DNA from: Cyclonatronum proteinivorum | GTDB taxonomy: Bacteria > Bacteroidota > Rhodothermia > Balneolales > Cyclonatronaceae | DNA length: 64,000 nucleotides | Direction: 5' to 3' | Assembly: GCF_003353065.1 (NCBI RefSeq) | Contig: NZ_CP027806.1 | Location: 310,001 to 374,000, forward strand | Shown: in pieces, positions 1 to 64,000 of the stretch | Layout of the letters: each line of letters opens with the position of its first letter | Position numbering within the stretch: position 1 is the first letter of the stretch | Notes under the pieces: model-generated | Databases searched by the model: none | What the model saw: the letters and a program-made list of their open reading frames with translations, nothing else | Told to the model about the DNA's origin: nothing | Translations under genes and position numbers: made by a program

Positions 1-2
1 GC

Positions 3-329
3 AAGGCCTGTGACATGCGCAAAAGTTTTGACGGACTCAGCGGGCTTGTTCGCAACGAGCTGGGGCGTGAACCCGCATCCGGTGACGTCTTTGTCTTCGT
101 CAACCGCAGCCGTACTCTCATCAAGTTGCTGCAATGGCAGTCAGGCGGATATGTACTGTACTACAAGCGGCTGGAACAGGGTACCTTTGCCGTACCTGCC
201 CTTGGGGCTGACACCACGCGGATTCGCTGGCCCGAACTGGTGGTGATGATTGAAGGGATCAAGGTGGAACACAGCGGGAAGCTGCCGTGCAACCGGCTTA
301 AAAATGAGCCAGAACAGGCCGGTAATTAA
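3..329 (+). CDS. tnpB: IS66-family accessory protein TnpB (5' partial)
   Basis: Accessory protein of IS66-type insertion sequences, needed with TnpC for transposition; its biochemical role is poorly defined. The reading frame is open from base 3 and enters the window already coding. The visible part carries the family signature: DMRKSFDGL, then FVNRSRTLIKLLQW, then YYKRLEQGTF. The ATG at base 15 is probably internal, because family members have roughly 15-20 residues before the DMRKSFDGL motif. The C-terminus is complete. TnpC follows after about 100 bases on the same strand. A tnpA gene, if present, lies outside the window. Confidence 0.9.
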   Translation, partial: KACDMRKSFDGLSGLVRNELGREPASGDVFVFVNRSRTLIKLLQWQSGGYVLYYKRLEQGTFAVPALGADTTRIRWPELVVMIEGIKVEHSGKLPCNRLKNEPEQAGN

Positions 330-430
330 AAGACTAAAGCCGGAAAAAGTCAGACAAATAAGAAGCAAAAAACAATTAAAAGCCTTCTTTTTTTTGTATT
401 ATAAGAGCATGTTATTGCTTATCTTATTGG

Positions 431-1942
431 ATGCAAATAACACTCGAAAATATGTCCAAAGCCCAGCTTATTGATCACGCCAATAAGCTGCAGAAAACCG
501 CTGATGTGCTGCAGGAAAAGCTCGCCCGCAAGGACGAACTGATTGCCCAATTACAGCGCATGCTGCATGGACAAAAAAGCGAGCGCTTCGAGCTACCCAA
601 AAACCAGCTGCCCCTTCCCTTTGAACCCGACCCCGCTCACAAGGCTCAACAAGCTGAGGTCCACGAACAGAAAATCAGCTATGTGCGCACCAAAACAGCA
701 CGGCCGAACCACAAAGGACGGCTGAAGCTGCCGGATCACCTGCCCGTAGAGGAGGTGGAAATCTACCCCGAAGGTGACCTCTCTGAGATGGTATGTATAG
801 GCAAAGAAGTGACCGAAGAGCTCGATCTCAAGCCTGCATACCTGTTTATTCGCCGGTACATTCGTTACAAGTATGCAGATAAGTCCGCCGAAGCCAATCC
901 AAACCATATTGGCGAACTGCCCGAGCGGGTTATCGAAAAGGGTATTCCGGGCGCGGGGCTGCTGGCAAGCATTCTTATTGATAAATATGCTGACCATCTG
1001 CCCTTATACCGGCAGGTGCAGCGCTTGCGGCGGCAGGGCGTAGATATAGCCCGTTCCACCATCGAAGGCTGGACACGTCAGGGCCTGGAGAAGCTGACCA
1101 TTCTCTACGATCACCTTGTAGCCGAAACCAAGTCACAAGGCTACCTCCAGGTAGATGAAACCCGCATAAAAGTACTGGAATCCAACAAAAAAGGCGCCGC
1201 GCATCAAGGCTGGTACTGGGTATATTACGCCCCGATCAACGGTAGTGTACTGTTTGAATACCAGCCTACCCGCAAGCGGGCCGGGCCTGAGAAGATGCTT
1301 GACGGATTCCGGGGCTATTTACAAACCGACGGCTTCACCGCTTATAAACGTTTAGGCGCCACACCGGGGATCACTCCTTTGGGGTGCTGGGCCCATGCGC
1401 GGCGTAAGTTTGACAAGGCATTGACCAACGATGCCGCGCGGGCGGGCTACGTTTTGACGCAGCTACAACAGCTGTATGCCGTAGAGCGCATGGCTCAAAC
1501 CAATCAGCTCACCCCCGCTGAGCGCAAAAAGCTTCGGCTCGAACAGAGTCTTCCGGTTATCAATGAACTGGGTAAGTGGATCCCTCAGGAGTACAAAAAA
1601 GTGCAGCCCAGAAGCGCCATTGGTCGGGCCCTGGCCTACTGCATCAACCAGTGGGATCAACTGTGCGAATACCTGATGGACGGTCATCTGGAGATTGACA
1701 ACAACCCGGTAGAGAACGTGATTCGCCCCGTAGCACTGGGGCGCAAAAACTACCTGTTCGCTGGTTCACACGAAGCTGCCCAACGCGCGGCTATGATCTA
1801 CTCCTTACTGGCCATTTGCAAAAAACATCAGGTTGACCCCTACAAATGGCTGCGTCATACCCTGCAAAATATCAGCACCACCAGGTACAACGAAGTGACA
1901 AGTTTGTACCCTCAGAACTTTAAAGCAACATGTAGTTCGTAG
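431..1942 (+). CDS. tnpC: IS66-family transposase TnpC
   Basis: DDE transposase of an IS66-family element, 503 residues, a normal length for the family. An N-terminal leucine-rich coiled coil (about residues 5-45) is followed by the LHGQKSERFE motif, the zinc-finger-like region and the catalytic core. Catalytic acidic residues are visible in QVDETRIKV (near residue 241), LQTDGFTAY (near 300) and NNPVENVIRP (near 425). The C-terminus has the usual AAMIYSLLAICKKHQVDPYKWL block. The reading frame appears intact. It ends at a TAG directly before the truncated von Willebrand A gene, in the same frame, so the right end of the element must lie at or just past the stop. Confidence 0.95.
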   Translation: MQITLENMSKAQLIDHANKLQKTADVLQEKLARKDELIAQLQRMLHGQKSERFELPKNQLPLPFEPDPAHKAQQAEVHEQKISYVRTKTARPNHKGRLKLPDHLPVEEVEIYPEGDLSEMVCIGKEVTEELDLKPAYLFIRRYIRYKYADKSAEANPNHIGELPERVIEKGIPGAGLLASILIDKYADHLPLYRQVQRLRRQGVDIARSTIEGWTRQGLEKLTILYDHLVAETKSQGYLQVDETRIKVLESNKKGAAHQGWYWVYYAPINGSVLFEYQPTRKRAGPEKMLDGFRGYLQTDGFTAYKRLGATPGITPLGCWAHARRKFDKALTNDAARAGYVLTQLQQLYAVERMAQTNQLTPAERKKLRLEQSLPVINELGKWIPQEYKKVQPRSAIGRALAYCINQWDQLCEYLMDGHLEIDNNPVENVIRPVALGRKNYLFAGSHEAAQRAAMIYSLLAICKKHQVDPYKWLRHTLQNISTTRYNEVTSLYPQNFKATCSS

Positions 1943-2623
1943 CGCGGATACACAACGACCTACTATCAGCTCATCGTCGATAAATCCGGTTCTATGGGCG
2001 GTGCGGTTCCTGCGACGCTCTCCACAATCAACGAGCAGCTTGGCGCCATCCAAAGGATTTCCGCGGAGCGCCCCAATCAGAAAATCTTGACGGGTATCAC
2101 TTTTTTCGATACCAAACTTGAGCAGCTTTACTATCAGGCAGCGGCTCAAGAGCTCAAGCCGGTAACCGAGAACGAATACGTTGTTGGCGACCTCACCGCG
2201 CTGCTTGATGCTATTGGTCAGACCATCATTGCGCTTGAGAGTGCCTGTGCATCGCAGGTTGAAAGAGGCGAAGCATCGGTTGTGGTCATCGTAATCACAT
2301 ACGGTTACGAAAATGCGTCGAAGCTCTTCCGTTTTGAACAAATTAAAGAAATGATCAGCAGACTCGAGGCAACCGGACTGTGGTCGTTCACCTATCTCGG
2401 GGCTGACCTGAGCGACATCTCCGAAGCACAGCGCATGGGCTTCCGGCAGTCTGCCTCAAAGGTATATCGGAAAGAGGATATGCCGCGATACTCCAAATTT
2501 ATGGAAGAGTCGCTGCATAGTTACATGTCTGAAAAAGACCTATGTATGTCCGTTCGGCTGGATTTCTTGGAGGATGACGAGGTTGAGAATAGCGATGACG
2601 AGCCGGGAGAGCATAAAGCATAG
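1943..2623 (+). pseudogene. von Willebrand factor A domain protein, 5' end replaced by IS66
   Basis: A stand-alone vWA protein fragment. The frame is open from base 1943 and encodes YYQLIVDKSGSM, which contains the DxSxS part of the metal-ion-dependent adhesion site, followed by about 200 residues of a vWA fold ending in an acidic tail (EDDEVENSDDEPGE). There is no ATG, GTG or TTG between the upstream in-frame TAG (1940-1942, the tnpC stop) and the ATG at 1994. Starting at 1994 would remove the DxSxS motif. The simplest reading is that IS66 insertion removed only the first few codons and the original start. Expression would need read-through from tnpC or a non-standard start. What it bound or chaperoned is unknown. 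Confidence 0.7.
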
Positions 2624-2986
2624 CGCCCCGAACTACTAGTGGCTGAAGCATTGCAGGAGAGTTGGTAAGATGATACCGCGCAATAACCGGCACCCGGATC
2701 AGGCAGCAAGCACGGATCCGCGTGCCATTTTTTAGGGTATTTGGCTTTAAACCTTGGAAATTGCGCTTAACTCCAACCACATCTTTTGTGCTGAATGAAC
2801 ACAATGGAACTGTTCAGAAAACTAAGAGAAACGTTTTAGCGGCAGAACAAAAGCCCTGCAGCAACCCATAATCTCAATCTTACGTGTCTCAAAAAAAGTT
2901 TATCGGTAAAACCCGGGCGTAGTGCTTCCGGAAAAGCGCCCTTTTGGTTTCAGGAGATAAACAGTTGGCAACCTCCCTCACACAAT
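2624..2986. other. Gene-free interval
   Basis: About 360 bases between the vWA remnant and the terminator of the first susCD operon. I see no convincing coding sequence, RNA gene or repeat here; the short ORFs have no recognisable protein character. Confidence 0.5.
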
Positions 2987-3023
2987 AAAAGGCAGCCTCC
3001 CTTTTATCAGGAGGCTGCCTTTT
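2987..3023. terminator. Bidirectional rho-independent terminator
   Basis: Perfect 14-base inverted repeat AAAAGGCAGCCTCC / GGAGGCTGCCTTTT with a 9-base loop. It has an A-run on one side and a T-run on the other, so it can stop transcription both ways. It lies 25 bases past the stop of the minus-strand susD gene. Confidence 0.9.
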
Positions 3024-3047
3024 ATCTTGGAAGCTGTTAAAACGGGC

Positions 3048-4403
3048 TTAGCTGCCGTACCCGGGGTTTTGGACCAAGTTGGGGTTTACTTCCATTTCCC
3101 GCTGTGGAATCGGGAAGATGAGCTGATTCGCATCAAACGGGAGGTCGCCAACGCTGCGGCCTGTGCGCTTGAGGTCGTGCAGCAGGTGCCCTTCAAAAGC
3201 AAGCTCGAGCCTGCGCTCCTGCAGTACCGCATCGACTGTAACATCAGCGGCATCAAGTGCGGCGAGACCGGCGCGTTCGCGAATCAGGTTCAGGTCGTTG
3301 GCCGGGCTGTCGCCGGTCGTTGTGCCTGCACGCAGGTTCGCTTCAGCACGGGTAAGATACAGCTCCGCAAGGCGGATGGTGGGGATGTTGGTGAAGGTCT
3401 GCCATTTGGCCGTGCGAAGCGCACCACCGCCGGTGTAGAAGAAGTCGGCGCGTTCATCATCGGCTTCATAGCGGGCCATGTGCTGATCGAGGATGTCGAT
3501 GTCGCCCCTGCCGTTGAAGTTGGAGGAGGCGTAAAACAGGTTCAGCTCGTTGGAGCCGTCCTGCGGGGTAACGATAAGTCCGTACACGGTTTCCGATACG
3601 TTGCCTTCATTATTGAAGGCTTCAGCGAAGGTGTTCATCAGGCTGAAACGGCCTGAGTCGATCACACGGGTAGCTTCGGTTGCGGCTTGTGCGTATTCGC
3701 CGCGCATCAGGTGCACGCGTGAAAGCATGGCGCTTGCCACGAAGGTGTTGGCAAATACCCCGTTCACTTCCGGCAGATTGTTTTTTGCGAAAGTGAAATC
3801 AGAGATCACAGCCTGATAGACGTCTTCAACAGAGGCGCGGGGCAGCTGACTTGATTCATCAATGCCGCGGGTTGGCGTTAGCACGATGGGCACCCCGGGG
3901 TTTTCGCTGGGATTGCCGTCGTTGTAGGCTCGGCCAAACACGCGTACAAGCTCAAAGTGCGCCGCTGCACGCAGGAAACGGGCTTCGGCTTCAACACGAA
4001 CGCGGTCCTGTTCATCGAGTACATCAAGTGCGCTTAACACATTGTTAGCCCGGTTGATGGTGTTGTAGGAACCAACCCACACCGATTGGGTGTAGCTGTT
4101 ATCGGTGGAGATGATTTTATCAAACACTTCGCGGGGCTGAAAGAAAGTCCCGGTCCAGGCTATGTCGCCGTCATCGGCGAGCAGGTCGGGCAGCATCTGA
4201 TAGCGGCCGCCATACTGAGAGGCCGCGCGGTGTATGGAGTAGGCACCCACAAGCGCCGCCTGAACGTTGCCGGGCGTGCTAAGGGCGTCTGATTCATCAA
4301 TGGATTGCTGCGGATCAACATCAAGCAGCGCATCACAGGAAAGCATCAGGAAGCCTGCCAGCACGACAGCAAGGGTAAGAATTGAGCGTTTTGTTTTTTT
4401 CAT
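3048..4403 (-). CDS. RagB/SusD family nutrient-uptake lipoprotein
   Basis: Surface-exposed lipoprotein that caps a SusC-type TonB-dependent transporter and captures substrate. The start is placed at the internal ATG (4403), giving MKKTKRSIL and a lipoprotein signal with lipobox LMLSC near residue 20; a start at 4430 would add nine residues that do not fit a signal peptide. The SusD helical TPR-like body shows the family landmarks: NRANNVLSAL, EARFLRAAAHFELVRVFG, a middle RVHLMRGEYAQAATEA repeat, and the C-terminal RLAELYLTRAEANLR, ERRLELAFEGHLLHDLKRTG and IPQREMEVNPNLVQNPGY. It follows its susC partner with almost no gap, so one operon is expected. The substrate is unknown; no glycosidase or peptidase is adjacent. 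Confidence 0.93.
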   Translation of the reverse strand: MKKTKRSILTLAVVLAGFLMLSCDALLDVDPQQSIDESDALSTPGNVQAALVGAYSIHRAASQYGGRYQMLPDLLADDGDIAWTGTFFQPREVFDKIISTDNSYTQSVWVGSYNTINRANNVLSALDVLDEQDRVRVEAEARFLRAAAHFELVRVFGRAYNDGNPSENPGVPIVLTPTRGIDESSQLPRASVEDVYQAVISDFTFAKNNLPEVNGVFANTFVASAMLSRVHLMRGEYAQAATEATRVIDSGRFSLMNTFAEAFNNEGNVSETVYGLIVTPQDGSNELNLFYASSNFNGRGDIDILDQHMARYEADDERADFFYTGGGALRTAKWQTFTNIPTIRLAELYLTRAEANLRAGTTTGDSPANDLNLIRERAGLAALDAADVTVDAVLQERRLELAFEGHLLHDLKRTGRSVGDLPFDANQLIFPIPQREMEVNPNLVQNPGYGS

Positions 4404-4430
4404 AGGATGAAAATCTTTTGGGATGGGCAT

Positions 4431-7400
4431 TTAGAAACCGATGTCGATACCAACAGTAAACGAACGGGCCTGCGGGGCGGAGTAAAACTCTGTGCCCTGA
4501 CTGATGTTGCCTGCCAGGAAGTCGGTGTTCACTTCAGGATCCCAGCCGGGATAGTTGGTGAAAGTGAGCAGGTTTACCCCGGTGAAGTACAGACGCATGC
4601 GGTCTATGCCGTAGTTGTTCAGGAACGAGCTTGGTACATTGTACGCAAAGGTCACGTTTTTGAGGCGCAGGTAGGAACCGTCTTCGATGTAGCGGCTTGA
4701 AGGTGCGGTACCGTTGGCCCGGAACAGGGTCGGACGCGGCACATCAGTGATGTCGCCCGGCTCACGCCAGCGGTCGAGCTGATCGGTAGTCTGATTGTCG
4801 AAGAACCAGGCATTTGCGCTCATAAAACGGCCGCTCGGCATGTAGATGTCGTTGCCGTACACAAACTGGAACAGCACGTTCAGCTCAAAGCCGCGGTAGA
4901 AGAAGTTGTTGCCAAAACCACCAATGAAATCCGGGTTGGGATCACCGACAACCACTTCAGTGGCTTCGTTCGGATTGGTGGTTGTTGCACGCGGATCATC
5001 GCCGCTGTTGAGGAAGTACAGGGCAGCACCGGTTTCAGGATCAACACCGGCATACTCACGGGTGAAGAATACCCCGATTGGCTCGCCTTCAATAGCACGG
5101 TTGATGAAGCCCTGTGTAATGACCTGACCATCGAGGTCGGTGATTTTATTCCGGTTGGTTGTGATGTTGAAATTAGAGGTCCACTGCAATTCACCGGTTA
5201 GGTTGAAGGTGTTGACCGTGAATTCAAACCCTCTGTTTTCAAGCTTACCCACGTTCTGCAGCTGAGAGGTGAAGCCCGTTGTAGCCGGTACGTTCACATT
5301 CAGGAGGAGGTCGCGGGTGTTTTTCACATAATAATCGGCTTCAACGCGGATACGGTTGCCCAGAATACCGAAGTCAATTCCGAGATCGAACTGAGCGGTT
5401 TGCTCCCAGCGTAGATCCGGGTTGGGCGATTGCGAAGGATTGATACCGGAGAAGCCGGCGTAGGAGGTGCCCCCAAACAGACCGCGGGATGCAAAGTTGC
5501 CGATAGCAGCATTACCGGTAAGGCCGAAGCTTGCGCGCAGCTTGAGCAGGTCAAAGAAATCTGCGTTGCGCATGAAGCTTTCTTCCGAAACAATCCAGCC
5601 TACAGAACCGGCGGGGAAAAATCCATAGCGGTTGTCAGCCCCGAATCGGGAGGAGCCGTCCACGCGTCCGCTCAACGAAAGCAGGTACTTTTCATCAAAC
5701 TTATAGTTCAGTCGGGAAAAGTAGGAGATGAAAGAGTATTCTGACCCGGAGGAGCTTCCGCCAATAATTTCAGCGGCGCTGGAAATGCGGCGGAAATTAT
5801 CATTGGGGAAACCGCGGCCTTCCACGAAGGTCCGGGTGTCGGTTACGCGCTGCGCACTGAAACCCCCAACGATTTCGAGATCATGTACATCCTGAAAGGT
5901 GTTCTGATAGGTAGCAAAGGTTTGGGAGGTCCAGTTCTGAATCTGAACCCAGCGGCTGAAGCCGAGGCCCTGCCCTTCGTTTCCGCCTACACCGCGGGCG
6001 GTAAGGGCGCCATAGTACTGATCTTCGTTCTGTGTGAGCAGGTCGATACCATACTCGGTACGCACGCTCAGGTTGGGTGAAAAGCTGAAATCACCGTAAG
6101 CACTACCGATGGTACGGTAAATGGTTGTGACGAAATCGGCGTAGTCGCGGTGCAGCAAACCGTTATAATATTCCGTGAAATCGCCGCTGAGAATAGGCGT
6201 ACAGCCGGGGATGGTTTCCTCATTCTCATCGAAGCAGGTGCGCGGGTCGAAAATCGGAGTGACCGGCGGCTGAGCAACAAGCTGCATAGGAGTAGCAAAC
6301 GCATTGTCAGAGGAGAGACGGTTCATCACGCTGCGGTTGGTGCTCAGGTTCACGCCAAGCATAAACCGGTCGCTAACAGTATGGTCCAGGTTGAGGCGGG
6401 CGCCGATGCGCTCGAAGTCGTTGTTAATAAGGATACCGGTTTCATCGGAGTAGCTGCCGCTCACAAAAAAGCGGGTACGGTCGTTACCGCCGCGGGCAGA
6501 GAGCTCATGGCGGAACATACCGGCATTCTGGAAGGCTTCGTTTTCCCAGTTGGTATCGATTACGCCGTCGCGCCATCCCCAGCTACCGTCAGCAAACTGA
6601 CGAAATTCACCGGCCGAGAGCCAGTTCATTTCATCATAAAAAATATCAAGCCATACCTGCGGATCAACACCGTCATCAATGGCACGGTTGATGGCAGCTT
6701 CCTCATACAGTTCAAAAAACTGTTCGGTGTTCAGGAAACCCCGGCGGCTGGTCGGTTCGCTGATGCCGGCCTGAAAACCGTAGCTGAACTGCGTGCGCCC
6801 TTCGCGCCCGCGCTTGGTGGTAATCAGGATAACACCGTTGGAAGCCCGCGAGCCATAGATGGCAGCTGCAGAAGCATCCCGAAGAATTTCGATAGACTCG
6901 ATATCATTTTGGTTGATATCAGAGAGCGGGTTGGTTGCAGAGGCGTTGGCAGAGAGGTCATCCATCGTTACCGGGATACCGTCAATGACATACAGTGGCT
7001 GATTACCGCCCGTAACGGAGGAGCCTCCGCGGATACGTACCTGTGTAGCGCCGCCCAGCTTACCGGTCTCACGCTCGATGAAGACACCGGCAACCCGACC
7101 CTGAATCGCTGATTCCACAGTATTAACGGGGGTGTTCTGAATAGCTTCACCGCTTACCGTTGCGATAGAGCCCGTAACATCACGCAGTGAGCGTGTACCA
7201 AAACCAACTACGACTACCTGATCGAGATCAACCCTATCCTGTGAAAGACTAAAATTGCGGGTCACATCCGAATCCGTGACGGTGATTTCCGTCGTTTTGG
7301 TACGGTACCCGACATAAGTAACGACAACCGACCAGGTTCCCGGACTTAGCGCAAGTTCATATTGTCCGTTTAAATCTGTTGTTGCTCCCCTTGAGAGCTC

Positions 7401-7544
7401 GGTCACAAAAATATTGACCCCAATCAGTGTTTCGCCGCTTCTTGCATCTGTTATGGTACCCGAAAGGGTATAATTCTGCGCAAAGGCAGAAAAGCTAAAC
7501 AGCATCAGGAGCATGAAACCTGAAACAAAGTACCTCAGCTTCAT
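4431..7544 (-). CDS. SusC/RagA-type TonB-linked outer membrane transporter
   Basis: Outer-membrane TonB-dependent transporter, 1037 residues, normal for SusC. Layout: signal peptide (residues 1-22, ending AFAQ); carboxypeptidase-regulatory-like beta domain (about 25-105, GTITDARSGETLIGVNI to VGYRTKTTEI); a VVVVGFGT segment of TonB-box type (about 110-117); plug domain (about 118-240, with VRIRGGSS, PLYVIDGIPV and AAAIYGSRASNGVILITTKRG); then the 22-strand barrel to a C-terminal aromatic-ending strand (FTVGIDIGF). It is the first gene of a two-gene minus-strand operon with susD. The second susCD pair in this window diverges from it. The imported nutrient cannot be told from sequence. Confidence 0.96.
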   Translation of the reverse strand: MKLRYFVSGFMLLMLFSFSAFAQNYTLSGTITDARSGETLIGVNIFVTELSRGATTDLNGQYELALSPGTWSVVVTYVGYRTKTTEITVTDSDVTRNFSLSQDRVDLDQVVVVGFGTRSLRDVTGSIATVSGEAIQNTPVNTVESAIQGRVAGVFIERETGKLGGATQVRIRGGSSVTGGNQPLYVIDGIPVTMDDLSANASATNPLSDINQNDIESIEILRDASAAAIYGSRASNGVILITTKRGREGRTQFSYGFQAGISEPTSRRGFLNTEQFFELYEEAAINRAIDDGVDPQVWLDIFYDEMNWLSAGEFRQFADGSWGWRDGVIDTNWENEAFQNAGMFRHELSARGGNDRTRFFVSGSYSDETGILINNDFERIGARLNLDHTVSDRFMLGVNLSTNRSVMNRLSSDNAFATPMQLVAQPPVTPIFDPRTCFDENEETIPGCTPILSGDFTEYYNGLLHRDYADFVTTIYRTIGSAYGDFSFSPNLSVRTEYGIDLLTQNEDQYYGALTARGVGGNEGQGLGFSRWVQIQNWTSQTFATYQNTFQDVHDLEIVGGFSAQRVTDTRTFVEGRGFPNDNFRRISSAAEIIGGSSSGSEYSFISYFSRLNYKFDEKYLLSLSGRVDGSSRFGADNRYGFFPAGSVGWIVSEESFMRNADFFDLLKLRASFGLTGNAAIGNFASRGLFGGTSYAGFSGINPSQSPNPDLRWEQTAQFDLGIDFGILGNRIRVEADYYVKNTRDLLLNVNVPATTGFTSQLQNVGKLENRGFEFTVNTFNLTGELQWTSNFNITTNRNKITDLDGQVITQGFINRAIEGEPIGVFFTREYAGVDPETGAALYFLNSGDDPRATTTNPNEATEVVVGDPNPDFIGGFGNNFFYRGFELNVLFQFVYGNDIYMPSGRFMSANAWFFDNQTTDQLDRWREPGDITDVPRPTLFRANGTAPSSRYIEDGSYLRLKNVTFAYNVPSSFLNNYGIDRMRLYFTGVNLLTFTNYPGWDPEVNTDFLAGNISQGTEFYSAPQARSFTVGIDIGF

Positions 7545-8460
7545 ATTTTCATTAATTAAGTTAATAGCAAATAAGACCGCCGGAAAGGGCGGCTGTATGA
7601 AATATTTCCTGCAGTACTACCCTATCGTTTCATTTTATTAAGCAGGTCGCGTGGTTCGCAAGAAATAGTTAGTTAGTTTACAGATACACCGCGCGATATT
7701 CAAGCTGAAATATTAAGAATATCATCAATCGTAAAATCAATATGGAAGCGCTACCAGTAAAACGGTTTATAGCATAGTAAGGGGTACAATAATCCTCGAC
7801 AATTTAGGAATCCTAATAAAATCGTAAAATTGACTATACCCGTATACAGGTAATTTATCCGAATATGTGTCAATCAGATGCGGCTCATGACCGCATGGAA
7901 TTCTATAAATATGACTGATTTAGCTAAATGCGACTTACATGCTGTAACGATTGTGTATTATTCGTTTGAGTTTGATAGTAAGATAAGATAGTATTTAAAA
8001 TTTAATACGATTTAATTTTTTATATTTCCAAAAGTTCAGGGATTGAACATCACTATAAATAATATCTGCTTGTTCCTTATTTTAGAACTGTTTATTGGGA
8101 AGCATTATGGTGAGATGTATATATATAGATTTACAAAATCGGTTGTTGATGAAGCAAACTTAAATTCATATTAATTTGTGTGTATCTGTTTGGGTGAATA
8201 ACGCAGCCATTCTCTTTTTTTTCTACATCAGGCAGAAGTGCAAAATACTGTGCCTTATAACTTTAGGCGTTTTTAGATGTACTGTTTACAGGCTTTAAAA
8301 CCATCGTATTCCGGACAGCTTATACTTGAATGTAAACTAATAAAAATATAGACTTATGTTTCTTTCTGAGAGGCTTAAACCCCGATTTCTTTTATTTCTT
8401 AGGCTTAAAAATTAGATTCATGGTTCCTTAATTATCCATCAATCAAGAGGTCAAATACGT
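7545..8460. promoter_or_regulatory. AT-rich divergent intergenic region between two susC genes
   Basis: 916 bases, clearly more AT-rich than the flanking genes, between two outward-facing susCD operons; it must hold both promoters. No ORF is credible. On the minus-strand leader of the left operon a small hairpin (CCGCC at 7577-7581 with GGCGG at 7588-7592) lies about 35-50 bases before the susC start. I could not assign specific promoter boxes or a regulator binding site with confidence, and no anti-sigma, sigma or hybrid two-component gene is next to either pair. Confidence 0.5.
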
Positions 8461-11346
8461 ATGCTTAAGAAGATACTTTCGCTTTCGGCTTTTGTGGTTG
8501 CATACTGCCTGCTCGCTGCAGGAAGTGTACATGCCCAAACCGGAACGCTCTCTGGTACTGTGACCGATGCCACAACCGGTGAGGAGCTCATCGGAGCTAC
8601 TGTACTGGTTCAGGAACTTGGCAGAGGCGCACCTACGAACCTATCGGGTGAATACAGGGTAGAAAATATACCTGTAGGCACCTACACTTTACGGTTTTCA
8701 TTTGTCGGCTACCGTTCACTAACTACAGAAGTTACCATTAGTGAAGGGCCGAATACATTCAACGCTGAACTCAGGTCGGATGCGACCGGTCGGGAAGAAG
8801 TGGTTGTAACCGGTATTGCTTCCCGTACATCACGTGAAATTTCTGAAGTAGCGGTATCCCGTATCGACGCTACTCAGTTTACCGAAAATGTTTCCTTCCA
8901 GGATCTTTCCCAGCTGATCGGCGGCCGTGTTGCCGGTGTTGGCGTGCAGCCTTCCGGTGGTACTGTTGGCTCCGGTGTTCGTTTTAATGTACGCGCAGGC
9001 GGCGGACTTGGAGGGCAGGGTCAGCCTTTAATTTTTGTTGACGGTATCCGCATTGATAATTCCGAAATCGCGGGTCCCGGTCGTGGTGGTCAGGGTGTGG
9101 GAACACTCACAGACCTTAATATGGACGAGGTCGCTTCCATCGATATTCTGAAAGGTCCGGCTGCGGCAGCACTTTACGGTACAAGCGGTTCAAACGGTGT
9201 AGTACTCATTACCACACAGCGCGGTCAGGCACTGGGTGATGCCGGTGGACTTAGCGTAAATGTTCGCACCACACGCGGTATCAGCGAGTTTGGCCGTGAA
9301 AGTCAGACCAGTCAGTTTCTTTCTGAGCAAAGTATTAATGATGTGTTTGAAACAGGCTTACTCGAGCACTACAACGTGAGTGCGCAGGGTGGCTCAGAAT
9401 TCATCCGCTTCTTTACTTCCTACGATCAGCGTCTGGAAGAAGGTATTCTGCCCCGGAACTACATGGACCGCCAGAGCTTCCGCGCCAACTTTGATGCCTT
9501 CCCCCGTGAAGACCTCACCATTGGCGTAAGCGCGGGCTTCACTATGAATGAAATTGCCCTGCCCGATAACGACAACAACGTAATTGGCTACCTCGGTAAC
9601 GTAATTCTCGCACCAGGCGGTGATGACGGCACCTTCGGCTTTACCGCACGGGAAGCCATTGACGCCATCGAAGACATTACCCGTCAGAATCGTTTCCTCG
9701 GTTCGGTAAACCTTCAGTACCGTCCTATCGAAAACCTTGAGCTCAACGCACAGGTTGGTTTCGACGGCTCAAGCCTGCGTCGTGATGAGACCATCCCGCC
9801 GGGCTTCTTTGTAACAGGTCCCGGTACCGCCGGTCAGCGTTACATCCTGAACCGCACCAATGAGCAATTCACCTACGACATCAATGCCCGCTACAGCTAT
9901 GATATCGTTGACGGACTGACTGCATCCAGTGTATTAGGGGCGCAGCTCTTTGAGCGCACCCTTCGCCAGAGCTTCAACCAGAAGCGCGGTTTTGCTTCCG
10001 CCCTGATTTCCAATATTGGTGCCGGTGATGACTTTATCGATGCCAACGAAGGTTTCCTCAATAACCGCGAAGCCGGAATTTTCTTTGAGCAAAACTTCAA
10101 CTACCGCAATCAGTACATTCTGAGCGTAGGTGGTCGTCAGGATTTTGCTGCCTCTATCGGTGAAGAAGCGCCCAACATTTTCTATCCGAAAGCCAGTGTT
10201 GCGGTGCGTTTGGATAACATTCTTGACCTGCCGCCCTCAATTGATTTCCTCAAGCTTCGTGCAGCTTATGGTGAAACCGGTCAGCTGCCCGACTTTAACG
10301 ATGGCGCAGAGCGTCTGTGGGCTGGTCAGAACTCCGCATACGGAACAGGCGGTGTCATTTCTTTCGTGGGTAATCCCGAAATCAAGCCCGAGCGTATTCG
10401 TGAGCTCGAACTTGGTGTAGAAGCAGATTTCCTGGGTCGTTTTGGTCTTGACTTGACTTACTATCAGCTATGGGCGAAGGATTCCATTATCGACTTCCGT
10501 CGTGCTTCTTCAACCGGTGTTACCAACCTCGTGCCCTTTAACGTAGGTGGAGTAGAAGGTCACGGACTTGAGACTACGCTGAGTATCAACGCTTTCGAAT
10601 CACGCGATTTTGGCCTTGATTTCGATGTTGCGTATTCCTACTCATACTCAGAAGTAACAGATCTTGGTGGCGCACAGCCCATTTTTGACGGCTTCAGCGT
10701 ACAGGTGCTTGCAGAAGGTATCGAGCGCTCCGCATTCTTTGTGCAGCGTGTAAACGGCGCGTTGTTTAATGATGATGGTGTCTTCATTGGTGTTGACGCT
10801 GATCCTGAGCGTTCTGCAGTAGGTACTCCCTTTCCGAAGCATACCGGTTCATTTGCCATGAACTTCCGCGCATTCCGCAACCTGAACGTATACGCACTGG
10901 TTGACTGGGCCGCTGATCTCTACATCTACAACAATACCCGCGAGTTCGCCATACAGTTTGGAAATGACCGCGAGTTTGCTGAGCTCAACGAGCGTTTTGC
11001 AGACCTAACCCCCGGTACGGACGAGTACATCGATGTGGCCAACCGTCTTGCCCGTCTCAATACCGCCTTCCCGTACAATCAGGTAGAGCGGGCAGACTGG
11101 CTGAAGCTTCGCGAAGTATCTGTAAGCTACAACTTCAATGAGCTTATTCGCGGCACAGAATTTGGCAACTACATCAACAGCCTTTCAGTTTCTGCCGGTG
11201 GCCGAAACCTGCTTACCAGCACTTTGTACAGCGGCCTCGATCCTGAGGTGAACTTCGACGGCGCAAGAAGCCTGATCCGTGGTCAGGACTTCCTCACCAT
11301 GCCTCCTGCGCGTCAGTTCTTTTTCACCGTATCACTCGGATTTTAA
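8461..11346 (+). CDS. SusC/RagA-type TonB-linked outer membrane transporter (second pair)
   Basis: 961-residue TonB-dependent transporter. It has a signal peptide (residues 1-26, ending SVHAQ), a carboxypeptidase-regulatory-like domain (GTVTDATTGEELIGATV to VGYRSLTTEV, about 28-110), a plug domain (VVVTGIASRTSREISEV, then INVRAGG-type and PLIFVDGIRIDN motifs, AAAALYGTSGSNGVVLITT) and a beta barrel ending FFFTVSLGF. It shares the overall plan of the divergent susC at 4431-7544 but is shorter and clearly a different paralogue. The susD partner follows 18 bases downstream, indicating one operon. Substrate unknown. Confidence 0.95.
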   Translation: MLKKILSLSAFVVAYCLLAAGSVHAQTGTLSGTVTDATTGEELIGATVLVQELGRGAPTNLSGEYRVENIPVGTYTLRFSFVGYRSLTTEVTISEGPNTFNAELRSDATGREEVVVTGIASRTSREISEVAVSRIDATQFTENVSFQDLSQLIGGRVAGVGVQPSGGTVGSGVRFNVRAGGGLGGQGQPLIFVDGIRIDNSEIAGPGRGGQGVGTLTDLNMDEVASIDILKGPAAAALYGTSGSNGVVLITTQRGQALGDAGGLSVNVRTTRGISEFGRESQTSQFLSEQSINDVFETGLLEHYNVSAQGGSEFIRFFTSYDQRLEEGILPRNYMDRQSFRANFDAFPREDLTIGVSAGFTMNEIALPDNDNNVIGYLGNVILAPGGDDGTFGFTAREAIDAIEDITRQNRFLGSVNLQYRPIENLELNAQVGFDGSSLRRDETIPPGFFVTGPGTAGQRYILNRTNEQFTYDINARYSYDIVDGLTASSVLGAQLFERTLRQSFNQKRGFASALISNIGAGDDFIDANEGFLNNREAGIFFEQNFNYRNQYILSVGGRQDFAASIGEEAPNIFYPKASVAVRLDNILDLPPSIDFLKLRAAYGETGQLPDFNDGAERLWAGQNSAYGTGGVISFVGNPEIKPERIRELELGVEADFLGRFGLDLTYYQLWAKDSIIDFRRASSTGVTNLVPFNVGGVEGHGLETTLSINAFESRDFGLDFDVAYSYSYSEVTDLGGAQPIFDGFSVQVLAEGIERSAFFVQRVNGALFNDDGVFIGVDADPERSAVGTPFPKHTGSFAMNFRAFRNLNVYALVDWAADLYIYNNTREFAIQFGNDREFAELNERFADLTPGTDEYIDVANRLARLNTAFPYNQVERADWLKLREVSVSYNFNELIRGTEFGNYINSLSVSAGGRNLLTSTLYSGLDPEVNFDGARSLIRGQDFLTMPPARQFFFTVSLGF

Positions 11347-11364
11347 TCATAGGAGAACCAGAAC

Positions 11365-12705
11365 ATGAGAAAATATTTAATTCCCGGAGTCCTGCTTCTG
11401 GTCACAAGCTTTATGCTTGTTGCCTGTGAAGACTGGGTTCTGAGTACAGAAGAACCAATTGATGTAACCGAGGATGTTTTCCTCGATGACCCTGCAGAAA
11501 TTCCGTTTCTGATAACCGGTGTGGAAGCCCGTTTTGCTTTCACCTGGACCCGCCTCGGCCTCATTGCCGACCTTACCGCCGATCAGCTCATTTTTGATGA
11601 GGTGATGGATCTGGCAACCTTCCCGACTTATCGCGATATCGCTAGCAATTTCCGCGGTATTGGTGATCAGACGGCCTTCAGCAACAATACCATCCGGAAC
11701 GCATACAACCCGCTCAACAACTGGCGCCTGCTTTCAGATGACCTGCTTGAGCGTGTGGAGCGCATCGAAAGCGAGCTTTCTGAAGATTTACGCGACCGCG
11801 CTCTCTTCACCGGAAACTTCTACGGTGCCCTCGCCCGCTACATGATCGGTTTCTACTTCGAAGATTTCGCCTGTGGTGAAAATGCGGCTATCGGAACGGA
11901 TGGCAGAAGCTGTATTGATCAGTTTGGTGCGCCCATTGACCGCAGCCCGGTTATCCGTGCCGCTGATATGGCTGTAAACGAAGTGCTGCCGCGCCTTGCT
12001 GCCGCTGAGGCGTTTGCGACCCCGGAAGAAGTCCGTATCATCAACACTTTGCGCGCACGCATGCATCTGATTCTGGGTAACTACGCAGAGTCTTTTGCAG
12101 CCGCTCAAAACGGCATGGAGCCCGGCGATGATCCCTTCCGGAGCCTGCATAGCGTACAGGCCGCTAACGAATACTTCTTCGCTGCCGGCGACGGCCGTAT
12201 TCAGGTCATCCCTGACTACCGCTTTGCGCAGTACGTAGAAGACAATCCGGAAGAAGCTGCACGGGTTCGCATTCGTCAGGCGCCGGCTGGCATCGTAAAC
12301 GTGGATGAGCCCCGCTTCCAGCAGGATATGTACCCGACACAGGCTTCGCCAATGGATTTCCTCACCTGGCAGGAAAACCACCTCATCCTTGCTGAGCTCG
12401 CAGCCCTGCATGGTCAGGCCGGTGACGCCCTCGCGCTGGTAAACGAAGTTCGCGACTCCCACGGCATAAGCCCGCTTGCGGGTCCCGTAACGCAGCAGGT
12501 CATTATTGAAGAGCGCGACAAAGAGCTCTTCCTGCAGGGCCTCCGCATCTTCGACCTCCTCCGTTTCGGCATCTGGCCCGCTGAAGTTAAGGGTACGCCC
12601 GGCTTCGGCCTTACCGGTCAGCCCGTAGGTGCCTGGAGAGGAATCCCCATCCAGAACGATGAGCGGAACGACAACCCCTGTATCGCCAACCCGGATAACT
12701 GCTAA
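11365..12705 (+). CDS. SusD-like outer membrane lipoprotein
   Basis: 446 residues with a lipoprotein signal (lipobox LVAC, cysteine at residue 21), then an all-helical SusD-like body. Visible landmarks are NTIRNAYNPLNNWRLLSDDLLERV, the RALFTGNFYGALARYMIGFYF helix, LRARMHLILGNYAESFAAA (TPR-like), LTWQENHLILAELAALHGQ and the C-terminal IIEERDKELFLQGLRIFDLLRFG block. It is more divergent than the SusD at 3048-4403. It is cotranscribed with the upstream susC (18-base gap) and followed by a strong terminator. Assignment to the family is confident; the ligand is not predictable. Confidence 0.88.
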   Translation: MRKYLIPGVLLLVTSFMLVACEDWVLSTEEPIDVTEDVFLDDPAEIPFLITGVEARFAFTWTRLGLIADLTADQLIFDEVMDLATFPTYRDIASNFRGIGDQTAFSNNTIRNAYNPLNNWRLLSDDLLERVERIESELSEDLRDRALFTGNFYGALARYMIGFYFEDFACGENAAIGTDGRSCIDQFGAPIDRSPVIRAADMAVNEVLPRLAAAEAFATPEEVRIINTLRARMHLILGNYAESFAAAQNGMEPGDDPFRSLHSVQAANEYFFAAGDGRIQVIPDYRFAQYVEDNPEEAARVRIRQAPAGIVNVDEPRFQQDMYPTQASPMDFLTWQENHLILAELAALHGQAGDALALVNEVRDSHGISPLAGPVTQQVIIEERDKELFLQGLRIFDLLRFGIWPAEVKGTPGFGLTGQPVGAWRGIPIQNDERNDNPCIANPDNC

Positions 12706-12785
12706 ATATCTGCGTTGAGCTGAACTAATCTGTTTACGAGAGCCCGTGTCTTGTACAAAGCACGGGTTCCCGTATCTCTAAAAGA

Positions 12786-12840
12786 AAATTAAAAAGCCGG
12801 ATGAACCCCATAAGCGGGATCATCCGGCTTTTTAATTTTT
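12786..12840. terminator. Strong bidirectional terminator after second susCD operon
   Basis: A perfect 20-base inverted repeat: arms 12786-12805 and 12821-12840, core AAAAGCCGGATGA / TCATCCGGCTTTT, with T-run and A-run on opposite sides. It ends the second susCD operon. Confidence 0.92.
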
Positions 12841-12996
12841 GGGTATATCGCCAGCATATAAAATATTGCCTGTATTGGTCATGAGCGCGGCAACTTCATT
12901 AAAATTAAATATATCTGTAATGGCACAAGCTGTAGCATGACCCCAAACTGATTTATATTCCGAAATCAGTTCTCATCTGTTTATACTTTTAGAAGA

Positions 12997-13149
12997 TTAA
13001 CCCGCATTATTCACTTCGTGGGAATCGCTTCGCTCAGTGCGCAGCGTCTGTATTGCACCCAAATGTGAGTAACCTAAGCTTTTCACTAAGCTAAATTTAA
13101 ACTTTGACCTACGTAATAAACCCCTTTCAATGTGAATAATGCGGGTTAA
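12997..13149. mobile_element. MITE family 1, copy A (short form)
   Basis: 153-base non-coding element bounded by an 18-base perfect terminal inverted repeat, TTAACCCGCATTATTCAC on the left and its complement on the right. The interior matches copies C and D (a CGCTTCGCTCAGTGCGCAG-type block, then CACTAAGCTAAATTTAAACT) but lacks the hairpin arm with GGGTACCTAAGTACCC. It sits between the susCD terminator and the thioredoxin-fold gene. The 12841-12996 stretch to its left shows nothing recognisable. Confidence 0.85.
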
Positions 13150-13260
13150 ATTTCAACAGCTCATAAACGACTGTCGGAAACTCATCCCTGAATAAAGTAT
13201 TTTCAAGTGAACGAGCATCGTGTCTCATTTTAAAGTCAAGCTTGCGAATCCAATGCATTC

Positions 13261-14667
13261 ATGAAAAAATTGCGGAATGTATATTTAACCGGACTAATGG
13301 TGCTGCTGTGCAATACGGCGGCCTTGTCACAATCTGTTTCGGGAAACCTGAGCGCGCATGCGGGTGAAGAGCTGCAGCTTGAGGGGTTTCGCGGACTCGA
13401 AACCTATGAAATCAGCCGTACGCGGGTTGGTGCGGATGGCAGTTTTTCGCTTCGTTACGATGGGGAGGCGCCCGGTATGGGGCTGCTGATTCCGGCGGAG
13501 GGCGGACCCTTCGTAGTTGTGCTTTCGGGGGAGGACCTCCGGATTGAGGGCGAAGGTTTGTCCGCGCCCGAAACCGTGCAAATAGGCCGCGGGGCCGAAA
13601 ACCTGATCTTTGAGCAGTATGCCGCAGAGCACCCGCGGCGCGAGCAGGCCCTCAGTGCATGGGTTTACCTGAACAGCATGTACCGCGAAGATGCGCTTTT
13701 TGCCCCGCATGTGGCCCCGCGGGAAGCCATTGCTGCGGAGATGGCGCGCATTCGCGCAGAGGATGACGCCTTTCTGGCATCCCTCGATTCCGAAACCTAC
13801 GTTAGCTGGTACCTGCCAGTCCGCCGACTCGTGAGCGCGGTGCCGGTCGTCGCGCAGTTTCGCACCGAGGAGATTCCGGCAACGGTTGCCGCTTTCCGCG
13901 AACTCGATTACACCGATCTCCGCCTACACCGCAGCGGACTCCTGCGCGATGTGCTCGAAAGCCATGTCTGGCTGATTGAAAACAGCGGTCGCAGTCTCGA
14001 TGCGGTTTTTGAAGAGCTGAATGTCTCCTTCCGGATCTTTGCCGAAAACCTCCACACGGACGCTGAGAAATTTAGTCCGCTCGCGGAGTTCATGTTTGAT
14101 CTGCTGGAGCAGCGGAGTTTGTTTGCCTCTTCAGAATATTTCGCAGAACTGCTGCTCTCGGTGTACGACGACCTCCTGAGCCGCCGCCTGCGCGCGAAGC
14201 TGCAAATCTACGGTGAGCTGCGCCTGGGCAGCATCGGTCCCGATTTCGAATTCGGGGAACTCATCCAACGGCCCGAGGGCGTAACAGCGACGCGCCTGAG
14301 CGAGGTCGATGCCGACTATGTGCTGCTGATTTTTGCCGCAGGATGGTGCCCCTTTTGCCGTGAAATGAAGCCCGAGCTGATGGCGCGCTACCCTGGCTGG
14401 CGCGCGCAGGGCGTCGAAGTCGTCATGGTCAGCCTCGATGATGACCCCGACATTTTCGAACAGTACACCCGCGGGATGGATTTCCTGAGCATGACTGATC
14501 TCAAGCGCTGGGAGAGTCCCGCCGCACAGGCCTGGCACGTGTACAGCGTCCCCACATTCTGGCTGCTCGACCGCAACCGGCGGATCATCCTCAAACCCAA
14601 CTCGGTCCGGCACATGGACTCCTGGGTGGACTGGCACCTCGTGCAAGGCAACCCGCTACCGCGATGA
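13261..14667 (+). CDS. Exported TlpA-like thioredoxin-fold protein
   Basis: 468 residues with a cleavable signal peptide (about 1-23, ending ALSQ), so it is periplasmic or surface associated. The N-terminal half resembles the beta-rich and helical DUF4369/DUF5106-type extension common in Bacteroidota disulfide proteins. The C-terminal 140 residues are a TlpA/AhpC-type thioredoxin fold with the redox motif WCPFC in FAAGWCPFCREMKPEL, followed by VVMVSLDDD and the cis-proline loop SVPTFWLLD. The likely role is disulfide reduction or peroxide-linked thiol chemistry in the envelope. It stands alone; a MITE lies upstream and a repeat-rich gene-free region downstream. Confidence 0.85.
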   Translation: MKKLRNVYLTGLMVLLCNTAALSQSVSGNLSAHAGEELQLEGFRGLETYEISRTRVGADGSFSLRYDGEAPGMGLLIPAEGGPFVVVLSGEDLRIEGEGLSAPETVQIGRGAENLIFEQYAAEHPRREQALSAWVYLNSMYREDALFAPHVAPREAIAAEMARIRAEDDAFLASLDSETYVSWYLPVRRLVSAVPVVAQFRTEEIPATVAAFRELDYTDLRLHRSGLLRDVLESHVWLIENSGRSLDAVFEELNVSFRIFAENLHTDAEKFSPLAEFMFDLLEQRSLFASSEYFAELLLSVYDDLLSRRLRAKLQIYGELRLGSIGPDFEFGELIQRPEGVTATRLSEVDADYVLLIFAAGWCPFCREMKPELMARYPGWRAQGVEVVMVSLDDDPDIFEQYTRGMDFLSMTDLKRWESPAAQAWHVYSVPTFWLLDRNRRIILKPNSVRHMDSWVDWHLVQGNPLPR

Positions 14668-14728
14668 TGGCCGCCGATTTTGGGGTTCGCAAAGGAGGCA
14701 GAAAATCCCAGCGCGCTGATAATTCTCG

Positions 14729-14821
14729 TATTTTTTTTGGGTAAACTCCGTGAACATCAAGAGTTTGGGCGAAAGGTTCCGGGTTTCCAAACCAAAGATA
14801 TAGGCGTTGCTTTTTTGCAGG
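14729..14821 (+). repeat. Dispersed ~95 bp repeat R2, copy a
   Basis: Imperfect copy of a repeat also found at 49771-49870, 52481-52573 and (first part only) 58116-58160. Shared landmarks in this orientation: a T-run then GGG(GG)AAACTCC, GAACATCA, a middle block around TTCCAAACCAAAGAT, and GCGTTGCTTTTTTGCAG at the end. Non-coding. Confidence 0.65.
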
Positions 14822-15153
14822 TACGCGAGGGTATCCCGCGGATTTCCCGGATCATGCAAGATCTTCGTGGATTTGTTAACAGCGGGAATAAGACGATCTC
14901 CCGCACTTAGCCTACCACCTGCGCTTCATCCCATGTCATTCCGAACGCTTCTCATTTTGCATGGAGCCCTTTGAAGCCACCGGGCTTATCCCGCCCCAAT
15001 ATCCTTCGAAGCATCATGTTAGGAATCTCCCAAAGCCGGATACGGGCGCAATCATAAATCCGGCTCGTTCGGGCTTCCTGCAAAATCCGAAACGTCTCAA
15101 CTCCCTTTGCGCCCTTCGTGCCAAAAACACCAATACCGGAAAACACTGGCACG

Positions 15154-15912
15154 AGCATCGTTTGAAAACATCCGATTTAATACATGCACCTGAATGCACA
15201 GGGCGTACCTACGGCACGCTCATACGTTGGGGCGTTTCCCGGTTTCTACCCACAGGGTGCCCCTACAGGGCACGCAGCACACGATAGCTTTGATCAAAAT
15301 CATAGCTCGTGAACATAAAAATCTGTCCGGCTTTATCCGCACACCGCCCAACCCACAAACAAAAAGCCCTGAAAGGGCGACATACCAAAGCACAGGGTGT
15401 CAACCCTGTGATTAACACACGCCATCAAAAAGAGCCCTGAAAGGGCGGCATACCTCAGATGTCAGAACAACGCCCAAAACCAGATTCAGGCATCGATGAT
15501 ATGCCGCTCTTTCAGAGCTCTTTTTATGTGTGGGCATTTCCTGACTGACCGCAGGGTTGGCACCCTGGGCTATGATATGCCGCCCCGTTGGGGCTATTTG
15601 CCAGATCATGGATCATAAATCGCTTCGATACTTTCCAGCATCTACCCAAATCCCAAATCCACAAAAAACCATTGCGGTAAAACATGAAAGCCGCATTCAA
15701 TTTATACCCAAAATGCTCTGATCCAAAAGCGTCCTGTAGGGACGCCCTGTGGGTAGAAAAACGCCCGCTCCCCCACATAATCCGGGAATGCCGCAGGCAT
15801 GATGTGTCCGTCGGAGACCCCCGAACGGGCATCGTTTGAAAACATCGGATTCCTAACATGTACCTGGATGCACATGGCTTGCCACCCACAGGGTGCCCCT
15901 ACAGGGCACGCT
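15154..15912. repeat. Repeat cluster with direct and inverted copies
   Basis: A gene-free region built from repeated blocks. GCATCGTTTGAAAACATC followed by an ATGCACCTGAATGCACA-like block appears at 15154-15200 and again at 15828-15875. The block CCCACAGGGTGCCCCTACAG appears at 15249-15275 and 15884-15912, with an inverted variant at 15730-15765 (CCTGTAGGGACGCCCTGTGG). AATGCCGCAGGCATG at 15787-15801 is a perfect short palindrome. Such blocks are typical of REP-like families moved by single-domain transposases, but no such transposase gene is in the window. Confidence 0.7.
15362..15600. repeat. REP-like hairpin cluster 1
   Basis: Four hairpin modules in two opposing orientations: AGCCCTGAAAGGGC followed by CACAGGGTGTCAACCCTGTG (15364-15410); AGAGCCCTGAAAGGGCGGCA (15431-15450); the inverted GATATGCCGCTCTTTCAGAG (15498-15517); and GGTTGGCACCCTGGGC with GCCGCCCCGTTGGGGC (15554-15595). 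The same modules recur at 52158-52392. They could act as terminators or mRNA-end protectors, but nothing here is a coding sequence. Confidence 0.75.
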
Positions 15913-16041
15913 GGAGTTTGGCTTTTGCTTGTATTTTTGAGTTTTTCGTAAAAAAATCCCGGTCTATGATGCATATGACCGGATTTTTTAGGATATTATT
16001 GTCTAGTTATATCACTAGATTACTCTTAAATCCTACCGCAT

Positions 16042-16248
16042 ATGGGCTATCCTACCAAAATTCAACGCATCGACCGCAAAGCCAGCCAGCAGTGGTATGT
16101 CAATATGCCTGCCGCCGTGGCTGAAGCTATGGAATTCCAAAAAGGCGAAACCATCGAATGGATCATCGATGACCAGCAGCATATGGTTCTTAAGCGCGAC
16201 GCCAAACTCGTCAGCAGCCTTAAAAAAAAACTGCCTCAAACGCGCTGA
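16042..16248 (+). CDS. Small AbrB/SpoVT-like DNA-binding protein upstream of transposase
   Basis: 68 residues. The pattern IQRIDRKASQQWYVNMPAAVAEAMEFQKGETIEWIIDD resembles the swapped-hairpin AbrB/MazE fold: a short strand, a P-A-A-A helix, then a GETIEW strand. This is a pattern call, not a confirmed family match. It lies 56 bases upstream of the IS4-type transposase on the same strand with no toxin gene, so it is more likely an accessory or regulatory gene of the element than an antitoxin. Its likely role would be to control transposase expression by binding the element's own DNA. Confidence 0.55.
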   Translation: MGYPTKIQRIDRKASQQWYVNMPAAVAEAMEFQKGETIEWIIDDQQHMVLKRDAKLVSSLKKKLPQTR

Positions 16249-16304
16249 CAAGCCAGTTTGACAGCCTGCTCCACGAATCCACTCACAGTAAACTGACGCC
16301 CAAA

Positions 16305-17678
16305 ATGCAAAGACTGGTACACGATCTTGCCTACGGTCTGGTTAATTGTGGCGGTAAGCGCACGCTCACAGGCATGCTGAGCGGTAGCGGCAACCAGTTC
16401 TGTGACTGGACGGCCGCTTACCGGATGTTCAGCAAGCAGCGCTTTGACCCGCAGGACCTGCTGGATGTCAGCCTGCGCCACGGGGTCAGCCTGGCGCCTG
16501 ACAACGCTCCGGTCATTGCCCATATCGACGATACCCTGCTGAAAAAAACAGGACGCAAAGTACATGGTGCGAAATGGCAGCGAGACCCGCTTGGACCCGC
16601 TTTCCACACCAATTTTATCTGGGCACAGCGCTTTGTACAGGCCAGTATCGCCTGCCCGGCCTCTTCGCAGCTTTGTCAGGCACGGAGTATACCGGTGAGT
16701 TTTGTCCATGCGCCCATGCCGGTTAAACCCGGCCGTAATGCGGATCAGCTGCAAAAGGACGCTTACAAAGAAGCTAAAAAGAAAAGCAGGATAAGCTGTG
16801 TTGGCGCAAAGCTGGTGGGTTCATTGCGCCAGCGCCTCAACGAGTTGGGATCAGCCTCACGTCACCTGCTTGTAAGTTTTGATGGGGGGTATACCAATCG
16901 CGAAGTAATCCAAAACTTGCCGGCGCATACAACCTTCATCGGCAGGGTCCGCAAAGACGCTAAAATCTATGATCCACCTGCTGACCAGCCTGACACAGGG
17001 CGGCGGCGCTTGTACGGGGAGCCTAAGTTAACTCCGGACCAGATTCGTACCAGTGATCAGGTAAGCTGGCAGAAGGTCAAAGCTTTCGCGGCAGGCAAGG
17101 AGCACGAGTTTAAATTAAAGGTAGTAGAAAACGTTAAGTGGAAGCCTGCGGGCGGGCACCAGCTACTCAAGCTTATTATTATCAGTCCTCTTGGGTACCG
17201 CTTGGCTAAAGGGGCGAACCTGTTGTACCGTAAACCCGCCTTTCTGATAACCAATGACCTGAAGTTACCGCTGCAAACCCTGCTTCAGGCTTATGTTTGG
17301 CGCTGGGAGATTGAAGTCAACTTTCGAGAGCAGAAAACCCTGATGGGCTGCGGGCAGGCACAGGTGCGCAACCAGCACTCCGCCGAAGGTGTACCTAAGT
17401 TTGTTACAGCGGTGTACAGTCTGTTACTACTTGCCGCTGAACACTGCAGCAGGCAGAATGATCCACCGGTCCAAATGCTGCAACGTGCCAAGTGGTACCC
17501 CGAGAAAGAAAACAGCAGGTGGACGACAGGAGACATTTGTAACCGCTTCAGGGCGGAATACTACAGCAAAGCCATAGGGGTGAGTTTTGACGGCTTCATG
17601 AACAAAAGGTACCGAAAGCAGAACCACCTAAAACTGCTAAACCCGGCTTTATCGGCCATGATTAGCATCAGAACTTAG
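16305..17678 (+). CDS. IS4-superfamily DDE transposase
   Basis: 457-residue cut-and-paste transposase, apparently intact. DDE residues: D75/D76 in IAHIDDTLLKKTG, a second aspartate in LLVSFDGGYTNREV (near residue 194), and the glutamate in YVWRWEIEVNFREQK. The last segment satisfies the Y-(2)-R-(3)-E-(6)-K signature that defines the IS4 superfamily. The C-terminal region is basic (KRYRKQNHLKLLN). The 80 bases after the gene (17691-17770) are nearly identical to one arm of the MITE family in this window, ending in the same terminal sequence; see the separate entry. The subfamily within IS4 is not certain. Confidence 0.9.
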   Translation: MQRLVHDLAYGLVNCGGKRTLTGMLSGSGNQFCDWTAAYRMFSKQRFDPQDLLDVSLRHGVSLAPDNAPVIAHIDDTLLKKTGRKVHGAKWQRDPLGPAFHTNFIWAQRFVQASIACPASSQLCQARSIPVSFVHAPMPVKPGRNADQLQKDAYKEAKKKSRISCVGAKLVGSLRQRLNELGSASRHLLVSFDGGYTNREVIQNLPAHTTFIGRVRKDAKIYDPPADQPDTGRRRLYGEPKLTPDQIRTSDQVSWQKVKAFAAGKEHEFKLKVVENVKWKPAGGHQLLKLIIISPLGYRLAKGANLLYRKPAFLITNDLKLPLQTLLQAYVWRWEIEVNFREQKTLMGCGQAQVRNQHSAEGVPKFVTAVYSLLLLAAEHCSRQNDPPVQMLQRAKWYPEKENSRWTTGDICNRFRAEYYSKAIGVSFDGFMNKRYRKQNHLKLLNPALSAMISIRT

Positions 17679-17690
17679 CCAAACTCCAGA

Positions 17691-17770
17691 GGGTACTTAG
17701 GTACCCTTCCGCTGAGTTTTAAGCTTCGCCTTGCCAGCAAGAAAATTTCTTGGTGAATAATGCGGGGTAA
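17691..17770 (+). repeat. MITE family 1 solo arm (copy E) downstream of transposase
   Basis: 80 bases beginning GGGTACTTAGGTACCC and ending in the MITE terminus. By eye it differs at only a few positions from the right arm of copy B (33611-33690). It includes GCTTCGCCTTGCCAGCAAG and AAAATTTCTTGGTGAATAAT, both shared with copies B and D. Confidence 0.88.
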
Positions 17771-17798
17771 ATCTTACGCAGTTTTCTGCACCAAACGC

Positions 17799-17837
17799 AA
17801 AAAGGCCGCTGATCCTGCAGGAACAGCGGCCTTTTTT
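17799..17837. terminator. Terminator of the htpX-end operon
   Basis: Inverted repeat AAAAAGGCCGCTG / CAGCGGCCTTTTTT (17799-17811 and 17824-17837) around a 12-base loop. It lies about 30 bases beyond the stop of the minus-strand htpX and terminates that long minus-strand run; the T-run on the other strand makes it bidirectional. Confidence 0.88.
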
Positions 17838-17867
17838 GAAATTTGGACTGACTAAAGCGGATAGCTA

Positions 17868-18749
17868 TCAGGCAGCTTCAAGGGCTTTGATACGCTCATC
17901 AAGCGGCGGATGGCTCATGAAAAGGGCCTGAATACCGCTGCGCTTGCCGGATGAAATCCCAAAGGCGTTCATAGACTCGGGCATTTGATCCGGTACCTGC
18001 GATTCCGCTTTGAGGTGCTTCAGCGCACTGATCATACCGGCTTTACCGCCAAGTTCAGCGCCTGCACGGTCGGCAACGAACTCGCGCTTCCGTGAGAACC
18101 ACATCACGATCATGGCGGCAAGAATACCGAGCACAATCTGCATCACAATGGTTACAACAAAGTAACCAATGCCGTAACCGCTGTCATTTTTGAGAATCTG
18201 ACGATCCACAATATGTCCGATAATGCGGGCAAAGAACATCACAAAAGTGTTAAGCACGCCCTGAATGAGGGTGAGCGTAATCATATCGCCATTGGCTACG
18301 TGACCAATTTCATGGCCCATAACGGCACGGATCTCATCTTTGCTGTAGCGTTCCAGCATGCCGGAGCTGATGGCAACGAGGGCGTTGTTACGGTTCCAGC
18401 CGGTTGCATAAGCATTTGCTTGCTGCATAGGAAAGATGGCGACTTCGGGCATGTCAATTCCGGCACGGGTTGCCATATCCCGAACTTCGTTAACAAGCCA
18501 GCGCTCTGCCTGCGACCGGGGATCGGTGATGACCTGTGCTTTCGTGCTCCACTTCGCTATTGGTTTGGAAAGTAAAAGCGAAATAACGGAGCCTATCATC
18601 CCGAAAACAAAACAGATGATGAGCAGGTTGGTAAGGTTGAGCGCCCCTGTTTCATCCAGGGTTGAGCCTACCCCCAAAATGCTCAGCACAATACCCGCAA
18701 CAATTATTATGGCGAGGTTGGTAAGCAGAAATAAGGCTATTCTGAACAT
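17868..18749 (-). CDS. htpX: Membrane zinc metalloprotease HtpX
   Basis: M48-family inner-membrane protease for quality control of damaged membrane proteins; 293 residues, the usual length. Two N-terminal membrane segments (about 4-27 and 40-60) precede the cytoplasmic catalytic region. Zinc ligands: HEIGH at residues 146-150 and the downstream glutamate of [12 protein letters not shown]. Two further hydrophobic segments (about 160-175 and 190-215) lie between them, as in HtpX. The C-terminus [14 protein letters not shown] is typical. It is the last gene of the minus-strand run, 66 bases after pheA, and is followed by a strong terminator. Confidence 0.96.
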
Positions 18750-18815
18750 ATTTTATGTAATGGTTTAAGTGTTGAGTCGGTTGAAATTTGTGACCCTAAA
18801 CGACGCAGGGCCGGT

Positions 18816-19979
18816 TTATGATATGCGGGCCGGGTAGGTTCCCAGCACTTTGATGAAGCCGGAATGCTCCCGCAGTTTTTCAAGGGCTTCCGCGGCAGCC
18901 GGAGAAGCAAGATTTCCTTCGAAATCTATATAAAACAAATACTCCCACGGATTGCCCGGACTCGGACGCGATTCCAGCTTGGTAAGATTAAGATCGTATT
19001 CGTGTAAAATATTCAGGGCCTGCGCGAGTGCTCCTTTACGGTGTGCAGCACTCATGATAACGGACGTCTTGGTTTTGATTTGTCCGTCGCAAACAACAGG
19101 ATCCTTTGCAACAACTACGAAACGGGTAAAGTTTTCCTTCTGATTGGCAATGCTGTCACTTACTATGTGCAGCCCGTACAGCTCAGCGGCATTGCGGCTT
19201 GCGATGGCTGCCTGCGAAAGGTCATCGTCTTCCAGCACCTTCTTCGCTGCCATGGCCGTATCAAGGTAGGCTTCCACTTTGCAGTGATGCAGCTTTGAGA
19301 GATACTCTGAGCACTGCGCGATGGCCTGCGGGTGCGAGTAAATGCGCCTGATGTTGGAAACCGGCACTTCGCTGAGGGTTACGAGACAGTGCTGCACCCG
19401 GACAACTTCTTCGCCTACAATGTGCAAATCATGCTTGTGCAAGAGGTCGTAGGTGTCATTAATGGAACCGGCTGTGGTATTTTCGATAGGGAGCACGCCA
19501 TAGTGCAGGGAGCCGTTGTCAACGGCTTCGACTACGTCCCGGAAGGTTTCATGACCGATAGACAGCAGCTCATTGCGGCGCGAGCCGAAGTGCGTGTGCA
19601 CGGCGCGCTGACTGTACGCACCGTCCGTACCCTGATATCCGACGCGGAGCAGACTAAGGGCGTCGCGCAGGTTATGATGATCCATCAGGAAATCCGTCTG
19701 AAAGCGCACCGAGTAATCGATGATCTGACGGAAAAGGTTCATCGCGAAATATTTATCTACGCCCTGCTCCTGCGCTACGCGGCCTATGCGGCTTAGGATT
19801 TCATGCTCCCGCGATGGATCGCGCAGCACGGCTTGCTTGTCGCGCTTCAGGTGAGCCGTTTCCTGAATGAGCTTCTGCCGGAAAGCAAGCGCTTCAAGCA
19901 GGTTATGGTCAATACGGTCAAGCTCTTTACGGATATCACTTAGCTGTCTTTTTTCACTCATAGGTCTGATTTTCTGCAT
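18816..19979 (-). CDS. pheA: Chorismate mutase / prephenate dehydratase (P-protein)
   Basis: Bifunctional cytoplasmic enzyme that converts chorismate to prephenate and then phenylpyruvate for phenylalanine synthesis. Order: an AroQ-type chorismate mutase helix bundle (about residues 10-95, DIRKELDRIDHNLLEALAFRQKLI); prephenate dehydratase (about 112-290, with GYQGTDGAYSQ, LPIENTTAGSI and the catalytic TRF in NFTRFVVV); and a C-terminal ACT domain (about 300-380, GALAQALNILHEYDLNLTKLESRP) for phenylalanine feedback, with the ESRP regulatory motif present. An alternative start at 19961 (MSEKRQL) would remove six residues. It sits between queA (53 bases) and htpX (66 bases). Confidence 0.96.
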   Translation of the reverse strand: MQKIRPMSEKRQLSDIRKELDRIDHNLLEALAFRQKLIQETAHLKRDKQAVLRDPSREHEILSRIGRVAQEQGVDKYFAMNLFRQIIDYSVRFQTDFLMDHHNLRDALSLLRVGYQGTDGAYSQRAVHTHFGSRRNELLSIGHETFRDVVEAVDNGSLHYGVLPIENTTAGSINDTYDLLHKHDLHIVGEEVVRVQHCLVTLSEVPVSNIRRIYSHPQAIAQCSEYLSKLHHCKVEAYLDTAMAAKKVLEDDDLSQAAIASRNAAELYGLHIVSDSIANQKENFTRFVVVAKDPVVCDGQIKTKTSVIMSAAHRKGALAQALNILHEYDLNLTKLESRPSPGNPWEYLFYIDFEGNLASPAAAEALEKLREHSGFIKVLGTYPARIS

Positions 19980-20032
19980 TCATACACGGTGTCTTTTTAC
20001 TGCAAAAGGTGTGCCGTACTGTTGCTGCCTGT

Positions 20033-21031
20033 TTATATGAGCAGCATGGCATCCCCAAAAGAATAAAATCGGTAATTTTTCTGAATCGCGTGCGCATAGA
20101 TGTGGCGCATTTCGTCATAGCCCGCGAAAGCCGCAATCATCATGAGCAGCGTACTTTTGGGGAGGTGGAAGTTGGTGATCATGCTGTCCGTATGCCTGAA
20201 GCGATACCCCGGCTTAATGTAGATACCGGTATCTCCCGCCCCTGCGCTAAAACGCCGACCGTTGTCCGGCAGGGATTCGAGCACGCGTGTCGTTGTTGTG
20301 CCAACTGCCGTAATATGCTTCGCGGCGGAGAGCTTTTCGGCGGCCTGCGGCCCGACCATCCAGGATTCTGTGTGAAGCTTGTGCGCGCTGATGTCATCGG
20401 TTTTGACCGGTGCAAAGGTACCAAGGCCAACATGTAGGGTTACCTCAGCGGTTGGATGACCAGCTTCACGCAGCTCATCCAGCAGCTTGGTGGTGAAATG
20501 CAGGCCCGCTGTGGGCGCGGCTTTGCTGCCTTCAGGTTTAGCATACACGGTCTGATACCGCCCGGCAAGCGATTCATCCGGTGCAATGTAAGGCGGGAAA
20601 GGCGTGTTCCGGTGCGGCTCAAAGGCAGGGTGATCGAGCGGGAGGTTGAAGGTAAGCCTGCGCAGCCCGTCATCTTCAATATGATTTACCATAGCCCTGA
20701 TACTTTCTGTTAGCTGCACTTCCCTGCCAAGCTTAAACTTCCTGCCCGGACGCACCATCGCGTCAACCGTGTGCGGATTATGGGTGTGGGTGATAAACAC
20801 TTCCCGGTTTCCAAACAGCAGACGTGCCTTCTCAACCCGGCTGTTATTCATCACAAGCGTCGTGCCCGGGTGAAGAAACGCCCCAAGCTGATGAAAAACA
20901 GCATCGGTGATTTCTCCGGTTGACCGGCGATACACGAGCAGGCGGGCATGATCGCGGGGCTCAGCAGGCTTTTGGGCGATATGCTCCGCGGGCAGTTCGT
21001 AGTCAAAATCAGAAAGGGTAAAGGACCTCAT
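20033..21031 (-). CDS. queA: tRNA S-adenosylmethionine ribosyltransferase-isomerase QueA
   Basis: Transfers and isomerises the ribosyl moiety of S-adenosylmethionine onto preQ1 in tRNA to make epoxyqueuosine. 332 residues, family length. Conserved segments: FDYELPAEHIAQ (N-terminus), MNNSRVEKARL, FPPYI, RYQTVYAKPEGSKAAPTAGLHFT, VTLHVGLGTFAPV and the C-terminal DSMITNFHLPKSTLLMMIAAFAG. Its start overlaps the stop of the upstream HAD gene by four bases (ATGA type), so the two are translationally coupled. No other queuosine genes are in the window. Confidence 0.97.
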   Translation of the reverse strand: MRSFTLSDFDYELPAEHIAQKPAEPRDHARLLVYRRSTGEITDAVFHQLGAFLHPGTTLVMNNSRVEKARLLFGNREVFITHTHNPHTVDAMVRPGRKFKLGREVQLTESIRAMVNHIEDDGLRRLTFNLPLDHPAFEPHRNTPFPPYIAPDESLAGRYQTVYAKPEGSKAAPTAGLHFTTKLLDELREAGHPTAEVTLHVGLGTFAPVKTDDISAHKLHTESWMVGPQAAEKLSAAKHITAVGTTTTRVLESLPDNGRRFSAGAGDTGIYIKPGYRFRHTDSMITNFHLPKSTLLMMIAAFAGYDEMRHIYAHAIQKNYRFYSFGDAMLLI

Positions 21032-21774
21032 GATGAGACAGCAGGGGGGTTAAGGACCGCTTCACAAACCTGTTCCCAGCTTTCGCAAATAAGATCGGCG
21101 GTTGTGTCTTTTTTATGGAAGTCACTTACCCCGGTGTACAAAATGCCTTTGATCCCAAAACCCTGTGCGCCTTTAATATCGGTTTGCTGAATGTCTCCGA
21201 TGTGCCAGGAGCCCTGTGTGCCGGTTCCGGTTTCGTGCAGAATTTTTTCAAACATTTTGGGATGGGGCTTGCTCACGCCCACCTCATCCGAAAAAGCAAA
21301 AGCGGTAAAATGCTGCCCGAGACCGTGCGTATCCAGAAAAGCTTTCAGCACCCGTCCCGGAGAAAACATGGTATCTGAAATGATACCCAGCTTATAGTGC
21401 TGTGCAAGTTTGCTGACGGCTTCGGTAACACCCGGTGCCAGTTCAGGCGGACCGTCAAGCAGGGATTCTTCGTAAATATGCGCAAGATCACGCTGTTGCT
21501 GTGCTGTTACGGAAAGTTCGAGGTAATCAAGGGTGAAGCCTACCAGCTCGTACGAACCCGGTGTACGGGACTGCCCCAGCCAAATTTCGTCAAAACGCGC
21601 AGAGGCATGTGCATGGGCCTGTTTTACATCCGCTGCGGTAATGTCCTTCCCAAAAGACCCGGCCAGTTTGTGAAGCGCTTCAACCCTTCGCCGGGCGCGC
21701 TTTTCGCCATTGGTATGGGCGTTGACGATGGTGTTCCAGAAGTCGATTGAGATAAAAGCGTTGGCAGATTCCAT
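21028..21774 (-). CDS. HAD-superfamily hydrolase with unusual motif I
   Basis: 248-residue cytoplasmic haloacid-dehalogenase-fold protein. Motif I is SIDFWNTI: the nucleophile position is D11, but the usual general-acid aspartate two residues later is a tryptophan (W13). Motif II is IISDTMFSPG (threonine in place), the lysine motif is GVSKPHPKMFE, and motif IV is GDIQQTDIKGAQ. Everything except the general acid looks functional, so it may be a slow phosphatase, a different kind of hydrolase, or a binding protein. It overlaps queA by four bases and lies 67 bases after gmhB, so it belongs to the same run. Substrate unknown. Confidence 0.85.
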   Translation of the reverse strand: MESANAFISIDFWNTIVNAHTNGEKRARRRVEALHKLAGSFGKDITAADVKQAHAHASARFDEIWLGQSRTPGSYELVGFTLDYLELSVTAQQQRDLAHIYEESLLDGPPELAPGVTEAVSKLAQHYKLGIISDTMFSPGRVLKAFLDTHGLGQHFTAFAFSDEVGVSKPHPKMFEKILHETGTGTQGSWHIGDIQQTDIKGAQGFGIKGILYTGVSDFHKKDTTADLICESWEQVCEAVLNPPAVSS

Positions 21775-21841
21775 GATGAATAGTCAGGTTATTTTGGATG
21801 TTGCAGGCAAAGGGTGAGGGTTTGTTGTGTAAGCAGCTGTT

Positions 21842-22426
21842 TCAGGGGTGAAGGAGTTCTGGTTCACGCTGGAGCAACTGCGGCAGGTCATCGGCGATCG
21901 CGATATTTTGGGATGCACACCATCTCTCCAGCTCCTCCGAATAAAAGCGCGAACGCACCAGAAAAGGGCGAATGCCGAGTTTCAGGGCCGGTTTCAGATC
22001 ACTTGCCTTATCACCAACCATGAAAGACCGGCTCAGGTCGAGCTGATGTTCCAAAGCAGCACGTTCAAACAGACCGGTGCCGGGTTTGCGTTCTGCCAGC
22101 AGCGCCGGATCTTTGCCATTATGGAAATCAGGGTGCCAGGGGGCAATGTACCACCCGCTGATGTGCACGCCGCTTTCCGCAAGCTGACGGGCAGCATACG
22201 CATGGAGTGCTTCCACATCTTCCATAGAAAAACGGCCACGAGCAATGCCTGACTGATTGGTGACGACAATCAGCTTATACCCGGCACGCTGCAGCCGTAG
22301 GAGCGCATCCGGTACGCCGGGGATCCAGTCCCACTCATCGGGGCGGTGCACAAAATCGTGGTCAACATTCAGGGTGCCGTCCCGGTCAAGGAAACAGGCA
22401 GGCTGAAGAGCAGCAGTTGTGATCAT
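21842..22426 (-). CDS. gmhB: GmhB-type HAD phosphatase (heptose bisphosphate phosphatase family)
   Basis: Histidinol-phosphatase-type (HAD-IIIA) protein, 194 residues. It carries motif I FLDRDGTLN (nucleophile and general acid aspartates present), VVTNQSGIARG, a WHPDFHNG region in place of the canonical zinc loop, the lysine motif AERKPGTGLFERA and the acidic motif MVGDKASDLKPA. In the family it removes the 7-phosphate from D-glycero-D-manno-heptose 1,7-bisphosphate for lipopolysaccharide core synthesis. The four cysteines of the usual zinc site are not evident, so the exact substrate is less sure. It overlaps the upstream nudix gene by four bases. Confidence 0.82.
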   Translation of the reverse strand: MITTAALQPACFLDRDGTLNVDHDFVHRPDEWDWIPGVPDALLRLQRAGYKLIVVTNQSGIARGRFSMEDVEALHAYAARQLAESGVHISGWYIAPWHPDFHNGKDPALLAERKPGTGLFERAALEHQLDLSRSFMVGDKASDLKPALKLGIRPFLVRSRFYSEELERWCASQNIAIADDLPQLLQREPELLHP

Positions 22427-23064
22427 TCCCCGGATTGGTTTGTTTCAGAGAGTTTAAACGGCCCGTGCGCATGCCACCAGGCTTGGGTACGCAGCAATGA
22501 AACGATGGTCTTGGAATCGGTAATTTCGCCCGCATGAACCATTTCAACAGCCTGCCTGAACGGGAGACGAAAATGGGTCAGAAACTCGTCATCATCCATA
22601 TTGTCACGCCCAACCGTAAGGTTCCACGCGGCAAAGAGGTGAATTACTTCGTCGGAATATCCGATACAGGGGTGGAAAAAACCAACATAGTGCAGGTTCT
22701 GACAGGTGAGGCCGGTTTCTTCGGTTAGTTCCCGGCGGGCCGTCACTTCGGGCGGTTCACCCGCATCGAGTTTACCGGCAGGCACTTCCAGCAGCGCCTG
22801 TTTTACCGGATAGCGGTACTGACCCAGCAGCAGCACATCCCCGTTATCAAAAACAGGTAGCACAACCGAAGCACCCGGGTGCCGGATATACTCCCGCTTT
22901 GACAGGCTATGATCCGGAAGAATTACTTCATCCTGCCAGGCATCAAGCAGCACGCCTTTATAAACCTGTTTGCTGTTGTGCGGTATTTCTTTCAGCCAGG
23001 CTGATTTTTCAGCCCAATTTTCAATTTTGTCCAAAAAAAACCGGATATCTCGAAGTTCAGCCAA
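22423..23064 (-). CDS. Nudix hydrolase, ADP-sugar pyrophosphatase-like
   Basis: 213 residues. The Nudix box is complete: GKLDAGEPPEVTARRELTEE followed by TGL, matching G-x5-E-x7-REU-x-EE-x-GU. The preceding VLLLGQYRYPVKQALLEVPAG is typical of ADP-ribose pyrophosphatases of the NudF group, which cleave ADP-ribose to AMP and ribose 5-phosphate. It is the first gene of the minus-strand run and overlaps gmhB by four bases. It diverges from pgsA, with 137 bases between the two starts that must hold both promoters. Confidence 0.88.
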   Translation of the reverse strand: MAELRDIRFFLDKIENWAEKSAWLKEIPHNSKQVYKGVLLDAWQDEVILPDHSLSKREYIRHPGASVVLPVFDNGDVLLLGQYRYPVKQALLEVPAGKLDAGEPPEVTARRELTEETGLTCQNLHYVGFFHPCIGYSDEVIHLFAAWNLTVGRDNMDDDEFLTHFRLPFRQAVEMVHAGEITDSKTIVSLLRTQAWWHAHGPFKLSETNQSGE

Positions 23065-23201
23065 CCCTGTGTTCAGCTACTTTCCCAATGCAGGCTTAAT
23101 TACTCTTTACGTGTAAATTCGCGGGATTAGAAGTATCTTAGAAACTTGCTGAGATTGGCATTTATAATGCAATTTCACAAAATAACCTTTTAACACACAT
23201 T

Positions 23202-23789
23202 TTGGAAACTATCAAAGCCATTACCGATACCCGTATAAAGCCGACCAGACAAATCTGGACGGTAGGTAATTTTCTGTCCGTTTCCAGAATCCTTGCTCTG
23301 CCTATTCTGATTTGGCTGCATTATAACAATGATTTTCAGCCGAATTTTGAAATGAAGCTGGTTGTGGCATACATCATCCTGTCGGACTTCCTTGATGGCT
23401 TCGCTTCCCGCGCGCTCAATCAGGTCAGCGAGATGGGTAAATGGCTTGATCCGCTGGCCGACAAAGCTTGTGCGGGCATTTTGTTTGCCTACGTATGGTG
23501 GATCGGTATGGTACCGAGCTGGCTCTTCGGCTTTATTATTCTTCGGGATGTGCTCATCCTTGCCGGCTCACTCTTAATCAAGCAGAAAAGAGGTAAAGTT
23601 GCCATGTCGATGATGGCGGGTAAAATTGCGGTCAACATCCTTGCCCTGTACTGGCTCGCCCTTGTATTTACCAATGCCGAAACCCTCATCCTCGTATTAA
23701 AATATGCCAGTGTACTCATGCTTGCTTATTCGAGCTACATTTATCTGAAACGGGGCTATGAAATAATGCAGGGTGCGCAGTACGACTGA
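23202..23789 (+). CDS. pgsA: CDP-diacylglycerol-glycerol-3-phosphate phosphatidyltransferase
   Basis: Inner-membrane enzyme making phosphatidylglycerol phosphate, 195 residues with several membrane helices. The CDP-alcohol phosphotransferase motif is LDGFASRALNQVSEMGKWLD followed by PLADK, which fits DG-x2-(A/S)R-x8-G-x3-D-x3-D. The only upstream start in frame is a TTG at 23202; the next candidate is far inside. It is 68 bases before ftsY and probably cotranscribed. PgsA is the best fit, though other CDP-alcohol transferases share this motif. Confidence 0.85.
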   Translation: METIKAITDTRIKPTRQIWTVGNFLSVSRILALPILIWLHYNNDFQPNFEMKLVVAYIILSDFLDGFASRALNQVSEMGKWLDPLADKACAGILFAYVWWIGMVPSWLFGFIILRDVLILAGSLLIKQKRGKVAMSMMAGKIAVNILALYWLALVFTNAETLILVLKYASVLMLAYSSYIYLKRGYEIMQGAQYD

Positions 23790-23857
23790 GATTAGTTGAA
23801 TTTATTTTTAACATTCCGGCTGCAGCAGGCAGCTGAATTAAGCACAATCTGGTTGAA

Positions 23858-24820
23858 ATGAGTTTTTTAGAAAAATTAGGTTTTAAAAAAAAGGAAGAGC
23901 GTCTTAAAGACGGTCTTGAAAAAAGCCGTACAGGCCTGCTCAGCAAGCTTGGCAAAGCCGTAATCGGGAAAGATACCGTTGATGATGAGGTGCTGGATGA
24001 TCTGGAGGAGGTACTCATTACTTCCGATGTTGGCGTAGCAACAACCCTCAAAATTATCCGCCGCATAGAAGCGCGGGTGAAAAAGGACAAGTATCTGAAT
24101 ACCAGCGAACTGCAGCAAATTCTGAGAGAAGAAATTATTGCGCTGTTACGGGAGAACGACACGGACAAACCGGCTGAATTCGGAGCCGAAACGCCCGCTA
24201 AACCGCATGTCATCATGGTTGTAGGTGTCAACGGTGTTGGAAAAACAACAACCATCGGCAAATTGGCCTGGCATTACAGGCAGGCTGACAAAAACGTGCT
24301 GCTGGGTGCCGCAGATACTTTCCGGGCGGCAGCCGTGAATCAGCTCACCATTTGGAGCGAACGCGCCGGGGTTCCGATTGTGCAGCAGGGACAAAATGCA
24401 GACCCGGCCGCAGTAGCTTACGATACCGTCGCTTCCGCCAAAAAACGCGGTGCCGATGTTGTGCTGATTGATACCGCAGGTCGCCTTCACAACAAAAAAG
24501 GCCTGATGGATGAGCTTTCTAAAATTAAGCGCGTTATGAGTAAAGTAGTACCGGAAGCACCGCATGAAGTGCTGCTTGTTCTTGATGCCTCAACGGGTCA
24601 AAATGCCATGCAGCAGGCCAAGGCGTTTACGCAGGCTGTGGATATCACCGGTCTGGCCTTAACCAAGCTTGATGGCACAGCTAAAGGGGGTATTGTTATT
24701 GGTATTTCATCTGAGCTTAATGTGCCGGTGAAGTACATCGGTGTAGGCGAACAGGCAGCTGATTTACAGGTATTTGACCGCGTAAGCTTTGTGAATGCAC
24801 TTTTTGATAAAACACCATAA
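23858..24820 (+). CDS. ftsY: Signal recognition particle receptor FtsY
   Basis: GTPase receptor that docks ribosome-SRP complexes at the membrane for cotranslational insertion. 320 residues, so a compact form without the long acidic A domain of enterobacterial FtsY. The N domain (about 10-100) contains LEEVLITSDVGV. The G domain has P-loop GVNGVGKTTT (123-132), the DTFRAAA motif, DTAGR, TKLDGTAKGG and the closing GVGEQAADLQVFD. It follows pgsA by 68 bases. Confidence 0.97.
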   Translation: MSFLEKLGFKKKEERLKDGLEKSRTGLLSKLGKAVIGKDTVDDEVLDDLEEVLITSDVGVATTLKIIRRIEARVKKDKYLNTSELQQILREEIIALLRENDTDKPAEFGAETPAKPHVIMVVGVNGVGKTTTIGKLAWHYRQADKNVLLGAADTFRAAAVNQLTIWSERAGVPIVQQGQNADPAAVAYDTVASAKKRGADVVLIDTAGRLHNKKGLMDELSKIKRVMSKVVPEAPHEVLLVLDASTGQNAMQQAKAFTQAVDITGLALTKLDGTAKGGIVIGISSELNVPVKYIGVGEQAADLQVFDRVSFVNALFDKTP

Positions 24821-24945
24821 CTATATGGCGAAGCAAAATATGCTCTTTAAATTTCAGGTATATTTTCGGCCTTGATTATATAAGGAGCGTTATCTTTATT
24901 AACATTTTTCCTTCATAAAAAAACAAACGGACGTAGGAATACTGT

Positions 24946-27693
24946 ATGAAGCCTCATGGCAGCCTTATTGTATGCTGTATCATTTTTCTTACGCTCTTCG
25001 GAGCGGATGCGAAGGTTTGGGGCTATAACGGGCTGACTGACGTAACGACACTTACAATACAAGATCAGGAGGTTGTTCAAGACAGCACTCAGGTTGTTTT
25101 TGATTGGATAGTACAGGCCCAGCAGTACCGCAGGCATGCAAAACCGGACTCCGCAGCCCTCATGCTGGATGCAGCTGAATCCTATCTTGCACGCAATCCG
25201 CATGAAAACCTGAGCTATATGCTGTTTACAGAGCGCGGTTTTCTGTATCGGGAGCTTGGTCAATACGATGAAGCCATACAAAGCTTCAGAAGTATTTTTC
25301 AGATCATTAGTGAAAACGATGTCCACCGCAATGCGGTAGTGCACAACAGCATTGCAACCCTCTTGAGAGAGACAGGTGAATTCATAGCTGCCATCGAATA
25401 CCACGAACACTCATTGTATTTCAGAAATCAGGTTGAAAGCGGCGGGGAGCTTGGGCTTGCAGCATCTTACCTGAATTATGCGCGCACATTTGATGATCTG
25501 AACCGGTACAATCAAAGCCTTCAGATGTATGAAAGAGCCATGCATTATGCCGCTGCTGTTAATCACCAAAGACTATCCATGGAGATCATGGTCAGTTTCG
25601 GAAATGCTTTAACACATCTTGGAAATAATGATGCTGCCAAACTTTATTACCTGCAGGGGCTCGAAATTGCCAGTGAGCTGAATGAAACCTGGGTTAGTGC
25701 GGTCATTTATACAGCCTTGGGAAGGGTGCACCTCAACCTCGGTGAAGACGAGCGCGCAAAAGAAAACTATGAAAGCTCCTTTAATTTAGTCCAGGGAATT
25801 TCCCTGCCTTGGATTGTACGCATCTACCTGCAGTATCTTGACTTTTTGCTGGAAACAGGTGATACGGAAACAGCGGCAGTGGTTGCCGGACAGCTTGAGG
25901 GCTTTATTGACGGGTTAGGCTCCGCACTTGAAAAAGCTGATTTTACAGCGCATAAAGCATACCTAAAGTATCTCAAAGGTGATTTTGTACTTGCTGCCAG
26001 GTATTTCAGCCATGCTGATATCTCCTACGCCAAAATGGACCCCTACCGGGTCAATCCCCGCTTTTATTTCCGTAAAGCATTTAACCTTATGGCCATAAGC
26101 GATGAAGCGGGCATTATATCAGCACGTCAGGCGCTTGCCTACCTGGACACATACAGGCTTGGGCTTGCGATGACGGGCGGTATGCGCGCCGAATTTTTTA
26201 GCGGCCTGAGCAGATATGTATCCGAGCTTGCTCTGGTCCATCTCCGGAGGGGTGAAGCAGAACAGGCGTTTGAAATTGCAGAACAGCTGAAATCGCGCGC
26301 ATTTACGGAGGACCTCAACTTCGCCAATGTACTGCAGGAGGCACTGGTGGAAAGTGACCGGGAAAATGACTTTAGCGCCCTGCAATCCAGAATTATTTTT
26401 CTTGAAAATCAGGTGCTCGAGGCTGAAGATCAGCCGTCGCGGGATGCGCTCAACCTGGAAATTGAGCAGGAGCGTATACGGGTAGAAGGTTTGTTTGCTC
26501 AGCTTGCTGCAAGAAATCCTGCTATCAGAGAGCTGATTGCCCCTCCTATCATTAGCCTGCATCAGGCGCGTGCCGCACTCGATCGCGGTTCCGCAGGCCT
26601 GCACATTATAAGCGGAACCCATGCAACCGGATTCCTTCTTTTTTCACGCTCCGGCTATGAAGTAGCGGTTTCCCCGCTTGGACATGAAGAGCTAACCGAT
26701 GAAATAACACAGCTGAGAGAAGCCCTAATTACAAAGCTTCCCTTAAATGAGTTAAACCCTTTACTCGAACAGGCAACCCACGACCTTTTTCCTGAGGAAA
26801 TACGAGAAGCGCTGGTTAGTTTCGACAGCATTCAAATTTCTGTTGACGGGGTTTGGGCCTACCTGCCGGTATCCGCACTCAGATATAATGGCGCTTATCT
26901 GGTTGAGTCGCATCTGATTTACTTCACGCCTTCATTTACGGCACGGGCTTTACTGAAGGAGCGCTATCAAAATAACAGCAATGCCACCCAAAAGGCGCTG
27001 GTATTTGCAAACCCTAAATTAGCTGGTGCAGAACACACCCTGCAGTCGCGAAATATGCTCCGGGAAGCACAAAGCCTGCGTCAACTGCCGTTTGGGGAAC
27101 TTGAAGGAAGATGGGTAAACACCTTTTTCCCAGGGGTAGTTGAGCTTAAGTCAGGTGAAGAAGCTTCTGATTACGCCTTACTGAGTACAGAGCTATCCCC
27201 ATTTAGCCTCATCCATTTTGCGGTGCATGGCATCATGGACGAGCGTAATCCGAGATATTCCGGTTTGGTACTTTCGGCTTCGGTGAATGACCTGAATAAT
27301 CCGGCGCTTTCCGCGAACGGATTTCTGCGCGAATCAGTGATTAACGGACTCCGCCTGAATGCGGATATTGTCGTACTAAGTGCGTGTAATACCGGTATCG
27401 GGAAAATTATGAGCGGTGAAGGGGTACTCGGACTCCAACGTGCATTCCTGAATGCGGGCAGCAGTCAGGTTGCTGTAACCCTATGGAGCGTTGAGGATCG
27501 TTCAACATCCCTGCTGATGCGCAGTTTTTACCAAAACCTAAATTTACAGGATGCAGCACGGAGCCGCTTTTTCCGCAGGAGCGAAGCCCTAAATTATCCC
27601 CTCGCACTTCGTGAAGCGCAGCTAAGTATGCTGGATAATCCGCAGTATAACCATCCTGTTAACTGGGCTTCTTTTGTTATTACCGGAAAGTAA
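24946..27693 (+). CDS. Exported TPR-CHAT domain protein
   Basis: 915 residues. An N-terminal hydrophobic stretch (about 5-23) reads as a signal peptide or anchor. Tetratricopeptide-like helices fill about residues 45-470 (for example LGQYDEAIQSFRSIF, TGEFIAAIEYHEHSL, LNRYNQSLQMYERAM). The C-terminal third is a CHAT caspase-like domain: the histidine of HFAVHG is residue 761 and the cysteine of VLSACNTG is residue 814, so the catalytic dyad is intact. The typical GEGVLGLQRAFLNAGSSQV and TLWSVEDRST follow. CHAT proteins include separase-like and caspase-like proteases; its target is unknown. It stands alone, with a 125-base leader, and is convergent with the next gene. Confidence 0.88.
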   Translation: MKPHGSLIVCCIIFLTLFGADAKVWGYNGLTDVTTLTIQDQEVVQDSTQVVFDWIVQAQQYRRHAKPDSAALMLDAAESYLARNPHENLSYMLFTERGFLYRELGQYDEAIQSFRSIFQIISENDVHRNAVVHNSIATLLRETGEFIAAIEYHEHSLYFRNQVESGGELGLAASYLNYARTFDDLNRYNQSLQMYERAMHYAAAVNHQRLSMEIMVSFGNALTHLGNNDAAKLYYLQGLEIASELNETWVSAVIYTALGRVHLNLGEDERAKENYESSFNLVQGISLPWIVRIYLQYLDFLLETGDTETAAVVAGQLEGFIDGLGSALEKADFTAHKAYLKYLKGDFVLAARYFSHADISYAKMDPYRVNPRFYFRKAFNLMAISDEAGIISARQALAYLDTYRLGLAMTGGMRAEFFSGLSRYVSELALVHLRRGEAEQAFEIAEQLKSRAFTEDLNFANVLQEALVESDRENDFSALQSRIIFLENQVLEAEDQPSRDALNLEIEQERIRVEGLFAQLAARNPAIRELIAPPIISLHQARAALDRGSAGLHIISGTHATGFLLFSRSGYEVAVSPLGHEELTDEITQLREALITKLPLNELNPLLEQATHDLFPEEIREALVSFDSIQISVDGVWAYLPVSALRYNGAYLVESHLIYFTPSFTARALLKERYQNNSNATQKALVFANPKLAGAEHTLQSRNMLREAQSLRQLPFGELEGRWVNTFFPGVVELKSGEEASDYALLSTELSPFSLIHFAVHGIMDERNPRYSGLVLSASVNDLNNPALSANGFLRESVINGLRLNADIVVLSACNTGIGKIMSGEGVLGLQRAFLNAGSSQVAVTLWSVEDRSTSLLMRSFYQNLNLQDAARSRFFRRSEALNYPLALREAQLSMLDNPQYNHPVNWASFVITGK

Positions 27694-27720
27694 GCTGAAG
27701 CTGAAGCGATGAGGAAGAGT

Positions 27721-28674
27721 TTATTTGGCGCGGTCAGTATTGGCTGATTCTACGAGCAAAAGCAAATGCTGAAGCTGTTTGGAAAGCTCTGGTTCGCCGG
27801 CTTCCATATGTCCGTTTATCAGGTTGCGGATAAAACGCGTAAGCATCGAATAGGGACTCGCTGTCTCGTAATATTGCGGAAAAATCCGGATTCTGCTGTT
27901 TTTCAGAAAGAGATCACATTGCTCTTTAGTCAGGATACTACCCTGATTAAACGGATCGATTATGATGCTTTCATTGGCAGGTGTTATAAACTTCACTAAA
28001 AAATGCAACGGCATATTCATACCGTAAAACGGCAGCTTGAGACGCTCTGCAACAAACAGCATCACAAAAGCAAGCGACAACGGGATGCCCTGCCTTTTGC
28101 GAAGCACCTCGTGCATGTAGGAATGTTCGGGGTGCAGGAATTTACTGCTGCAGCCTTTATATCCGTTCTGCTCGAAAATAAAATGGGTAAAAGCCAGCAT
28201 TCGGGATTCGGCGGTATCCGCGCGGCGTAACGGCACCGAGGCTTCCTGAGCAAGGGCATCAAGCAGTTCACGATAGGGACGAATGCGCAGGGTTGGATTT
28301 TTGAAGCGGGAAAAAAGAAAAACCGCATCTTCAAGCTCTTCCATTGTGTGAACGCCTTGGGCTGCGAGCTCTGCGACTTCTTCCTGCAGGCTGTCAAAAG
28401 TAACGCTTCTGATGACCGCTTCAGCTTCTTTTTTGAGAGCTTCGTCTTTGGTGTCTGCCATAAACCTGTCGAGCTGCGGAACTACAGCTTCCCCCATCTG
28501 CACGAGGCGTTTGGTAACCGTATCCCGTATTTCAGGTGCAGGATCGTCGAATAACTGAATGAGCGCCTTTATTTCGCGCTGCAGTGTGTCTTGTGCGTTC
28601 AAAACAGATCTGGAAATTGAGTTGGGATAAACATCATCAGCGTCGCATATCAACGTTAAAAGCAACGGAAACAT
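27721..28674 (-). CDS. SirB1-family transglutaminase-like protein
   Basis: 317 residues. The N-terminal third has HEAT-like helices (about 35-95, LFDDPAPEIRDTVTKRLVQMG and QLDRFMADTKDEALKKEAEAV). The C-terminal part matches the SirB1 / transglutaminase-like 9 family: HSYMHEVLRKRQGIPLSLAFVML, LPFYGMNMPLHFLVKF and IIIDPFNQG. The catalytic cysteine of true transglutaminases is not obvious. Function unproven. It is convergent with the CHAT gene (27 bases apart) and divergent from the thioesterase. Confidence 0.8.
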   Translation of the reverse strand: MFPLLLTLICDADDVYPNSISRSVLNAQDTLQREIKALIQLFDDPAPEIRDTVTKRLVQMGEAVVPQLDRFMADTKDEALKKEAEAVIRSVTFDSLQEEVAELAAQGVHTMEELEDAVFLFSRFKNPTLRIRPYRELLDALAQEASVPLRRADTAESRMLAFTHFIFEQNGYKGCSSKFLHPEHSYMHEVLRKRQGIPLSLAFVMLFVAERLKLPFYGMNMPLHFLVKFITPANESIIIDPFNQGSILTKEQCDLFLKNSRIRIFPQYYETASPYSMLTRFIRNLINGHMEAGEPELSKQLQHLLLLVESANTDRAK

Positions 28675-28833
28675 CCCGTTGGATGTTGGTGTTGATTGAT
28701 TTTATTTTTTGCTTTTGCTGCCCGCTTAGCTGAGAAATACAAAACAAAAAGGGTATCATAAGCGGCCTTTTTGCCGCGGCTCTCCAGGTTTGGCGTCAAA
28801 AAGCTAAACATCACATATAAAGATAGCTATCAC

Positions 28834-29232
28834 ATGAGATTTTATTCAAGAAAACTGATTAAGCCCGAAGACCTCAATCCCAATCACACCCTGTTCGGAG
28901 GAAGCCTGCTTCGGTGGATTGATGAAGAAGCGGCCATTTTTGCAATTTGTCAGCTCCAGACCGATAAACTCGTGACCAAGTTTATTTCAGAGATCAATTT
29001 TATCAGTTCGGCGCGGGCAGGTGATATTATTGAAATGGGGATGGAGGTCATTAAGTTCGGCACCACCTCCATCACCTTTAGGTGTGAAGTGCGAAATAAA
29101 TTCAACAAAAACAAAATTATAACGATAGATAAAATTGTTTTTGTCCACGTTGATGAAAACGGACGCCCAAAAGCACACGGTATTACGAGCGAATCCGAAC
29201 CCGCTGAAGATCAGGCGTATGAGCCTGCATGA
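28834..29232 (+). CDS. Acyl-CoA thioesterase, hotdog fold
   Basis: 132 residues from the ATG at 28834; a longer frame from 28771 adds 21 residues with no family character. Single hotdog domain of the YciA/BFIT group: NPNHTLFGGSLLRWIDEEAAIFA places the expected N-x-x-x-x-x-GG and catalytic aspartate region at the central helix, followed by ISEINFISSARAGDIIEMG and VFVHVDENGRP. It would hydrolyse acyl-CoA to free acid and CoA in the cytoplasm. It is divergent from the SirB1-type gene and convergent with the GlmU-like gene (14 bases). Confidence 0.88.
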   Translation: MRFYSRKLIKPEDLNPNHTLFGGSLLRWIDEEAAIFAICQLQTDKLVTKFISEINFISSARAGDIIEMGMEVIKFGTTSITFRCEVRNKFNKNKIITIDKIVFVHVDENGRPKAHGITSESEPAEDQAYEPA

Positions 29233-29246
29233 GCTAAACTGAGCCG

Positions 29247-30449
29247 CTACCGGTTGGCTTTTTCGAACAGAAAACGCATCATGGCCCGGTACTCCGGGGT
29301 AATCTCTATACCACGTCTTTCCATCATGCGTCCGGCCGTTTCCATGGCTTTATCGAATTTGTAAATATCTTCACCGTTTTTGGTCAGCCAGCGAAATGAT
29401 TTAATGTGTTTGGGAGGGAAATCTCCCAATACAATATTCGAACAAACACCGCACACCGTACCGGTATTAAGCATCGTATTGATAGCGGTCTTGGAATGGT
29501 CGCCCATGATGGTGCCGCAAAACTGCAGGCCTGTATCGTAATCCTTCCCCGTTTCCCATTCGGTCAGGCGCACATTACTGTAGTTGTTTTTAAGATTCGA
29601 GTTGTTGGTATCAGCACCCAGATTGCACCATTCACCAATAGCTGAGTTGCCAAGAAAACCATCGTGCCCCTTATTGGAATAGGCCTGCATGACCACATTC
29701 TGAAGCTCCCCGCCCGCTTTACACCAGGGCCCGATAGTCGTATCACCGTAGATTTTAGCCCCCATTTTTATGGTAGCATGACTGCAGACGGCTACAGGAC
29801 CGCGCAGCATCGCACCTGACATTATAGTAGCCTTTTCACCTATATAAACGGGCCCATCTCCGGCCATAATTATACTTCCGGGCTCAATAACAGCTCCGTC
29901 TTTTACGTAAACCTGATACGGGCTTTGGAAGTGAACGCCCGGATACTTTTTCTCATCCACCGTGCGGAGTTTGGCTTTGAGAAGGCTGATATCAGCCTGA
30001 ACCTGTTCCCCGTTAAAGGCAAAAACCTGCCAGGGGGCATCGAGCAGGGTGCCGTGTTCGGTATCTGAAAAGCTGATCTCGGCACCGGGAAGGCTTCCCG
30101 CGTTAAAAATGCTCACACTACGGGTACCATCCATGCGCATAGCTACGGGTGTATGCTTATGCATCAGTCCTTCGTCGGTGCTGAGCTGCAGTATCTCGCC
30201 CAACACCTGATGATCGGGCAGGAAGCGCCCGTTTATCCAGATACAATCCGCTGAGGGATCTATTTCGGGCGCCGGATAAACCCCTGCCATATACTCCGGC
30301 ATCTGACGCGTCACTAAATCGGGTGATAAATAGTGCTCCCACTTTTCTGTGATGGTTAAAATTCCGACCCGAACCATATTGGATGGTTTCGTGAGGGTCA
30401 GGGGCATGAGACGGGTCGCACGGGTATCATCAAAAAAACAGAGTTGCAT
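29247..30449 (-). CDS. GlmU-like sugar nucleotidyltransferase family protein
   Basis: 400-residue protein of the Bacteroidota-type GlmU-like family. The N-terminal part (about 1-170) is a diverged nucleotidyltransferase-like region without the LAAGxGTRM signature of true GlmU. The C-terminal part (about 190-370) is a left-handed beta helix of hexapeptide repeats (IIMAGDGPVYIGEKATI, MLRGPVAVCSHATIKMGAKI, GNSAIGEWCNLGADTNNSN), as in sugar acetyltransferases. glmS lies 387 bases away in the divergent direction, which supports a role in amino-sugar or UDP-N-acetylglucosamine metabolism. The actual reaction is unproven. Confidence 0.8.
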   Translation of the reverse strand: MQLCFFDDTRATRLMPLTLTKPSNMVRVGILTITEKWEHYLSPDLVTRQMPEYMAGVYPAPEIDPSADCIWINGRFLPDHQVLGEILQLSTDEGLMHKHTPVAMRMDGTRSVSIFNAGSLPGAEISFSDTEHGTLLDAPWQVFAFNGEQVQADISLLKAKLRTVDEKKYPGVHFQSPYQVYVKDGAVIEPGSIIMAGDGPVYIGEKATIMSGAMLRGPVAVCSHATIKMGAKIYGDTTIGPWCKAGGELQNVVMQAYSNKGHDGFLGNSAIGEWCNLGADTNNSNLKNNYSNVRLTEWETGKDYDTGLQFCGTIMGDHSKTAINTMLNTGTVCGVCSNIVLGDFPPKHIKSFRWLTKNGEDIYKFDKAMETAGRMMERRGIEITPEYRAMMRFLFEKANR

Positions 30450-30835
30450 GGAAAGCTCAGCTGATTTGGGTAGCGGTTAATGTGGGGACGAAGCCTGATG
30501 TGACTATCGCTGTGAGGCCATAACTAACATTCAATATAGGAATATACAGACTTGTTTGCCGGTTCGGGTTCGGGTTCGGGGTCCGGTTTGTGTCCAAACA
30601 AAAACAGATGTGTCATGGAATACCATCGCAAGTTTCAGCAAAGAAGAACAGACGGTCCCATCATTGCACGCCATTTTTCATAGCCGCAAGGCCGCTTTCA
30701 ACAGAACGTAATTATTTTTAAATTATGTAGTTGTTCCGGTTTAGTTCAGCAGGCTGTATGGGTAGCTCTATGCACACATGCCCCTATATCCGGTTATGTA
30801 CACCCCAAAGAAACATTCATAAACCAAATACCCTT
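30450..30835. promoter_or_regulatory. Divergent intergenic region glmU-like / glmS
   Basis: 386 bases between two outward-facing genes. The only structure I see is a short tandem GGTTCG repeat at 30560-30586. There is no glmS ribozyme-like core that I can recognise upstream of glmS. Promoters for both genes must lie here but I cannot place them. Confidence 0.4.
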
Positions 30836-32671
30836 ATGTGCGGAATAGTAGGATACATAGGATTTCGCGAAGCTTCTGATGTAATCATCAAAGGCCTTAA
30901 AAGATTAGAATACAGAGGCTATGACTCGGCGGGAATCGCCATATTGAACGGGACGCTTGTCGTTCGTAAAGGAAAAGGCAAAGTCGCTAACCTTGAGAGT
31001 CTGATATCACAAACAAACGTAAAAGGCACCATAGGAATTGGCCACACACGATGGGCAACACATGGTGAACCCAACGATATCAATGCACACCCGCACTGGG
31101 ACGGAAGTCAGAATTTCGCCATTGTCCACAATGGCATCATCGAAAATTATGACGCCCTCAAGCAGGAACTGCAAAACAAAGGCCATGAATTTCAGGGCGA
31201 AACAGATACAGAAGTACTTGCACACCTGATTCAGGAAATCAAAGAAGTTACCGACGTCGATTTTGAAACCGCAGTTCAGATGGCGCTCAAACAGGTTGAC
31301 GGCACCTACGGGCTTGCAATTGTCAATAAAAATGAGCGGGATAAAATCATCGTTGCCCGCAAAGGCTCACCCTTGTTGCTGGGTATTGGCGATGACGAAG
31401 TCTTCATTGCCTCTGACGCCTCACCTATTATCGAATACACCAACAAGGTCGTGTATCTTGATGATGATGAGATGGCCATCATAAGCCGCGATGGCTATCA
31501 GGTAAAAACCATCTCCAATGTAGCGCTCAGCAAAGAAGTTCATGAGCTCGAAATGAGCATCGAGCAAATCGAGAAAGGTGGTTTCCCGCACTTCATGCTT
31601 AAGGAAATCCACGAGCAAAGCGAAACCATTGCAGACTGCATGCGCGGACGTCTCGTGGTCGAAGACAACAAAATTGTATTGGGCGGTATTTCTGCCGTTA
31701 CCGATCGTCTGGTAAATGCCCGCCGGCTCATTATCGCGGCTTGCGGTACAAGCTGGCACGCCGGTTTGGTTGGGGAATACCTGATAGAAAGCCTGGCCAA
31801 AATGTCAGTCGAAGTGGAGTACGCCTCAGAGTTTCGCTACCGGGATCCGCTCATCACCGAAGAAGACGTCATGCTCGTTATTTCGCAAAGCGGTGAGACC
31901 GCCGATACGCTCGCTGCGGTACGCGAAGCCCGTTCCAAAGGCGCGCTGGTGCTGGGTATCTGCAACGTAGTTGGCTCAACGATTGCCCGCGAAACAGACG
32001 CCGGTATTTATACGCACGCAGGTCCTGAGATCGGGGTAGCTTCTACCAAGGCTTTCACCGCTCAGGTAACTGTACTCGCTATGATGGCAATTTTGCTGGG
32101 ACAGCGCCGGGCTAAGCTCGATGAAAAAGAATCCGCTTCCATCATCAAAGCCATGAGCGAAATACCCGCAAAAGTGGCCGAAATCATGACGAAGTTTGAT
32201 GAAGTTGACGCTATTGCACGTTTGTTTGCCTATGCGCCCAACTTCCTTTACCTCGGCCGCAGCTACAATTTCCCCGTAGCACTTGAAGGTGCGCTCAAGC
32301 TCAAAGAAATCTCTTACATACACGCTGAGGGGTATCCGGCCGCTGAAATGAAGCACGGACCAATCGCCCTGATCGATGAGCTCATGCCTGTTGTGGTACT
32401 CGCTGCCGCAGATCATACCAACGACAAAATGATCAGCAATATCGAAGAAGTGCGGGCACGCAAGGGACGCGTTATCGCTATTACAACCGATAACAATCAG
32501 GATGTGCAGCGTCTCTCAGAATTCTCCATTACGGTTCCGGAAACGCATGATTTGCTGACTCCGCTGTTAACGGTAATTCCGCTGCAGATTTTGTCGTATC
32601 AGATTGCGGTATATCGCAAATGCAACGTGGATCAGCCCCGCAATCTCGCCAAGAGCGTTACTGTGGAATAG
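30836..32671 (+). CDS. glmS: Glutamine-fructose-6-phosphate aminotransferase (isomerizing)
   Basis: Makes glucosamine 6-phosphate from fructose 6-phosphate and glutamine, the entry step to peptidoglycan and lipopolysaccharide amino sugars. The start is fixed at 30836 because the mature enzyme needs cysteine as residue 1 after Met removal: MCGIVGYIG. The longer upstream frame from 30731 is not coding. 611 residues. The glutaminase domain (about 1-235) contains GHTRWATHG and the HNGIIENY loop; two SIS isomerase domains follow (about 285-420 and 455-600, with CGTSWHAG, SQSGETADTLAA, GVASTKAF, YPAAEMKHGPIALID), and the C-terminus is PRNLAKSVTVE. A terminator follows. Confidence 0.97.
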   Translation: MCGIVGYIGFREASDVIIKGLKRLEYRGYDSAGIAILNGTLVVRKGKGKVANLESLISQTNVKGTIGIGHTRWATHGEPNDINAHPHWDGSQNFAIVHNGIIENYDALKQELQNKGHEFQGETDTEVLAHLIQEIKEVTDVDFETAVQMALKQVDGTYGLAIVNKNERDKIIVARKGSPLLLGIGDDEVFIASDASPIIEYTNKVVYLDDDEMAIISRDGYQVKTISNVALSKEVHELEMSIEQIEKGGFPHFMLKEIHEQSETIADCMRGRLVVEDNKIVLGGISAVTDRLVNARRLIIAACGTSWHAGLVGEYLIESLAKMSVEVEYASEFRYRDPLITEEDVMLVISQSGETADTLAAVREARSKGALVLGICNVVGSTIARETDAGIYTHAGPEIGVASTKAFTAQVTVLAMMAILLGQRRAKLDEKESASIIKAMSEIPAKVAEIMTKFDEVDAIARLFAYAPNFLYLGRSYNFPVALEGALKLKEISYIHAEGYPAAEMKHGPIALIDELMPVVVLAAADHTNDKMISNIEEVRARKGRVIAITTDNNQDVQRLSEFSITVPETHDLLTPLLTVIPLQILSYQIAVYRKCNVDQPRNLAKSVTVE

Positions 32672-32692
32672 TTGGTTCCCGATTTCTGTTAT

Positions 32693-32732
32693 AAAGGCAG
32701 TATTTCCACACGGAAGTACTGCCTTTTGTTTT
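32693..32732 (+). terminator. glmS terminator
   Basis: Inverted repeat AAAGGCAGTA / TACTGCCTTT (32693-32702 and 32717-32726) followed by TTTGTTTTTT, 21 bases past the glmS stop. Confidence 0.85.
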
Positions 32733-32771
32733 TTGCGCTTTTTTTGTTTCGATGGAAGTCAACGAGCCCTC

Positions 32772-33335
32772 ATGAAAATCATTCACATTAAAAACATGGT
32801 TTGTCCGCGATGTGTTGAAGCGGTACGGCAAACCCTCTCAGGCATGCAGCTCAAGCCCGACTCGGTTTCCTTAGGCAAAACTGTATTCAGCCAGCCTTTG
32901 CAGCCGGAACAGCTCGGTACACTCGAAGAAAAACTGAAGGCACTGGGTTTTGAACTCATCCGGCCCGAAGCGGCAGATTTGCCCGCACAAATCAGAAGCG
33001 CTGTAATCCGCTATCAACAGTTGCTGGAAGAAGGGAAAGTGAACGGCCTGTTATCCGCATTTCTCGGCTCAAAGCTCCATAAAAATTACAGCTATCTGAG
33101 CGAGCAGTTTTCCAGGGCAGGCGGCCAAACCATCACACAGTACCACGAAAAACTGCGCACCGAGCGGGCCAAAGAACTTCTTGAGCTTGGGCAGCTATCG
33201 GTAGGAGAAATTGCGCTCACACTGGGATACAGTTCGTCTCAGCATTTCTCGGGACGCTTCAGAGAACAGACCGGCTACAGTCCCACAGCCTGGCGTGAGA
33301 AGGGCGGGCCGCGCAAATCACTGGACGCGATTTAG
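32772..33335 (+). CDS. AraC-family regulator with N-terminal HMA-like metal-binding domain
   Basis: 187 residues from the ATG at 32772; the longer open frame from 32604 runs back into the glmS terminator and is not credible. Residues 1-65 resemble a heavy-metal-associated fold with the metal motif MVCPRC (CxxC at about residues 11-14) and a closing KALGFELI. Residues about 75-175 are an AraC-type double helix-turn-helix: FSRAGGQTITQYHEKLRTER, then LSVGEIALTLGYSSSQHFSG and REQTGYSPTAWRE. The next gene downstream is a copper ATPase. I infer a metal-sensing regulator, presumably of Cu(I), that reads the metal directly through the HMA-like domain. No other copper regulator is in the island. Confidence 0.85.
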   Translation: MKIIHIKNMVCPRCVEAVRQTLSGMQLKPDSVSLGKTVFSQPLQPEQLGTLEEKLKALGFELIRPEAADLPAQIRSAVIRYQQLLEEGKVNGLLSAFLGSKLHKNYSYLSEQFSRAGGQTITQYHEKLRTERAKELLELGQLSVGEIALTLGYSSSQHFSGRFREQTGYSPTAWREKGGPRKSLDAI

Positions 33336-33429
33336 CAGAGAATCCGTGCCGGTTTGGAAGTCATCACCCAAAAAATATATACAAAGTGCCGGCAATCACG
33401 AACGCCTTAACAGAACGGTATGCTTAGTT

Positions 33430-33690
33430 TTAACCCACATTATTCACAATTAAACAGAAAATATTTTCTAAATTCATGTTTATATTCTACTTAGTAAAAA
33501 CAACGATAACCCAAATTTGAGTGTGGTGTAAAGACTGCACACCGAGCGAAGCGATTCCCGCGCAGCGAAATTTCCCCGCTGGCTGCGTTGAAGCTGAAAA
33601 CTCATGCTCAGGGTACTTAGGTACCCTTCCGCTGAATTTTCAGCTTCGCCTTGCCAGCAAGAAAATTTCTTGGTGAATAATGCGGGTTAA
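33430..33690. mobile_element. MITE family 1, copy B (full form), directly upstream of copA
   Basis: 261 bases with terminal repeats TTAACCCACATTATTCAC (one mismatch from consensus) and GTGAATAATGCGGGTTAA. The right arm carries nested inverted repeats: GAAGCTGAAAA pairs with TTTTCAGCTTC around GGGTACTTAGGTACCC, and CTGGC with GCCAG outside. The element ends 18 bases before the first possible ATG of copA. The remaining 33336-33429 stretch after the regulator shows nothing recognisable. Confidence 0.9.
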
Positions 33691-33708
33691 CCCATACCTG
33701 ACTTATTT

Positions 33709-36162
33709 ATGCAAACCCCGCACAATATGGAAACAATCAAAACAGCTGACCGCATCCGGCTTGATATCAAGGGCATGAGTTGCGCGAGCTGCGTAACCGG
33801 GGTGGAGAAAGCACTCGCGCGCGTAGAAGGCGTATCAGAAGTTAGTGTAAACCTTGCCACGAATCAGGCTGAAATTGTCTGTGATGATGACCTCATCTCT
33901 TACGAAAGCCTGATTCAGGCCGTAGATGATGCGGGCTTTGAAGCGGCGCTGCCGGAATCAGGCCGTAAGAACGGAGCCGCCCATCGTCTGAAAATCAAGG
34001 GCATGAGCTGCGCAAGCTGCGTAGCAGGGGTCGAAAAAGCCATCGCCAAAGTGCCCGGCACGGGTGATGTTTCCGTAAACCTTGCGACTTCCGAAGCCCG
34101 CTTCACCCGCGATGGTGCAGATACCGAGGCGGTCATTCAGGCCATTGAGGCCGCGGGCTTTGAAGCGGAGATCATCCGTAATGATTCTGTCGCTGAGCTT
34201 TCGGCCTCAAAAACCGATCAGAGTTTTCGCCGCCGCTTCCTGATTGCCCTCCCCCTCGCGCTGCTGGTAAGCGTGATGGATATGGGACCCATGTTCATTC
34301 ACAGCTGGCACGAGGCCATTCACCCGATCCTGTTTGAGTGGAACCTTGCGCAGCTTGTGCTCACGGGCTTCATCATGTTTTATGCGGGGCGTCAGTTCTT
34401 TACCGGGGCATGGAAGGCGATCCGGCGCAAAAGCGCGGATATGAACGTGCTCGTTGCCGTCGGTACGGGGGCGGCTTTTTTGTTCAGCGGCTACGCGACT
34501 TTTTTTGGTCGCGAAGGCGCGCTGGTGGAGCCGATGGACGTGTATTTCGACACCGCGGCCGTCATTATTGCGCTGATTTTGCTGGGACGCTGGATGGAAG
34601 AGCGCGCCCGTGATAAAAGCCGCGACGCCCTGGGCGGACTCCTGAAACTAACCCCGCCCCGCGCACACCGCATTGACGCACAGGGCGAGCCGGTCACCAT
34701 CACCCTGGATCAGGTACGTACCGGCGATGAGCTCCTCGTGAAAGCCTTTGAGCAGGTTCCGGTTGACGGCGAAATCCTGAGCGGCACACCCTCTCTCGAC
34801 GAATCTATGATGACCGGCGAAAGCGTGCCCGCCGATAAACAGCCCGGCGATGCCGTAACCGGCGGCACCCGGAACACGGCGCAGTCCTTCCGGATGAAGG
34901 CCATCGCCGTGGGCAAAGAAACCGCCCTTGCCCGCCTCATTGAGGCTGTTCGGCGTGCACAGGGCTCCAAGCCGCCCATTCAGCGCCTTGTTGACAAGCT
35001 TTCCGCTGTATTTGTGCCGGTTGTAATTGTAATCGCCCTCATCACGCTTTTAGGTTGGATGTTTGTGGAAGGGAATCCTGCCAAAGCAGTAGTCAACATG
35101 GTTGCCGTGCTGATTATCGCCTGCCCCTGTGCGCTTGGACTCGCTACGCCAACCGGCATTATGGTCGGCTCGGGCCGGGCCGCTGAGAAGGGCATTCTCA
35201 TCAAAGATGCGGTTACGCTGGAAGAAGCACGCAAGGCCGATGTCATCCTTCTCGATAAAACCGGCACCCTCACTACAGGTGAAATGCAGCTGACCGGAAT
35301 CCACACGCTTTCGGATTTTTCAGAAAAGGAATTACTGCACCTGGCCGGATCTGTAGAGCAGGAATCAGACCATCCCATTGCGCAGGCAGTCGTTCGCTAT
35401 ACCAAATCGAAAGAAATAAAGCTTTCCCGCGCGGAGCAGACCGAAACGCAGGCCGGCACAGGCATTCGCGGACTCGTGGAAGGAAAGCAGGTGCAGATCG
35501 GATCCGTTGCACTTCTGAACGAAACCGGGAATGACGCCGCCATCCGTACCCTCATCAGCGACTGGCAGGAAGCCGGCCGCACGGTGCTGGTTGTGCTTAT
35601 TGACGGTACGATTGCGGGTCTTCTCAGCATTAGTGATGAGCCCCGGGAAGACGCCGCAGCATTTGTGGAACAGCTCAAAGCGCTGGACATTCTGCCCGTC
35701 ATGGTAACCGGCGATCAGGAAAAGACCGCGCGCTATGTGGCCGGAAAGCTGGGCATGGAGCAGGTCCGCTTCGGTGTAAAGCCTGACGAAAAAGCCGAAG
35801 TCGTGAAATACTATCAGCAGCAGGGCAAGCATGTAGCGATGGTCGGCGACGGCATCAACGACGCTGCAGCGCTGGTACAGGCCGATCTGGGCATCGCGCT
35901 TAGCAGCGGCACTGACCTCGCGGTTTCATCCGCTGATATCACCATTGCCGGTGCGAGTCTGGCTAAAGTAGTGGAAGCCATCACGCTTTCACGCAACGTG
36001 CTGCGGATCATACGGCAGAACCTGTTCTGGGCATTTGTGTACAACAGCGTCGGCATTCCGCTGGCCGCTTTTGGGATTCTCAGCCCGATGTTCGCTGCCC
36101 TTGCTATGGCGCTCAGCTCTGTAAGCGTGGTCAGCAACAGCCTTCGCATCCGAAAATTGTAA
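33709..36162 (+). CDS. copA: Cu(I)-translocating P1B-type ATPase CopA
   Basis: 817-residue copper exporter of the inner membrane. Two N-terminal HMA domains, each with GMSCASC (first near residues 22-28, second near 99-105), bind Cu(I). Eight membrane helices follow. The intramembrane metal site is the CPC of IIACPCALGLATPTG (near residue 470). The catalytic phosphorylation motif is DKTGTLT (near 515), the nucleotide-domain HP dipeptide is in ESDHPIAQ, and the hinge is VGDGINDA (near 712). The C-terminal helix has VYNSVGIPLAA and MALSSVSVVSNSLRIRKL, as in copper-type pumps. ATG at 33727 is an alternative start. A MITE copy lies immediately upstream, separating it from the AraC-HMA regulator. 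Confidence 0.96.
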   Translation: MQTPHNMETIKTADRIRLDIKGMSCASCVTGVEKALARVEGVSEVSVNLATNQAEIVCDDDLISYESLIQAVDDAGFEAALPESGRKNGAAHRLKIKGMSCASCVAGVEKAIAKVPGTGDVSVNLATSEARFTRDGADTEAVIQAIEAAGFEAEIIRNDSVAELSASKTDQSFRRRFLIALPLALLVSVMDMGPMFIHSWHEAIHPILFEWNLAQLVLTGFIMFYAGRQFFTGAWKAIRRKSADMNVLVAVGTGAAFLFSGYATFFGREGALVEPMDVYFDTAAVIIALILLGRWMEERARDKSRDALGGLLKLTPPRAHRIDAQGEPVTITLDQVRTGDELLVKAFEQVPVDGEILSGTPSLDESMMTGESVPADKQPGDAVTGGTRNTAQSFRMKAIAVGKETALARLIEAVRRAQGSKPPIQRLVDKLSAVFVPVVIVIALITLLGWMFVEGNPAKAVVNMVAVLIIACPCALGLATPTGIMVGSGRAAEKGILIKDAVTLEEARKADVILLDKTGTLTTGEMQLTGIHTLSDFSEKELLHLAGSVEQESDHPIAQAVVRYTKSKEIKLSRAEQTETQAGTGIRGLVEGKQVQIGSVALLNETGNDAAIRTLISDWQEAGRTVLVVLIDGTIAGLLSISDEPREDAAAFVEQLKALDILPVMVTGDQEKTARYVAGKLGMEQVRFGVKPDEKAEVVKYYQQQGKHVAMVGDGINDAAALVQADLGIALSSGTDLAVSSADITIAGASLAKVVEAITLSRNVLRIIRQNLFWAFVYNSVGIPLAAFGILSPMFAALAMALSSVSVVSNSLRIRKL

Positions 36163-36293
36163 GACAAACCCGTATATTGATCACCAAAGATTAATCAAAA
36201 CTAAAATTACCCGCATCTTGTCAGTTTAGGCTTACTTAACTATATTCGTCATTCGTTCATTGGACTCACGAATACAAATGTTAGGGATTTGCC

Positions 36294-36368
36294 ATGAGAA
36301 GGAACAAAATGACCGTCCTGAAAGTAGGGCTCGTATTCCTTGTTGTTCTGGTAATGATTGTGGGCTAA
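36294..36368 (+). CDS. Possible 24-residue single-span membrane peptide
   Basis: A short open frame between copA and the CopZ-like gene: MRRNKM, then one uninterrupted hydrophobic span of about 18 residues (TVLKVGLVFLVVLVMIVG). It has a positive N-terminus and a 19-base gap to the next gene. The shape fits small membrane peptides that accompany transporters, but a peptide this short can arise by chance and no family is recognised. Confidence 0.35.
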   Translation: MRRNKMTVLKVGLVFLVVLVMIVG

Positions 36369-36384
36369 ATAAGTCTCAGTTATT

Positions 36385-36603
36385 ATGGAAGATACAATTA
36401 ATATTCGCGTGGAAGGAATGACCTGTGATGGTTGTTCCTCCCGCCTCAAAAAACAACTCGAGAAGCACCCTCAGATTCAGAAAGCCGAAGTCGATCACGT
36501 GAATGGTATCGCGATGATTGCCGGCGAAGTAACCGAAGCCATGGTTGCAGAAATTGTGGAAGCAACTGGTTTCACCTATAAAGGCCCGGATGTAGTTAAC
36601 TGA
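36385..36603 (+). CDS. copZ: CopZ-like HMA-domain copper chaperone
   Basis: 72-residue single HMA domain with the metal-binding motif GMTCDGCSSRL (CxxC near residues 14-17) and the closing EIVEATGFTY. Such proteins carry Cu(I) in the cytoplasm to the ATPase or to a sensor. It is larger in charge variation than the HMA repeats inside CopA. It ends five bases before the cysteine-rich gene, so the two are probably translationally linked. The gene lies between copA and cusA on the same strand. Confidence 0.88.
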   Translation: MEDTINIRVEGMTCDGCSSRLKKQLEKHPQIQKAEVDHVNGIAMIAGEVTEAMVAEIVEATGFTYKGPDVVN

Positions 36604-36607
36604 TCGC

Positions 36608-37174
36608 ATGCTTCTTACCGGTCAGACATACCACCCGAAAATCAGCATCATGCTCCTTCTGAGTATGATGCTTTTTTTGCTGGCACCCGTTGGGGAAGCC
36701 GCAGCTGGTTTTTGGGGCGGAGAATGTCCGGTTGAACTGGCGCGTAAAAACACCGCAGCTGCAACACAAATGAGCTGTTGCCCGTCCGATAATCAGGAAC
36801 GTCTTCAGCCTCAGCATACGGTTCAGAACGGGTCGGTCTTTGATGGTTACCAGGCCTTCATCCCGACACAGAACGGAATGGGCTGTGATACCGCTGCAGC
36901 CTCCACATCCTGCTGCGCGGCCTGCGACTGCTGGATCGACGCCTCTGACGCTGCTGCCGCTGCCATCCCCGCTGTTGTACCAAGAACCGGTTTTGAGAAA
37001 CTACAGCTTGAAGCTCAGGTAAAGCTTCACGTATCATTCTTCCTGAACTTCGTTGCTAAGGTTACCCGTTCAGAAGCGGTCAATGAACGCCTTCAGCACG
37101 CTGATTCAAATCAAAAGCCTTCTCTCGCAGCCGCCCTTCCGCTGCGCGTAGCCTACTGCTGCTACCTCATTTGA
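36608..37174 (+). CDS. Unrecognised cysteine-rich exported protein in copper island
   Basis: 188 residues, no family recognised. A hydrophobic segment (about residues 13-33) reads as a signal peptide or anchor. Ten cysteines fall in clusters: GGECP, QMSCCPSD, GMGCD, STSCCAACDCW and the C-terminal AYCCYLI. The middle is alanine- and serine-rich (DASDAAAAAIPAV). It starts five bases after the copZ-like stop, and the cusA operon follows. Cysteine clusters plus location suggest a periplasmic metal-binding or metal-buffering role. The C-terminal third could be a second membrane-adjacent helix. The coding call rests on open length, spacing and composition. Confidence 0.65.
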   Translation: MLLTGQTYHPKISIMLLLSMMLFLLAPVGEAAAGFWGGECPVELARKNTAAATQMSCCPSDNQERLQPQHTVQNGSVFDGYQAFIPTQNGMGCDTAAASTSCCAACDCWIDASDAAAAAIPAVVPRTGFEKLQLEAQVKLHVSFFLNFVAKVTRSEAVNERLQHADSNQKPSLAAALPLRVAYCCYLI

Positions 37175-37324
37175 TATGAGAAAAGCCGGACTGCACCGCC
37201 CTCCCGCAGTCCCGATATCCCGCACAATTTCATCTTAACAGCCCGCATTCTGTCCGTCAGCTGCGGTACGCTGTTTTTATGGTGATGTGTGTGTAACGCT
37301 TTTTTCACTTCAATTTTGCAGCTT

Positions 37325-40300
37325 ATGCTTGACCGACTGATTCGTTTTTTTATTGAAAACCGGCTGATTGCCGTACTCTTGTTGCTGCTGCTCACCGGCT
37401 GGGGGCTTGCAACCTCCCCCTTCAACTGGGATCTGGGTATCTGGCCCCGAAACCCGGTCGCCGTTGACGCCATCCCCGATATCGGCGACAATCAGCAGAT
37501 CGTCTTTACCGAATGGCCCGGGCGCTCCCCGCAGGACATCGAAGACCAGATCACCTACCCGCTCACCACACAGCTCCTCGGCTTACCGGGCGTCCGGACT
37601 GTTCGCAGCAACTCCATGTTCGGCTTCTCGGCCATCAACATCATCTTTGAGGACGGGGTTGATTTCTACTGGAGCCGCGCGCGCATCCTCGAACAGCTCA
37701 GCGCGCTGCCCTCAGCACTTTTGCCGGGCGACGTTCAGCCTACGCTCGGACCCGCCGCAACTGCGCTGGGGCAGGTGATCTGGTACACCCTGCAGGGCCT
37801 CGACCCGGACGGCAATCCTGCCGGAGGCTGGGATTTGGATGAGCTCCGCAGCATTCAGGATTTTCAGGTGAAGTACGCCCTCTCCTCGGCCTCCGGCGTG
37901 GCAGAAGTCGCGAGCATTGGCGGCTTTGTGCGGGAGTATCAGGTGGATATCGACCCCGTGCGCATGCGGGAGCGCGGGGTAACCGTCACGCAGATTGCCA
38001 ACGCCGTGCGGCAGAGCAATCTCGATGTGGGCGCCCGGACCCTCGAAATGAACCGCGCGGAGTACGTGGTGCGGGGCCTCGGTTACATCCGCAGCCTGGA
38101 GGATATCGAAAACAGCGTTGTGACCGTCACCAACAATGTGCCGGTGCTGATACGGGATGTGGCGGAAGTCAGCACAGGACCCGCGCAGCGCCGGGGGATG
38201 CTTGACCTCGAAGGGGCCGAGGCCGTCGGCGGCGTAGTCGTAGCCCGTTTCGGGGAAAACCCGCTTCAGGTGATTGAAGCCGTCAAAGCCAGAATGGATG
38301 AAATTGCGCCGGGTCTGCCTGTCCGTGTGCTGGAGGATGGCACCCGGTCGCAGGTCAGCATCGTGCCGTTTTACGACCGCAGCGAGCTCATTCTCGAAAC
38401 CCTCGGTACCCTCGAACAGGCACTCAGCCTGCAAATCCTGATCACGCTCATCGTCATCATCGCGATTGTGATGCACCTGCGCGCGGCTCTGCTGGTTTCC
38501 GCGCTGATGCCGGTTGCGGTGCTCATCTCCTTCATCCTTATGAGCTGGTTCGGGGTTGAAGCCAACGTCGTAGCGCTTGCCGGTATCGCCATCTCCATCG
38601 GGACGGTGGTGGATATGGGCATCATCCTCACCGAAAACATGCTGCGGCAGCTTGAGGAGGCCAATCCCGGGGAAAGCCGGATGGAGGTCATCGCCCGTGC
38701 CGCGCAGGAAGTGAGTCCGGCCGTGGTCACCGCCCTGCTCACGACCATCATCAGCTTCCTGCCTGTATTTCTGCTGGAAGCACAGGAAGGCCGCCTGTTC
38801 GGTCCGCTGGCGTTTACCAAAACCTTTGTGCTGGTGGCGGCCCTCATCATCGTACTCACCATCATTCCTGCCTTTGCATCATGGTTGTTTACACGCAACT
38901 TTAACAGCGGTCTTCTTCGCAAATCGGGAAGCGTGCTGCTCGTCATACTTGGCATCGCGGCCTTTTGGGTGCAGCCCTGGGCTGGTTTTATCCTCCTCGG
39001 GCTGGGTATCACGGCCCTGTTGCGCACCTTCACTCCGGAGCTGTTATCCGAAAAATTCACCGGATTGGCCAACACCGTCATCATCGTGCTGGGACTTAGC
39101 TGGCTGATGTCAGACAGCTGGCTGCCCCTCGGTGCTGAAAACAGCCGTCTCCTCAACACCCTCTTTTTGGTAGCGGTGATTGCGCTGGTGCTGCTCACCT
39201 TCTGGGGCTTCATGCGCGGATATGCACGCGCGCTTCGCTTCTTTATGTACCGGAAGCCGCTTTTCTTTGTACTTCCTGCCCTTTTGCTTCTGCTGGGCGG
39301 ACTCTCCTGGCTCGGCTTCGACCGGTTGTTTCAGGCACCGGCAAGTGTGGCGGAGTCCGTTGGCTGGGATATCCGGAGCAGTAGCGGCTGGCAGTCGGCA
39401 GCGCAGACGTTTCCGGGACTGAACCGCGAGTTCATGCCGCGTCTCGATGAAGGCTCCTTCCTGCTTATGCCCACAACCATGCCGCATGCCGGTATGGCCG
39501 AAGTCGCGGAAATGGTGCAGATAATGGACATGCGCGTCGCCTCCATTCCGGAGGTCTCAGGCGTGCTGGGCAAAATCGGGCGGGTGGAGTCGGCCCTTGA
39601 TCCGGCCCCGATTTCCATGTTTGAAAATGTGGTGAACTACCTGCCGGAGTTTAAGCTCGATGACCGCGGCAGGCGCGTGCGCTTTCAGGTTGACCGCGAA
39701 GGAAACTTTGTGCGGGATGAAAACGGCGACCTCATCCCCGACCGCCGCGGACGCTTCTACCGGCAATGGCGCGATCACATCCGTTCGGTGGATGACATCT
39801 GGAACGAAGTCGTGCAGGCTGCAACCATTCCTGGCGTAACTTCTGCCCCGAAACTGCAGCCCATCGAAACCCGCATCATCATGCTGCAAACCGGCATGCG
39901 CGCCAACATCGGCATTCGCGTGAGCGGGCCGGACCTGCAAACGATAGATGATTTTTCCCGCGAACTTGAAGGGCTCGTCAGGAGTGTGGACGGTGTTCGT
40001 GCCGCATCGGTTTTCGCGGACCGGGTGGTCGGAAAGCCCTACCTCGAAATTGATCTTGACCGACACGCCCTCGCGCGGCACGGACTGACCGTACAGCAGG
40101 TGCAGGAAGTCATCTCCATCGCCATCGGCGGGATGCCGCTCACGACAACCGTGGAAGGCCGTCACCGCTACGATGTTCGGGTCCGTTACGCCCGTGAGTA
40201 CCGCGACAATCCCGACGCTCTTGCACGGGTGCTGGTGCCCGCGCCCGACGGCAGTCAGATCCCGCTGGGACAGCTCGCCGACATCCGCTTCGTGACCGGT

Positions 40301-41125
40301 CCGATGAGTATCCGGAGTGAAAACACCTTCCTGAACAGCTACGTCACCTTCGATGCCATGGCAGGCTTTTCGGCGGTTGAAGTGGCCGCCGATGTGGAGC
40401 GAAGCCTGCAGCGCAACATCCGCAACGGCAGCCTGAATGTGCCCGCAGGCGTCAGTTTCGTGATTGAAGGCGAGTTCCGGAATCAGCAGCGGGCCGCTCA
40501 GCGGCTGCTGGTAATCATACCGGTGACCCTGCTGCTCATCTTCCTGCTCATTTATTTTCAGTTCCGTTCTGCCACGCAAACGGGCATCATTTTCAGCAGC
40601 ATTGCGCTGGTCTGGGCAGGAGGGTTTCTCATGCTCTGGCTCTGGGCGCAGCCCTGGTTTATGAACTTCAGCCTGTTTGGGGCGGACATCCGGGCGCTGT
40701 TCGGCATGGGAACCGTGAACCTGAGCGTGGCGGTCTGGGTCGGCTTCCTCGCCCTGTTCGGCATTGGCGTGGATGACGGCGTGGTGCAGGCGACCTACCT
40801 GCGGCAATTTTTTGCGCGGGAGCGTCCGCAGGGCCGGGCCGCCATCATCGAAACCGCCATCAAAGCGGGCCTGCGCCGGGTGCGTCCCTGCCTGATGACG
40901 ACCGCGACAACCCTGCTCGCACTGCTGCCCATTCTCACCTCACCGGGACGTGGCTCCGAAATCATGACGCCCATGGCCATCCCGCTGTTCGGGGGCGTGC
41001 TCTTCCTGCTGCTCTCACTCTTTCTCGTGCCCATCCTCTACGCGATGGTTGCCGAACACCGGCCACAGCTTTTCGCGGCCCCTTCCCCCGAAACCCCACA
41101 ACTGAAGGAAACTGACCATGCGTAA
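37325..41125 (+). CDS. cusA: CusA/CzcA-type heavy-metal RND efflux pump
   Basis: Proton-driven inner-membrane pump of a tripartite copper/silver-type efflux system. The start is set at 37325 (MLDRLIRFF), 12 residues inside the longest frame. 1266 residues against about 1040-1050 for enterobacterial CusA. Signatures: AVDAIPDIGDNQQIVFTEWP, DIEDQITYPL, MFGFSAINIIFEDGVDFYW, TALGQVIWYTL. A methionine-rich periplasmic cleft segment (LLMPTTMPHAGMAEVAEM to DPAPISMFENVVNYLPEF) corresponds to the copper-relay region. The extra length is mostly a hydrophobic insert at about residues 525-670 containing several additional predicted membrane helices. It overlaps the TolC gene by eight bases. Confidence 0.94.
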   Translation: MLDRLIRFFIENRLIAVLLLLLLTGWGLATSPFNWDLGIWPRNPVAVDAIPDIGDNQQIVFTEWPGRSPQDIEDQITYPLTTQLLGLPGVRTVRSNSMFGFSAINIIFEDGVDFYWSRARILEQLSALPSALLPGDVQPTLGPAATALGQVIWYTLQGLDPDGNPAGGWDLDELRSIQDFQVKYALSSASGVAEVASIGGFVREYQVDIDPVRMRERGVTVTQIANAVRQSNLDVGARTLEMNRAEYVVRGLGYIRSLEDIENSVVTVTNNVPVLIRDVAEVSTGPAQRRGMLDLEGAEAVGGVVVARFGENPLQVIEAVKARMDEIAPGLPVRVLEDGTRSQVSIVPFYDRSELILETLGTLEQALSLQILITLIVIIAIVMHLRAALLVSALMPVAVLISFILMSWFGVEANVVALAGIAISIGTVVDMGIILTENMLRQLEEANPGESRMEVIARAAQEVSPAVVTALLTTIISFLPVFLLEAQEGRLFGPLAFTKTFVLVAALIIVLTIIPAFASWLFTRNFNSGLLRKSGSVLLVILGIAAFWVQPWAGFILLGLGITALLRTFTPELLSEKFTGLANTVIIVLGLSWLMSDSWLPLGAENSRLLNTLFLVAVIALVLLTFWGFMRGYARALRFFMYRKPLFFVLPALLLLLGGLSWLGFDRLFQAPASVAESVGWDIRSSSGWQSAAQTFPGLNREFMPRLDEGSFLLMPTTMPHAGMAEVAEMVQIMDMRVASIPEVSGVLGKIGRVESALDPAPISMFENVVNYLPEFKLDDRGRRVRFQVDREGNFVRDENGDLIPDRRGRFYRQWRDHIRSVDDIWNEVVQAATIPGVTSAPKLQPIETRIIMLQTGMRANIGIRVSGPDLQTIDDFSRELEGLVRSVDGVRAASVFADRVVGKPYLEIDLDRHALARHGLTVQQVQEVISIAIGGMPLTTTVEGRHRYDVRVRYAREYRDNPDALARVLVPAPDGSQIPLGQLADIRFVTGPMSIRSENTFLNSYVTFDAMAGFSAVEVAADVERSLQRNIRNGSLNVPAGVSFVIEGEFRNQQRAAQRLLVIIPVTLLLIFLLIYFQFRSATQTGIIFSSIALVWAGGFLMLWLWAQPWFMNFSLFGADIRALFGMGTVNLSVAVWVGFLALFGIGVDDGVVQATYLRQFFARERPQGRAAIIETAIKAGLRRVRPCLMTTATTLLALLPILTSPGRGSEIMTPMAIPLFGGVLFLLLSLFLVPILYAMVAEHRPQLFAAPSPETPQLKETDHA

Positions 41126-42482
41126 ATCAGCCAACGTCAACATCAAAAACAACCGGCATAAGCTGCGTAAAGGCAGGATGTTTTTTTGCAGGATGATGAT
41201 GAGCTTCCTGCTCCTGTCCGGGCTTCTTGCTGCGGGTCAGCTAACGTCGGTTCAGGCGCAGATTGCAGCGCCCGGCGTCCCTGCCGAGCTTGAGGCGCTC
41301 ATGCTCGAAGCCCTCGGGTTTAGTCCGGTGCTGGCCGTGAATCAGGCACAGATTGAAGCGCAGCAGGCGCGTGAACAGGAAGTCCGCTCCCTGCCCGATC
41401 CCGAGATTAACCTGGGCTATTTCCTCAATCCCGCCGAAAGCAGCACTGTACCGGGGCGCTTCACGCTTTCAGCCATGCAGATGTTTCCGTGGTTTGGCTA
41501 CTACACGGCAGCGCAACAGCAGCAGCGTGAACTGAGCGGCGCAGAAGAACAACGCTATTTCGAAACCGCACTGGGCCTGATCCTCGAGGTGCAGCTTGCC
41601 TGGCTTGACCTTGCAGAGAACCGCTACCGGCAAGATTTGCTACAGGAAGAAGTCGCCCTGCTGGAAGAGCTTGAATCCTGGCTGGCAGCCCGGCATGAAA
41701 GCGGTCTTGCCCGGCAGTCCGAGCGTATCGCGCTGCGTATGGAGCGCAGCCGGCTTCGGACGCAGCTTCAAAATCTTGAAGAAGCCCGTCATCCGATGTA
41801 TGTCCGGCTCAACAGCCTGCTCAGCCGTGACCCGGATAGCGAACTGACGCTCACAGTTGAAGTGCCGGAGCGGGAACTTCCTGCGGCTTGGGAGCACATC
41901 ACCCGAAACCTTGCGGAGAACCGGCCGGAACTGCAGCTGTATGTGCAGCAAAGCCGGGCGCTAAAGCAGGCCGCAGAGCAAAACCGGCTGATGGGCATGC
42001 CCGAATTTGGTCTGGGTTTTGAAGTGATGGGCCGCGATTACGGCACCATGAACATGATGCCGTCCATGAACGAATCCTTCTTTCTGATGGCAAGCGTGCG
42101 GGTACCACTGTGGCGTGGCAAGTATGACGGCCGCCGCGACGCCATTGAAGCCGGGAGGCGGGCAACCGAATACAGCCGTGAGGCGGCCCTGCTGCGCATC
42201 CGCTCTGAGGCGGAGAAGCAGCTCAATACCTGGCGGGAAGCCCGTCGGGAGATGGCGCTCTACGACGAGGAGCTTCTCACCGGTTTTTCGCAGCTGTACA
42301 GCCTGGAACTCGAGAGCTATGCGGCATCAGATACCGGGTTCCGTGAGCTGCTGCAGCTCCGCCGGGAATGGCTGGATGCCCGGCAGTCGCGGCTGCAGGC
42401 ATGGTTCAGGGCCGAACGCGAACTCGCCCGTATCGAGCGCGAAACCGGCGCATGGCTTCCGCTTGTCCGGGATCTGCGCTAA
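41118..42482 (+). CDS. TolC-family outer membrane efflux protein (CusC role)
   Basis: 454 residues with an N-terminal hydrophobic export signal (about 25-48, ending VQAQ) after a basic leader; an internal ATG (MFFCRMMMSFLL) is an alternative start. Two long helical repeats of the TolC type follow: VNQAQIEAQQAREQEVRSLPDP, QVQLAWLDLAENRYRQDLLQEEV, LKQAAEQNRLMGMPEFGLGFEVMG and LRREWLDARQSRLQAWFRAERELARIE. It forms the outer-membrane channel of the tripartite pump with CusA (upstream, overlapping) and the CusB-type adaptor (57 bases downstream). Confidence 0.9.
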   Translation: MRKSANVNIKNNRHKLRKGRMFFCRMMMSFLLLSGLLAAGQLTSVQAQIAAPGVPAELEALMLEALGFSPVLAVNQAQIEAQQAREQEVRSLPDPEINLGYFLNPAESSTVPGRFTLSAMQMFPWFGYYTAAQQQQRELSGAEEQRYFETALGLILEVQLAWLDLAENRYRQDLLQEEVALLEELESWLAARHESGLARQSERIALRMERSRLRTQLQNLEEARHPMYVRLNSLLSRDPDSELTLTVEVPERELPAAWEHITRNLAENRPELQLYVQQSRALKQAAEQNRLMGMPEFGLGFEVMGRDYGTMNMMPSMNESFFLMASVRVPLWRGKYDGRRDAIEAGRRATEYSREAALLRIRSEAEKQLNTWREARREMALYDEELLTGFSQLYSLELESYAASDTGFRELLQLRREWLDARQSRLQAWFRAERELARIERETGAWLPLVRDLR

Positions 42483-42538
42483 GTCTCATAAGCCTTTACT
42501 ACTGATTTTATTACGATAACCCTTTGATTTTTTGAACC

Positions 42539-44311
42539 ATGGAATGGAATAAAAAAACTTTGCTGCTGCTCAGCGCTGTGCTAGTTACCGGCGTATTTTT
42601 GGGATGGCTGCTGTTTGGCGGCAGTCATGGAGATCACAACGGACATGCGCATGTACATCACGATCATGCGCACAATCACGACCATGCAAACGGGGAGGAG
42701 GCCGGGGAAGAAACGATCTGGACCTGCTCCATGCACCCGGCCATCCGTGAAGATCAGTTTGGCCTGTGTCCGATCTGCGCCATGGACCTGATTCCCGCCT
42801 CTGCCGATGACGGCGGCGATTTCGAACTCTCGATGAGCGAGGCCGCCGTTCATCTCGCCGGAATCCGCACCACGGAAGTGATGCTGGCACAGCCGGTGCG
42901 AGAGCTGCGGCTGCCCGGTCGCGTGGTTCCGGATGAACGGCGCCTGCACCGCCTGAGCGCGCATTTCCCGGGGCGCATCACCTACCTGCGGACTACAGAA
43001 ACCGGTGCACAAATCAACCGCGGCGACCTGATCGCACGGGTCTATGCCCCTGAGCTTGTAAGTGCACAGCAGGAGCTGCTTGAAGCCAAACGCCTGGAAG
43101 CACAGCATCCCGAACTGCTGCGCGCGGCAAGGGCGCGGCTGCTGCAGTGGGAAATCTCCGAGAGCCAAATCGACGCCATTCTCGAAAGCGGCAGCGTGCG
43201 GCAGGAGCTCGAAATCTTCGCGCCGGTCAGCGGTATTTTGATGCGCCGCAATGTGGAGCAGGGTGCTTACGTCAGTCAGGGAACCGTCCTGCTTGAGCTC
43301 GCCGATCTCTCCCGCGTCTGGCTGCGCTTCGAAGCCTGGGAAGAAGACCTCGGCTGGCTGCGTACCGGCACTGAAGTCACCTTCAGCACGCGCTCGCAGC
43401 CCGGTCGCGAACACCGCGCGGTCGTTACCTTTATTGATCCGCTCGTTGATGCCGCGACCCGCACAGCCGGGGTCCGGGCCGAAATGGCCAACGCGGACGG
43501 CGCCCTTCGCCCCGGTCAGCTGCTTACCGGCACGCTGCGCGTAACGCAGTCTGAGGCGGCCCTCATGGTGCCCGCAAGCGCCGTGATGTGGACCGGTCCG
43601 CGCTCGGTCGTTTTTGTGGAAGATACCGATGCCGAAACCCCGCGCTTTGAAAGCCGCGAAGTAACCCTCGGCAAGCGCGCCGGTGATTTCTTTGTGATTG
43701 AAGACGGTCTTGAAGCCGGTGAGCGCGTTGTGTTCAGCGGCGCGTTTAAACTCGACAGCGCCTTTCAGCTGGCCGACCGCTTCAGCATGATGAACCGCGG
43801 TCCGGGCCTGCAGCCCGTGCGTCAGGGGCACGGCGACCATGCCGAAGTACGCCGCTTCCGGGATGTGCCCGAAGCCTTCCGCTTGTCGCTCACGCAGCTC
43901 ACCCGCAGCTACCTCGAAGGCAAAGAAGCCTACGTCGAGTCAGACTTTACCGGCTCAGTGCGGGCCTTCGAAACCTTTCAGCAGCAGCTTCAGGAAACCG
44001 AACGCGCGCAGCTTCCGGCAGATATGGTGCATACCTGGCGGCAGCTCTGGCGTACCCTCGATGCGCATGTTAACCTGCTGCTCGCCGCCGGCGATATCGA
44101 AGAAGGCCGTGCACAGTTCCGGCACCTCTCCGACGGCATGGTCGAAGCCGTCCGGCGTTTCGGCGTCGAAGGGGTCGTGTACCATCAGTACTGCCCTATG
44201 GCCTTCAACGACGAAGGCGGACACTGGCTCAGCGCCGAGGAGCCCATCATGAACCCCTACCTCCCCGAAATTATGCTCATGTGCGGGGATGTGATTGCGC
44301 GTATTGAGTAG
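42539..44311 (+). CDS. cusB: CusB-type periplasmic adaptor with heavy-metal-binding and DUF3347 domains
   Basis: 590-residue membrane-fusion protein. An N-terminal membrane anchor (about 6-26) is followed by a histidine-rich linker (about 30-50) and a heavy-metal-binding domain TWTCSMHP/CPICAMDL type, here WTCSMHPAIREDQFGLCPIC (about 60-85). The adaptor core comprises the barrel-sandwich segments SAHFPGRITYLRTTETGAQI and EIFAPVSGILMRRNVEQGAYV, with a long alpha hairpin between, then the beta barrel and the membrane-proximal domain to about residue 420. The C-terminal about 155 residues are a DUF3347-type domain with YCPMAFNDEGGHWLS. Both extra domains fit metal delivery to the pump. Confidence 0.93.
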   Translation: MEWNKKTLLLLSAVLVTGVFLGWLLFGGSHGDHNGHAHVHHDHAHNHDHANGEEAGEETIWTCSMHPAIREDQFGLCPICAMDLIPASADDGGDFELSMSEAAVHLAGIRTTEVMLAQPVRELRLPGRVVPDERRLHRLSAHFPGRITYLRTTETGAQINRGDLIARVYAPELVSAQQELLEAKRLEAQHPELLRAARARLLQWEISESQIDAILESGSVRQELEIFAPVSGILMRRNVEQGAYVSQGTVLLELADLSRVWLRFEAWEEDLGWLRTGTEVTFSTRSQPGREHRAVVTFIDPLVDAATRTAGVRAEMANADGALRPGQLLTGTLRVTQSEAALMVPASAVMWTGPRSVVFVEDTDAETPRFESREVTLGKRAGDFFVIEDGLEAGERVVFSGAFKLDSAFQLADRFSMMNRGPGLQPVRQGHGDHAEVRRFRDVPEAFRLSLTQLTRSYLEGKEAYVESDFTGSVRAFETFQQQLQETERAQLPADMVHTWRQLWRTLDAHVNLLLAAGDIEEGRAQFRHLSDGMVEAVRRFGVEGVVYHQYCPMAFNDEGGHWLSAEEPIMNPYLPEIMLMCGDVIARIE

Positions 44312-44358
44312 ATGAAGATCCATTTCACCTTCAAACCCGCGACAGCATCCTCCCCGCC

Positions 44359-44393
44359 CAGCCCTGAACATGCTAATGCGTTGTTCAGGGCTG
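44359..44393. terminator. Candidate hairpin between cus operon and metallophosphoesterase
   Basis: Perfect 12-base inverted repeat CAGCCCTGAACA / TGTTCAGGGCTG with an 11-base loop, in the convergent gap. No T-run follows on either side, so it is a weaker terminator candidate than the others. Confidence 0.5.
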
Positions 44394-44415
44394 ATGGGCT
44401 TATTCGCCCCAATTT

Positions 44416-45365
44416 TTACCCGTGTACCCGGTGCTTCACCGCCGTAAGATTTTCGGCCCTTAGCTCTGGCTTGCCGTCCCAGGTGTAGGCTGCAAGAGGG
44501 TGCCTTGTTTGCCAACGCTGTAATCCAGGCAGCACACGTTTTCGCGGAAGAGCGCGGGCTGACCTTCGAGCCAGTAGTGACCGAAAAAGACGGGCTTTTG
44601 ATCCGGTTTGTAATACCAGAGGTCGGGGAGGAGGTCGCGGGGGACAGGCATATCGCCGCAGTCGCAATCGGGTTTTACGCGCAGTCCGTTGTAGGTGGAT
44701 TCCACAGGATTTTCCCACCAGCGGATGCGCATGTTATAGCGGATGTGCCCGTCTTTGTCGTAAAAAAACTGCCCATCGGGCAAATCTATCTCGCGGCCTT
44801 TGAGCACGATTTCCACCGCCTCATACAGTTCGGAACCGCGTTGGGCGGATTCTTCCAGCAGGGATTCTTTTATTCGGCTGCCGCCCATGCGGTCACGCAG
44901 GTACGCAATGCGGGTGTCATCCCAGCAGGCGTGAACGGCCCGGAATTCATCATCCTCATAAAACAGGGGGAGGGAGAAGAGCCAGTCGCGGTAAGCCGAA
45001 AAAGAGGTTGCGTGCCGGTCAAGCGCGCTCAAAGTCTCTTCATGCTGTTTGATGTGTTTATCGTTATGGGAGCGCAGCGGCTCACCCGAGCTGCCGGTAC
45101 TGTGGAAGCACAGCGCATTGTACTCATGGTTGCCCATCAGGGCGCGGGCGCGGCCGTTTTGCTCCATGTGCATTACAAGGTCGAGCACCTCGACCGATTC
45201 CTCCCCGCGGTCAATGTAGTCGCCCACAAACAGGGGCTTTCGGTTTTTGTCGGGATGGATGTAGCTCTCCCCGGTTTCGCGGTAGCCGAGTTTTTCAAGC
45301 AGCTGCCGCAGTTCGAGCACATGCCCGTGAATATCCCCGATGAGGTCGTATTGAATGTCTGCCAT
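44416..45365 (-). CDS. Metallophosphoesterase with 3'-end frameshift
   Basis: Calcineurin-like phosphoesterase of the PrpA/ApaH type. Motifs: LIGDIHGH near the N-terminus, FVGDYIDRG, MGNHEYNAL and the late FFGHYW. The open frame stops at 44460 with an uncharacteristic tail after NVCCLDYSVGKQGTL (301 residues). In the next frame the sequence continues as LAAYTWDGKPELRAENLTAV and ends at 44416, which is the usual family C-terminus. Removing two bases from the CTCT at 44495-44498 (AGAG on the plus strand) joins the two parts exactly. So the gene carries a 2-base duplication near its end, or the sequence has an error there. The catalytic core is unaffected. Confidence 0.85.
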
Positions 45366-45472
45366 ACGTTTTTGTTAGGGTTAAAAAAAAAAGCTTTGAT
45401 TATAGAATAGCGAATTTGACTTCGAAACGCGCGGCAGAATCAGGGTAGAGTGTCATTTTTACAGGCTCATGG

Positions 45473-45504
45473 TTTAGGCTTCAGGCGGGTTTGTGGTATA
45501 TTTG
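45473..45504 (+). promoter_or_regulatory. Candidate Bacteroidota-type promoter of tex
   Basis: TATATTTG at 45497-45504 matches the TAnnTTTG -7 box of Bacteroidota promoters, with TTTA at 45473-45476 (TTTG consensus) twenty bases upstream. It lies about 50 bases before the tex ATG. A match of this quality can occur by chance. Confidence 0.4.
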
Positions 45505-45555
45505 CCATCCCAATTACTGAACCTGATTTTTCACTGAATTACGATCTTTCTTCAC

Positions 45556-47766
45556 ATGTCTGAATCCCTGACCGATACAGCCGCTGCAACCGAAACCCAA
45601 ATCCTGATTACCGTAGCTACGAAGCTTGGCTTCTCCGTGAAACAGGTCAGCAAAGCCGCTGAGCTGTTTGACGAAGGCGCAACCATCCCGTTTATCGCGC
45701 GCTACCGGCAGGAAGTGACCGGCGGACTCGACGAAGTACAGCTCCGCAACCTTCGCGATGAGCTTGAATTCCGCCGGCTGCTCGAACAGCGGCGCGAGAC
45801 CATTCTCGAAAGTATCCGAAAGCAGGAGAAACTCACTCCCGAGCTTGAAGAAGCCATCCGCGCTGCGACCGAACTCAACACCCTCGAGGATTTGTACCTG
45901 CCCTACAAGCCCAAGCGCAAAACCCGCGCCTCCGTCGCCATCGAGCGCGGACTTGAGCCCCTGGCCGATCTCATCTGGCTTCAGGAAACAACCCAAGGCG
46001 AGCCCGAAGGCATTGCCGCCGACTATGTAGATGCCGAAAAGGACGTGCCGGATGTGGAAGCCGCTCTCGCCGGTGCCCGCGATATTGTGGCCGAGCGCGT
46101 GAGTCAGCACACCGAAGTGCGCGAAATGCTGCGCGATCAGCTCCGCAATTTTGCCAGCATTGTCTGTAAAAAAGTAGATGATGCTGCCGACGAAAAGGGC
46201 ACCTACGAAACCTACTACGATTTCCAGAGCAAGGTGAAGTACGTGAAGCCGTATCAGGTGCTTGCCATCGACCGGGGCGAGCGGGAGGGCGTGCTGAGCG
46301 CCAGGATTGATTTGTGGGAAGAGCGCACCCTCGAGGAAATCGACAACCTGATTATTACCAACGACGATTCCGTTTTTGTGGAGGAGCTCGAAGACGCCAT
46401 CGAAGACAGCTGGAAACGGCTGCTTTATCCTTCGCTGAGCCGCGAAATCCGCAATGAGCTGTCAGAGGCGGCAGGCGAGCATGCCATCAGCATGTTCACC
46501 GAAAATGTGCGGAACCTGCTGCTTCAGCCGCCCTTCTCCACCAAAATTGTGATGGGCATAGACCCCGGCTACCGCACCGGCTGCAAGGTTGCGGTCGTGG
46601 ATCAGACCGGCGCCTATCTCGAAGGTACGACCGTTTTCCCGACCCCGCCCTTCTCGAAAATTGCAGAGTCGAAAGTCGCGCTGGGTCGCCTCATACAAAA
46701 ATACAAGGTTGACCTGATTGCGATCGGAAACGGCACCGGCAGCCGGGAGACGGAACAGGTCGTGGCCGAACTCATCGGCGACATGCGCGCAGCCGATCCC
46801 AAACTCGAAATCGCCTATCTCGTCACCAACGAAGCCGGCGCTTCCGTGTACTCGGCAAGTGACGAGGCCCGGGAAGAATTTCCCGATCTCGACGCAGCAC
46901 AGCGCGGCAACATCTCCATCGCACGCCGTGTACAGGATCCCCTCGCCGAGCTGGTGAAAATTGATCCGAAGTCCATAGGCGTGGGCCTGTATCAGCACGA
47001 TGTGAATCAGGTCAAGCTCAGCCGCGGGCTGGGTGATGTGGTCGAAAGCTGCGTAAATCACGTGGGCGTGAACCTCAACACTGCAAGTGCTGCTTTGCTG
47101 ACCTACGTGTCGGGCATGAGCAAAACCATCGCGAGGAAAGTTGTGGCGCACCGGAGCAAAATCGGTCGCTTCGAGAGCCGCGATCAGCTACAGGATGTAC
47201 CCGGCGTTGGACCCTTCCGCTTCCAGCAGGCCGCGGGCTTTTTACGCATCCCGGAATCGGGCAATCCGCTTGATAACACCGCCATTCATCCGGAAAGCTA
47301 CGAGGCCACCCAAAAGCTGTGCGACAAGCTTGGCATCGACCTCACCCGCCTGCCTGATGAGAAAGACCTGCTGCCGCTCAAGCTTCGTAATCTTAAGGTT
47401 AGCGAGCTCGCCCGCGAAATCGAAATCGGCGAGCCGACCCTGGCCCTCATCATCGAAAACCTGCTCAAACCAGGCCGCGATCCGCGTGAGGACCTTCCCA
47501 AGCCGCTGCTGCGTCAGGACGTCCTCAAAATCGAAGACCTGCACGAAGGCACCCACCTGCAGGGCACAGTCCGAAACGTCGTCGATTTCGGCGCCTTCGT
47601 GGATATCGGCGTAAAGGTAGACGGCCTGCTGCACGTCTCCCAAATGCGGGCCGACGGCAAGCGCGTCGAAAACGTCCTCGAAGAAGTAGCCGTTGGCGAC
47701 ATCATCGAAGTGGAAGTCACAACAGTCGATATTAAGCGCCAACGCATCGGCCTCAAACGCGTGTAG
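45556..47766 (+). CDS. tex: Tex-family RNA-binding transcription accessory protein
   Basis: 736-residue cytoplasmic nucleic-acid-binding protein with the full Tex layout. The N-terminal helical region includes KAAELFDEGATIPFIARYRQEVTGGLDE, and the central YqgF-like RNase H fold begins MGIDPGYRTGCKVAVVDQTG. A helix-hairpin-helix pair follows (LNTASAALLTYVSGMSKTIA and DVPGVGPFRFQQAAGFLRI). The C-terminal S1 domain is HLQGTVRNVVDFGAFVDIG, then VDGLLHVSQM. It modulates transcription and RNA handling; the precise role differs among species. It stands alone and is followed by a GGGGCGACC/GGTCGCCCC hairpin. Confidence 0.96.
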   Translation: MSESLTDTAAATETQILITVATKLGFSVKQVSKAAELFDEGATIPFIARYRQEVTGGLDEVQLRNLRDELEFRRLLEQRRETILESIRKQEKLTPELEEAIRAATELNTLEDLYLPYKPKRKTRASVAIERGLEPLADLIWLQETTQGEPEGIAADYVDAEKDVPDVEAALAGARDIVAERVSQHTEVREMLRDQLRNFASIVCKKVDDAADEKGTYETYYDFQSKVKYVKPYQVLAIDRGEREGVLSARIDLWEERTLEEIDNLIITNDDSVFVEELEDAIEDSWKRLLYPSLSREIRNELSEAAGEHAISMFTENVRNLLLQPPFSTKIVMGIDPGYRTGCKVAVVDQTGAYLEGTTVFPTPPFSKIAESKVALGRLIQKYKVDLIAIGNGTGSRETEQVVAELIGDMRAADPKLEIAYLVTNEAGASVYSASDEAREEFPDLDAAQRGNISIARRVQDPLAELVKIDPKSIGVGLYQHDVNQVKLSRGLGDVVESCVNHVGVNLNTASAALLTYVSGMSKTIARKVVAHRSKIGRFESRDQLQDVPGVGPFRFQQAAGFLRIPESGNPLDNTAIHPESYEATQKLCDKLGIDLTRLPDEKDLLPLKLRNLKVSELAREIEIGEPTLALIIENLLKPGRDPREDLPKPLLRQDVLKIEDLHEGTHLQGTVRNVVDFGAFVDIGVKVDGLLHVSQMRADGKRVENVLEEVAVGDIIEVEVTTVDIKRQRIGLKRV

Positions 47767-47775
47767 GTCCTAGTA

Positions 47776-47798
47776 GGGGCGACCCTCGTGGTCGCCCC
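47776..47798. terminator. Hairpin after tex
   Basis: Perfect 9-base inverted repeat GGGGCGACC / GGTCGCCCC with loop CTCGT, ten bases past the tex stop. There is no clear T-run. A degenerate copy (CCCCCCTCGTGGTCACCCGT) lies at 47850-47869, so this may be a dispersed palindromic repeat that doubles as a terminator. Confidence 0.5.
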
Positions 47799-47950
47799 TT
47801 GTGTTCGCCATCTGAATCCAGCACCAGCAACAAATACCGTATTGACACATCCCCCCTCGTGGTCACCCGTCAAAATCCCGCAATGGCACGTCACCACGCC
47901 CACCGTACCGCGCACAAATCCCGCCCAATCCAAGACCCAACGGATCGGCA

Positions 47951-48040
47951 ATAAAAGTGCCTGGTAGGACGCAACCTGTCGGTAGAAATCCTGGAATGAG
48001 AAAAGTTAGCGTGCCGCAGGTACGTCCTGTACACCACCAT
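47951..48040. repeat. REP-like block related to the 15 kb cluster
   Basis: GGTAGGACGCAACCTGTCGG followed by TAGAAATCC and GCGTGCCGCAGGTACGTCCT. It resembles the GTAGGGACGCCCTGTGGGTA and GCCGCAGGCATG blocks at 15730-15801. Non-coding; the rest of 47767-48098 shows nothing else. Confidence 0.5.
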
Positions 48041-48098
48041 CAATCATCAAACAGAATTTTTATTACCCGCCTCCATGCGCAGGTATCCGACGGCCGCA

Positions 48099-48327
48099 TT
48101 AACCCGCATTATTCACCAGGAAATTTTCCTGCTGGCAAGGCGAAGCCAGCGGGGAAATTTCGCTGCGCGGGAATTGCTTCGCTCGGTGCACTTCTTGGGA
48201 GTCGCTTAGCTCGGTGCGCAGTCTTTAAACCACACGCTAATTTGAGCTACCGGTGTTTTTCACTAAGCCAAATTTAAACTAACATTTAGCAAATAAACTC
48301 TGTTTAATTGTGAATAATGCGGGCTAC
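48099..48327. mobile_element. MITE family 1, copy C
   Basis: 229 bases bounded by TTAACCCGCATTATTCAC and GTGAATAATGCGGGCTAC. The hairpin arm is collapsed here: GCTGGC and GCCAGC flank only eight bases instead of the long nested stem of copies B and D. The interior CGCTTAGCTCGGTGCGCAG and CACTAAGCCAAATTTAAACT blocks match the other copies. It lies about 85 bases upstream of the MFS gene. Confidence 0.88.
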
Positions 48328-48411
48328 CTTTGTCTGCAGGTCTGATTGGAATCATTACGCATGACAAGTCGTTCTGCAAGCTTCGCTAACTTCAACCCGT
48401 AACGTCTTTTC

Positions 48412-49656
48412 TTGCAAAGCTTTTCCGAAAATCCGTATTACCGGCTTGTCCGCACCAATGCCAATTTCCGGCGGGTGTGGTTCTCACAGATTGTTTCCAA
48501 CCTGGGCGACTGGTTTGGTGTGCTGGCTGTGTACGCGCTCATTATTGAGTTTTCGGCTTCAGAACTTTTGCTGGGACTCATCATTGTGATTAAGATGATG
48601 AGTTTTGCGGTGTTTTCGCCGTTTGCGGGATACATCGCCGACCGCTTTGACCGGCGGATGCTCATGATTGTCTGTGATTTCGGACGCGGTTTTGCGGTGC
48701 TGAGCTTCCTGTTTGTCCGTGAGCCTGAAATGCTGTGGCTGATCTATGTGATGACCGCCGTGCAGATGATGTTTGCCGCGGTGTTTGAACCCGCCAAGCA
48801 ATCATCTATTCCTAACATCACTTCTCCGGAGGAGCTGGTGCGGGCCAACATCCTGTCCAATATGTCGTGGAGTATCATATTTACCAGCGGGATGGGGCTT
48901 GGCGGACTCGCAACTGCGGCTTTTGGCACAGACGCGGTTTTTGTGATGAATGGTGTCGGCTATATTCTGAGCACGATTTTTATTTTCCGCGCGACCATCC
49001 CGCATGTGCGCGATGCCGAAACCCTGGAAACCCTTAAAAATCCGGTGAAGGGTATTATGGATGGTTACCGCTACCTTTGGCGGACGGGTCCCGTGTACCG
49101 GCCCGCCATGGCGAAGGGGGCGATGACCGTCTTCATGGGCGGGCTTGTGTACATGCTCATCCTGATTTCAGATCAGGTGCTGCTGATGGGCAGCGCGGGT
49201 TTGGGACTGTTGTATGCCGCAAGGGGAGCGGGAACTGCGGTTGGTCCGGTTTTGCACCGAAAATTTATGCTCAACGACCGCCGCTGGGTTGCCGGCATGG
49301 GCGCGATGATGATGACAGCCGGCTTTTTCTATTTTGGTGTCGGCCTTACCACTTCTTTGTGGATGATGATGGGGCTGGTGTTTCTCTCGCACGTGGCTTC
49401 GGGGGCCAACTGGGTGTCGAGCACAGTATTGCTGCAACAGCGTACCCCGGATACGTACCGGGGTCGCGTTTTTAGTTCGGAATTTCTGCTGTTCACGGTA
49501 TCACAGTCGCTGTCGACCCTTGCGGTATCGCTGCTGCTTGAGTTCGGGATTATCACCCTGCAGACAGCCATTCTGACCTTTTCGACCGGGCTGATGCTCA
49601 CGGGTACGCTCTGGCTTTTCACGGTTGCCAAGCGCGAGAAAGCCGAAATGGGATGA
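48412..49656 (+). CDS. MFS transporter (MFS_3 / EntS-like)
   Basis: 414 residues, twelve predicted membrane helices, inner membrane. The cytoplasmic loop 2-3 signature appears as GYIADRFDRRML, and FEPAKQSSIPNITSPEELVRANIL is typical of the enterobactin-exporter-like MFS_3 group. The C-terminal half has SSTVLLQQRTPDTYRGRVFS. The only suitable start is a TTG at 48412 (MQSFSENPYYRLV), since the first internal ATG is far inside helix 3. The substrate is unknown; efflux is the usual role of this group. It stands alone behind a MITE copy. Confidence 0.85.
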   Translation: MQSFSENPYYRLVRTNANFRRVWFSQIVSNLGDWFGVLAVYALIIEFSASELLLGLIIVIKMMSFAVFSPFAGYIADRFDRRMLMIVCDFGRGFAVLSFLFVREPEMLWLIYVMTAVQMMFAAVFEPAKQSSIPNITSPEELVRANILSNMSWSIIFTSGMGLGGLATAAFGTDAVFVMNGVGYILSTIFIFRATIPHVRDAETLETLKNPVKGIMDGYRYLWRTGPVYRPAMAKGAMTVFMGGLVYMLILISDQVLLMGSAGLGLLYAARGAGTAVGPVLHRKFMLNDRRWVAGMGAMMMTAGFFYFGVGLTTSLWMMMGLVFLSHVASGANWVSSTVLLQQRTPDTYRGRVFSSEFLLFTVSQSLSTLAVSLLLEFGIITLQTAILTFSTGLMLTGTLWLFTVAKREKAEMG

Positions 49657-49770
49657 AATTCAGCGTAGGGAATGGGCAGGCAGCTGGTGTGCGCACCGGC
49701 AGTTGCGGATGGTGCAGGATGATCGTCATTTGGGATGGGGAGTCCGCTGGGTTGGTGAAGCTTTGTTTCC

Positions 49771-49870
49771 CTGCACGAACAAAAAAAGCAAGGGATTCAT
49801 CTTTGACTTGGGAACTCACAATCTATTACGAAAGACCGTGATGTTCGAGGAGTTTCCCCCAAAAAATAAA
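49771..49870 (-). repeat. Dispersed ~95 bp repeat R2, copy b
   Basis: Inverted relative to copy a. Reading the minus strand: a T-run, GGGGGAAACTCC, GAACATCACGG, TTCGTAATAG, GTTCCCAAGTCAAAGAT and CCCTTGCTTTTTTTG. Closest relative is copy c at 52481-52573. The rest of 49657-50011 has no recognisable content. Confidence 0.7.
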
Positions 49871-50011
49871 CGAACATCGTACAATCCGTTAAGCCGGGTC
49901 AGGTTTCCCCACATTCGGGAGGTGCCTGCCGGCTCACGGCTGTGTTGCTTTATAGCGGGATTGTTTCTATCGTGCGCCCCACAACATCCAACCTAACCTA
50001 TCCAAAAAAAT

Positions 50012-50278
50012 ATGAAACTGACGCGCAAGCACAGTAAAAGCAAGGAAGAAGTCCGGGAAGCGCTTGATAGTATTGCCGGCGATATGCAGAAGAAGTTTGG
50101 TATCGGCCATAAGTGGGAGGGCGAAACCCTGCGGTTTAACGGCAATCTCGTATCCGGCTATATCGCCAATTCGGGCGATGAGATCACGGTTGATCTGAAG
50201 AAGAGCTTTTTCCTGCCCGTGCCGGAATCCACCCTGAAGGGCTGGGTGGAAGAGTATTTTAACAAGTATTTGGGCTGA
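50012..50278 (+). CDS. Polyhydroxyalkanoic acid system family small protein
   Basis: 88 residues, resembling the PHA granule-region family of small proteins: basic N-terminus MKLTRKHSKSKEEVREALD, middle KKFGIGHKWEGETLRFNG and C-terminus GWVEEYFNKYLG. The family name comes from gene neighbourhoods in polyester-storing bacteria; its biochemical role is not established and no PHA gene is present here. It is convergent with the next gene, only three bases apart. Confidence 0.7.
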   Translation: MKLTRKHSKSKEEVREALDSIAGDMQKKFGIGHKWEGETLRFNGNLVSGYIANSGDEITVDLKKSFFLPVPESTLKGWVEEYFNKYLG

Positions 50279-50281
50279 GGT

Positions 50282-51187
50282 TTAGCGGAGCTGATTGCGC
50301 AGGCGCTGTGCTTTCTGGGCTACCGATTCGCTGGGAAGTATTTCTTCGTCATCAATTTTGATGGTGCGGCGGCTTTCGGTGCCCGTGGTTTTGGAGGCTG
50401 GCTTTTGGTAGTCGGGGGCGAGCTCGCGCGCGTAGGCCGTTAGGTCCGTGATAATCCGCGTTATTGTTTGCTCTTCTTTTGACACCAGGTTCGTGAGATA
50501 GGTGCGGCTTACGCCAAAGCTCAGAATAAAAGCGGTGGTCATGATGAGCGCTGTGAGCATTGTGGAGTCGGTGCCAATATATCCGAAGATGCCGGCGGGA
50601 ATCAGGAGCACAAATGCAAAAAGCCAGGCATAGCTGCCATAGTTTTCCCAGGTGCCGCCGTAGGTGTCGCGTTTGCTCACGCGGATGCGCAGGCGTCCGT
50701 TGCGGCCCTGGAAGAGTACGCGGGTGGTGGACATCTGCCATGAATCGGTGTAAATCCACTCTGTGGCGTGCTTGTTGCGCTTCACCCGGGCTTTGCCGGG
50801 GTAATCGCCGGTGAGGTTGTTCCACCAGGTTACGTCGTCTTCCGAGGTGCCGTGCTTGTGGTTGAGCTCGGTGATGAGGAGATCGATGAGGGCGGGCTCG
50901 GCATTGGCGTCAATCCAGCTTTCCGCGTAGATTTCGTTGCCGTCGATGATGGCTTTGCCTTCCGGGCTTGCGGTATGAGGGGTACTTTCGCTGCTGTCGA
51001 GCTCCGTTGCGGCCTGACGCACAAGTTCGGGATCGAGGCCGGATGCTGAGGCGATTTCTTCCAGCTCCTTCACGCTGAGTCCCGCATTTGAGCTGCCTTT
51101 TGCATTTCGGGAACGTGCGGCTTCGAGTTCTGCAGCGCGGCGGATGACTTTGGCAACTTCTTCTTCGGAAAAAAGGCGGTCGGACAT
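50282..51187 (-). CDS. Membrane protein with N-terminal RxxxEE-type helical domain, function unknown
   Basis: 301 residues. The N-terminal 65 residues are helical and charged, with FSEEEVAKVIRRAAELEAA and GLSVKELEEIASASGLDPEL, a pattern seen at the start of several uncharacterised proteins of this phylum. The middle is soluble (about 80-175). Two membrane helices follow (about 187-208 and 212-232), then a cytoplasmic tail. No catalytic motif is recognised. The neighbouring 51335-51865 gene is also a small two-helix membrane protein on the same strand. Confidence 0.75.
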   Translation of the reverse strand: MSDRLFSEEEVAKVIRRAAELEAARSRNAKGSSNAGLSVKELEEIASASGLDPELVRQAATELDSSESTPHTASPEGKAIIDGNEIYAESWIDANAEPALIDLLITELNHKHGTSEDDVTWWNNLTGDYPGKARVKRNKHATEWIYTDSWQMSTTRVLFQGRNGRLRIRVSKRDTYGGTWENYGSYAWLFAFVLLIPAGIFGYIGTDSTMLTALIMTTAFILSFGVSRTYLTNLVSKEEQTITRIITDLTAYARELAPDYQKPASKTTGTESRRTIKIDDEEILPSESVAQKAQRLRNQLR

Positions 51188-51334
51188 GGGGATAGGTTTG
51201 CTTAGGGTACAATAAGTCCTGCACAGGAAAGGCGATGGGCGTAAAATACGGACATCTTTTCCATTTGATACACAGGATTTGGGGTTTTACCGGATTAATG
51301 GAAAGGTGCTGTTGATAGCTGTTATCGTATTCTT

Positions 51335-51865
51335 TTAGCTGTCTGAGGCAGCCGTTTCTCCGGGTATCATTTGCAGGACGAGTGCACGGATTTCTTCTGT
51401 TTTTTTGGCCTGCAGCTTATCCCGCTGACGAAAGAAGAGTAGGGCGAAGGCGGCAAAAATTACGATGGCAAACAGGGCGGCAGGTTCGCGCTGCGTAATC
51501 ATCATCCACCCGTACACCGCGACGGCAACGAGGCACAGCCAACCCGGCGCAGCGGCAAGGCGCCAAAGCCGGCTTTCTTCCGTAAAGCGAACGAGCTGAT
51601 GCCCATCCCTGCTCTTAAAGCTGCCCGTGGATGTGTGTACCCGGGATTTAGCGCTCCACCGAAGCGCGGTTTCTGAATCGGTTGCTTCTTCGAAACGCAG
51701 TTTGTTTTCAGCGGGGTAATGCGTCTTAAGCACGGCGCGCAGGCTTTCGGAATCAGGTGCTGAGGCGGCGGGCATGAGGGCAAGCAACTCGAGCCGGTTT
51801 CGGTCCGGGCTGTGCAGCCGCATGAGGAGGGGTGCGCTTTGCCCGGTCGTTTCGGGTGGATTCAT
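51335..51865 (-). CDS. Small two-helix membrane protein, function unknown
   Basis: 176 residues: a soluble N-terminal domain (about 1-105, MRLHSPDRNRLELLALMP to FTEESRLWRLAA), then two closely spaced membrane helices (about 108-125 and 132-148) and a short charged tail containing RQRDKLQAKKTEEIRALV. No family recognised. Same strand and 147 bases upstream of the 50282-51187 gene; both have paired helices and may act together. Confidence 0.65.
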   Translation of the reverse strand: MNPPETTGQSAPLLMRLHSPDRNRLELLALMPAASAPDSESLRAVLKTHYPAENKLRFEEATDSETALRWSAKSRVHTSTGSFKSRDGHQLVRFTEESRLWRLAAAPGWLCLVAVAVYGWMMITQREPAALFAIVIFAAFALLFFRQRDKLQAKKTEEIRALVLQMIPGETAASDS

Positions 51866-52157
51866 AAATCTGGTCTGAGGATTTCGTTTTTATCGGGCTG
51901 AAAAGTTCTTCCCCAAAAATACACCAACCCGGCAAACAGCGTGCAACAAAAGTGAGGCTGGGAGTCGGAGTTTCTTTACGGTAGGTTTGTTTTTGGGGAA
52001 GGGGGCGTGCACATGCTTGTTCTGTGGTTTTGTGTGAGGTGCGCCAATCAGATCATACTTTTCAAACAGCGATCTTAAGTGCGTGCAGTATTTACCATGT
52101 ATCAAAAAAGGCAACAAAACTTGAAAATATGTGTGTTGAATGCTTATCAACAACATG

Positions 52158-52392
52158 AAAAAAGCCCCAACGGGGCGGCATATCTTAGCCAAGGGTGCCA
52201 ACCCTTGGGTTGAAAATTGACCCAAAATAATCAGAGCTCTGAAAGAGCGACATAACTTGGGTGCTTCATTCTGATTTTGTTGGCTGTTCCTATATCTGAG
52301 TTATGCCGCCCCTACAGGGCTCTTTTTGGTGGGTATCACGGTCACAGGGTTGCACCCTGTGCTTTGGTATATCGCCCTTTCAGGGCTTTTTA
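52158..52392. repeat. REP-like hairpin cluster 2
   Basis: Same modules as the 15.4 kb cluster. AAGCCCCAACGGGGCGGCAT with CCAAGGGTGCCAACCCTTGG (52160-52210) and AGAGCTCTGAAAGAGCGACA (52233-52252) face the inverted TTATGCCGCCCCTACAGGGC (52301-52320), CACAGGGTTGCACCCTGTG (52343-52361) and TATCGCCCTTTCAGGGCTTT (52370-52389). Non-coding; located in the long gap between two minus-strand genes. The remaining parts of 51866-52664 hold only repeat R2 copy c and a terminator. Confidence 0.75.
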
Positions 52393-52480
52393 ATCTTGAA
52401 CCCCAAACATATTCAGTGCAAGTTTCAGAAATCCCCCGTGCTATCATTGCTGCCTGCTTCGAATTCCATTATGAAGCGTC

Positions 52481-52573
52481 TGCAACAAAAAGCAAGGGAT
52501 TATGAGACCGATTTGGGATTGCCGGAGCTATTACGGCAGACCGTGATGCTCTCGGAGTTCCCCCCAAAAAATA
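52481..52573 (-). repeat. Dispersed ~95 bp repeat R2, copy c
   Basis: Minus-strand orientation: T-run with GGGGGGAACTCC, GCATCACGGTCTGCCGTAAT, AATCCCAAATCGG, and CCCTTGCTTTTTG. It matches copy b along its whole length, and its T-run merges with the terminator at 52573-52619. Confidence 0.7.
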
Positions 52574-52619
52574 AAAAAGCGTCCGGCGGTGCGATGGCTG
52601 CACAACCGGACGCTTTTTT
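52573..52619. terminator. Terminator of the M13 peptidase gene
   Basis: Perfect 14-base inverted repeat AAAAAAGCGTCCGG / CCGGACGCTTTTTT around a 19-base loop, 46 bases past the stop of the minus-strand peptidase. Confidence 0.9.
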
Positions 52620-52664
52620 GAATCGCCAGATAAGACGCGCTGTTATGGCGCCTGACCGCGGGAT

Positions 52665-54746
52665 TTACCAGATCAGAATGCGCTCTTCCTGTGGCTTGTA
52701 CATCTGATTATCGGGCGTGACATCAAAGGCTTCGTAGAAAATATCGAGGTTGGGTACAATGCCGAGTACGCGGTAGCGGCCGGGGGAATGCGGGCCGGTA
52801 ACGAGCTGACGGCGCAGAGCTTCATCGGTGAACTTGGTGCGCCAGATTTGTCCCCAGCCGATGAGGAAGCGCTGCTGTGCGGTGAAGCCGTCGATTACCG
52901 GCGGCTCGGCCCCGTTTAGTGAATTCAGGTAGGCCTGCCAGGCTACGTTCATGCCGCCAAGATCAGCGATGTTCTCACCCAGGGCAAGCGCGCCGTTGAT
53001 GAACATATCGTCGATGGGGTTGAAGCTGCTGTAGAAATCAATCATGCGCTGCGCGAGTTTGCCGAAAGCGTCTTCGTCATCTTCGGTCCACCAGTCGCGC
53101 AGGTTGCCTTCGCCGTCAGAGCGGCGCCCCTGATCGTCGAAGCCGTGCGAAATCTCGTGTCCGATTACCGCACCGATGGCACCGTAGTTGACGGCGTCTT
53201 CGGCTTCCACATCAAAGAAGGGCGGTTGCAGGATGGCGGCAGGGAACACGATTTCGTTGAGGGAGGCGCGGTAGTAGGCGTTCACGGTTTGGGGAGTCAT
53301 GCCCCATTCGGTGGTGTCGATGGGCTGACCGAGGCGCTCGATGTTGCGCTCGTACTCGCAGACGGCGGAGCGGCGCAGATTGCCGATCAGCTCGTCGGGG
53401 TGGATTTCGAGACAGTCGTAGTCGCGCCAGACTTCCGGGTAGCCGATTTTCGTGGTGAAGGTCGAAAGCTTGGCGAGTGCTTCTTCTTTGGTAGCGTCGG
53501 TCATCCAGGTGAGGCCTTTGATGGACTGCTCAAAGGCGACGAGCAGGTTGTCAATCATTTCATCCATGCGCTCGCTTGCTTCGCGGGGAAAATGCTGCGC
53601 CACATATTTTTGGCCCACCATGAAGCCGAGCACGCTTTCTGTCGCCGCTACGCCGCGCAGCTCCCGCGAACGCTGCTCCTGCTGACCGCTGAGCACCTGT
53701 CCGTAAAACCGGAAATGGGCATCATCGAAATCCGCGCTTAGGTTGGGCGCGCTGCTGCGGAGCAGGTGAAACCGGAGGTAGGTCTGCCAGTCGCTTACAG
53801 GCACTTCGGCCTGCATGGCAGCAAAAGCGGTGAAGTAGGATGGCTGACGCACAACGAGTTCTTCAATATCAGCGAGACCTGCGGCTTCCAGGAAAACCGG
53901 CCAGTCGAGGCCCGGGGCCGTTTCGGCGAGTTCGGTGGTTGTCATCAGGTTGTAGGTAGCGACGCGATCGCGGCTTTCGACGCGGGTCCAGTGATGCTCC
54001 GCTATGCCGGTTTCGAGACGAATCACGGTTTCAGCGGCCTGCGCGGGGTTGTCCCAGCCGGCGAGTTCCCACAGGGTTTGGATGTAGGTGCGGTAGGCTT
54101 CGAGCAGGGCGAGGGAGCGGTCATCATCGTTCAGGTAAAAATCGCGGTCGGGCAGCCCGAGTCCTGACTGACTCCCGGAAGTGATGTACCGGTCGCTTTG
54201 CTGCGGATCCTGCCCCACAAACAGCGATATGGGGATGCCTGCGCGGTAGCGCTGAAAGTAGCCCCAGAGTCCGGCGAGATCGGCATGAGATTCTAATTCG
54301 TCAATCTGTGCAAGCTGAGGCGAAAGGGGCTCAAGCCGGAGTTGTTCGAGCAGATCGGTGTTCATGAAGGCACGGAACATATCCCCAATTTTCTGCTGAT
54401 CACTGCCGTGCGGTGCCTGAGCTTCGGCGGCTTCGCGGATGATTTCGAGTACGTGACCGTCAGCAATTTCGCGCAGCTCATCGAAGCTGCCCCATCGGGC
54501 GCGGTCGCCGGGAATCTCCGTCTGCTCCAGCCAAAGGCCGTTCACAAACTGATAGAAGTCATCACCCGGATGTACCGAGGTATCCATAAAATGCGTGTAA
54601 ATGCCGGAAGAAAGCTCCCGGTCGCTTTTTGAGGCTGTACGCGTTTCACGCTCCCCTGTGTCTGAGACAGGCACCGCGGGTTGTGCTGCTACCAGAGGTG
54701 AAAACAGCAGCGCGAAGAGGAGGAAGCTGATTAAGGGTCGAATCAT
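52665..54746 (-). CDS. M13-family zinc metallopeptidase (PepO-like)
   Basis: Exported oligopeptidase of the neprilysin family, 693 residues. The start is placed at 54746 (MIRPLISFLLF) because it gives a clear signal peptide ending LVAAQ; the longer frame from 54848 adds 34 residues without that character. Catalytic zinc motif HEISH at residues 530-534 within IGHEISHGFDDQGRRSDGEG. The third ligand lies in GENIADLGGMNVAW. The conserved NAYY segment NAYYRASLNEIVFPAAILQPP precedes the motif, as in the family. It degrades short peptides in the periplasm or outside. Single gene with its own terminator. Confidence 0.95.
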   Translation of the reverse strand: MIRPLISFLLFALLFSPLVAAQPAVPVSDTGERETRTASKSDRELSSGIYTHFMDTSVHPGDDFYQFVNGLWLEQTEIPGDRARWGSFDELREIADGHVLEIIREAAEAQAPHGSDQQKIGDMFRAFMNTDLLEQLRLEPLSPQLAQIDELESHADLAGLWGYFQRYRAGIPISLFVGQDPQQSDRYITSGSQSGLGLPDRDFYLNDDDRSLALLEAYRTYIQTLWELAGWDNPAQAAETVIRLETGIAEHHWTRVESRDRVATYNLMTTTELAETAPGLDWPVFLEAAGLADIEELVVRQPSYFTAFAAMQAEVPVSDWQTYLRFHLLRSSAPNLSADFDDAHFRFYGQVLSGQQEQRSRELRGVAATESVLGFMVGQKYVAQHFPREASERMDEMIDNLLVAFEQSIKGLTWMTDATKEEALAKLSTFTTKIGYPEVWRDYDCLEIHPDELIGNLRRSAVCEYERNIERLGQPIDTTEWGMTPQTVNAYYRASLNEIVFPAAILQPPFFDVEAEDAVNYGAIGAVIGHEISHGFDDQGRRSDGEGNLRDWWTEDDEDAFGKLAQRMIDFYSSFNPIDDMFINGALALGENIADLGGMNVAWQAYLNSLNGAEPPVIDGFTAQQRFLIGWGQIWRTKFTDEALRRQLVTGPHSPGRYRVLGIVPNLDIFYEAFDVTPDNQMYKPQEERILIW

Positions 54747-55028
54747 AAGGAAATGGTATAAGACGGTTGGACTATTGACAGTATTGGTTTTTTGATTTGG
54801 TCTGAAATCAAACAGAAGCGTGTAAATTATGAAAAGTTCGTACATCACAAAAAAGCAGCCCTTGGTTTAGCTGCGGATGATGACAGACAAACATTTTGAG
54901 ATTAGCGGTGATTCACGTTACATTCAACCACCTTACCAAGTTTTGCGCTTACAGGCCTGTTTTTAAAAAAATGTGAGTACCGTGGCGTATTTGAATCTTC
55001 ATTCCTTTAATATGAAAACTTATTTTTG

Positions 55029-55577
55029 ATGAAAATGAATGATTTTTCCCGTTTTATCACAGCTATTCTGGAAGATGACCAAGCTGCTATGAACCGCTAT
55101 GCCCAAGAGGTAACCCGGGTATTGACCGATTTTTTAATGATTCATTTTCAGGTTAAAAAAGCGGATGCAGAAGATTGTGCGCAAAATGTGCTGCTCATGG
55201 TGATCAGCAAAACCAAAGCGGGGGAACTTACGCCGGATAAGCCGCCGGCGTATATGCTTATTTCTGCACGGAATGAATATTTCCGGCTCTATAAAGACCA
55301 AAAGCGCAATGGAGAATTGCCGGATCATGACCTGATTGAGAGTCCGCTCGAAAATCCCGGCGAGCTGCTTGTGAGTAAAGAGCTGAAGGATATTTTGTAT
55401 TACTGCATTGGAAAACTTAGCGCGGGCTATCAGAAACTTGTGCTGTATATGCTTAAAAATCCGGACGAAAAAGCGGAAGGTCTCGCACGTGAGTTAAATA
55501 CCAGCGTCAACAACATCTGGACCCGCAAACACCGGCTTAATCAGAAGCTCATGGAGTGCATGAAAAAAAAGATTTAG
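55029..55577 (+). CDS. Sigma-70 family (ECF-like) RNA polymerase sigma factor
   Basis: 182 residues from the ATG at 55029; a TTG one codon earlier extends the frame. Region 2 resembles sigma factors in AEDCAQNVLLMVISKT and PPAYMLISARNEYFRLYKD, and the C-terminal region 4 helix-turn-helix is KLSAGYQKLVLYMLKNPDEKAEGLARELNTS, then IWTRKHRLNQKL. It is a diverged ECF member. The gene 227 bases downstream encodes a membrane-anchored TPR protein with an anti-sigma-like N-terminus, a likely partner. Confidence 0.82.
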   Translation: MKMNDFSRFITAILEDDQAAMNRYAQEVTRVLTDFLMIHFQVKKADAEDCAQNVLLMVISKTKAGELTPDKPPAYMLISARNEYFRLYKDQKRNGELPDHDLIESPLENPGELLVSKELKDILYYCIGKLSAGYQKLVLYMLKNPDEKAEGLARELNTSVNNIWTRKHRLNQKLMECMKKKI

Positions 55578-55804
55578 AAAAAGTGTAAGGAATTCGGGAG
55601 TTGTTACTCTGTAGGGTGTACGTAGGAAAAGGCAGCCTACCAGTTAATCAGCAAGCTACTACTCGTTTAAGTTTATTTTTCCAGTTTATTGAGCAAAGTT
55701 ACCAGACCATTTAAAATGAATCGGCTGCCAGGTTTCATACAAAGTGTACTGTTACACATTTTGAGAGAGTACCATCCAATATTTGATTATTAATTCCAGG
55801 TAAG

Positions 55805-56806
55805 ATGAAAGATCAGAGCAAAAATAAATTGATTGAAACTGCACATAAGAAAATTGATCGCTATTTGTCGGGTAAAATGACTGCGAAGGAGACCGAAGCT
55901 TTTTGGGTTTTTCTCATCGAAAACCCGGAATTCCGGGATCACCTTCACCTTGAAGCCAACCTGCGGCACCTTGCCGCAACAGAACCCGCAAAACTGGAAG
56001 AACTTTTACAAGAAGCAGAAGCTTCCCTTCAGGCTGATGATGCCTTAGCTTCGTCTCAGGCTGAGAGTGAAGCAGTTCCGTACAGTGCCAAACCCACTCT
56101 CAGCAGCTCTGAAAAACCACAGTCCCAGCCCTCAATGCATAAGATTAAGCCGTATCTGAGCTGGATTGCAGCCGCAGCCGCGGTCTTATTGCTGGTATGG
56201 GGACTCAACCTGCTGAGTGTCAGCTCCCAAACCGGCGAGCAGGCACGTATGGCTCTGATTGACCGCCTTGACGTGCCTCACCATGCGGATTACCTCTTCT
56301 ATGAGCCCATTGATGCTTTCCGGAATGATGATCCGGCAGATCGGCTGGAAGAAATCATAGACCTTTCCCTGTTACTTGCCTTTTCTGCAAGCTACGAGGA
56401 GGCACTCGAACTCTATGAAGAAGTGATTGAGTTTTATCCCGACGATCCGCGGGTTTCGGTGATTTACCTCAATAAAGGTTTAACAGAGTACAATCTCGAA
56501 AGGTGGGATGCCGCTGTTACATCCTTTCAGCGTACGCTGAGCTTTGATGACACGGAGCTGTACGTGCGTGAAAAGGCAAACTGGTTCATGGCTAACGCTT
56601 ATATAGAGCAAGGTTTGCTTTTCCGGGCACTCCGGCCGCTTCGTCTTGTAGCTGAAAAGCAGGGTCAGTTCGGAAACGACGCATCAGAATTTCTCAGTCT
56701 CATCCGTCCTTTCCTACTCGACGAATACATTCAGCATGTTGACGGCGATTTCGATTTCGAAACATTCGACGGATATGAATTTCTGGAGGATGTCGATTTA
56801 GACTAA
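55805..56806 (+). CDS. Membrane-anchored TPR protein, probable anti-sigma-type partner
   Basis: 333 residues. The cytoplasmic N-terminus (1-115) has an anti-sigma-like start IDRYLSGKMTAKETEAFWVFL, a segment that resembles the zinc-less anti-sigma heads of Bacteroidota. One membrane helix follows (about 121-137, IAAAAAVLLLVWGLNLL). The outer part carries at least three TPR-like repeats (SYEEALELYEEVIEFYPDDP, LERWDAAVTSFQRTLSF, and RALRPLRLV) and a very acidic tail ending DVDLD. The proximity and order with the sigma factor suggest it senses envelope state, but no interaction can be shown from sequence. Confidence 0.7.
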   Translation: MKDQSKNKLIETAHKKIDRYLSGKMTAKETEAFWVFLIENPEFRDHLHLEANLRHLAATEPAKLEELLQEAEASLQADDALASSQAESEAVPYSAKPTLSSSEKPQSQPSMHKIKPYLSWIAAAAAVLLLVWGLNLLSVSSQTGEQARMALIDRLDVPHHADYLFYEPIDAFRNDDPADRLEEIIDLSLLLAFSASYEEALELYEEVIEFYPDDPRVSVIYLNKGLTEYNLERWDAAVTSFQRTLSFDDTELYVREKANWFMANAYIEQGLLFRALRPLRLVAEKQGQFGNDASEFLSLIRPFLLDEYIQHVDGDFDFETFDGYEFLEDVDLD

Positions 56807-56870
56807 GGTAACAGCTTAGCATGCAGTTCTGACAGTCTGAAAGCGCACTATAGCTTCCTTTCTGGAAATA

Positions 56871-56921
56871 AAAAGCCGGATACGGTAATCGCTGATATGC
56901 ACAGCGCCGTATCCGGCTTTT
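56871..56921. terminator. Terminator after the sigma/TPR pair
   Basis: Perfect 15-base inverted repeat AAAAGCCGGATACGG / CCGTATCCGGCTTTT around a 21-base loop with flanking A and T runs, between the convergent TPR and dioxygenase genes. Confidence 0.9.
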
Positions 56922-56994
56922 TTGTTGTAGTTGCAGGGATAATATCTTTGTCGTGCCTTAGGCGTGGAGTAGCCCGAAAAATAACCAGTCCGGG

Positions 56995-57939
56995 TTAGCT
57001 GAGCTCGTACTTGAGCGGTGGTAAACCTGCCTCAATCAAATCCCGCTTCGGCTCATACCAGGGAGGCAGAATTAAGGTCTCGCCCAGCTTATCGGGATCT
57101 TCATCCCGGTCAAACCCGGGGCCGTCAGTTGCCAGCTCAAACAGTACGCCGCCCGGCTCTTTAAAGTACACGGATTTAAACCAAAAGCGGTCGATCTGTG
57201 GCGAAGGGGACAGGCCGAATTGCAGCACGCGGTTGCGGATGGTCATTTCTTCTTCTGAGTCCTTCACGCGCCAGGCAAGGTGATGGATTCCTCCTGTGCC
57301 CCAACGCCCTAGACCGAGGGAAGCGTCCGCGTGTACTTCGATCAGCTTACCGGAAGTGCCGCCTTCAACCCCGAAACGCACCCAGCCGTCATCTTCTGAG
57401 ATTCGTGTGTAGCCAAGCCCTTCGGTGAGCAGCATTTCGGTGTATTTGAGTTCACGTACCTGAAACCGCACATTATGCATACCGCGCAGCTGTTTTGCCG
57501 CAGGTACCGGACTTCTTTCCCATGCTGCGAAATCCCGTGCATCCTCATTTTCAGTTAAAGCAAGCCCCAATCCGTGCGGATCGGAAAAAACGAGGTGCTG
57601 TTCCCCGAAGCGCACTTCTTCACGTACTGATATTCCGTGTTCCTGCAGGCGCTCCTGCCAGTACGGCATTGAACCGTTAGGAATGGCGAAAATAACTTCA
57701 TTTGCCATTCCTGCGCCGGTTTTTGCTGGCCCCATGGCAGGCCAGGGGAAAAAAGTGAGGTCAGTACCGGGATTCCCGTCCCTGTCAGCAAAAAACAGAT
57801 GATACGTATCGGGTGCATCCTGATTAATGCTTTTTTTAACCAGACGAAGTCCCATCACTTTCGTGTAAAAATCAAGATTTTCCTGAGGGTCACCGGCAAT
57901 AGCCGTGATATGATGTAATCCGTGTACGTTCGCTTTCAT
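56995..57939 (-). CDS. VOC-family ring-cleaving dioxygenase (MhqO-like)
   Basis: 314 residues with two vicinal-oxygen-chelate modules (about 1-145 and 150-300). The first begins GLHHITAIAGDPQENLDFYT and the second GMHNVRFQVRELKYTEMLL. Candidate metal ligands include the histidine of HHIT, the histidine in GGIHHLAWRV and the glutamate of GVLFELATDGPGF. The C-terminus LPPWYEPKRDLIEAGLPPL is typical of the MhqO/YdfO group linked to quinone and hydroquinone resistance. The reaction is inferred from family only. No quinone-sensing regulator is next to it. Confidence 0.88.
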   Translation of the reverse strand: MKANVHGLHHITAIAGDPQENLDFYTKVMGLRLVKKSINQDAPDTYHLFFADRDGNPGTDLTFFPWPAMGPAKTGAGMANEVIFAIPNGSMPYWQERLQEHGISVREEVRFGEQHLVFSDPHGLGLALTENEDARDFAAWERSPVPAAKQLRGMHNVRFQVRELKYTEMLLTEGLGYTRISEDDGWVRFGVEGGTSGKLIEVHADASLGLGRWGTGGIHHLAWRVKDSEEEMTIRNRVLQFGLSPSPQIDRFWFKSVYFKEPGGVLFELATDGPGFDRDEDPDKLGETLILPPWYEPKRDLIEAGLPPLKYELS

Positions 57940-58115
57940 GATGAGTCTTATTGGATTTGTGTTTATATATTTCCCGAGCTAACGATGGCCGCCCAAAAAA
58001 CGTTTGTTTAAACAAATAATTTTGCAAACAACTGTTATTCAGGAGTTAAGGTGATGGAGGAAGCTGGCAAGTACACCATCATCCTACACCGCACTGCACG
58101 GTCGTAATGGCTGGT

Positions 58116-58160
58116 ATTTTATTTAGGGGGAAACACCGGGAACATCAGGGGTTGGGCGAC
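58116..58160 (+). repeat. Dispersed repeat R2, partial copy d
   Basis: First half only: ATTTAGGGGGAAACACCGGG, then AACATCAGGGGTTGGGCGA, which aligns with the start of copy a. It lies in the 440-base gap before the mutase gene. Confidence 0.5.
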
Positions 58161-58281
58161 AGCTCATGAGCGACCAAACCTAACCTGCATTGGTAAGCAT
58201 ATCTGATTACCATGTGGCAAAAAATAGTGTTGTCCTCCGGCCGCAAAGGCGCTTGCTATCAATATATTATTCCGCCTTTTT

Positions 58282-58347
58282 TTGTACTTTGATCTCATAT
58301 TATTATTCAAAAGTAGCGGTTTGGATTTTGCTTACGGCAAAGTACAA
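58282..58347. promoter_or_regulatory. 10-base inverted repeat upstream of methylmalonyl-CoA mutase
   Basis: TTGTACTTTG at 58282-58291 and its exact complement CAAAGTACAA at 58338-58347, 46 bases apart, 33 to 98 bases upstream of the mutase ATG. It could be a pair of operator half-sites or a leader stem. No cobalamin riboswitch is evident in this leader. Confidence 0.4.
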
Positions 58348-58379
58348 GCTTAAGCTGTTCCTGTACTATTAAAATACTG

Positions 58380-60545
<2,166 letters not shown>

Positions 60546-60575
60546 AGCATCCGTTTTTGCGCATTGACTTAGTCC

Positions 60576-60608
60576 AAAAAGGCCGCAGGCAAACCCTTCG
60601 GCCTTTTT
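60576..60608 (+). terminator. Terminator of the mutase gene
   Basis: Inverted repeat AAAAAGGCCG / CGGCCTTTTT (60576-60585 and 60599-60608) around a 13-base loop, 31 bases past the mutase stop. Confidence 0.88.
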
Positions 60609-60856
60609 GCGATTGGAGACCTCATCAAAAGGAAACTTCAGCAGAAAACTACCCTGACGCAAAACGAAAATATAACCGGCAGAATGGGGCAGTGTGCTCC
60701 GGCATATTCCAAAAAGGTATGCCGCGTGCGTTGCAGGCAACAGCGCTGCAAACGGGAGAATGTTGACGTACGCTGCGTTTTCTCTGCATCCGCATGAGCA
60801 GCGGTGTTGTGTAAGGACAGCGTAATTAACGGTTTGCAAAAAATAATCATCTCGCC

Positions 60857-60874
60857 GTGAATAATGCGGGATAA
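60857..60874 (+). repeat. Solo MITE family 1 terminus
   Basis: GTGAATAATGCGGGATAA, one base different from the 18-base terminal repeat, with no partner end within the 60546-60970 gap. It is probably the remnant of a decayed or excised copy. The rest of that gap shows only the mutase terminator. Confidence 0.6.
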
Positions 60875-60970
60875 TACAGCCAATAATGTCTGTGCTACGT
60901 AACTTTAGGATCCGCACCTAAAACTTCATCAAAAGCTAAATCACGGCACAATTCAGGCCGCTTTATTTCT

Positions 60971-61573
60971 ATGAAACATTTCTGGGACGAACGCTACCGA
61001 CTTCCTGAGTATGCCTACGGAACGGAACCCAATGTCTTTTTTAAAGAAAAACTTGCAACTCTCAGCCCCGGCAGGATATTGCTGCCCGGTGAAGGGGAAG
61101 GCCGCAATGCCGTTTGGGCCGCACAGCAGGGCTGGCAGGTCACAGCCATTGATTTCAGCACTACAGGCCGGCGCAAGGCCATGCAGCTTGCCAGAAAACA
61201 GGGCGTACAAATTGCGTATCAGGTAGAGTCGTTTCACAAAGTTACGCCCGAGCCTGAAAGTTTCGACGCAGCAGCGGTTATTTTTTTCCATGTGCCCGCC
61301 TTGTTCATGGAGCGCGCTTTTGCCAAAATTACCCAAAGCCTCAAACCCGGCGGCACCCTCATAGCCGAGCTGTATGCAGCCGCACAACTGGGACGCAACT
61401 CCGGCGGACCACAGTCGCCCGAGCTCCTATACACGCCTGAGCAAATTGCGCAATGGACCGAAGGCCTTCACCATCACGAACTCGTCCAAACGGAAACCGT
61501 CCTGAACGAAGGCCGCTTTCATCAGGGTGAAGCAGTCGTTATACGGATAGTTGCGCAAAAGCCGACGCCATAG
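60971..61573 (+). CDS. Class I SAM-dependent methyltransferase (TehB-like)
   Basis: 200 residues. The N-terminus MKHFWDERYRLPEYAYGTEP is typical of the TehB-like small-molecule methyltransferases. Motif I is ILLPGEGEGRNAVWAAQQGW (glycine-rich SAM loop), the acidic end of strand beta 2 is VTAIDFS, and motif IV is AAVIFFHVP. The substrate is unknown; relatives act on tellurite, thiols or similar small molecules. It is convergent with the PAS protein gene, eight bases apart. Confidence 0.88.
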   Translation: MKHFWDERYRLPEYAYGTEPNVFFKEKLATLSPGRILLPGEGEGRNAVWAAQQGWQVTAIDFSTTGRRKAMQLARKQGVQIAYQVESFHKVTPEPESFDAAAVIFFHVPALFMERAFAKITQSLKPGGTLIAELYAAAQLGRNSGGPQSPELLYTPEQIAQWTEGLHHHELVQTETVLNEGRFHQGEAVVIRIVAQKPTP

Positions 61574-61581
61574 CGTAAGCC

Positions 61582-63357
61582 TCAGCTGTCAGCTGTTCGG
61601 GTCTCATCCTTTCCGCTACGCTCAAGCTGATTGGTCTCGGTAACAATATTCTTCACGATCTCATCAAGCTTCCCGACCTCATCGCTGAGATGACCAAGGT
61701 ACTGTTGAAGTTCTTCCGGCGTCATTTCCTCATCCGTCTGAATCATGTTGCTGATAGCCAGAATGTTGGCGATCGGGCGCCTTACCCCATGGGATTGCTG
61801 CCAGGCTATTTTACGCAAAAACATATTCTGCCGCAGGATGATATCCTGACGCCGCTTAAGCTCAGATACATCCTGCAAAATAATGATGGTGTACAGCTTT
61901 CCGGAATTGATGAAAACATTGTAGCTGCAACTCATCATCAGGGTCTGCCCGTCCGCTTTATTGATCTCTGTAAACCGTTCGTTTATAAGGGAAGCATCGC
62001 TGGCAGAAGCCGGGTCTGTGCGGTGCTGACCAAAATAGCGGATCAGGTCTTCGGCATAGGAAGCGCGCTGCGCCTCAGGAATCAGCGCGTCAAGTTTCAG
62101 GACCGTCGCCTCCGCCTCTGAAAATCCCAGCACGTTTTCAAACTGTTCATTCACATACGAGATCTGAAAACGATCGTCGGCAATCAACAGCGGGTGCGGG
62201 ATGGCTTCGATGGTTTTGTTGAGACGCTCCTTGTTTTCGCGCAGCTCAATTTCGCGGGATTTTCGGTCGGTTATATCAGCAACATTTTGCGCGATACCGC
62301 TGATGTTTCCAGCCTTATCATACACCGGATAAATAAAATAGCGCCACCACTTGCCCCGATAATCCTTCTCAAAATAGGCCGTTTCACCAAGCAGTGCGCG
62401 CCTGTAATGCTGTTCAAATTCGCTGACTTCACCCGGCAGGATATACGAGAGTGCCGGCAAACCGGTCTGTTGGGGTTTCCCAAAAACCTGTTTCACCAAA
62501 GTCTCGGCCACCTTGTTGAAAAACAGCACCCTAAGCTCCTTATCTATGAAAGTTACCGCCTGATCGGCACTGTCATAAATGGCGCGCAGCATGCCTTCCT
62601 GAAGCCGGATTTTATCCTCTGTTTCTTTTCGTTTGGTGATATCACGGTTCAGAATAACCACCTTTTCTGCATCAAGCGGTGCGAGATTGGCCTCAAACCA
62701 GTTGTCCTGCCCGCTGCCCGCAAGACGGTACTCCACGCGGCGGGCAGACTCCCCCTGAGAGAGCTGCCGGAGAGCGGTACGGAAAGCAACCCGAACCCGC
62801 GCAGGCAGCAGACCCTGCAGGGCACTTTCTTCAAAACCTGCCGCGGGCACAAAACCCTGTTTGCCATCCTCCGCGTGTCCCCACTCCATAATATTGCCGT
62901 TCAGGTCAGCAATCAGCAGCATATCAGGAATGGCCGCAATAATGGAAGCAAGATAATCCCGCTGCAGGCTACTGTCGGTCGGCGCGCTCTTCGGAAGCAC
63001 GCTGTTTTGCACAACCGGCACAAACAAAGCAAGTAAAAGCCCCTCATCACCACTTTTGTCCCCGAAATACAAAACTTCGGCCTCGACCGGATTTCCGGCT
63101 GTTGTAAACAGCGTGCGCAGCCCAAAAACGGCTTTGGGTACCTTCCCGCCCGCGGGACAATCCGGCTGCGCAGCATGTGCGCATAAACGCCTCAGGCTGC
63201 CATGCGAGCCGGACTGAATCAGGCCAAAAAGCGAAGGATATTCCGGCATATCCCCCATCAGCTTTTTGAAAGCGGGATTATAAGCCTTCAGATCGCCATC
63301 AGGCGTGATAACAGCGGCCGCTGAAACAAGTGAATTTTTGAGATAAGGGGGAAGCAT
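61582..63357 (-). CDS. Multi-PAS signalling protein with DHp helix but no ATPase domain
   Basis: 591 residues, cytoplasmic, with about four PAS modules (roughly 10-65, 125-235, 245-370 and 375-500). The modules include MLRAIYDSADQAVTFIDKEL, WWRYFIYPVYDKAGNISGIA and LLIADDRFQISYVNEQFENV. The C-terminal segment is a histidine-kinase-type dimerisation helix with the phospho-acceptor motif QQSHGVRRPIANIL (H523) and a second helix ending VKNIVTETNQL. The protein ends there; no N, G1 or G2 boxes of an HATPase domain follow, and the stop is genuine with the convergent gene close behind. A partner kinase or phosphotransfer role is possible. Confidence 0.82.
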   Translation of the reverse strand: MLPPYLKNSLVSAAAVITPDGDLKAYNPAFKKLMGDMPEYPSLFGLIQSGSHGSLRRLCAHAAQPDCPAGGKVPKAVFGLRTLFTTAGNPVEAEVLYFGDKSGDEGLLLALFVPVVQNSVLPKSAPTDSSLQRDYLASIIAAIPDMLLIADLNGNIMEWGHAEDGKQGFVPAAGFEESALQGLLPARVRVAFRTALRQLSQGESARRVEYRLAGSGQDNWFEANLAPLDAEKVVILNRDITKRKETEDKIRLQEGMLRAIYDSADQAVTFIDKELRVLFFNKVAETLVKQVFGKPQQTGLPALSYILPGEVSEFEQHYRRALLGETAYFEKDYRGKWWRYFIYPVYDKAGNISGIAQNVADITDRKSREIELRENKERLNKTIEAIPHPLLIADDRFQISYVNEQFENVLGFSEAEATVLKLDALIPEAQRASYAEDLIRYFGQHRTDPASASDASLINERFTEINKADGQTLMMSCSYNVFINSGKLYTIIILQDVSELKRRQDIILRQNMFLRKIAWQQSHGVRRPIANILAISNMIQTDEEMTPEELQQYLGHLSDEVGKLDEIVKNIVTETNQLERSGKDETRTADS

Positions 63358-63443
63358 TACAGCAAGTCAAATCAAATCAAATCAATAAAAAAGGGAACCC
63401 AGTCAGGCTTGTTTGTTTGGGTCTCAGCATGAAGGAATCATTC

Positions 63444-63677
63444 CTAACCCGCATTATTCACCAAGAAATTTTCTTGCTGGCAAGGCGAATCTGAAAACTG
63501 AGCGGAAGGGTACCTAAGTACCCTGAGCATGAGTTTTCAGATTCAACGCCGCCAGCGGGGAAATTTCGCAGTCTTTACACCACACTCAAATTTGGGCTAC
63601 CGGTTTTTTTTAGCTAAGCCTAATGTAACTCATACTTAGCAAATAAATCCTGTTTAACTGTGAATAATGCGGGTTAA
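63444..63677. mobile_element. MITE family 1, copy D (inverted relative to copy B)
   Basis: 234 bases with ends CTAACCCGCATTATTCAC and GTGAATAATGCGGGTTAA. The hairpin arm is on the left here and contains GGGTACCTAAGTACCC, the complement of the sequence in copies B and E, so the element is inserted in the opposite orientation. It lies between the divergent PAS gene and the HD-domain gene. The remaining 63358-63814 sequence shows no other feature. Confidence 0.9.
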
Positions 63678-63814
63678 AATACGGCATATTTTGACTTTAT
63701 TAACATGGCTAAGCTGCAAATCCGGATTTCGCAATCTGCGGCATCGCTGTTATTTTCGGTTTACGTACGCCTCATCACACAAAAACCCACTCATCTGAAA
63801 AAACCGCTGAGCCC

Positions 63815-64000
63815 ATGACCAAATCAGAAGCCGAAAACTTGCTCGAAAGCTTCATCGAAAACGAAAACCTGCGCCATCACTGCCGCATGGTAGCTGCCGC
63901 CATGACCGCCTACGCCCAAAAGCTGGGCAAAAACGAGCAGCAAACCCACGAATGGTTCCTCGCCGGCCTGTTGCACGACCTCGACTGGGAGAAACACCCC
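63815..64000 (+). CDS. HD-domain protein (3' partial)
   Basis: The frame runs off the window end after 62 codons from the ATG at 63815 (MTKSEAENLLESFIENENL). HCRMVAAAMTAYAQKLGK supplies the first conserved histidine and AGLLHDLDWEKHP the HD dyad of the HD phosphohydrolase superfamily. Proteins of this start are usually about 180-190 residues long with a metal-bound HD site. Substrate unknown. Confidence 0.8.
   Translation, partial: MTKSEAENLLESFIENENLRHHCRMVAAAMTAYAQKLGKNEQQTHEWFLAGLLHDLDWEKHP

Follow-up and report, generated by a model that had tools for sequence, protein, structure and literature searches.

A 187-aa protein encoded next to copA in Cyclonatronum proteinivorum belongs to a phylum-wide, uncharacterised Bacteroidota metalloregulator variant in which an HMA head is joined to an AraC tail. 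The gene lies in a 64,000-nucleotide stretch of DNA (hereafter the window), the whole of which is carried by a complete 4.29-Mb chromosome. We consider it likely that the protein is a one-component sensor of Cu(I), and possibly of Ag(I), that turns on copA. We observed homology and fold of the HMA type, an invariant CxxC pair, an operator that tracks copA, its promoter geometry, and operators specific to the branches of the family.

Gene content and setting of the locus

Every gene listed in the preliminary description of this DNA is present, all on one strand (+) and in the order that it gave: the gene encoding the AraC-HMA regulator (32772..33335), copA (33709..36162), a 24-aa open reading frame (ORF; 36294..36368), a copZ-like gene encoding a 72-aa HMA chaperone (36385..36603; PF00403, E=2.4e-12), a gene for a cysteine-rich exported protein (36608..37174), cusA (37326..41125), a gene for a TolC-like outer membrane efflux protein (OEP; 41118..42482, domain match), and a cusB-like adaptor gene whose product has HMBD and DUF3347 domains (42539..44311, domain matches). 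By domain and TIGR01511 matches, the copA product is a Cu(I) P1B-1 ATPase; it has two HMA domains, and its TIGR01511 (Cu-ATPase) score was 562.5, the cut-off being 397. The cusA-family RND permease scored 754.5 against the TIGR00914 cut-off of 701. The order regulator-copA-24-aa ORF-copZ-cysteine-rich gene-cusA-tolC-cusB is kept in the nearest relatives (G005, G002, and G004), with the comparison for G002 ending where its contig stops inside cusA.

The upstream neighbor of the regulator gene was glmS in 19 related loci examined. The locus is therefore resident and not a mobile island, and the term "island" formerly applied to it, which implies acquisition, should be dropped. An intrinsic-terminator-like hairpin (32693..32726, + strand; 15 pairs, then a T run) occupies the gap between glmS and the regulator gene, and similar hairpins 3' of glmS are visible in four other loci (L036-L039). 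At two loci, L043 (in G006) and L053 (in G008), the regulator is retained at glmS and copA is not adjacent.

The cysteine-rich exported protein (36608-37174) that had been singled out as unrecognised is real and conserved in the genus, including a C-terminal C-[CST]-[YF]-L-I motif, and it has no significant match in Pfam or NCBIfam. In the window and in L036, L037, L038, and L040, this protein is some 180 aa long and contains CCP or CC as well as a CxxCxC-type motif. Other exported cysteine-containing proteins come after copA in other families.

The 24-aa ORF encodes a single-pass membrane micropeptide with the consensus M(K/R)NWKxxxFK...IVxFTG (window; also L329-L347). All copies read had exactly 24 codons and differed chiefly at third codon positions. 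At E<=5e-6, 33 of the 35 genomes from the order had the ORF; outside the order, matches fell to noise level. The micropeptide was considered as a CopA partner when all 20 of the initial 20 matches were in copper loci, and this role was rejected when a phylum search returned mostly glmS-only loci. Among 19 further loci, at least 15 had it directly 3' of glmS and had no copper gene in the vicinity. A gene found mostly after glmS without copper genes is therefore outside the copper system. Thus, the micro-membrane peptide proposed earlier is a genuine, conserved ORF, but its assignment to copper fails, since it is a glmS-locus gene; in the lineage of the window, the regulator-copA pair sits between glmS and the micropeptide gene.

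The regulator has an HMA-like head and an AraC-type tail

The preliminary description had called the first residues of the regulator HMA-like and had named structure prediction as a check. For residues 1-66 (32772..32969, + strand), AlphaFold2 with a 53-sequence alignment returned a beta-alpha-beta-beta-alpha-beta model with a pLDDT of 94, in which C11 and C14 open helix 1. Foldseek placed this model among the HMA domains of ATP7B, HMA7, CopA, CsoZ, CopZ, and Atx1 with probabilities of 0.96-0.99; the E-values were modest (0.03-0.12), as one would expect with 66 residues. A profile of the head family compared with copper HMA domains in the PDB gave E=1e-15 for ATP7B, 2e-6 for CopA, and 1e-4 for CopZ.

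The regulator of the window fell below the threshold for the Pfam HMA family (PF00403; 12.1 bits against a cut-off of 24.8, E=0.27), and only 6 of 65 relatives matched that family at E<=0.01 (best 1.6e-5). We therefore set aside the single-sequence Pfam match, which was not significant, and used the profile and fold tests in its place. The profile value for ATP7B supports HMA homology despite the lack of single-sequence Pfam membership, and the head of 32772-33335 is an HMA domain by modeled fold and by sequence homology, as the preliminary description had suggested.

The CPRC codons (32802..32813, + strand) specify C11 and C14, the sole cysteines of the 187-aa protein. Both are invariant across 65 aligned members of the family with CxxC, as are N8, M9, V10, G35, G59, and F60. 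From this invariance, and without binding data, we infer that C11 and C14 bind a soft metal and form a Cu(I) site.

The C-terminal part of the protein contains an AraC-type double helix-turn-helix (HTH; residues 101-176; 33072..33299, + strand). PF12833 matched with 70.2 bits against a curated cut-off of 33.6 (E=1.9e-19), all 65 of 65 relatives met the double-HTH criterion (PF12833/PF00165), and the best Foldseek matches of the C-terminal half were AraC-family DNA-binding domains.

A predicted 21-bp direct-repeat operator precedes copA

Between the regulator stop codon and copA lies a predicted operator that is new here, a 21-bp direct repeat (CACCCAAAAAATATATACAAAG...CAATCACGAACGCC; 33365..33409, + strand) supported by an EM motif and a spacing test. 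Motif analysis placed its first half-site at 33374..33385 (+) and, together with promoter geometry, its second at 33395..33406 (+), over the -33 position. The operator was present in 42 of 53 relatives, and shuffles gave no comparable score; the other 11 of the 53 same-strand loci had no clear operator. Of the 53 non-redundant Cu loci, 35 had two copies of T[AG][TC]A[AC] at a 21-bp spacing; in 200 dinucleotide shuffles the mean was 1.3 loci and the maximum 5. At spacings other than 21 bp, such pairs showed no excess. The 36-bp EM motif reached a log-likelihood of 375.7, as against 106-122 in shuffled sets, with a score of at least 15 in 72% of the 53 loci and in none of the shuffles. Half-site 2 of the window itself (CGAACG) is a weak consensus match; the copA site is the sole strong operator in its own genome (E=0.003, with the next site at 0.47).

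The operator follows copA when the two genes are linked, divergent, or unlinked. Two comparisons used loci kept out of motif training. In the first, with regulator and copA divergent, the site lay upstream of copA and in copA orientation at six of seven loci. In the second, with copA on a separate contig, the top site of the genome was 17 bp (G013), 24 bp (G042), or 63 bp (G006) upstream of copA, with G013 and G042 being close kin of the motif-training genomes. The operator scan of G008, which has the regulator and no copA in view, gave chance matches inside genes only and was uninformative. In the window we saw no operator ahead of the regulator gene, where glmS is followed by a terminator. 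That the regulator controls copA is inferred from this co-occurrence, there being no binding data.

Of 47 loci, 19 had TAnnTT 26 or 27 nt past the start of half-site 2; the figure for other offsets was 0.35 each. The -7 consensus of Bacteroidota is TAnnTTTG, so that an element at this offset puts half-site 2 on -33. In the window, the -7-like element TAGTTTTA (33425..33432, + strand) has an offset of 26. On this predicted geometry, half-site 2 would be where it is expected for a class II activator.

The -7-like element overlaps the start of a MITE-like element (33430..33690, + strand) of about 260 bp between the regulator and copA, which had been overlooked in the preliminary description. It lies between the operator and copA and is not part of the switch. 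The element ends in imperfect inverted repeats of 25 nt and has a palindrome inside, and the chromosome holds about 40 copies of about 260 bp that are 77-90% identical. The nearest relative (L036) has a regulator-copA gap of 114 bp without the element; insertion would have produced a longer copA leader and retained the operator.

The same sensor and operator could in principle serve a repressor, with the apo-regulator covering -33 and blocking copA until Cu(I) releases it. We judge this unlikely. The operator overlaps -33, where a bound protein could block polymerase, and most known cytoplasmic copper sensors (CsoR, CopY, and archaeal CopR types) leave DNA upon metal binding. For CopR, such release with metal is documented (PMC7830388). 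In the present loci, however, the half-site replaces the -33 consensus instead of accompanying one. As a matter of general knowledge, moreover, most AraC-family proteins whose direct repeats adjoin the core promoter act as activators, and activation of copA remains the reading that we prefer.

Spread and branches of the family

The family alignment matched in 257 of 394 sampled Bacteroidota genomes at E<=1e-10, a threshold at which the weaker matches may include ordinary AraC proteins. A scan of named genomes with the single regulator protein gave no matches; the alignment-based scan gave at least 552 confirmed loci, including ones in Flavobacterium, Hymenobacter, Prevotella, Bacteroides, Dysgonomonas, and Pedobacter. 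The fusion adjoins copA across Bacteroidota, which answers the genome survey suggested in the preliminary description. Plasmid records name family members just "AraC family transcriptional regulator." Among the matches listed were single metagenome genomes labeled Woeseia, Pseudomonadales, and Ignavibacteria. Of the loci in the genomes labeled Woeseia and Pseudomonadales (L119 and L148), L119 retains the copA operator (score 23.0), which suggests transfer or a binning error.

An order-level census comprised 85 proteins, 63 with CxxC and 22 without. A P1B ATPase was encoded within 3 kb of 50 of the 63 CxxC proteins, compared with none of the 22 others, seven of which sit at contig edges. When neighbors were restricted to the same strand and to 700 bp or less, CxRC proteins had a Cu-type ATPase neighbor in 22 out of 22 cases and CxHC proteins had a Zn/Cd-type ATPase neighbor in 11 out of 11. 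Representative CSHC neighbors scored higher with TIGR01512 (Cd family) than with TIGR01511 (Cu), and representative same-strand CxRC neighbors scored higher with TIGR01511. In the Zn branch the repeat differs (TGCAC...TGCAA), with the spacing again 21 bp. At HTH positions 107 and 156, S is commonest in the Cu branch and Q was present in all eight Zn-branch proteins compared (S107Q and S156Q).

On the tree, a single change explains the CxHC/Zn label, and two to three changes explain loss of CxxC. We therefore did not retain CxxC loss versus ATPase adjacency as independent evidence; with so few evolutionary events, the covariation of metal class and CxxC is not statistically independent, and it fits the model without proving it.

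The CSHC branch beside Zn/Cd ATPases includes L051, L052, L057-L060, L187, L194, L201, and L202, and some CSHC loci also have a cation diffusion facilitator. A further branch with MVSLRC, in which the first cysteine is lost, includes L054, L056, L061-L064, L069, L070, and L073. Its members are often tandem paralogues and are often close to CheB/CheR-like and response-regulator genes.

Could the regulator control copA without sensing metal, its head docking CopZ or CopA or dimerising, and some other signal being read? HMA folds also act as protein-protein modules, and one whole clade of the family functions without the CxxC pair. That clade, however, is the one with no member (0 of 22) within 3 kb of a metal ATPase, whereas in the 65 aligned CxxC members C11 and C14 never vary, no other cysteine is available in the protein of the window, and the residues between the two cysteines vary with the metal class of the neighboring ATPase. 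We find this explanation very improbable.

Because copper pumps lie beside the regulator and a matching DNA site immediately precedes the pump gene, direct reading of copper by this switch is probable. Further support for the direct sensing proposed in the preliminary description comes from the operator and from the Zn sister clade, with metal binding itself still an inference.

Other copper regulators in the genome

CsoR, CueR, and CopY had been reported as absent from the window, and no ligand-bearing copy of any of them was found in the whole genome. There was no PF02583 match for CsoR. The two MerR-like matches genome-wide were both unlike CueR, one being cysteine-free and the other a DNA methyltransferase fusion. 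No BlaI-type protein in the genome had the CxCxxxxCxC motif of CopY: the strong BlaI-type match has no cysteine and adjoins a BlaR1-like gene, and the second match was marginal and not a CopY. In Bizionia, a Bacteroidota genus, the published candidates for copper regulators are MerR, CopY-like, ArsR, and two-component proteins; AraC goes unmentioned, and the authors pointed out that their MerR and CopY-like candidates are without copper-binding sites (PMC11213822). A rival reading, in which copper control rests mainly on another system, such as a CusRS-like pair, with the regulator a minor or constitutive helper, is left some room by our genome search, which omitted two-component systems (CusR-type), and by the two-component and ArsR-type copper regulators that the Bizionia authors propose (PMC11213822), but we give it hardly any credence, as the copA site is the operator of the regulator family itself, judging by co-occurrence at held-out and unlinked loci, and CsoR, CueR, and CopY are absent or ligand-less in this genome.

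Proposed switch and relation to known systems

In the activator model that we favor, the HMA head would take Cu(I) at C11 and C14, perhaps passed on by the CopZ-like chaperone, and the bound Cu(I) would switch the AraC tail. The tail would bind both direct half-sites, which lie ahead of copA at 21-bp spacing; half-site 2 is over -33, and there the metal-loaded regulator would recruit RNA polymerase and turn copA on. The downstream copZ, cysteine-rich gene, and cusA-tolC-cusB would be switched on along with it. Without metal-binding or expression data, binding of Cu(I), metal-dependent activation and the direction of the switch, hand-over from CopZ, and a single transcript are inferred, and the distal cus genes are tied to the copA promoter by gene order alone.

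The nearest concept is archaeal CopR. CopR/CopT proteins, such as PF0739 of Pyrococcus furiosus, are one-component copper sensors, as is proposed for the regulator here, and combine a DNA-binding domain with a small soft-metal domain and are encoded beside copA (PMC7830388). They differ in having an Lrp-type HTH, a C-terminal TRASH metal domain, an octameric form, and a semi-palindromic site (PMC7830388). By contrast, the regulator described here has an AraC tail, an N-terminal HMA head, and a 21-bp direct repeat. E. coli AraC, MarA, and SoxS share the double HTH and, if our prediction is right, the direct-repeat operator abutting the core promoter but have no HMA head, and the effector here would be a cysteine-held metal. 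In E. coli Ada, too, a metal-cysteine domain is joined to an AraC-type tail, but what that protein reads is methyl damage to DNA. CueR (MerR family) and CsoR sense cytoplasmic Cu(I) and control copA, as we propose here, although their folds and ligands are unrelated to those of the AraC-HMA protein and neither has a ligand-bearing form in this genome. CopZ/Atx1 and the HMA domains of Cu-ATPases share the fold and the CxxC position of the head, but they are chaperones or ATPase domains without a fused DNA-binding domain, and they have GMTCxxC where the regulator head has NMVCxRC.

One-component metal sensors are a known kind of regulator. The AraC-HMA architecture is undescribed in the literature searched: no publication dealing with a copper regulator of this AraC-HMA type came to light, although subscription journals were outside the scope of the search and the result is not proof of absence. 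We lean toward the view that the family is an undescribed class of metal sensors, widespread in Bacteroidota, that arose by an HMA-AraC fusion and then gave rise to a Cu(I) branch with CxRC, a Zn/Cd branch with CSHC and a separate operator code, and a branch whose metal site was lost in favor of another function. The transcription factor may receive its metal from the chaperone through ligand exchange of the kind that operates between Atx1-like chaperones and ATPases.

Cytoplasmic copper sensing in Bacteroidota has so far been poorly assigned. Because the regulator is conserved and its operator visible, the proposal is directly testable, and because databases give just "AraC family transcriptional regulator," many copA neighbors could be re-annotated. 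Matched changes in the residues between the cysteines, in the HTH, and in the operator make the Cu and Zn branches a natural pair for examining the joint evolution of metal preference and DNA preference.

Follow-up and report, generated by a model that had tools for sequence, protein, structure and literature searches.

Systems closest to the locus

Bacterial leaders differ in what they sense and in how they act; SecM-like leaders sense export, and CruR and TnaC are examples that work through transcription termination. Two copper-responsive systems are related in principle to the locus under study. In the CutF system of Rhodobacter capsulatus, copper bound by the nascent exported protein holds back the export of that protein, and a stem-loop covering the next start is opened (PMC9973294). 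In the CruR (DUF2946) system of Bordetella pertussis, copper relieves the arrest, Rho ends transcription and copper thereby lowers expression (PMC9426467). CutF has 45 aa between its two motifs, and the published filters for CutF-like proteins are a length of at most 150 aa and a PP within the last 15 residues (PMC9973294). CopL and CzcI, the latter described as a metal-sensing regulator encoded upstream of an RND system, are placed among these proteins, and list D of the same source already includes many Bacteroidota members together with ACR_tran neighbours (PMC9973294). In that respect, the presence of CutF-like proteins upstream of RND genes in Bacteroidota is already known.

The locus described here encodes an exported Cys-rich protein, referred to as X, which is probably a copper-sensing leader that acts in cis during its own synthesis and follows the CutF/CruR principle in a variant found in Bacteroidota. 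X has in common with CutF that an exported Cys protein lies directly 5' of a copper gene and that an RNA stem, predicted in the case of X, lies over the next start (PMC9973294). CutF and the relatives of X in the wider family also share a C-terminal Pro-containing motif, whereas X in the window lacks PP. The two differ in that the last Cys of the Balneolales and HYC_CC_PP proteins (see below) lies about 65-72 aa from the C-terminus, compared with the 45 aa between the CutF motifs, and in that their C-terminal motif reaches the stop codon, with an RNA arm starting a few nt beyond it (PMC9973294). Cys and C-terminal arrest-like motifs at fixed spacing, a position as upstream ORF of copper genes and poor structure are features that the X family shares with CruR (PMC9426467). 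The RAPP motif of CruR is absent from X, and DUF2946 gave no match for X (E ≤ 1) nor among 28 Balneolales members (E ≤ 0.1). Weak matches to the CopL family (NCBIfam NF033807) were found in four of these 28 members (best E 0.0011); X itself matched neither this profile nor that of CzcI.

X is not filed as CutF-like by the published filters, because it fails both length (188 aa) and PP; the two filters are passed together by 28/47 Balneolales and 10/50 HYC_CC_PP proteins. Despite this, X is held to work like a CutF-like leader. Its CCAAC stretch (C102-C106) can be read as the CxxxC motif of CutF-like proteins, but C102 varies within the genus and the family-wide pair is CxC. As far as the open-licence literature reaches, it is new that HYC_CC_PP and the Balneolales family are linked to such leaders, that their Cys-to-stop distance is fixed and that an RNA arm adjoins the stop codon; judged by titles and the start of abstracts, that literature held nothing on these Bacteroidota leaders beyond PMC9973294.

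The X gene and its operon

The window, which is the whole stretch of 64,000 nucleotides that was analysed, belongs to a genome consisting of a single contig of 4.29 Mb and carries a copper operon in the order AraC-type regulator, copA, copZ, X, cusA, OEP and CusB-like gene. The features around X are the following:

36385-36603, + strand: copZ-like HMA protein (Pfam), 5' of X
36608-37174, + strand: X, exported Cys-rich ORF of 188 aa from ATG to TGA, proposed copper-sensing leader
36635-36706, + strand: hydrophobic signal/anchor segment of X (about residues 10-33), from hydropathy; main helix of the AlphaFold2 model
36776-36781, + strand: CC (C57-C58) of X, invariant within the genus
36911-36931, + strand: CC-x-x-C-x-C cluster (C102-C108) of X, proposed metal site; C103, C106 and C108 invariant in the genus
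37136-37174, + strand: C-terminal motif LPLRVAYCCYLI and stop codon of X, conserved right to the stop codon
37325-41125, + strand: cusA (RND pump; ACR_tran match), proposed regulated gene

X starts 4 bases past the end (36603) of the copZ-like ORF, and cusA begins 150 nt downstream of X in the same direction, in agreement with the codirectional metal-homeostasis gene that CutF-like leaders have within 1000 nt; its ATG (37325) was picked by homology, the ORF as listed beginning at 37289. The N-terminus of X, where CutF-like leaders carry a Sec signal peptide, is strongly hydrophobic (Kyte-Doolittle 2.44 over 16 residues). Its ten cysteines are C40, C57, C58, C93, C102, C103, C106, C108, C184 and C185; the columns of C106 and C108 are invariant in an alignment of 28 Balneolales proteins, and 81 aa separate the last Cys of the cluster from the C-terminus.

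Several other elements were observed in this region. A small hydrophobic ORF of 24 aa (MRRNKMTVLKVGLVFLVVLVMIVG; no Pfam match) lies between copA and copZ (36294-36368, + strand), and a similar one is also found 5' of copZ in L021, L022 and L023. The AraC-type regulator 5' of copA (32604-33335, + strand; HTH_18 match) has an N-terminal HMA-like stretch (MVCPRC), and ORFs similar to it lie upstream of X on the opposite strand in L038 and L040. The CusB-like protein (42539-44311, + strand) contains an HMBD metal-binding motif and ends in a DUF3347 domain. Within the signal-peptide codons of X there is a terminator-like 12-bp hairpin followed by a T-run (36644-36680, + strand), which was set aside, a counterpart being present in L046 only among 47 loci.

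In a protein search of 59 genomes, three further members of the genus yielded X orthologues (E 1e-14 to 1e-5), in the same place (copZ-X-cusA) and with 29-35% identity; each of the remaining matches (E 0.006 to 0.08) was either short or broken in frame. A direct homologue search with the X protein on the genome contigs found none, and relatives were therefore reached by means of profiles and gene context, the latter revealing a fourth orthologue of the genus in G001 (L086). The genus alignment keeps C40, C57, C58, C93, C103, C106 and C108 as well as the end L-R-x-x-x-C-x-Y-L-I. The penultimate Leu is invariant over 47 loci and written with five different codons, which indicates selection on the protein. 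As judged from such comparisons, X is a real gene, beyond a chance ORF. The earlier note on this DNA had described a 188-aa, ten-Cys exported protein between copZ and cusA; X fits this description, and the orthologues and the Leu codons bear it out as a gene. Homologues exist beyond the species, with seven cysteines invariant across the genus. The note's statement that no recognised family is matched is likewise true of Pfam and NCBIfam when their cut-offs are applied, matches to DUF6331 and photosystem II K being dismissed as weak, single and below cut-off.

A search of the PDB with X found no relative. The structure prediction that the earlier note had put forward was run with AlphaFold2 on 4 sequences and gave a fold that is not confident (mean pLDDT 37.7), which is weak evidence of disorder because the alignment is shallow. 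Within the wider family, the genus of X departs in the absence of PP from the last 15 residues and in a longer spacer, with 77-84 aa from the last Cys to the C-terminus in five genomes; X in the window retains the Cys cluster, the YLI at the stop codon, its position ahead of cusA and RNA arms that pair over 10 bp.

Occurrence across Balneolales

A Cys-rich exported ORF directly precedes cusA in all 48 testable Balneolales loci of the CusA clade, one of them (L028) counted on the C-terminal piece of X alone. The clade was defined by 50 matches of at least 60% identity in 59 genomes, two of these matches (L035 and a fragment in G022) being without upstream DNA. These 48 ORFs, recognised from their Cys content and C-terminus and partly by eye, are all codirectional with cusA and end in a sequence resembling PPLFLANESFLI at the stop codon. 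In a contrast set of 20 distant RND pump loci (35-48% identity), the same rule yielded a different leader-like ORF in 7 cases and none in 12, the remaining locus (L116) having too little upstream DNA. The ORFs found in L104-L107, L113, L115 and L118 constitute a second type of leader-like exported Cys ORF, with LLI or LLN at the stop codon, before CzcA-like RND genes; those of L104 and L113 had no Pfam match.

The X-type ORF also precedes a multicopper oxidase gene in L152 and L168 (Pfam) and, in L159, a gene likened to a multicopper oxidase by resemblance only. The constant neighbour is a codirectional metal gene downstream, and copZ is not constant. The check put forward in the earlier note, whether homologues always lie beside copZ and cusA, comes out positive for cusA throughout the CusA clade and negative for copZ, as it does for cusA in the three oxidase or oxidase-like loci. 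Searches with the Balneolales profile A2 gave no match in G001, G033, G048 and G219, which belong to the same genus or order; the first three do carry X, recognised from gene context. The synteny between X and cusA would also be explained by a conserved adjacent partner protein.

The HYC_CC_PP family

As judged by a bridging sequence, the only tie between the two, the nearest described family to X is HYC_CC_PP (NCBIfam NF047658). The bridge is a G153 ORF outside Balneolales that is matched both by profile A2 (E 4.7e-9) and by HYC_CC_PP (E 4e-20). X itself is absent among the matches to the HYC_CC_PP model (cut-off 28 bits) at E ≤ 10, its own genome has no match to that model, and in an hhalign comparison of the Balneolales and HYC_CC_PP sets just the last 12 columns align (probability 86). 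No paper was found by family name in open-licence texts.

HYC_CC_PP proteins occur in 45/148 Bacteroidota genomes sampled. Among the 50 best-scoring of the 58 matches in these genomes (the 8 lowest-scoring were left out), every locus is followed within 600 nt by an ORF of 100 aa or more in the same direction, and the Pfam matches of these ORFs, in which multiple counting is possible, comprise ACR_tran (20), TonB plug (16) and HMA (11). Like the Balneolales family, these proteins have a hydrophobic N-terminal segment, a C-terminus of the type YLI or FLI, and a metal gene downstream, which in HYC_CC_PP is mostly one for an RND pump, a TonB receptor or an HMA protein. X in the window shares with them the C-terminal F/Y-L-I motif and the copper gene downstream; their CC lies about 71 aa before the end, compared with 81 aa for the last Cys of X.

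C-terminus and spacer

In both families, conservation reaches the stop codon. The last 12 residues of 42 non-redundant Balneolales proteins carry 2.38 bits per column versus 0.52 at positions -17 to -60, the corresponding values being 1.45 and 0.57 in 49 HYC_CC_PP proteins. The distance from the last Cys to the C-terminus has a median of 65 aa in Balneolales (IQR 64-66.5, MAD 1, 47 loci) and of 71 aa in HYC_CC_PP (IQR 71-73, MAD 1, 50 loci). Two other distances vary more (MAD 8-9 and 4-4.5, respectively), among them that from the first to the last Cys (MAD 9 and 4.5). The spacer between the Cys site and the C-terminus is therefore kept in length and not in sequence.

Predicted RNA pairing between the stop codon and the next start

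In the gap between X and cusA, the RNA is predicted to pair as follows:

37177-37186, + strand: 5' RNA arm TGAGAAAAGC, +3 to +12 after the X stop codon; 10-bp helix (-13.8 kcal/mol), which the MFE fold contains as well
37188-37212, + strand: inner hairpin GGACTGC...GCAGTCC, from the fold of the gap RNA
37237-37278, + strand: inner hairpin AACAGC...GCTGTT followed by TTT, terminator-like, from the MFE fold
37298-37307, + strand: 3' RNA arm GCTTTTTTCA, -27 to -18 before the cusA start codon; partner of 37177-37186 in the MFE fold

The segment 37160-37345, which contains this gap, folds with a z of -3.97 relative to shuffles. Gaps of 46 Balneolales loci (48-466 nt; 60 shuffles per locus, some loci near-identical, L033 left out with a cusA start not matched by the pattern) are more stable than their shuffles, with a median z of -2.7 and 30/46 below -2.

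The specificity of the pairing was assessed by comparing true with swapped partners, the score being that of the best ungapped helix which the 0-20 nt past the stop codon form with the 30 nt that precede the start. For 37 non-redundant Balneolales loci, whose windows were set after pairing had been seen by eye in about six of them, true partners scored -8.63 and swapped ones -6.89 (sd 0.29, z -5.94, 0/20000). The same test on 34 HYC_CC_PP loci not inspected beforehand (L067, with a gap of 393, being outside the tested range) gave -9.44 and -6.37 (z -8.89, 0/20000). Moving the windows brought z to +1.64 in HYC_CC_PP and, with the first window at 20-40 nt and the second covering the 45 nt before the start, to -1.90 in Balneolales; three windows placed 30-75 nt from one or both ends in 27 Balneolales loci with gaps of at least 150 nt gave -0.48, +0.71 and -0.98. 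A generic control of 104 codirectional gene pairs from the window and eight other Bacteroidota genomes gave -1.93. An earlier scoring of long gapped duplexes (z -5.1) was superseded by the ungapped helices. Among the 37 loci, the 5' arm of the window finds a better partner than its own in two foreign start regions, and its start region does so in one foreign 5' arm.

Strong helices (below -9) are present in 14/36 Balneolales and 16/34 HYC_CC_PP loci, and in 17/104 generic pairs. Their 5' arm starts 1-4 nt past the stop codon in 11 of the 14 and 13 of the 16, respectively. A ribosome standing at a stop codon covers the first ~12 nt beyond it, and an arm in this position would thus lie under such a ribosome. 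Examples from HYC_CC_PP include helices of 15 bp (L069), 12 bp (L064) and 11 bp (L066); in L052, a helix of 11 bp lies before a TonB-receptor-like gene. Between L056 and L120 there is a compensating change, the arms being TTAAACAAT/ATTGTTTAA and TTAAACAGTT/AACTGTTTAA. No strong helix was found in the arm windows of the three multicopper-oxidase-type loci (L152, L168 and L159), nor in those of four tested loci of the second leader family.

The hairpin at 37237-37278 and the precedent of CruR with Rho (PMC9426467) would fit a leader that acts by means of transcription termination, through a U-run hairpin or Rho, and not via the cusA start region. This is a rather unlikely reading, given that a simple terminator scan of the gap between X and cusA flagged nothing, including that hairpin, and that the feature common to many loci is the pairing of stop-proximal with start-proximal nucleotides.

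Proposed mechanism

The gene order, the conservation of the C-terminus to the stop codon, the fixed spacer and the locus-specific pairing of the arms are directly supported by the comparisons above. Of these, the C-terminal conservation, the fixed Cys-to-stop distance and the stop-proximal pairing argue for a nascent leader acting in cis over a free scavenger. Such a leader would bind copper, arrest the ribosome, in particular at the stop codon, and switch cusA on in response to copper. X would be exported while being translated; by the time the ribosome stands at the stop codon, a distance of about 65-72 residues in most of the family (81 in the window) would already have put the Cys cluster outside the membrane. 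The CutF authors put the tunnel plus the membrane at about 47 residues (30 plus 17; PMC9973294), and a Cys site beyond that distance would accordingly be outside at this stage. Cu(I) at the Cys cluster would hold the nascent chain, and the C-terminal motif would make the ribosome pause at the stop codon or close to it. In that position, the ribosome would cover the first ~12 nt past the X stop, block their pairing with the nucleotides before the cusA start and leave cusA translatable. Without copper, X would be completed, released and probably degraded, and the stem would close. This sense of the response, from copper through the pause and the open stem to more CusA, was chosen because the target is an efflux pump; for the receptor targets of HYC_CC_PP the response may have the opposite sign.

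The earlier note had suggested a role as Cu(I) scavenger or donor to CusB/CusA. Its view of X as a genuine exported Cys-rich component of the copper operon is upheld, with a tie to cusA across the order. A role of X as a stable Cu(I)-binding protein, periplasmic or anchored (a scavenger, a substitute for CusF or a donor to CusB/CusA), is improbable: although its export, its Cys content, its strict neighbourhood to cusA and the absence of a CusF domain among the Pfam matches of the seven scanned operon proteins would all agree with such a role, it gives no reason for an unconserved spacer of fixed length, a motif ending at the stop codon or the RNA arms. In addition, the downstream gene in HYC_CC_PP varies, with pumps, receptors and HMA proteins among its products, the AlphaFold2 fold on its shallow alignment is not confident, and no PDB relative was found. 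An additional chaperone role of X may exist alongside that of leader. That X senses the export state, for which SecM-like leaders are a precedent, or another metal (zinc, silver or cobalt), as CzcI and the weak match of 1/28 Balneolales members to the NCBIfam CzcI model (E 0.01) might suggest, is very doubtful in view of the copA-, copZ- and cusA-like partners in the window operon and of the multicopper oxidase and HMA proteins elsewhere.

Implications for Bacteroidota

Beyond Balneolales, it is tentatively proposed, with somewhat less than even expectation, that the copper-sensing leader is a phylum-wide Bacteroidota switch with the stop codon as its gate, in which an exported nascent protein would serve as a ruler, with its Cys site 65-72 residues back, and a ribosome paused at termination would open a stem with its 5' arm immediately past the stop codon and its 3' arm close before the start of the gene for a pump, a receptor or a chaperone; the best-sampled branch would be HYC_CC_PP. 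The proposed role cautions against naming such proteins copper chaperones. How metal binding outside the membrane is signalled to the ribosome becomes directly testable through the fixed Cys-to-stop distance and the stop-proximal arm. The proposed role would extend copper-responsive leaders to a second phylum with an architecture of its own, the experimental examples so far, in the literature covered, being from Pseudomonadota, and it would give a protein family widespread in Bacteroidota a testable role that predicts which nucleotides to change.
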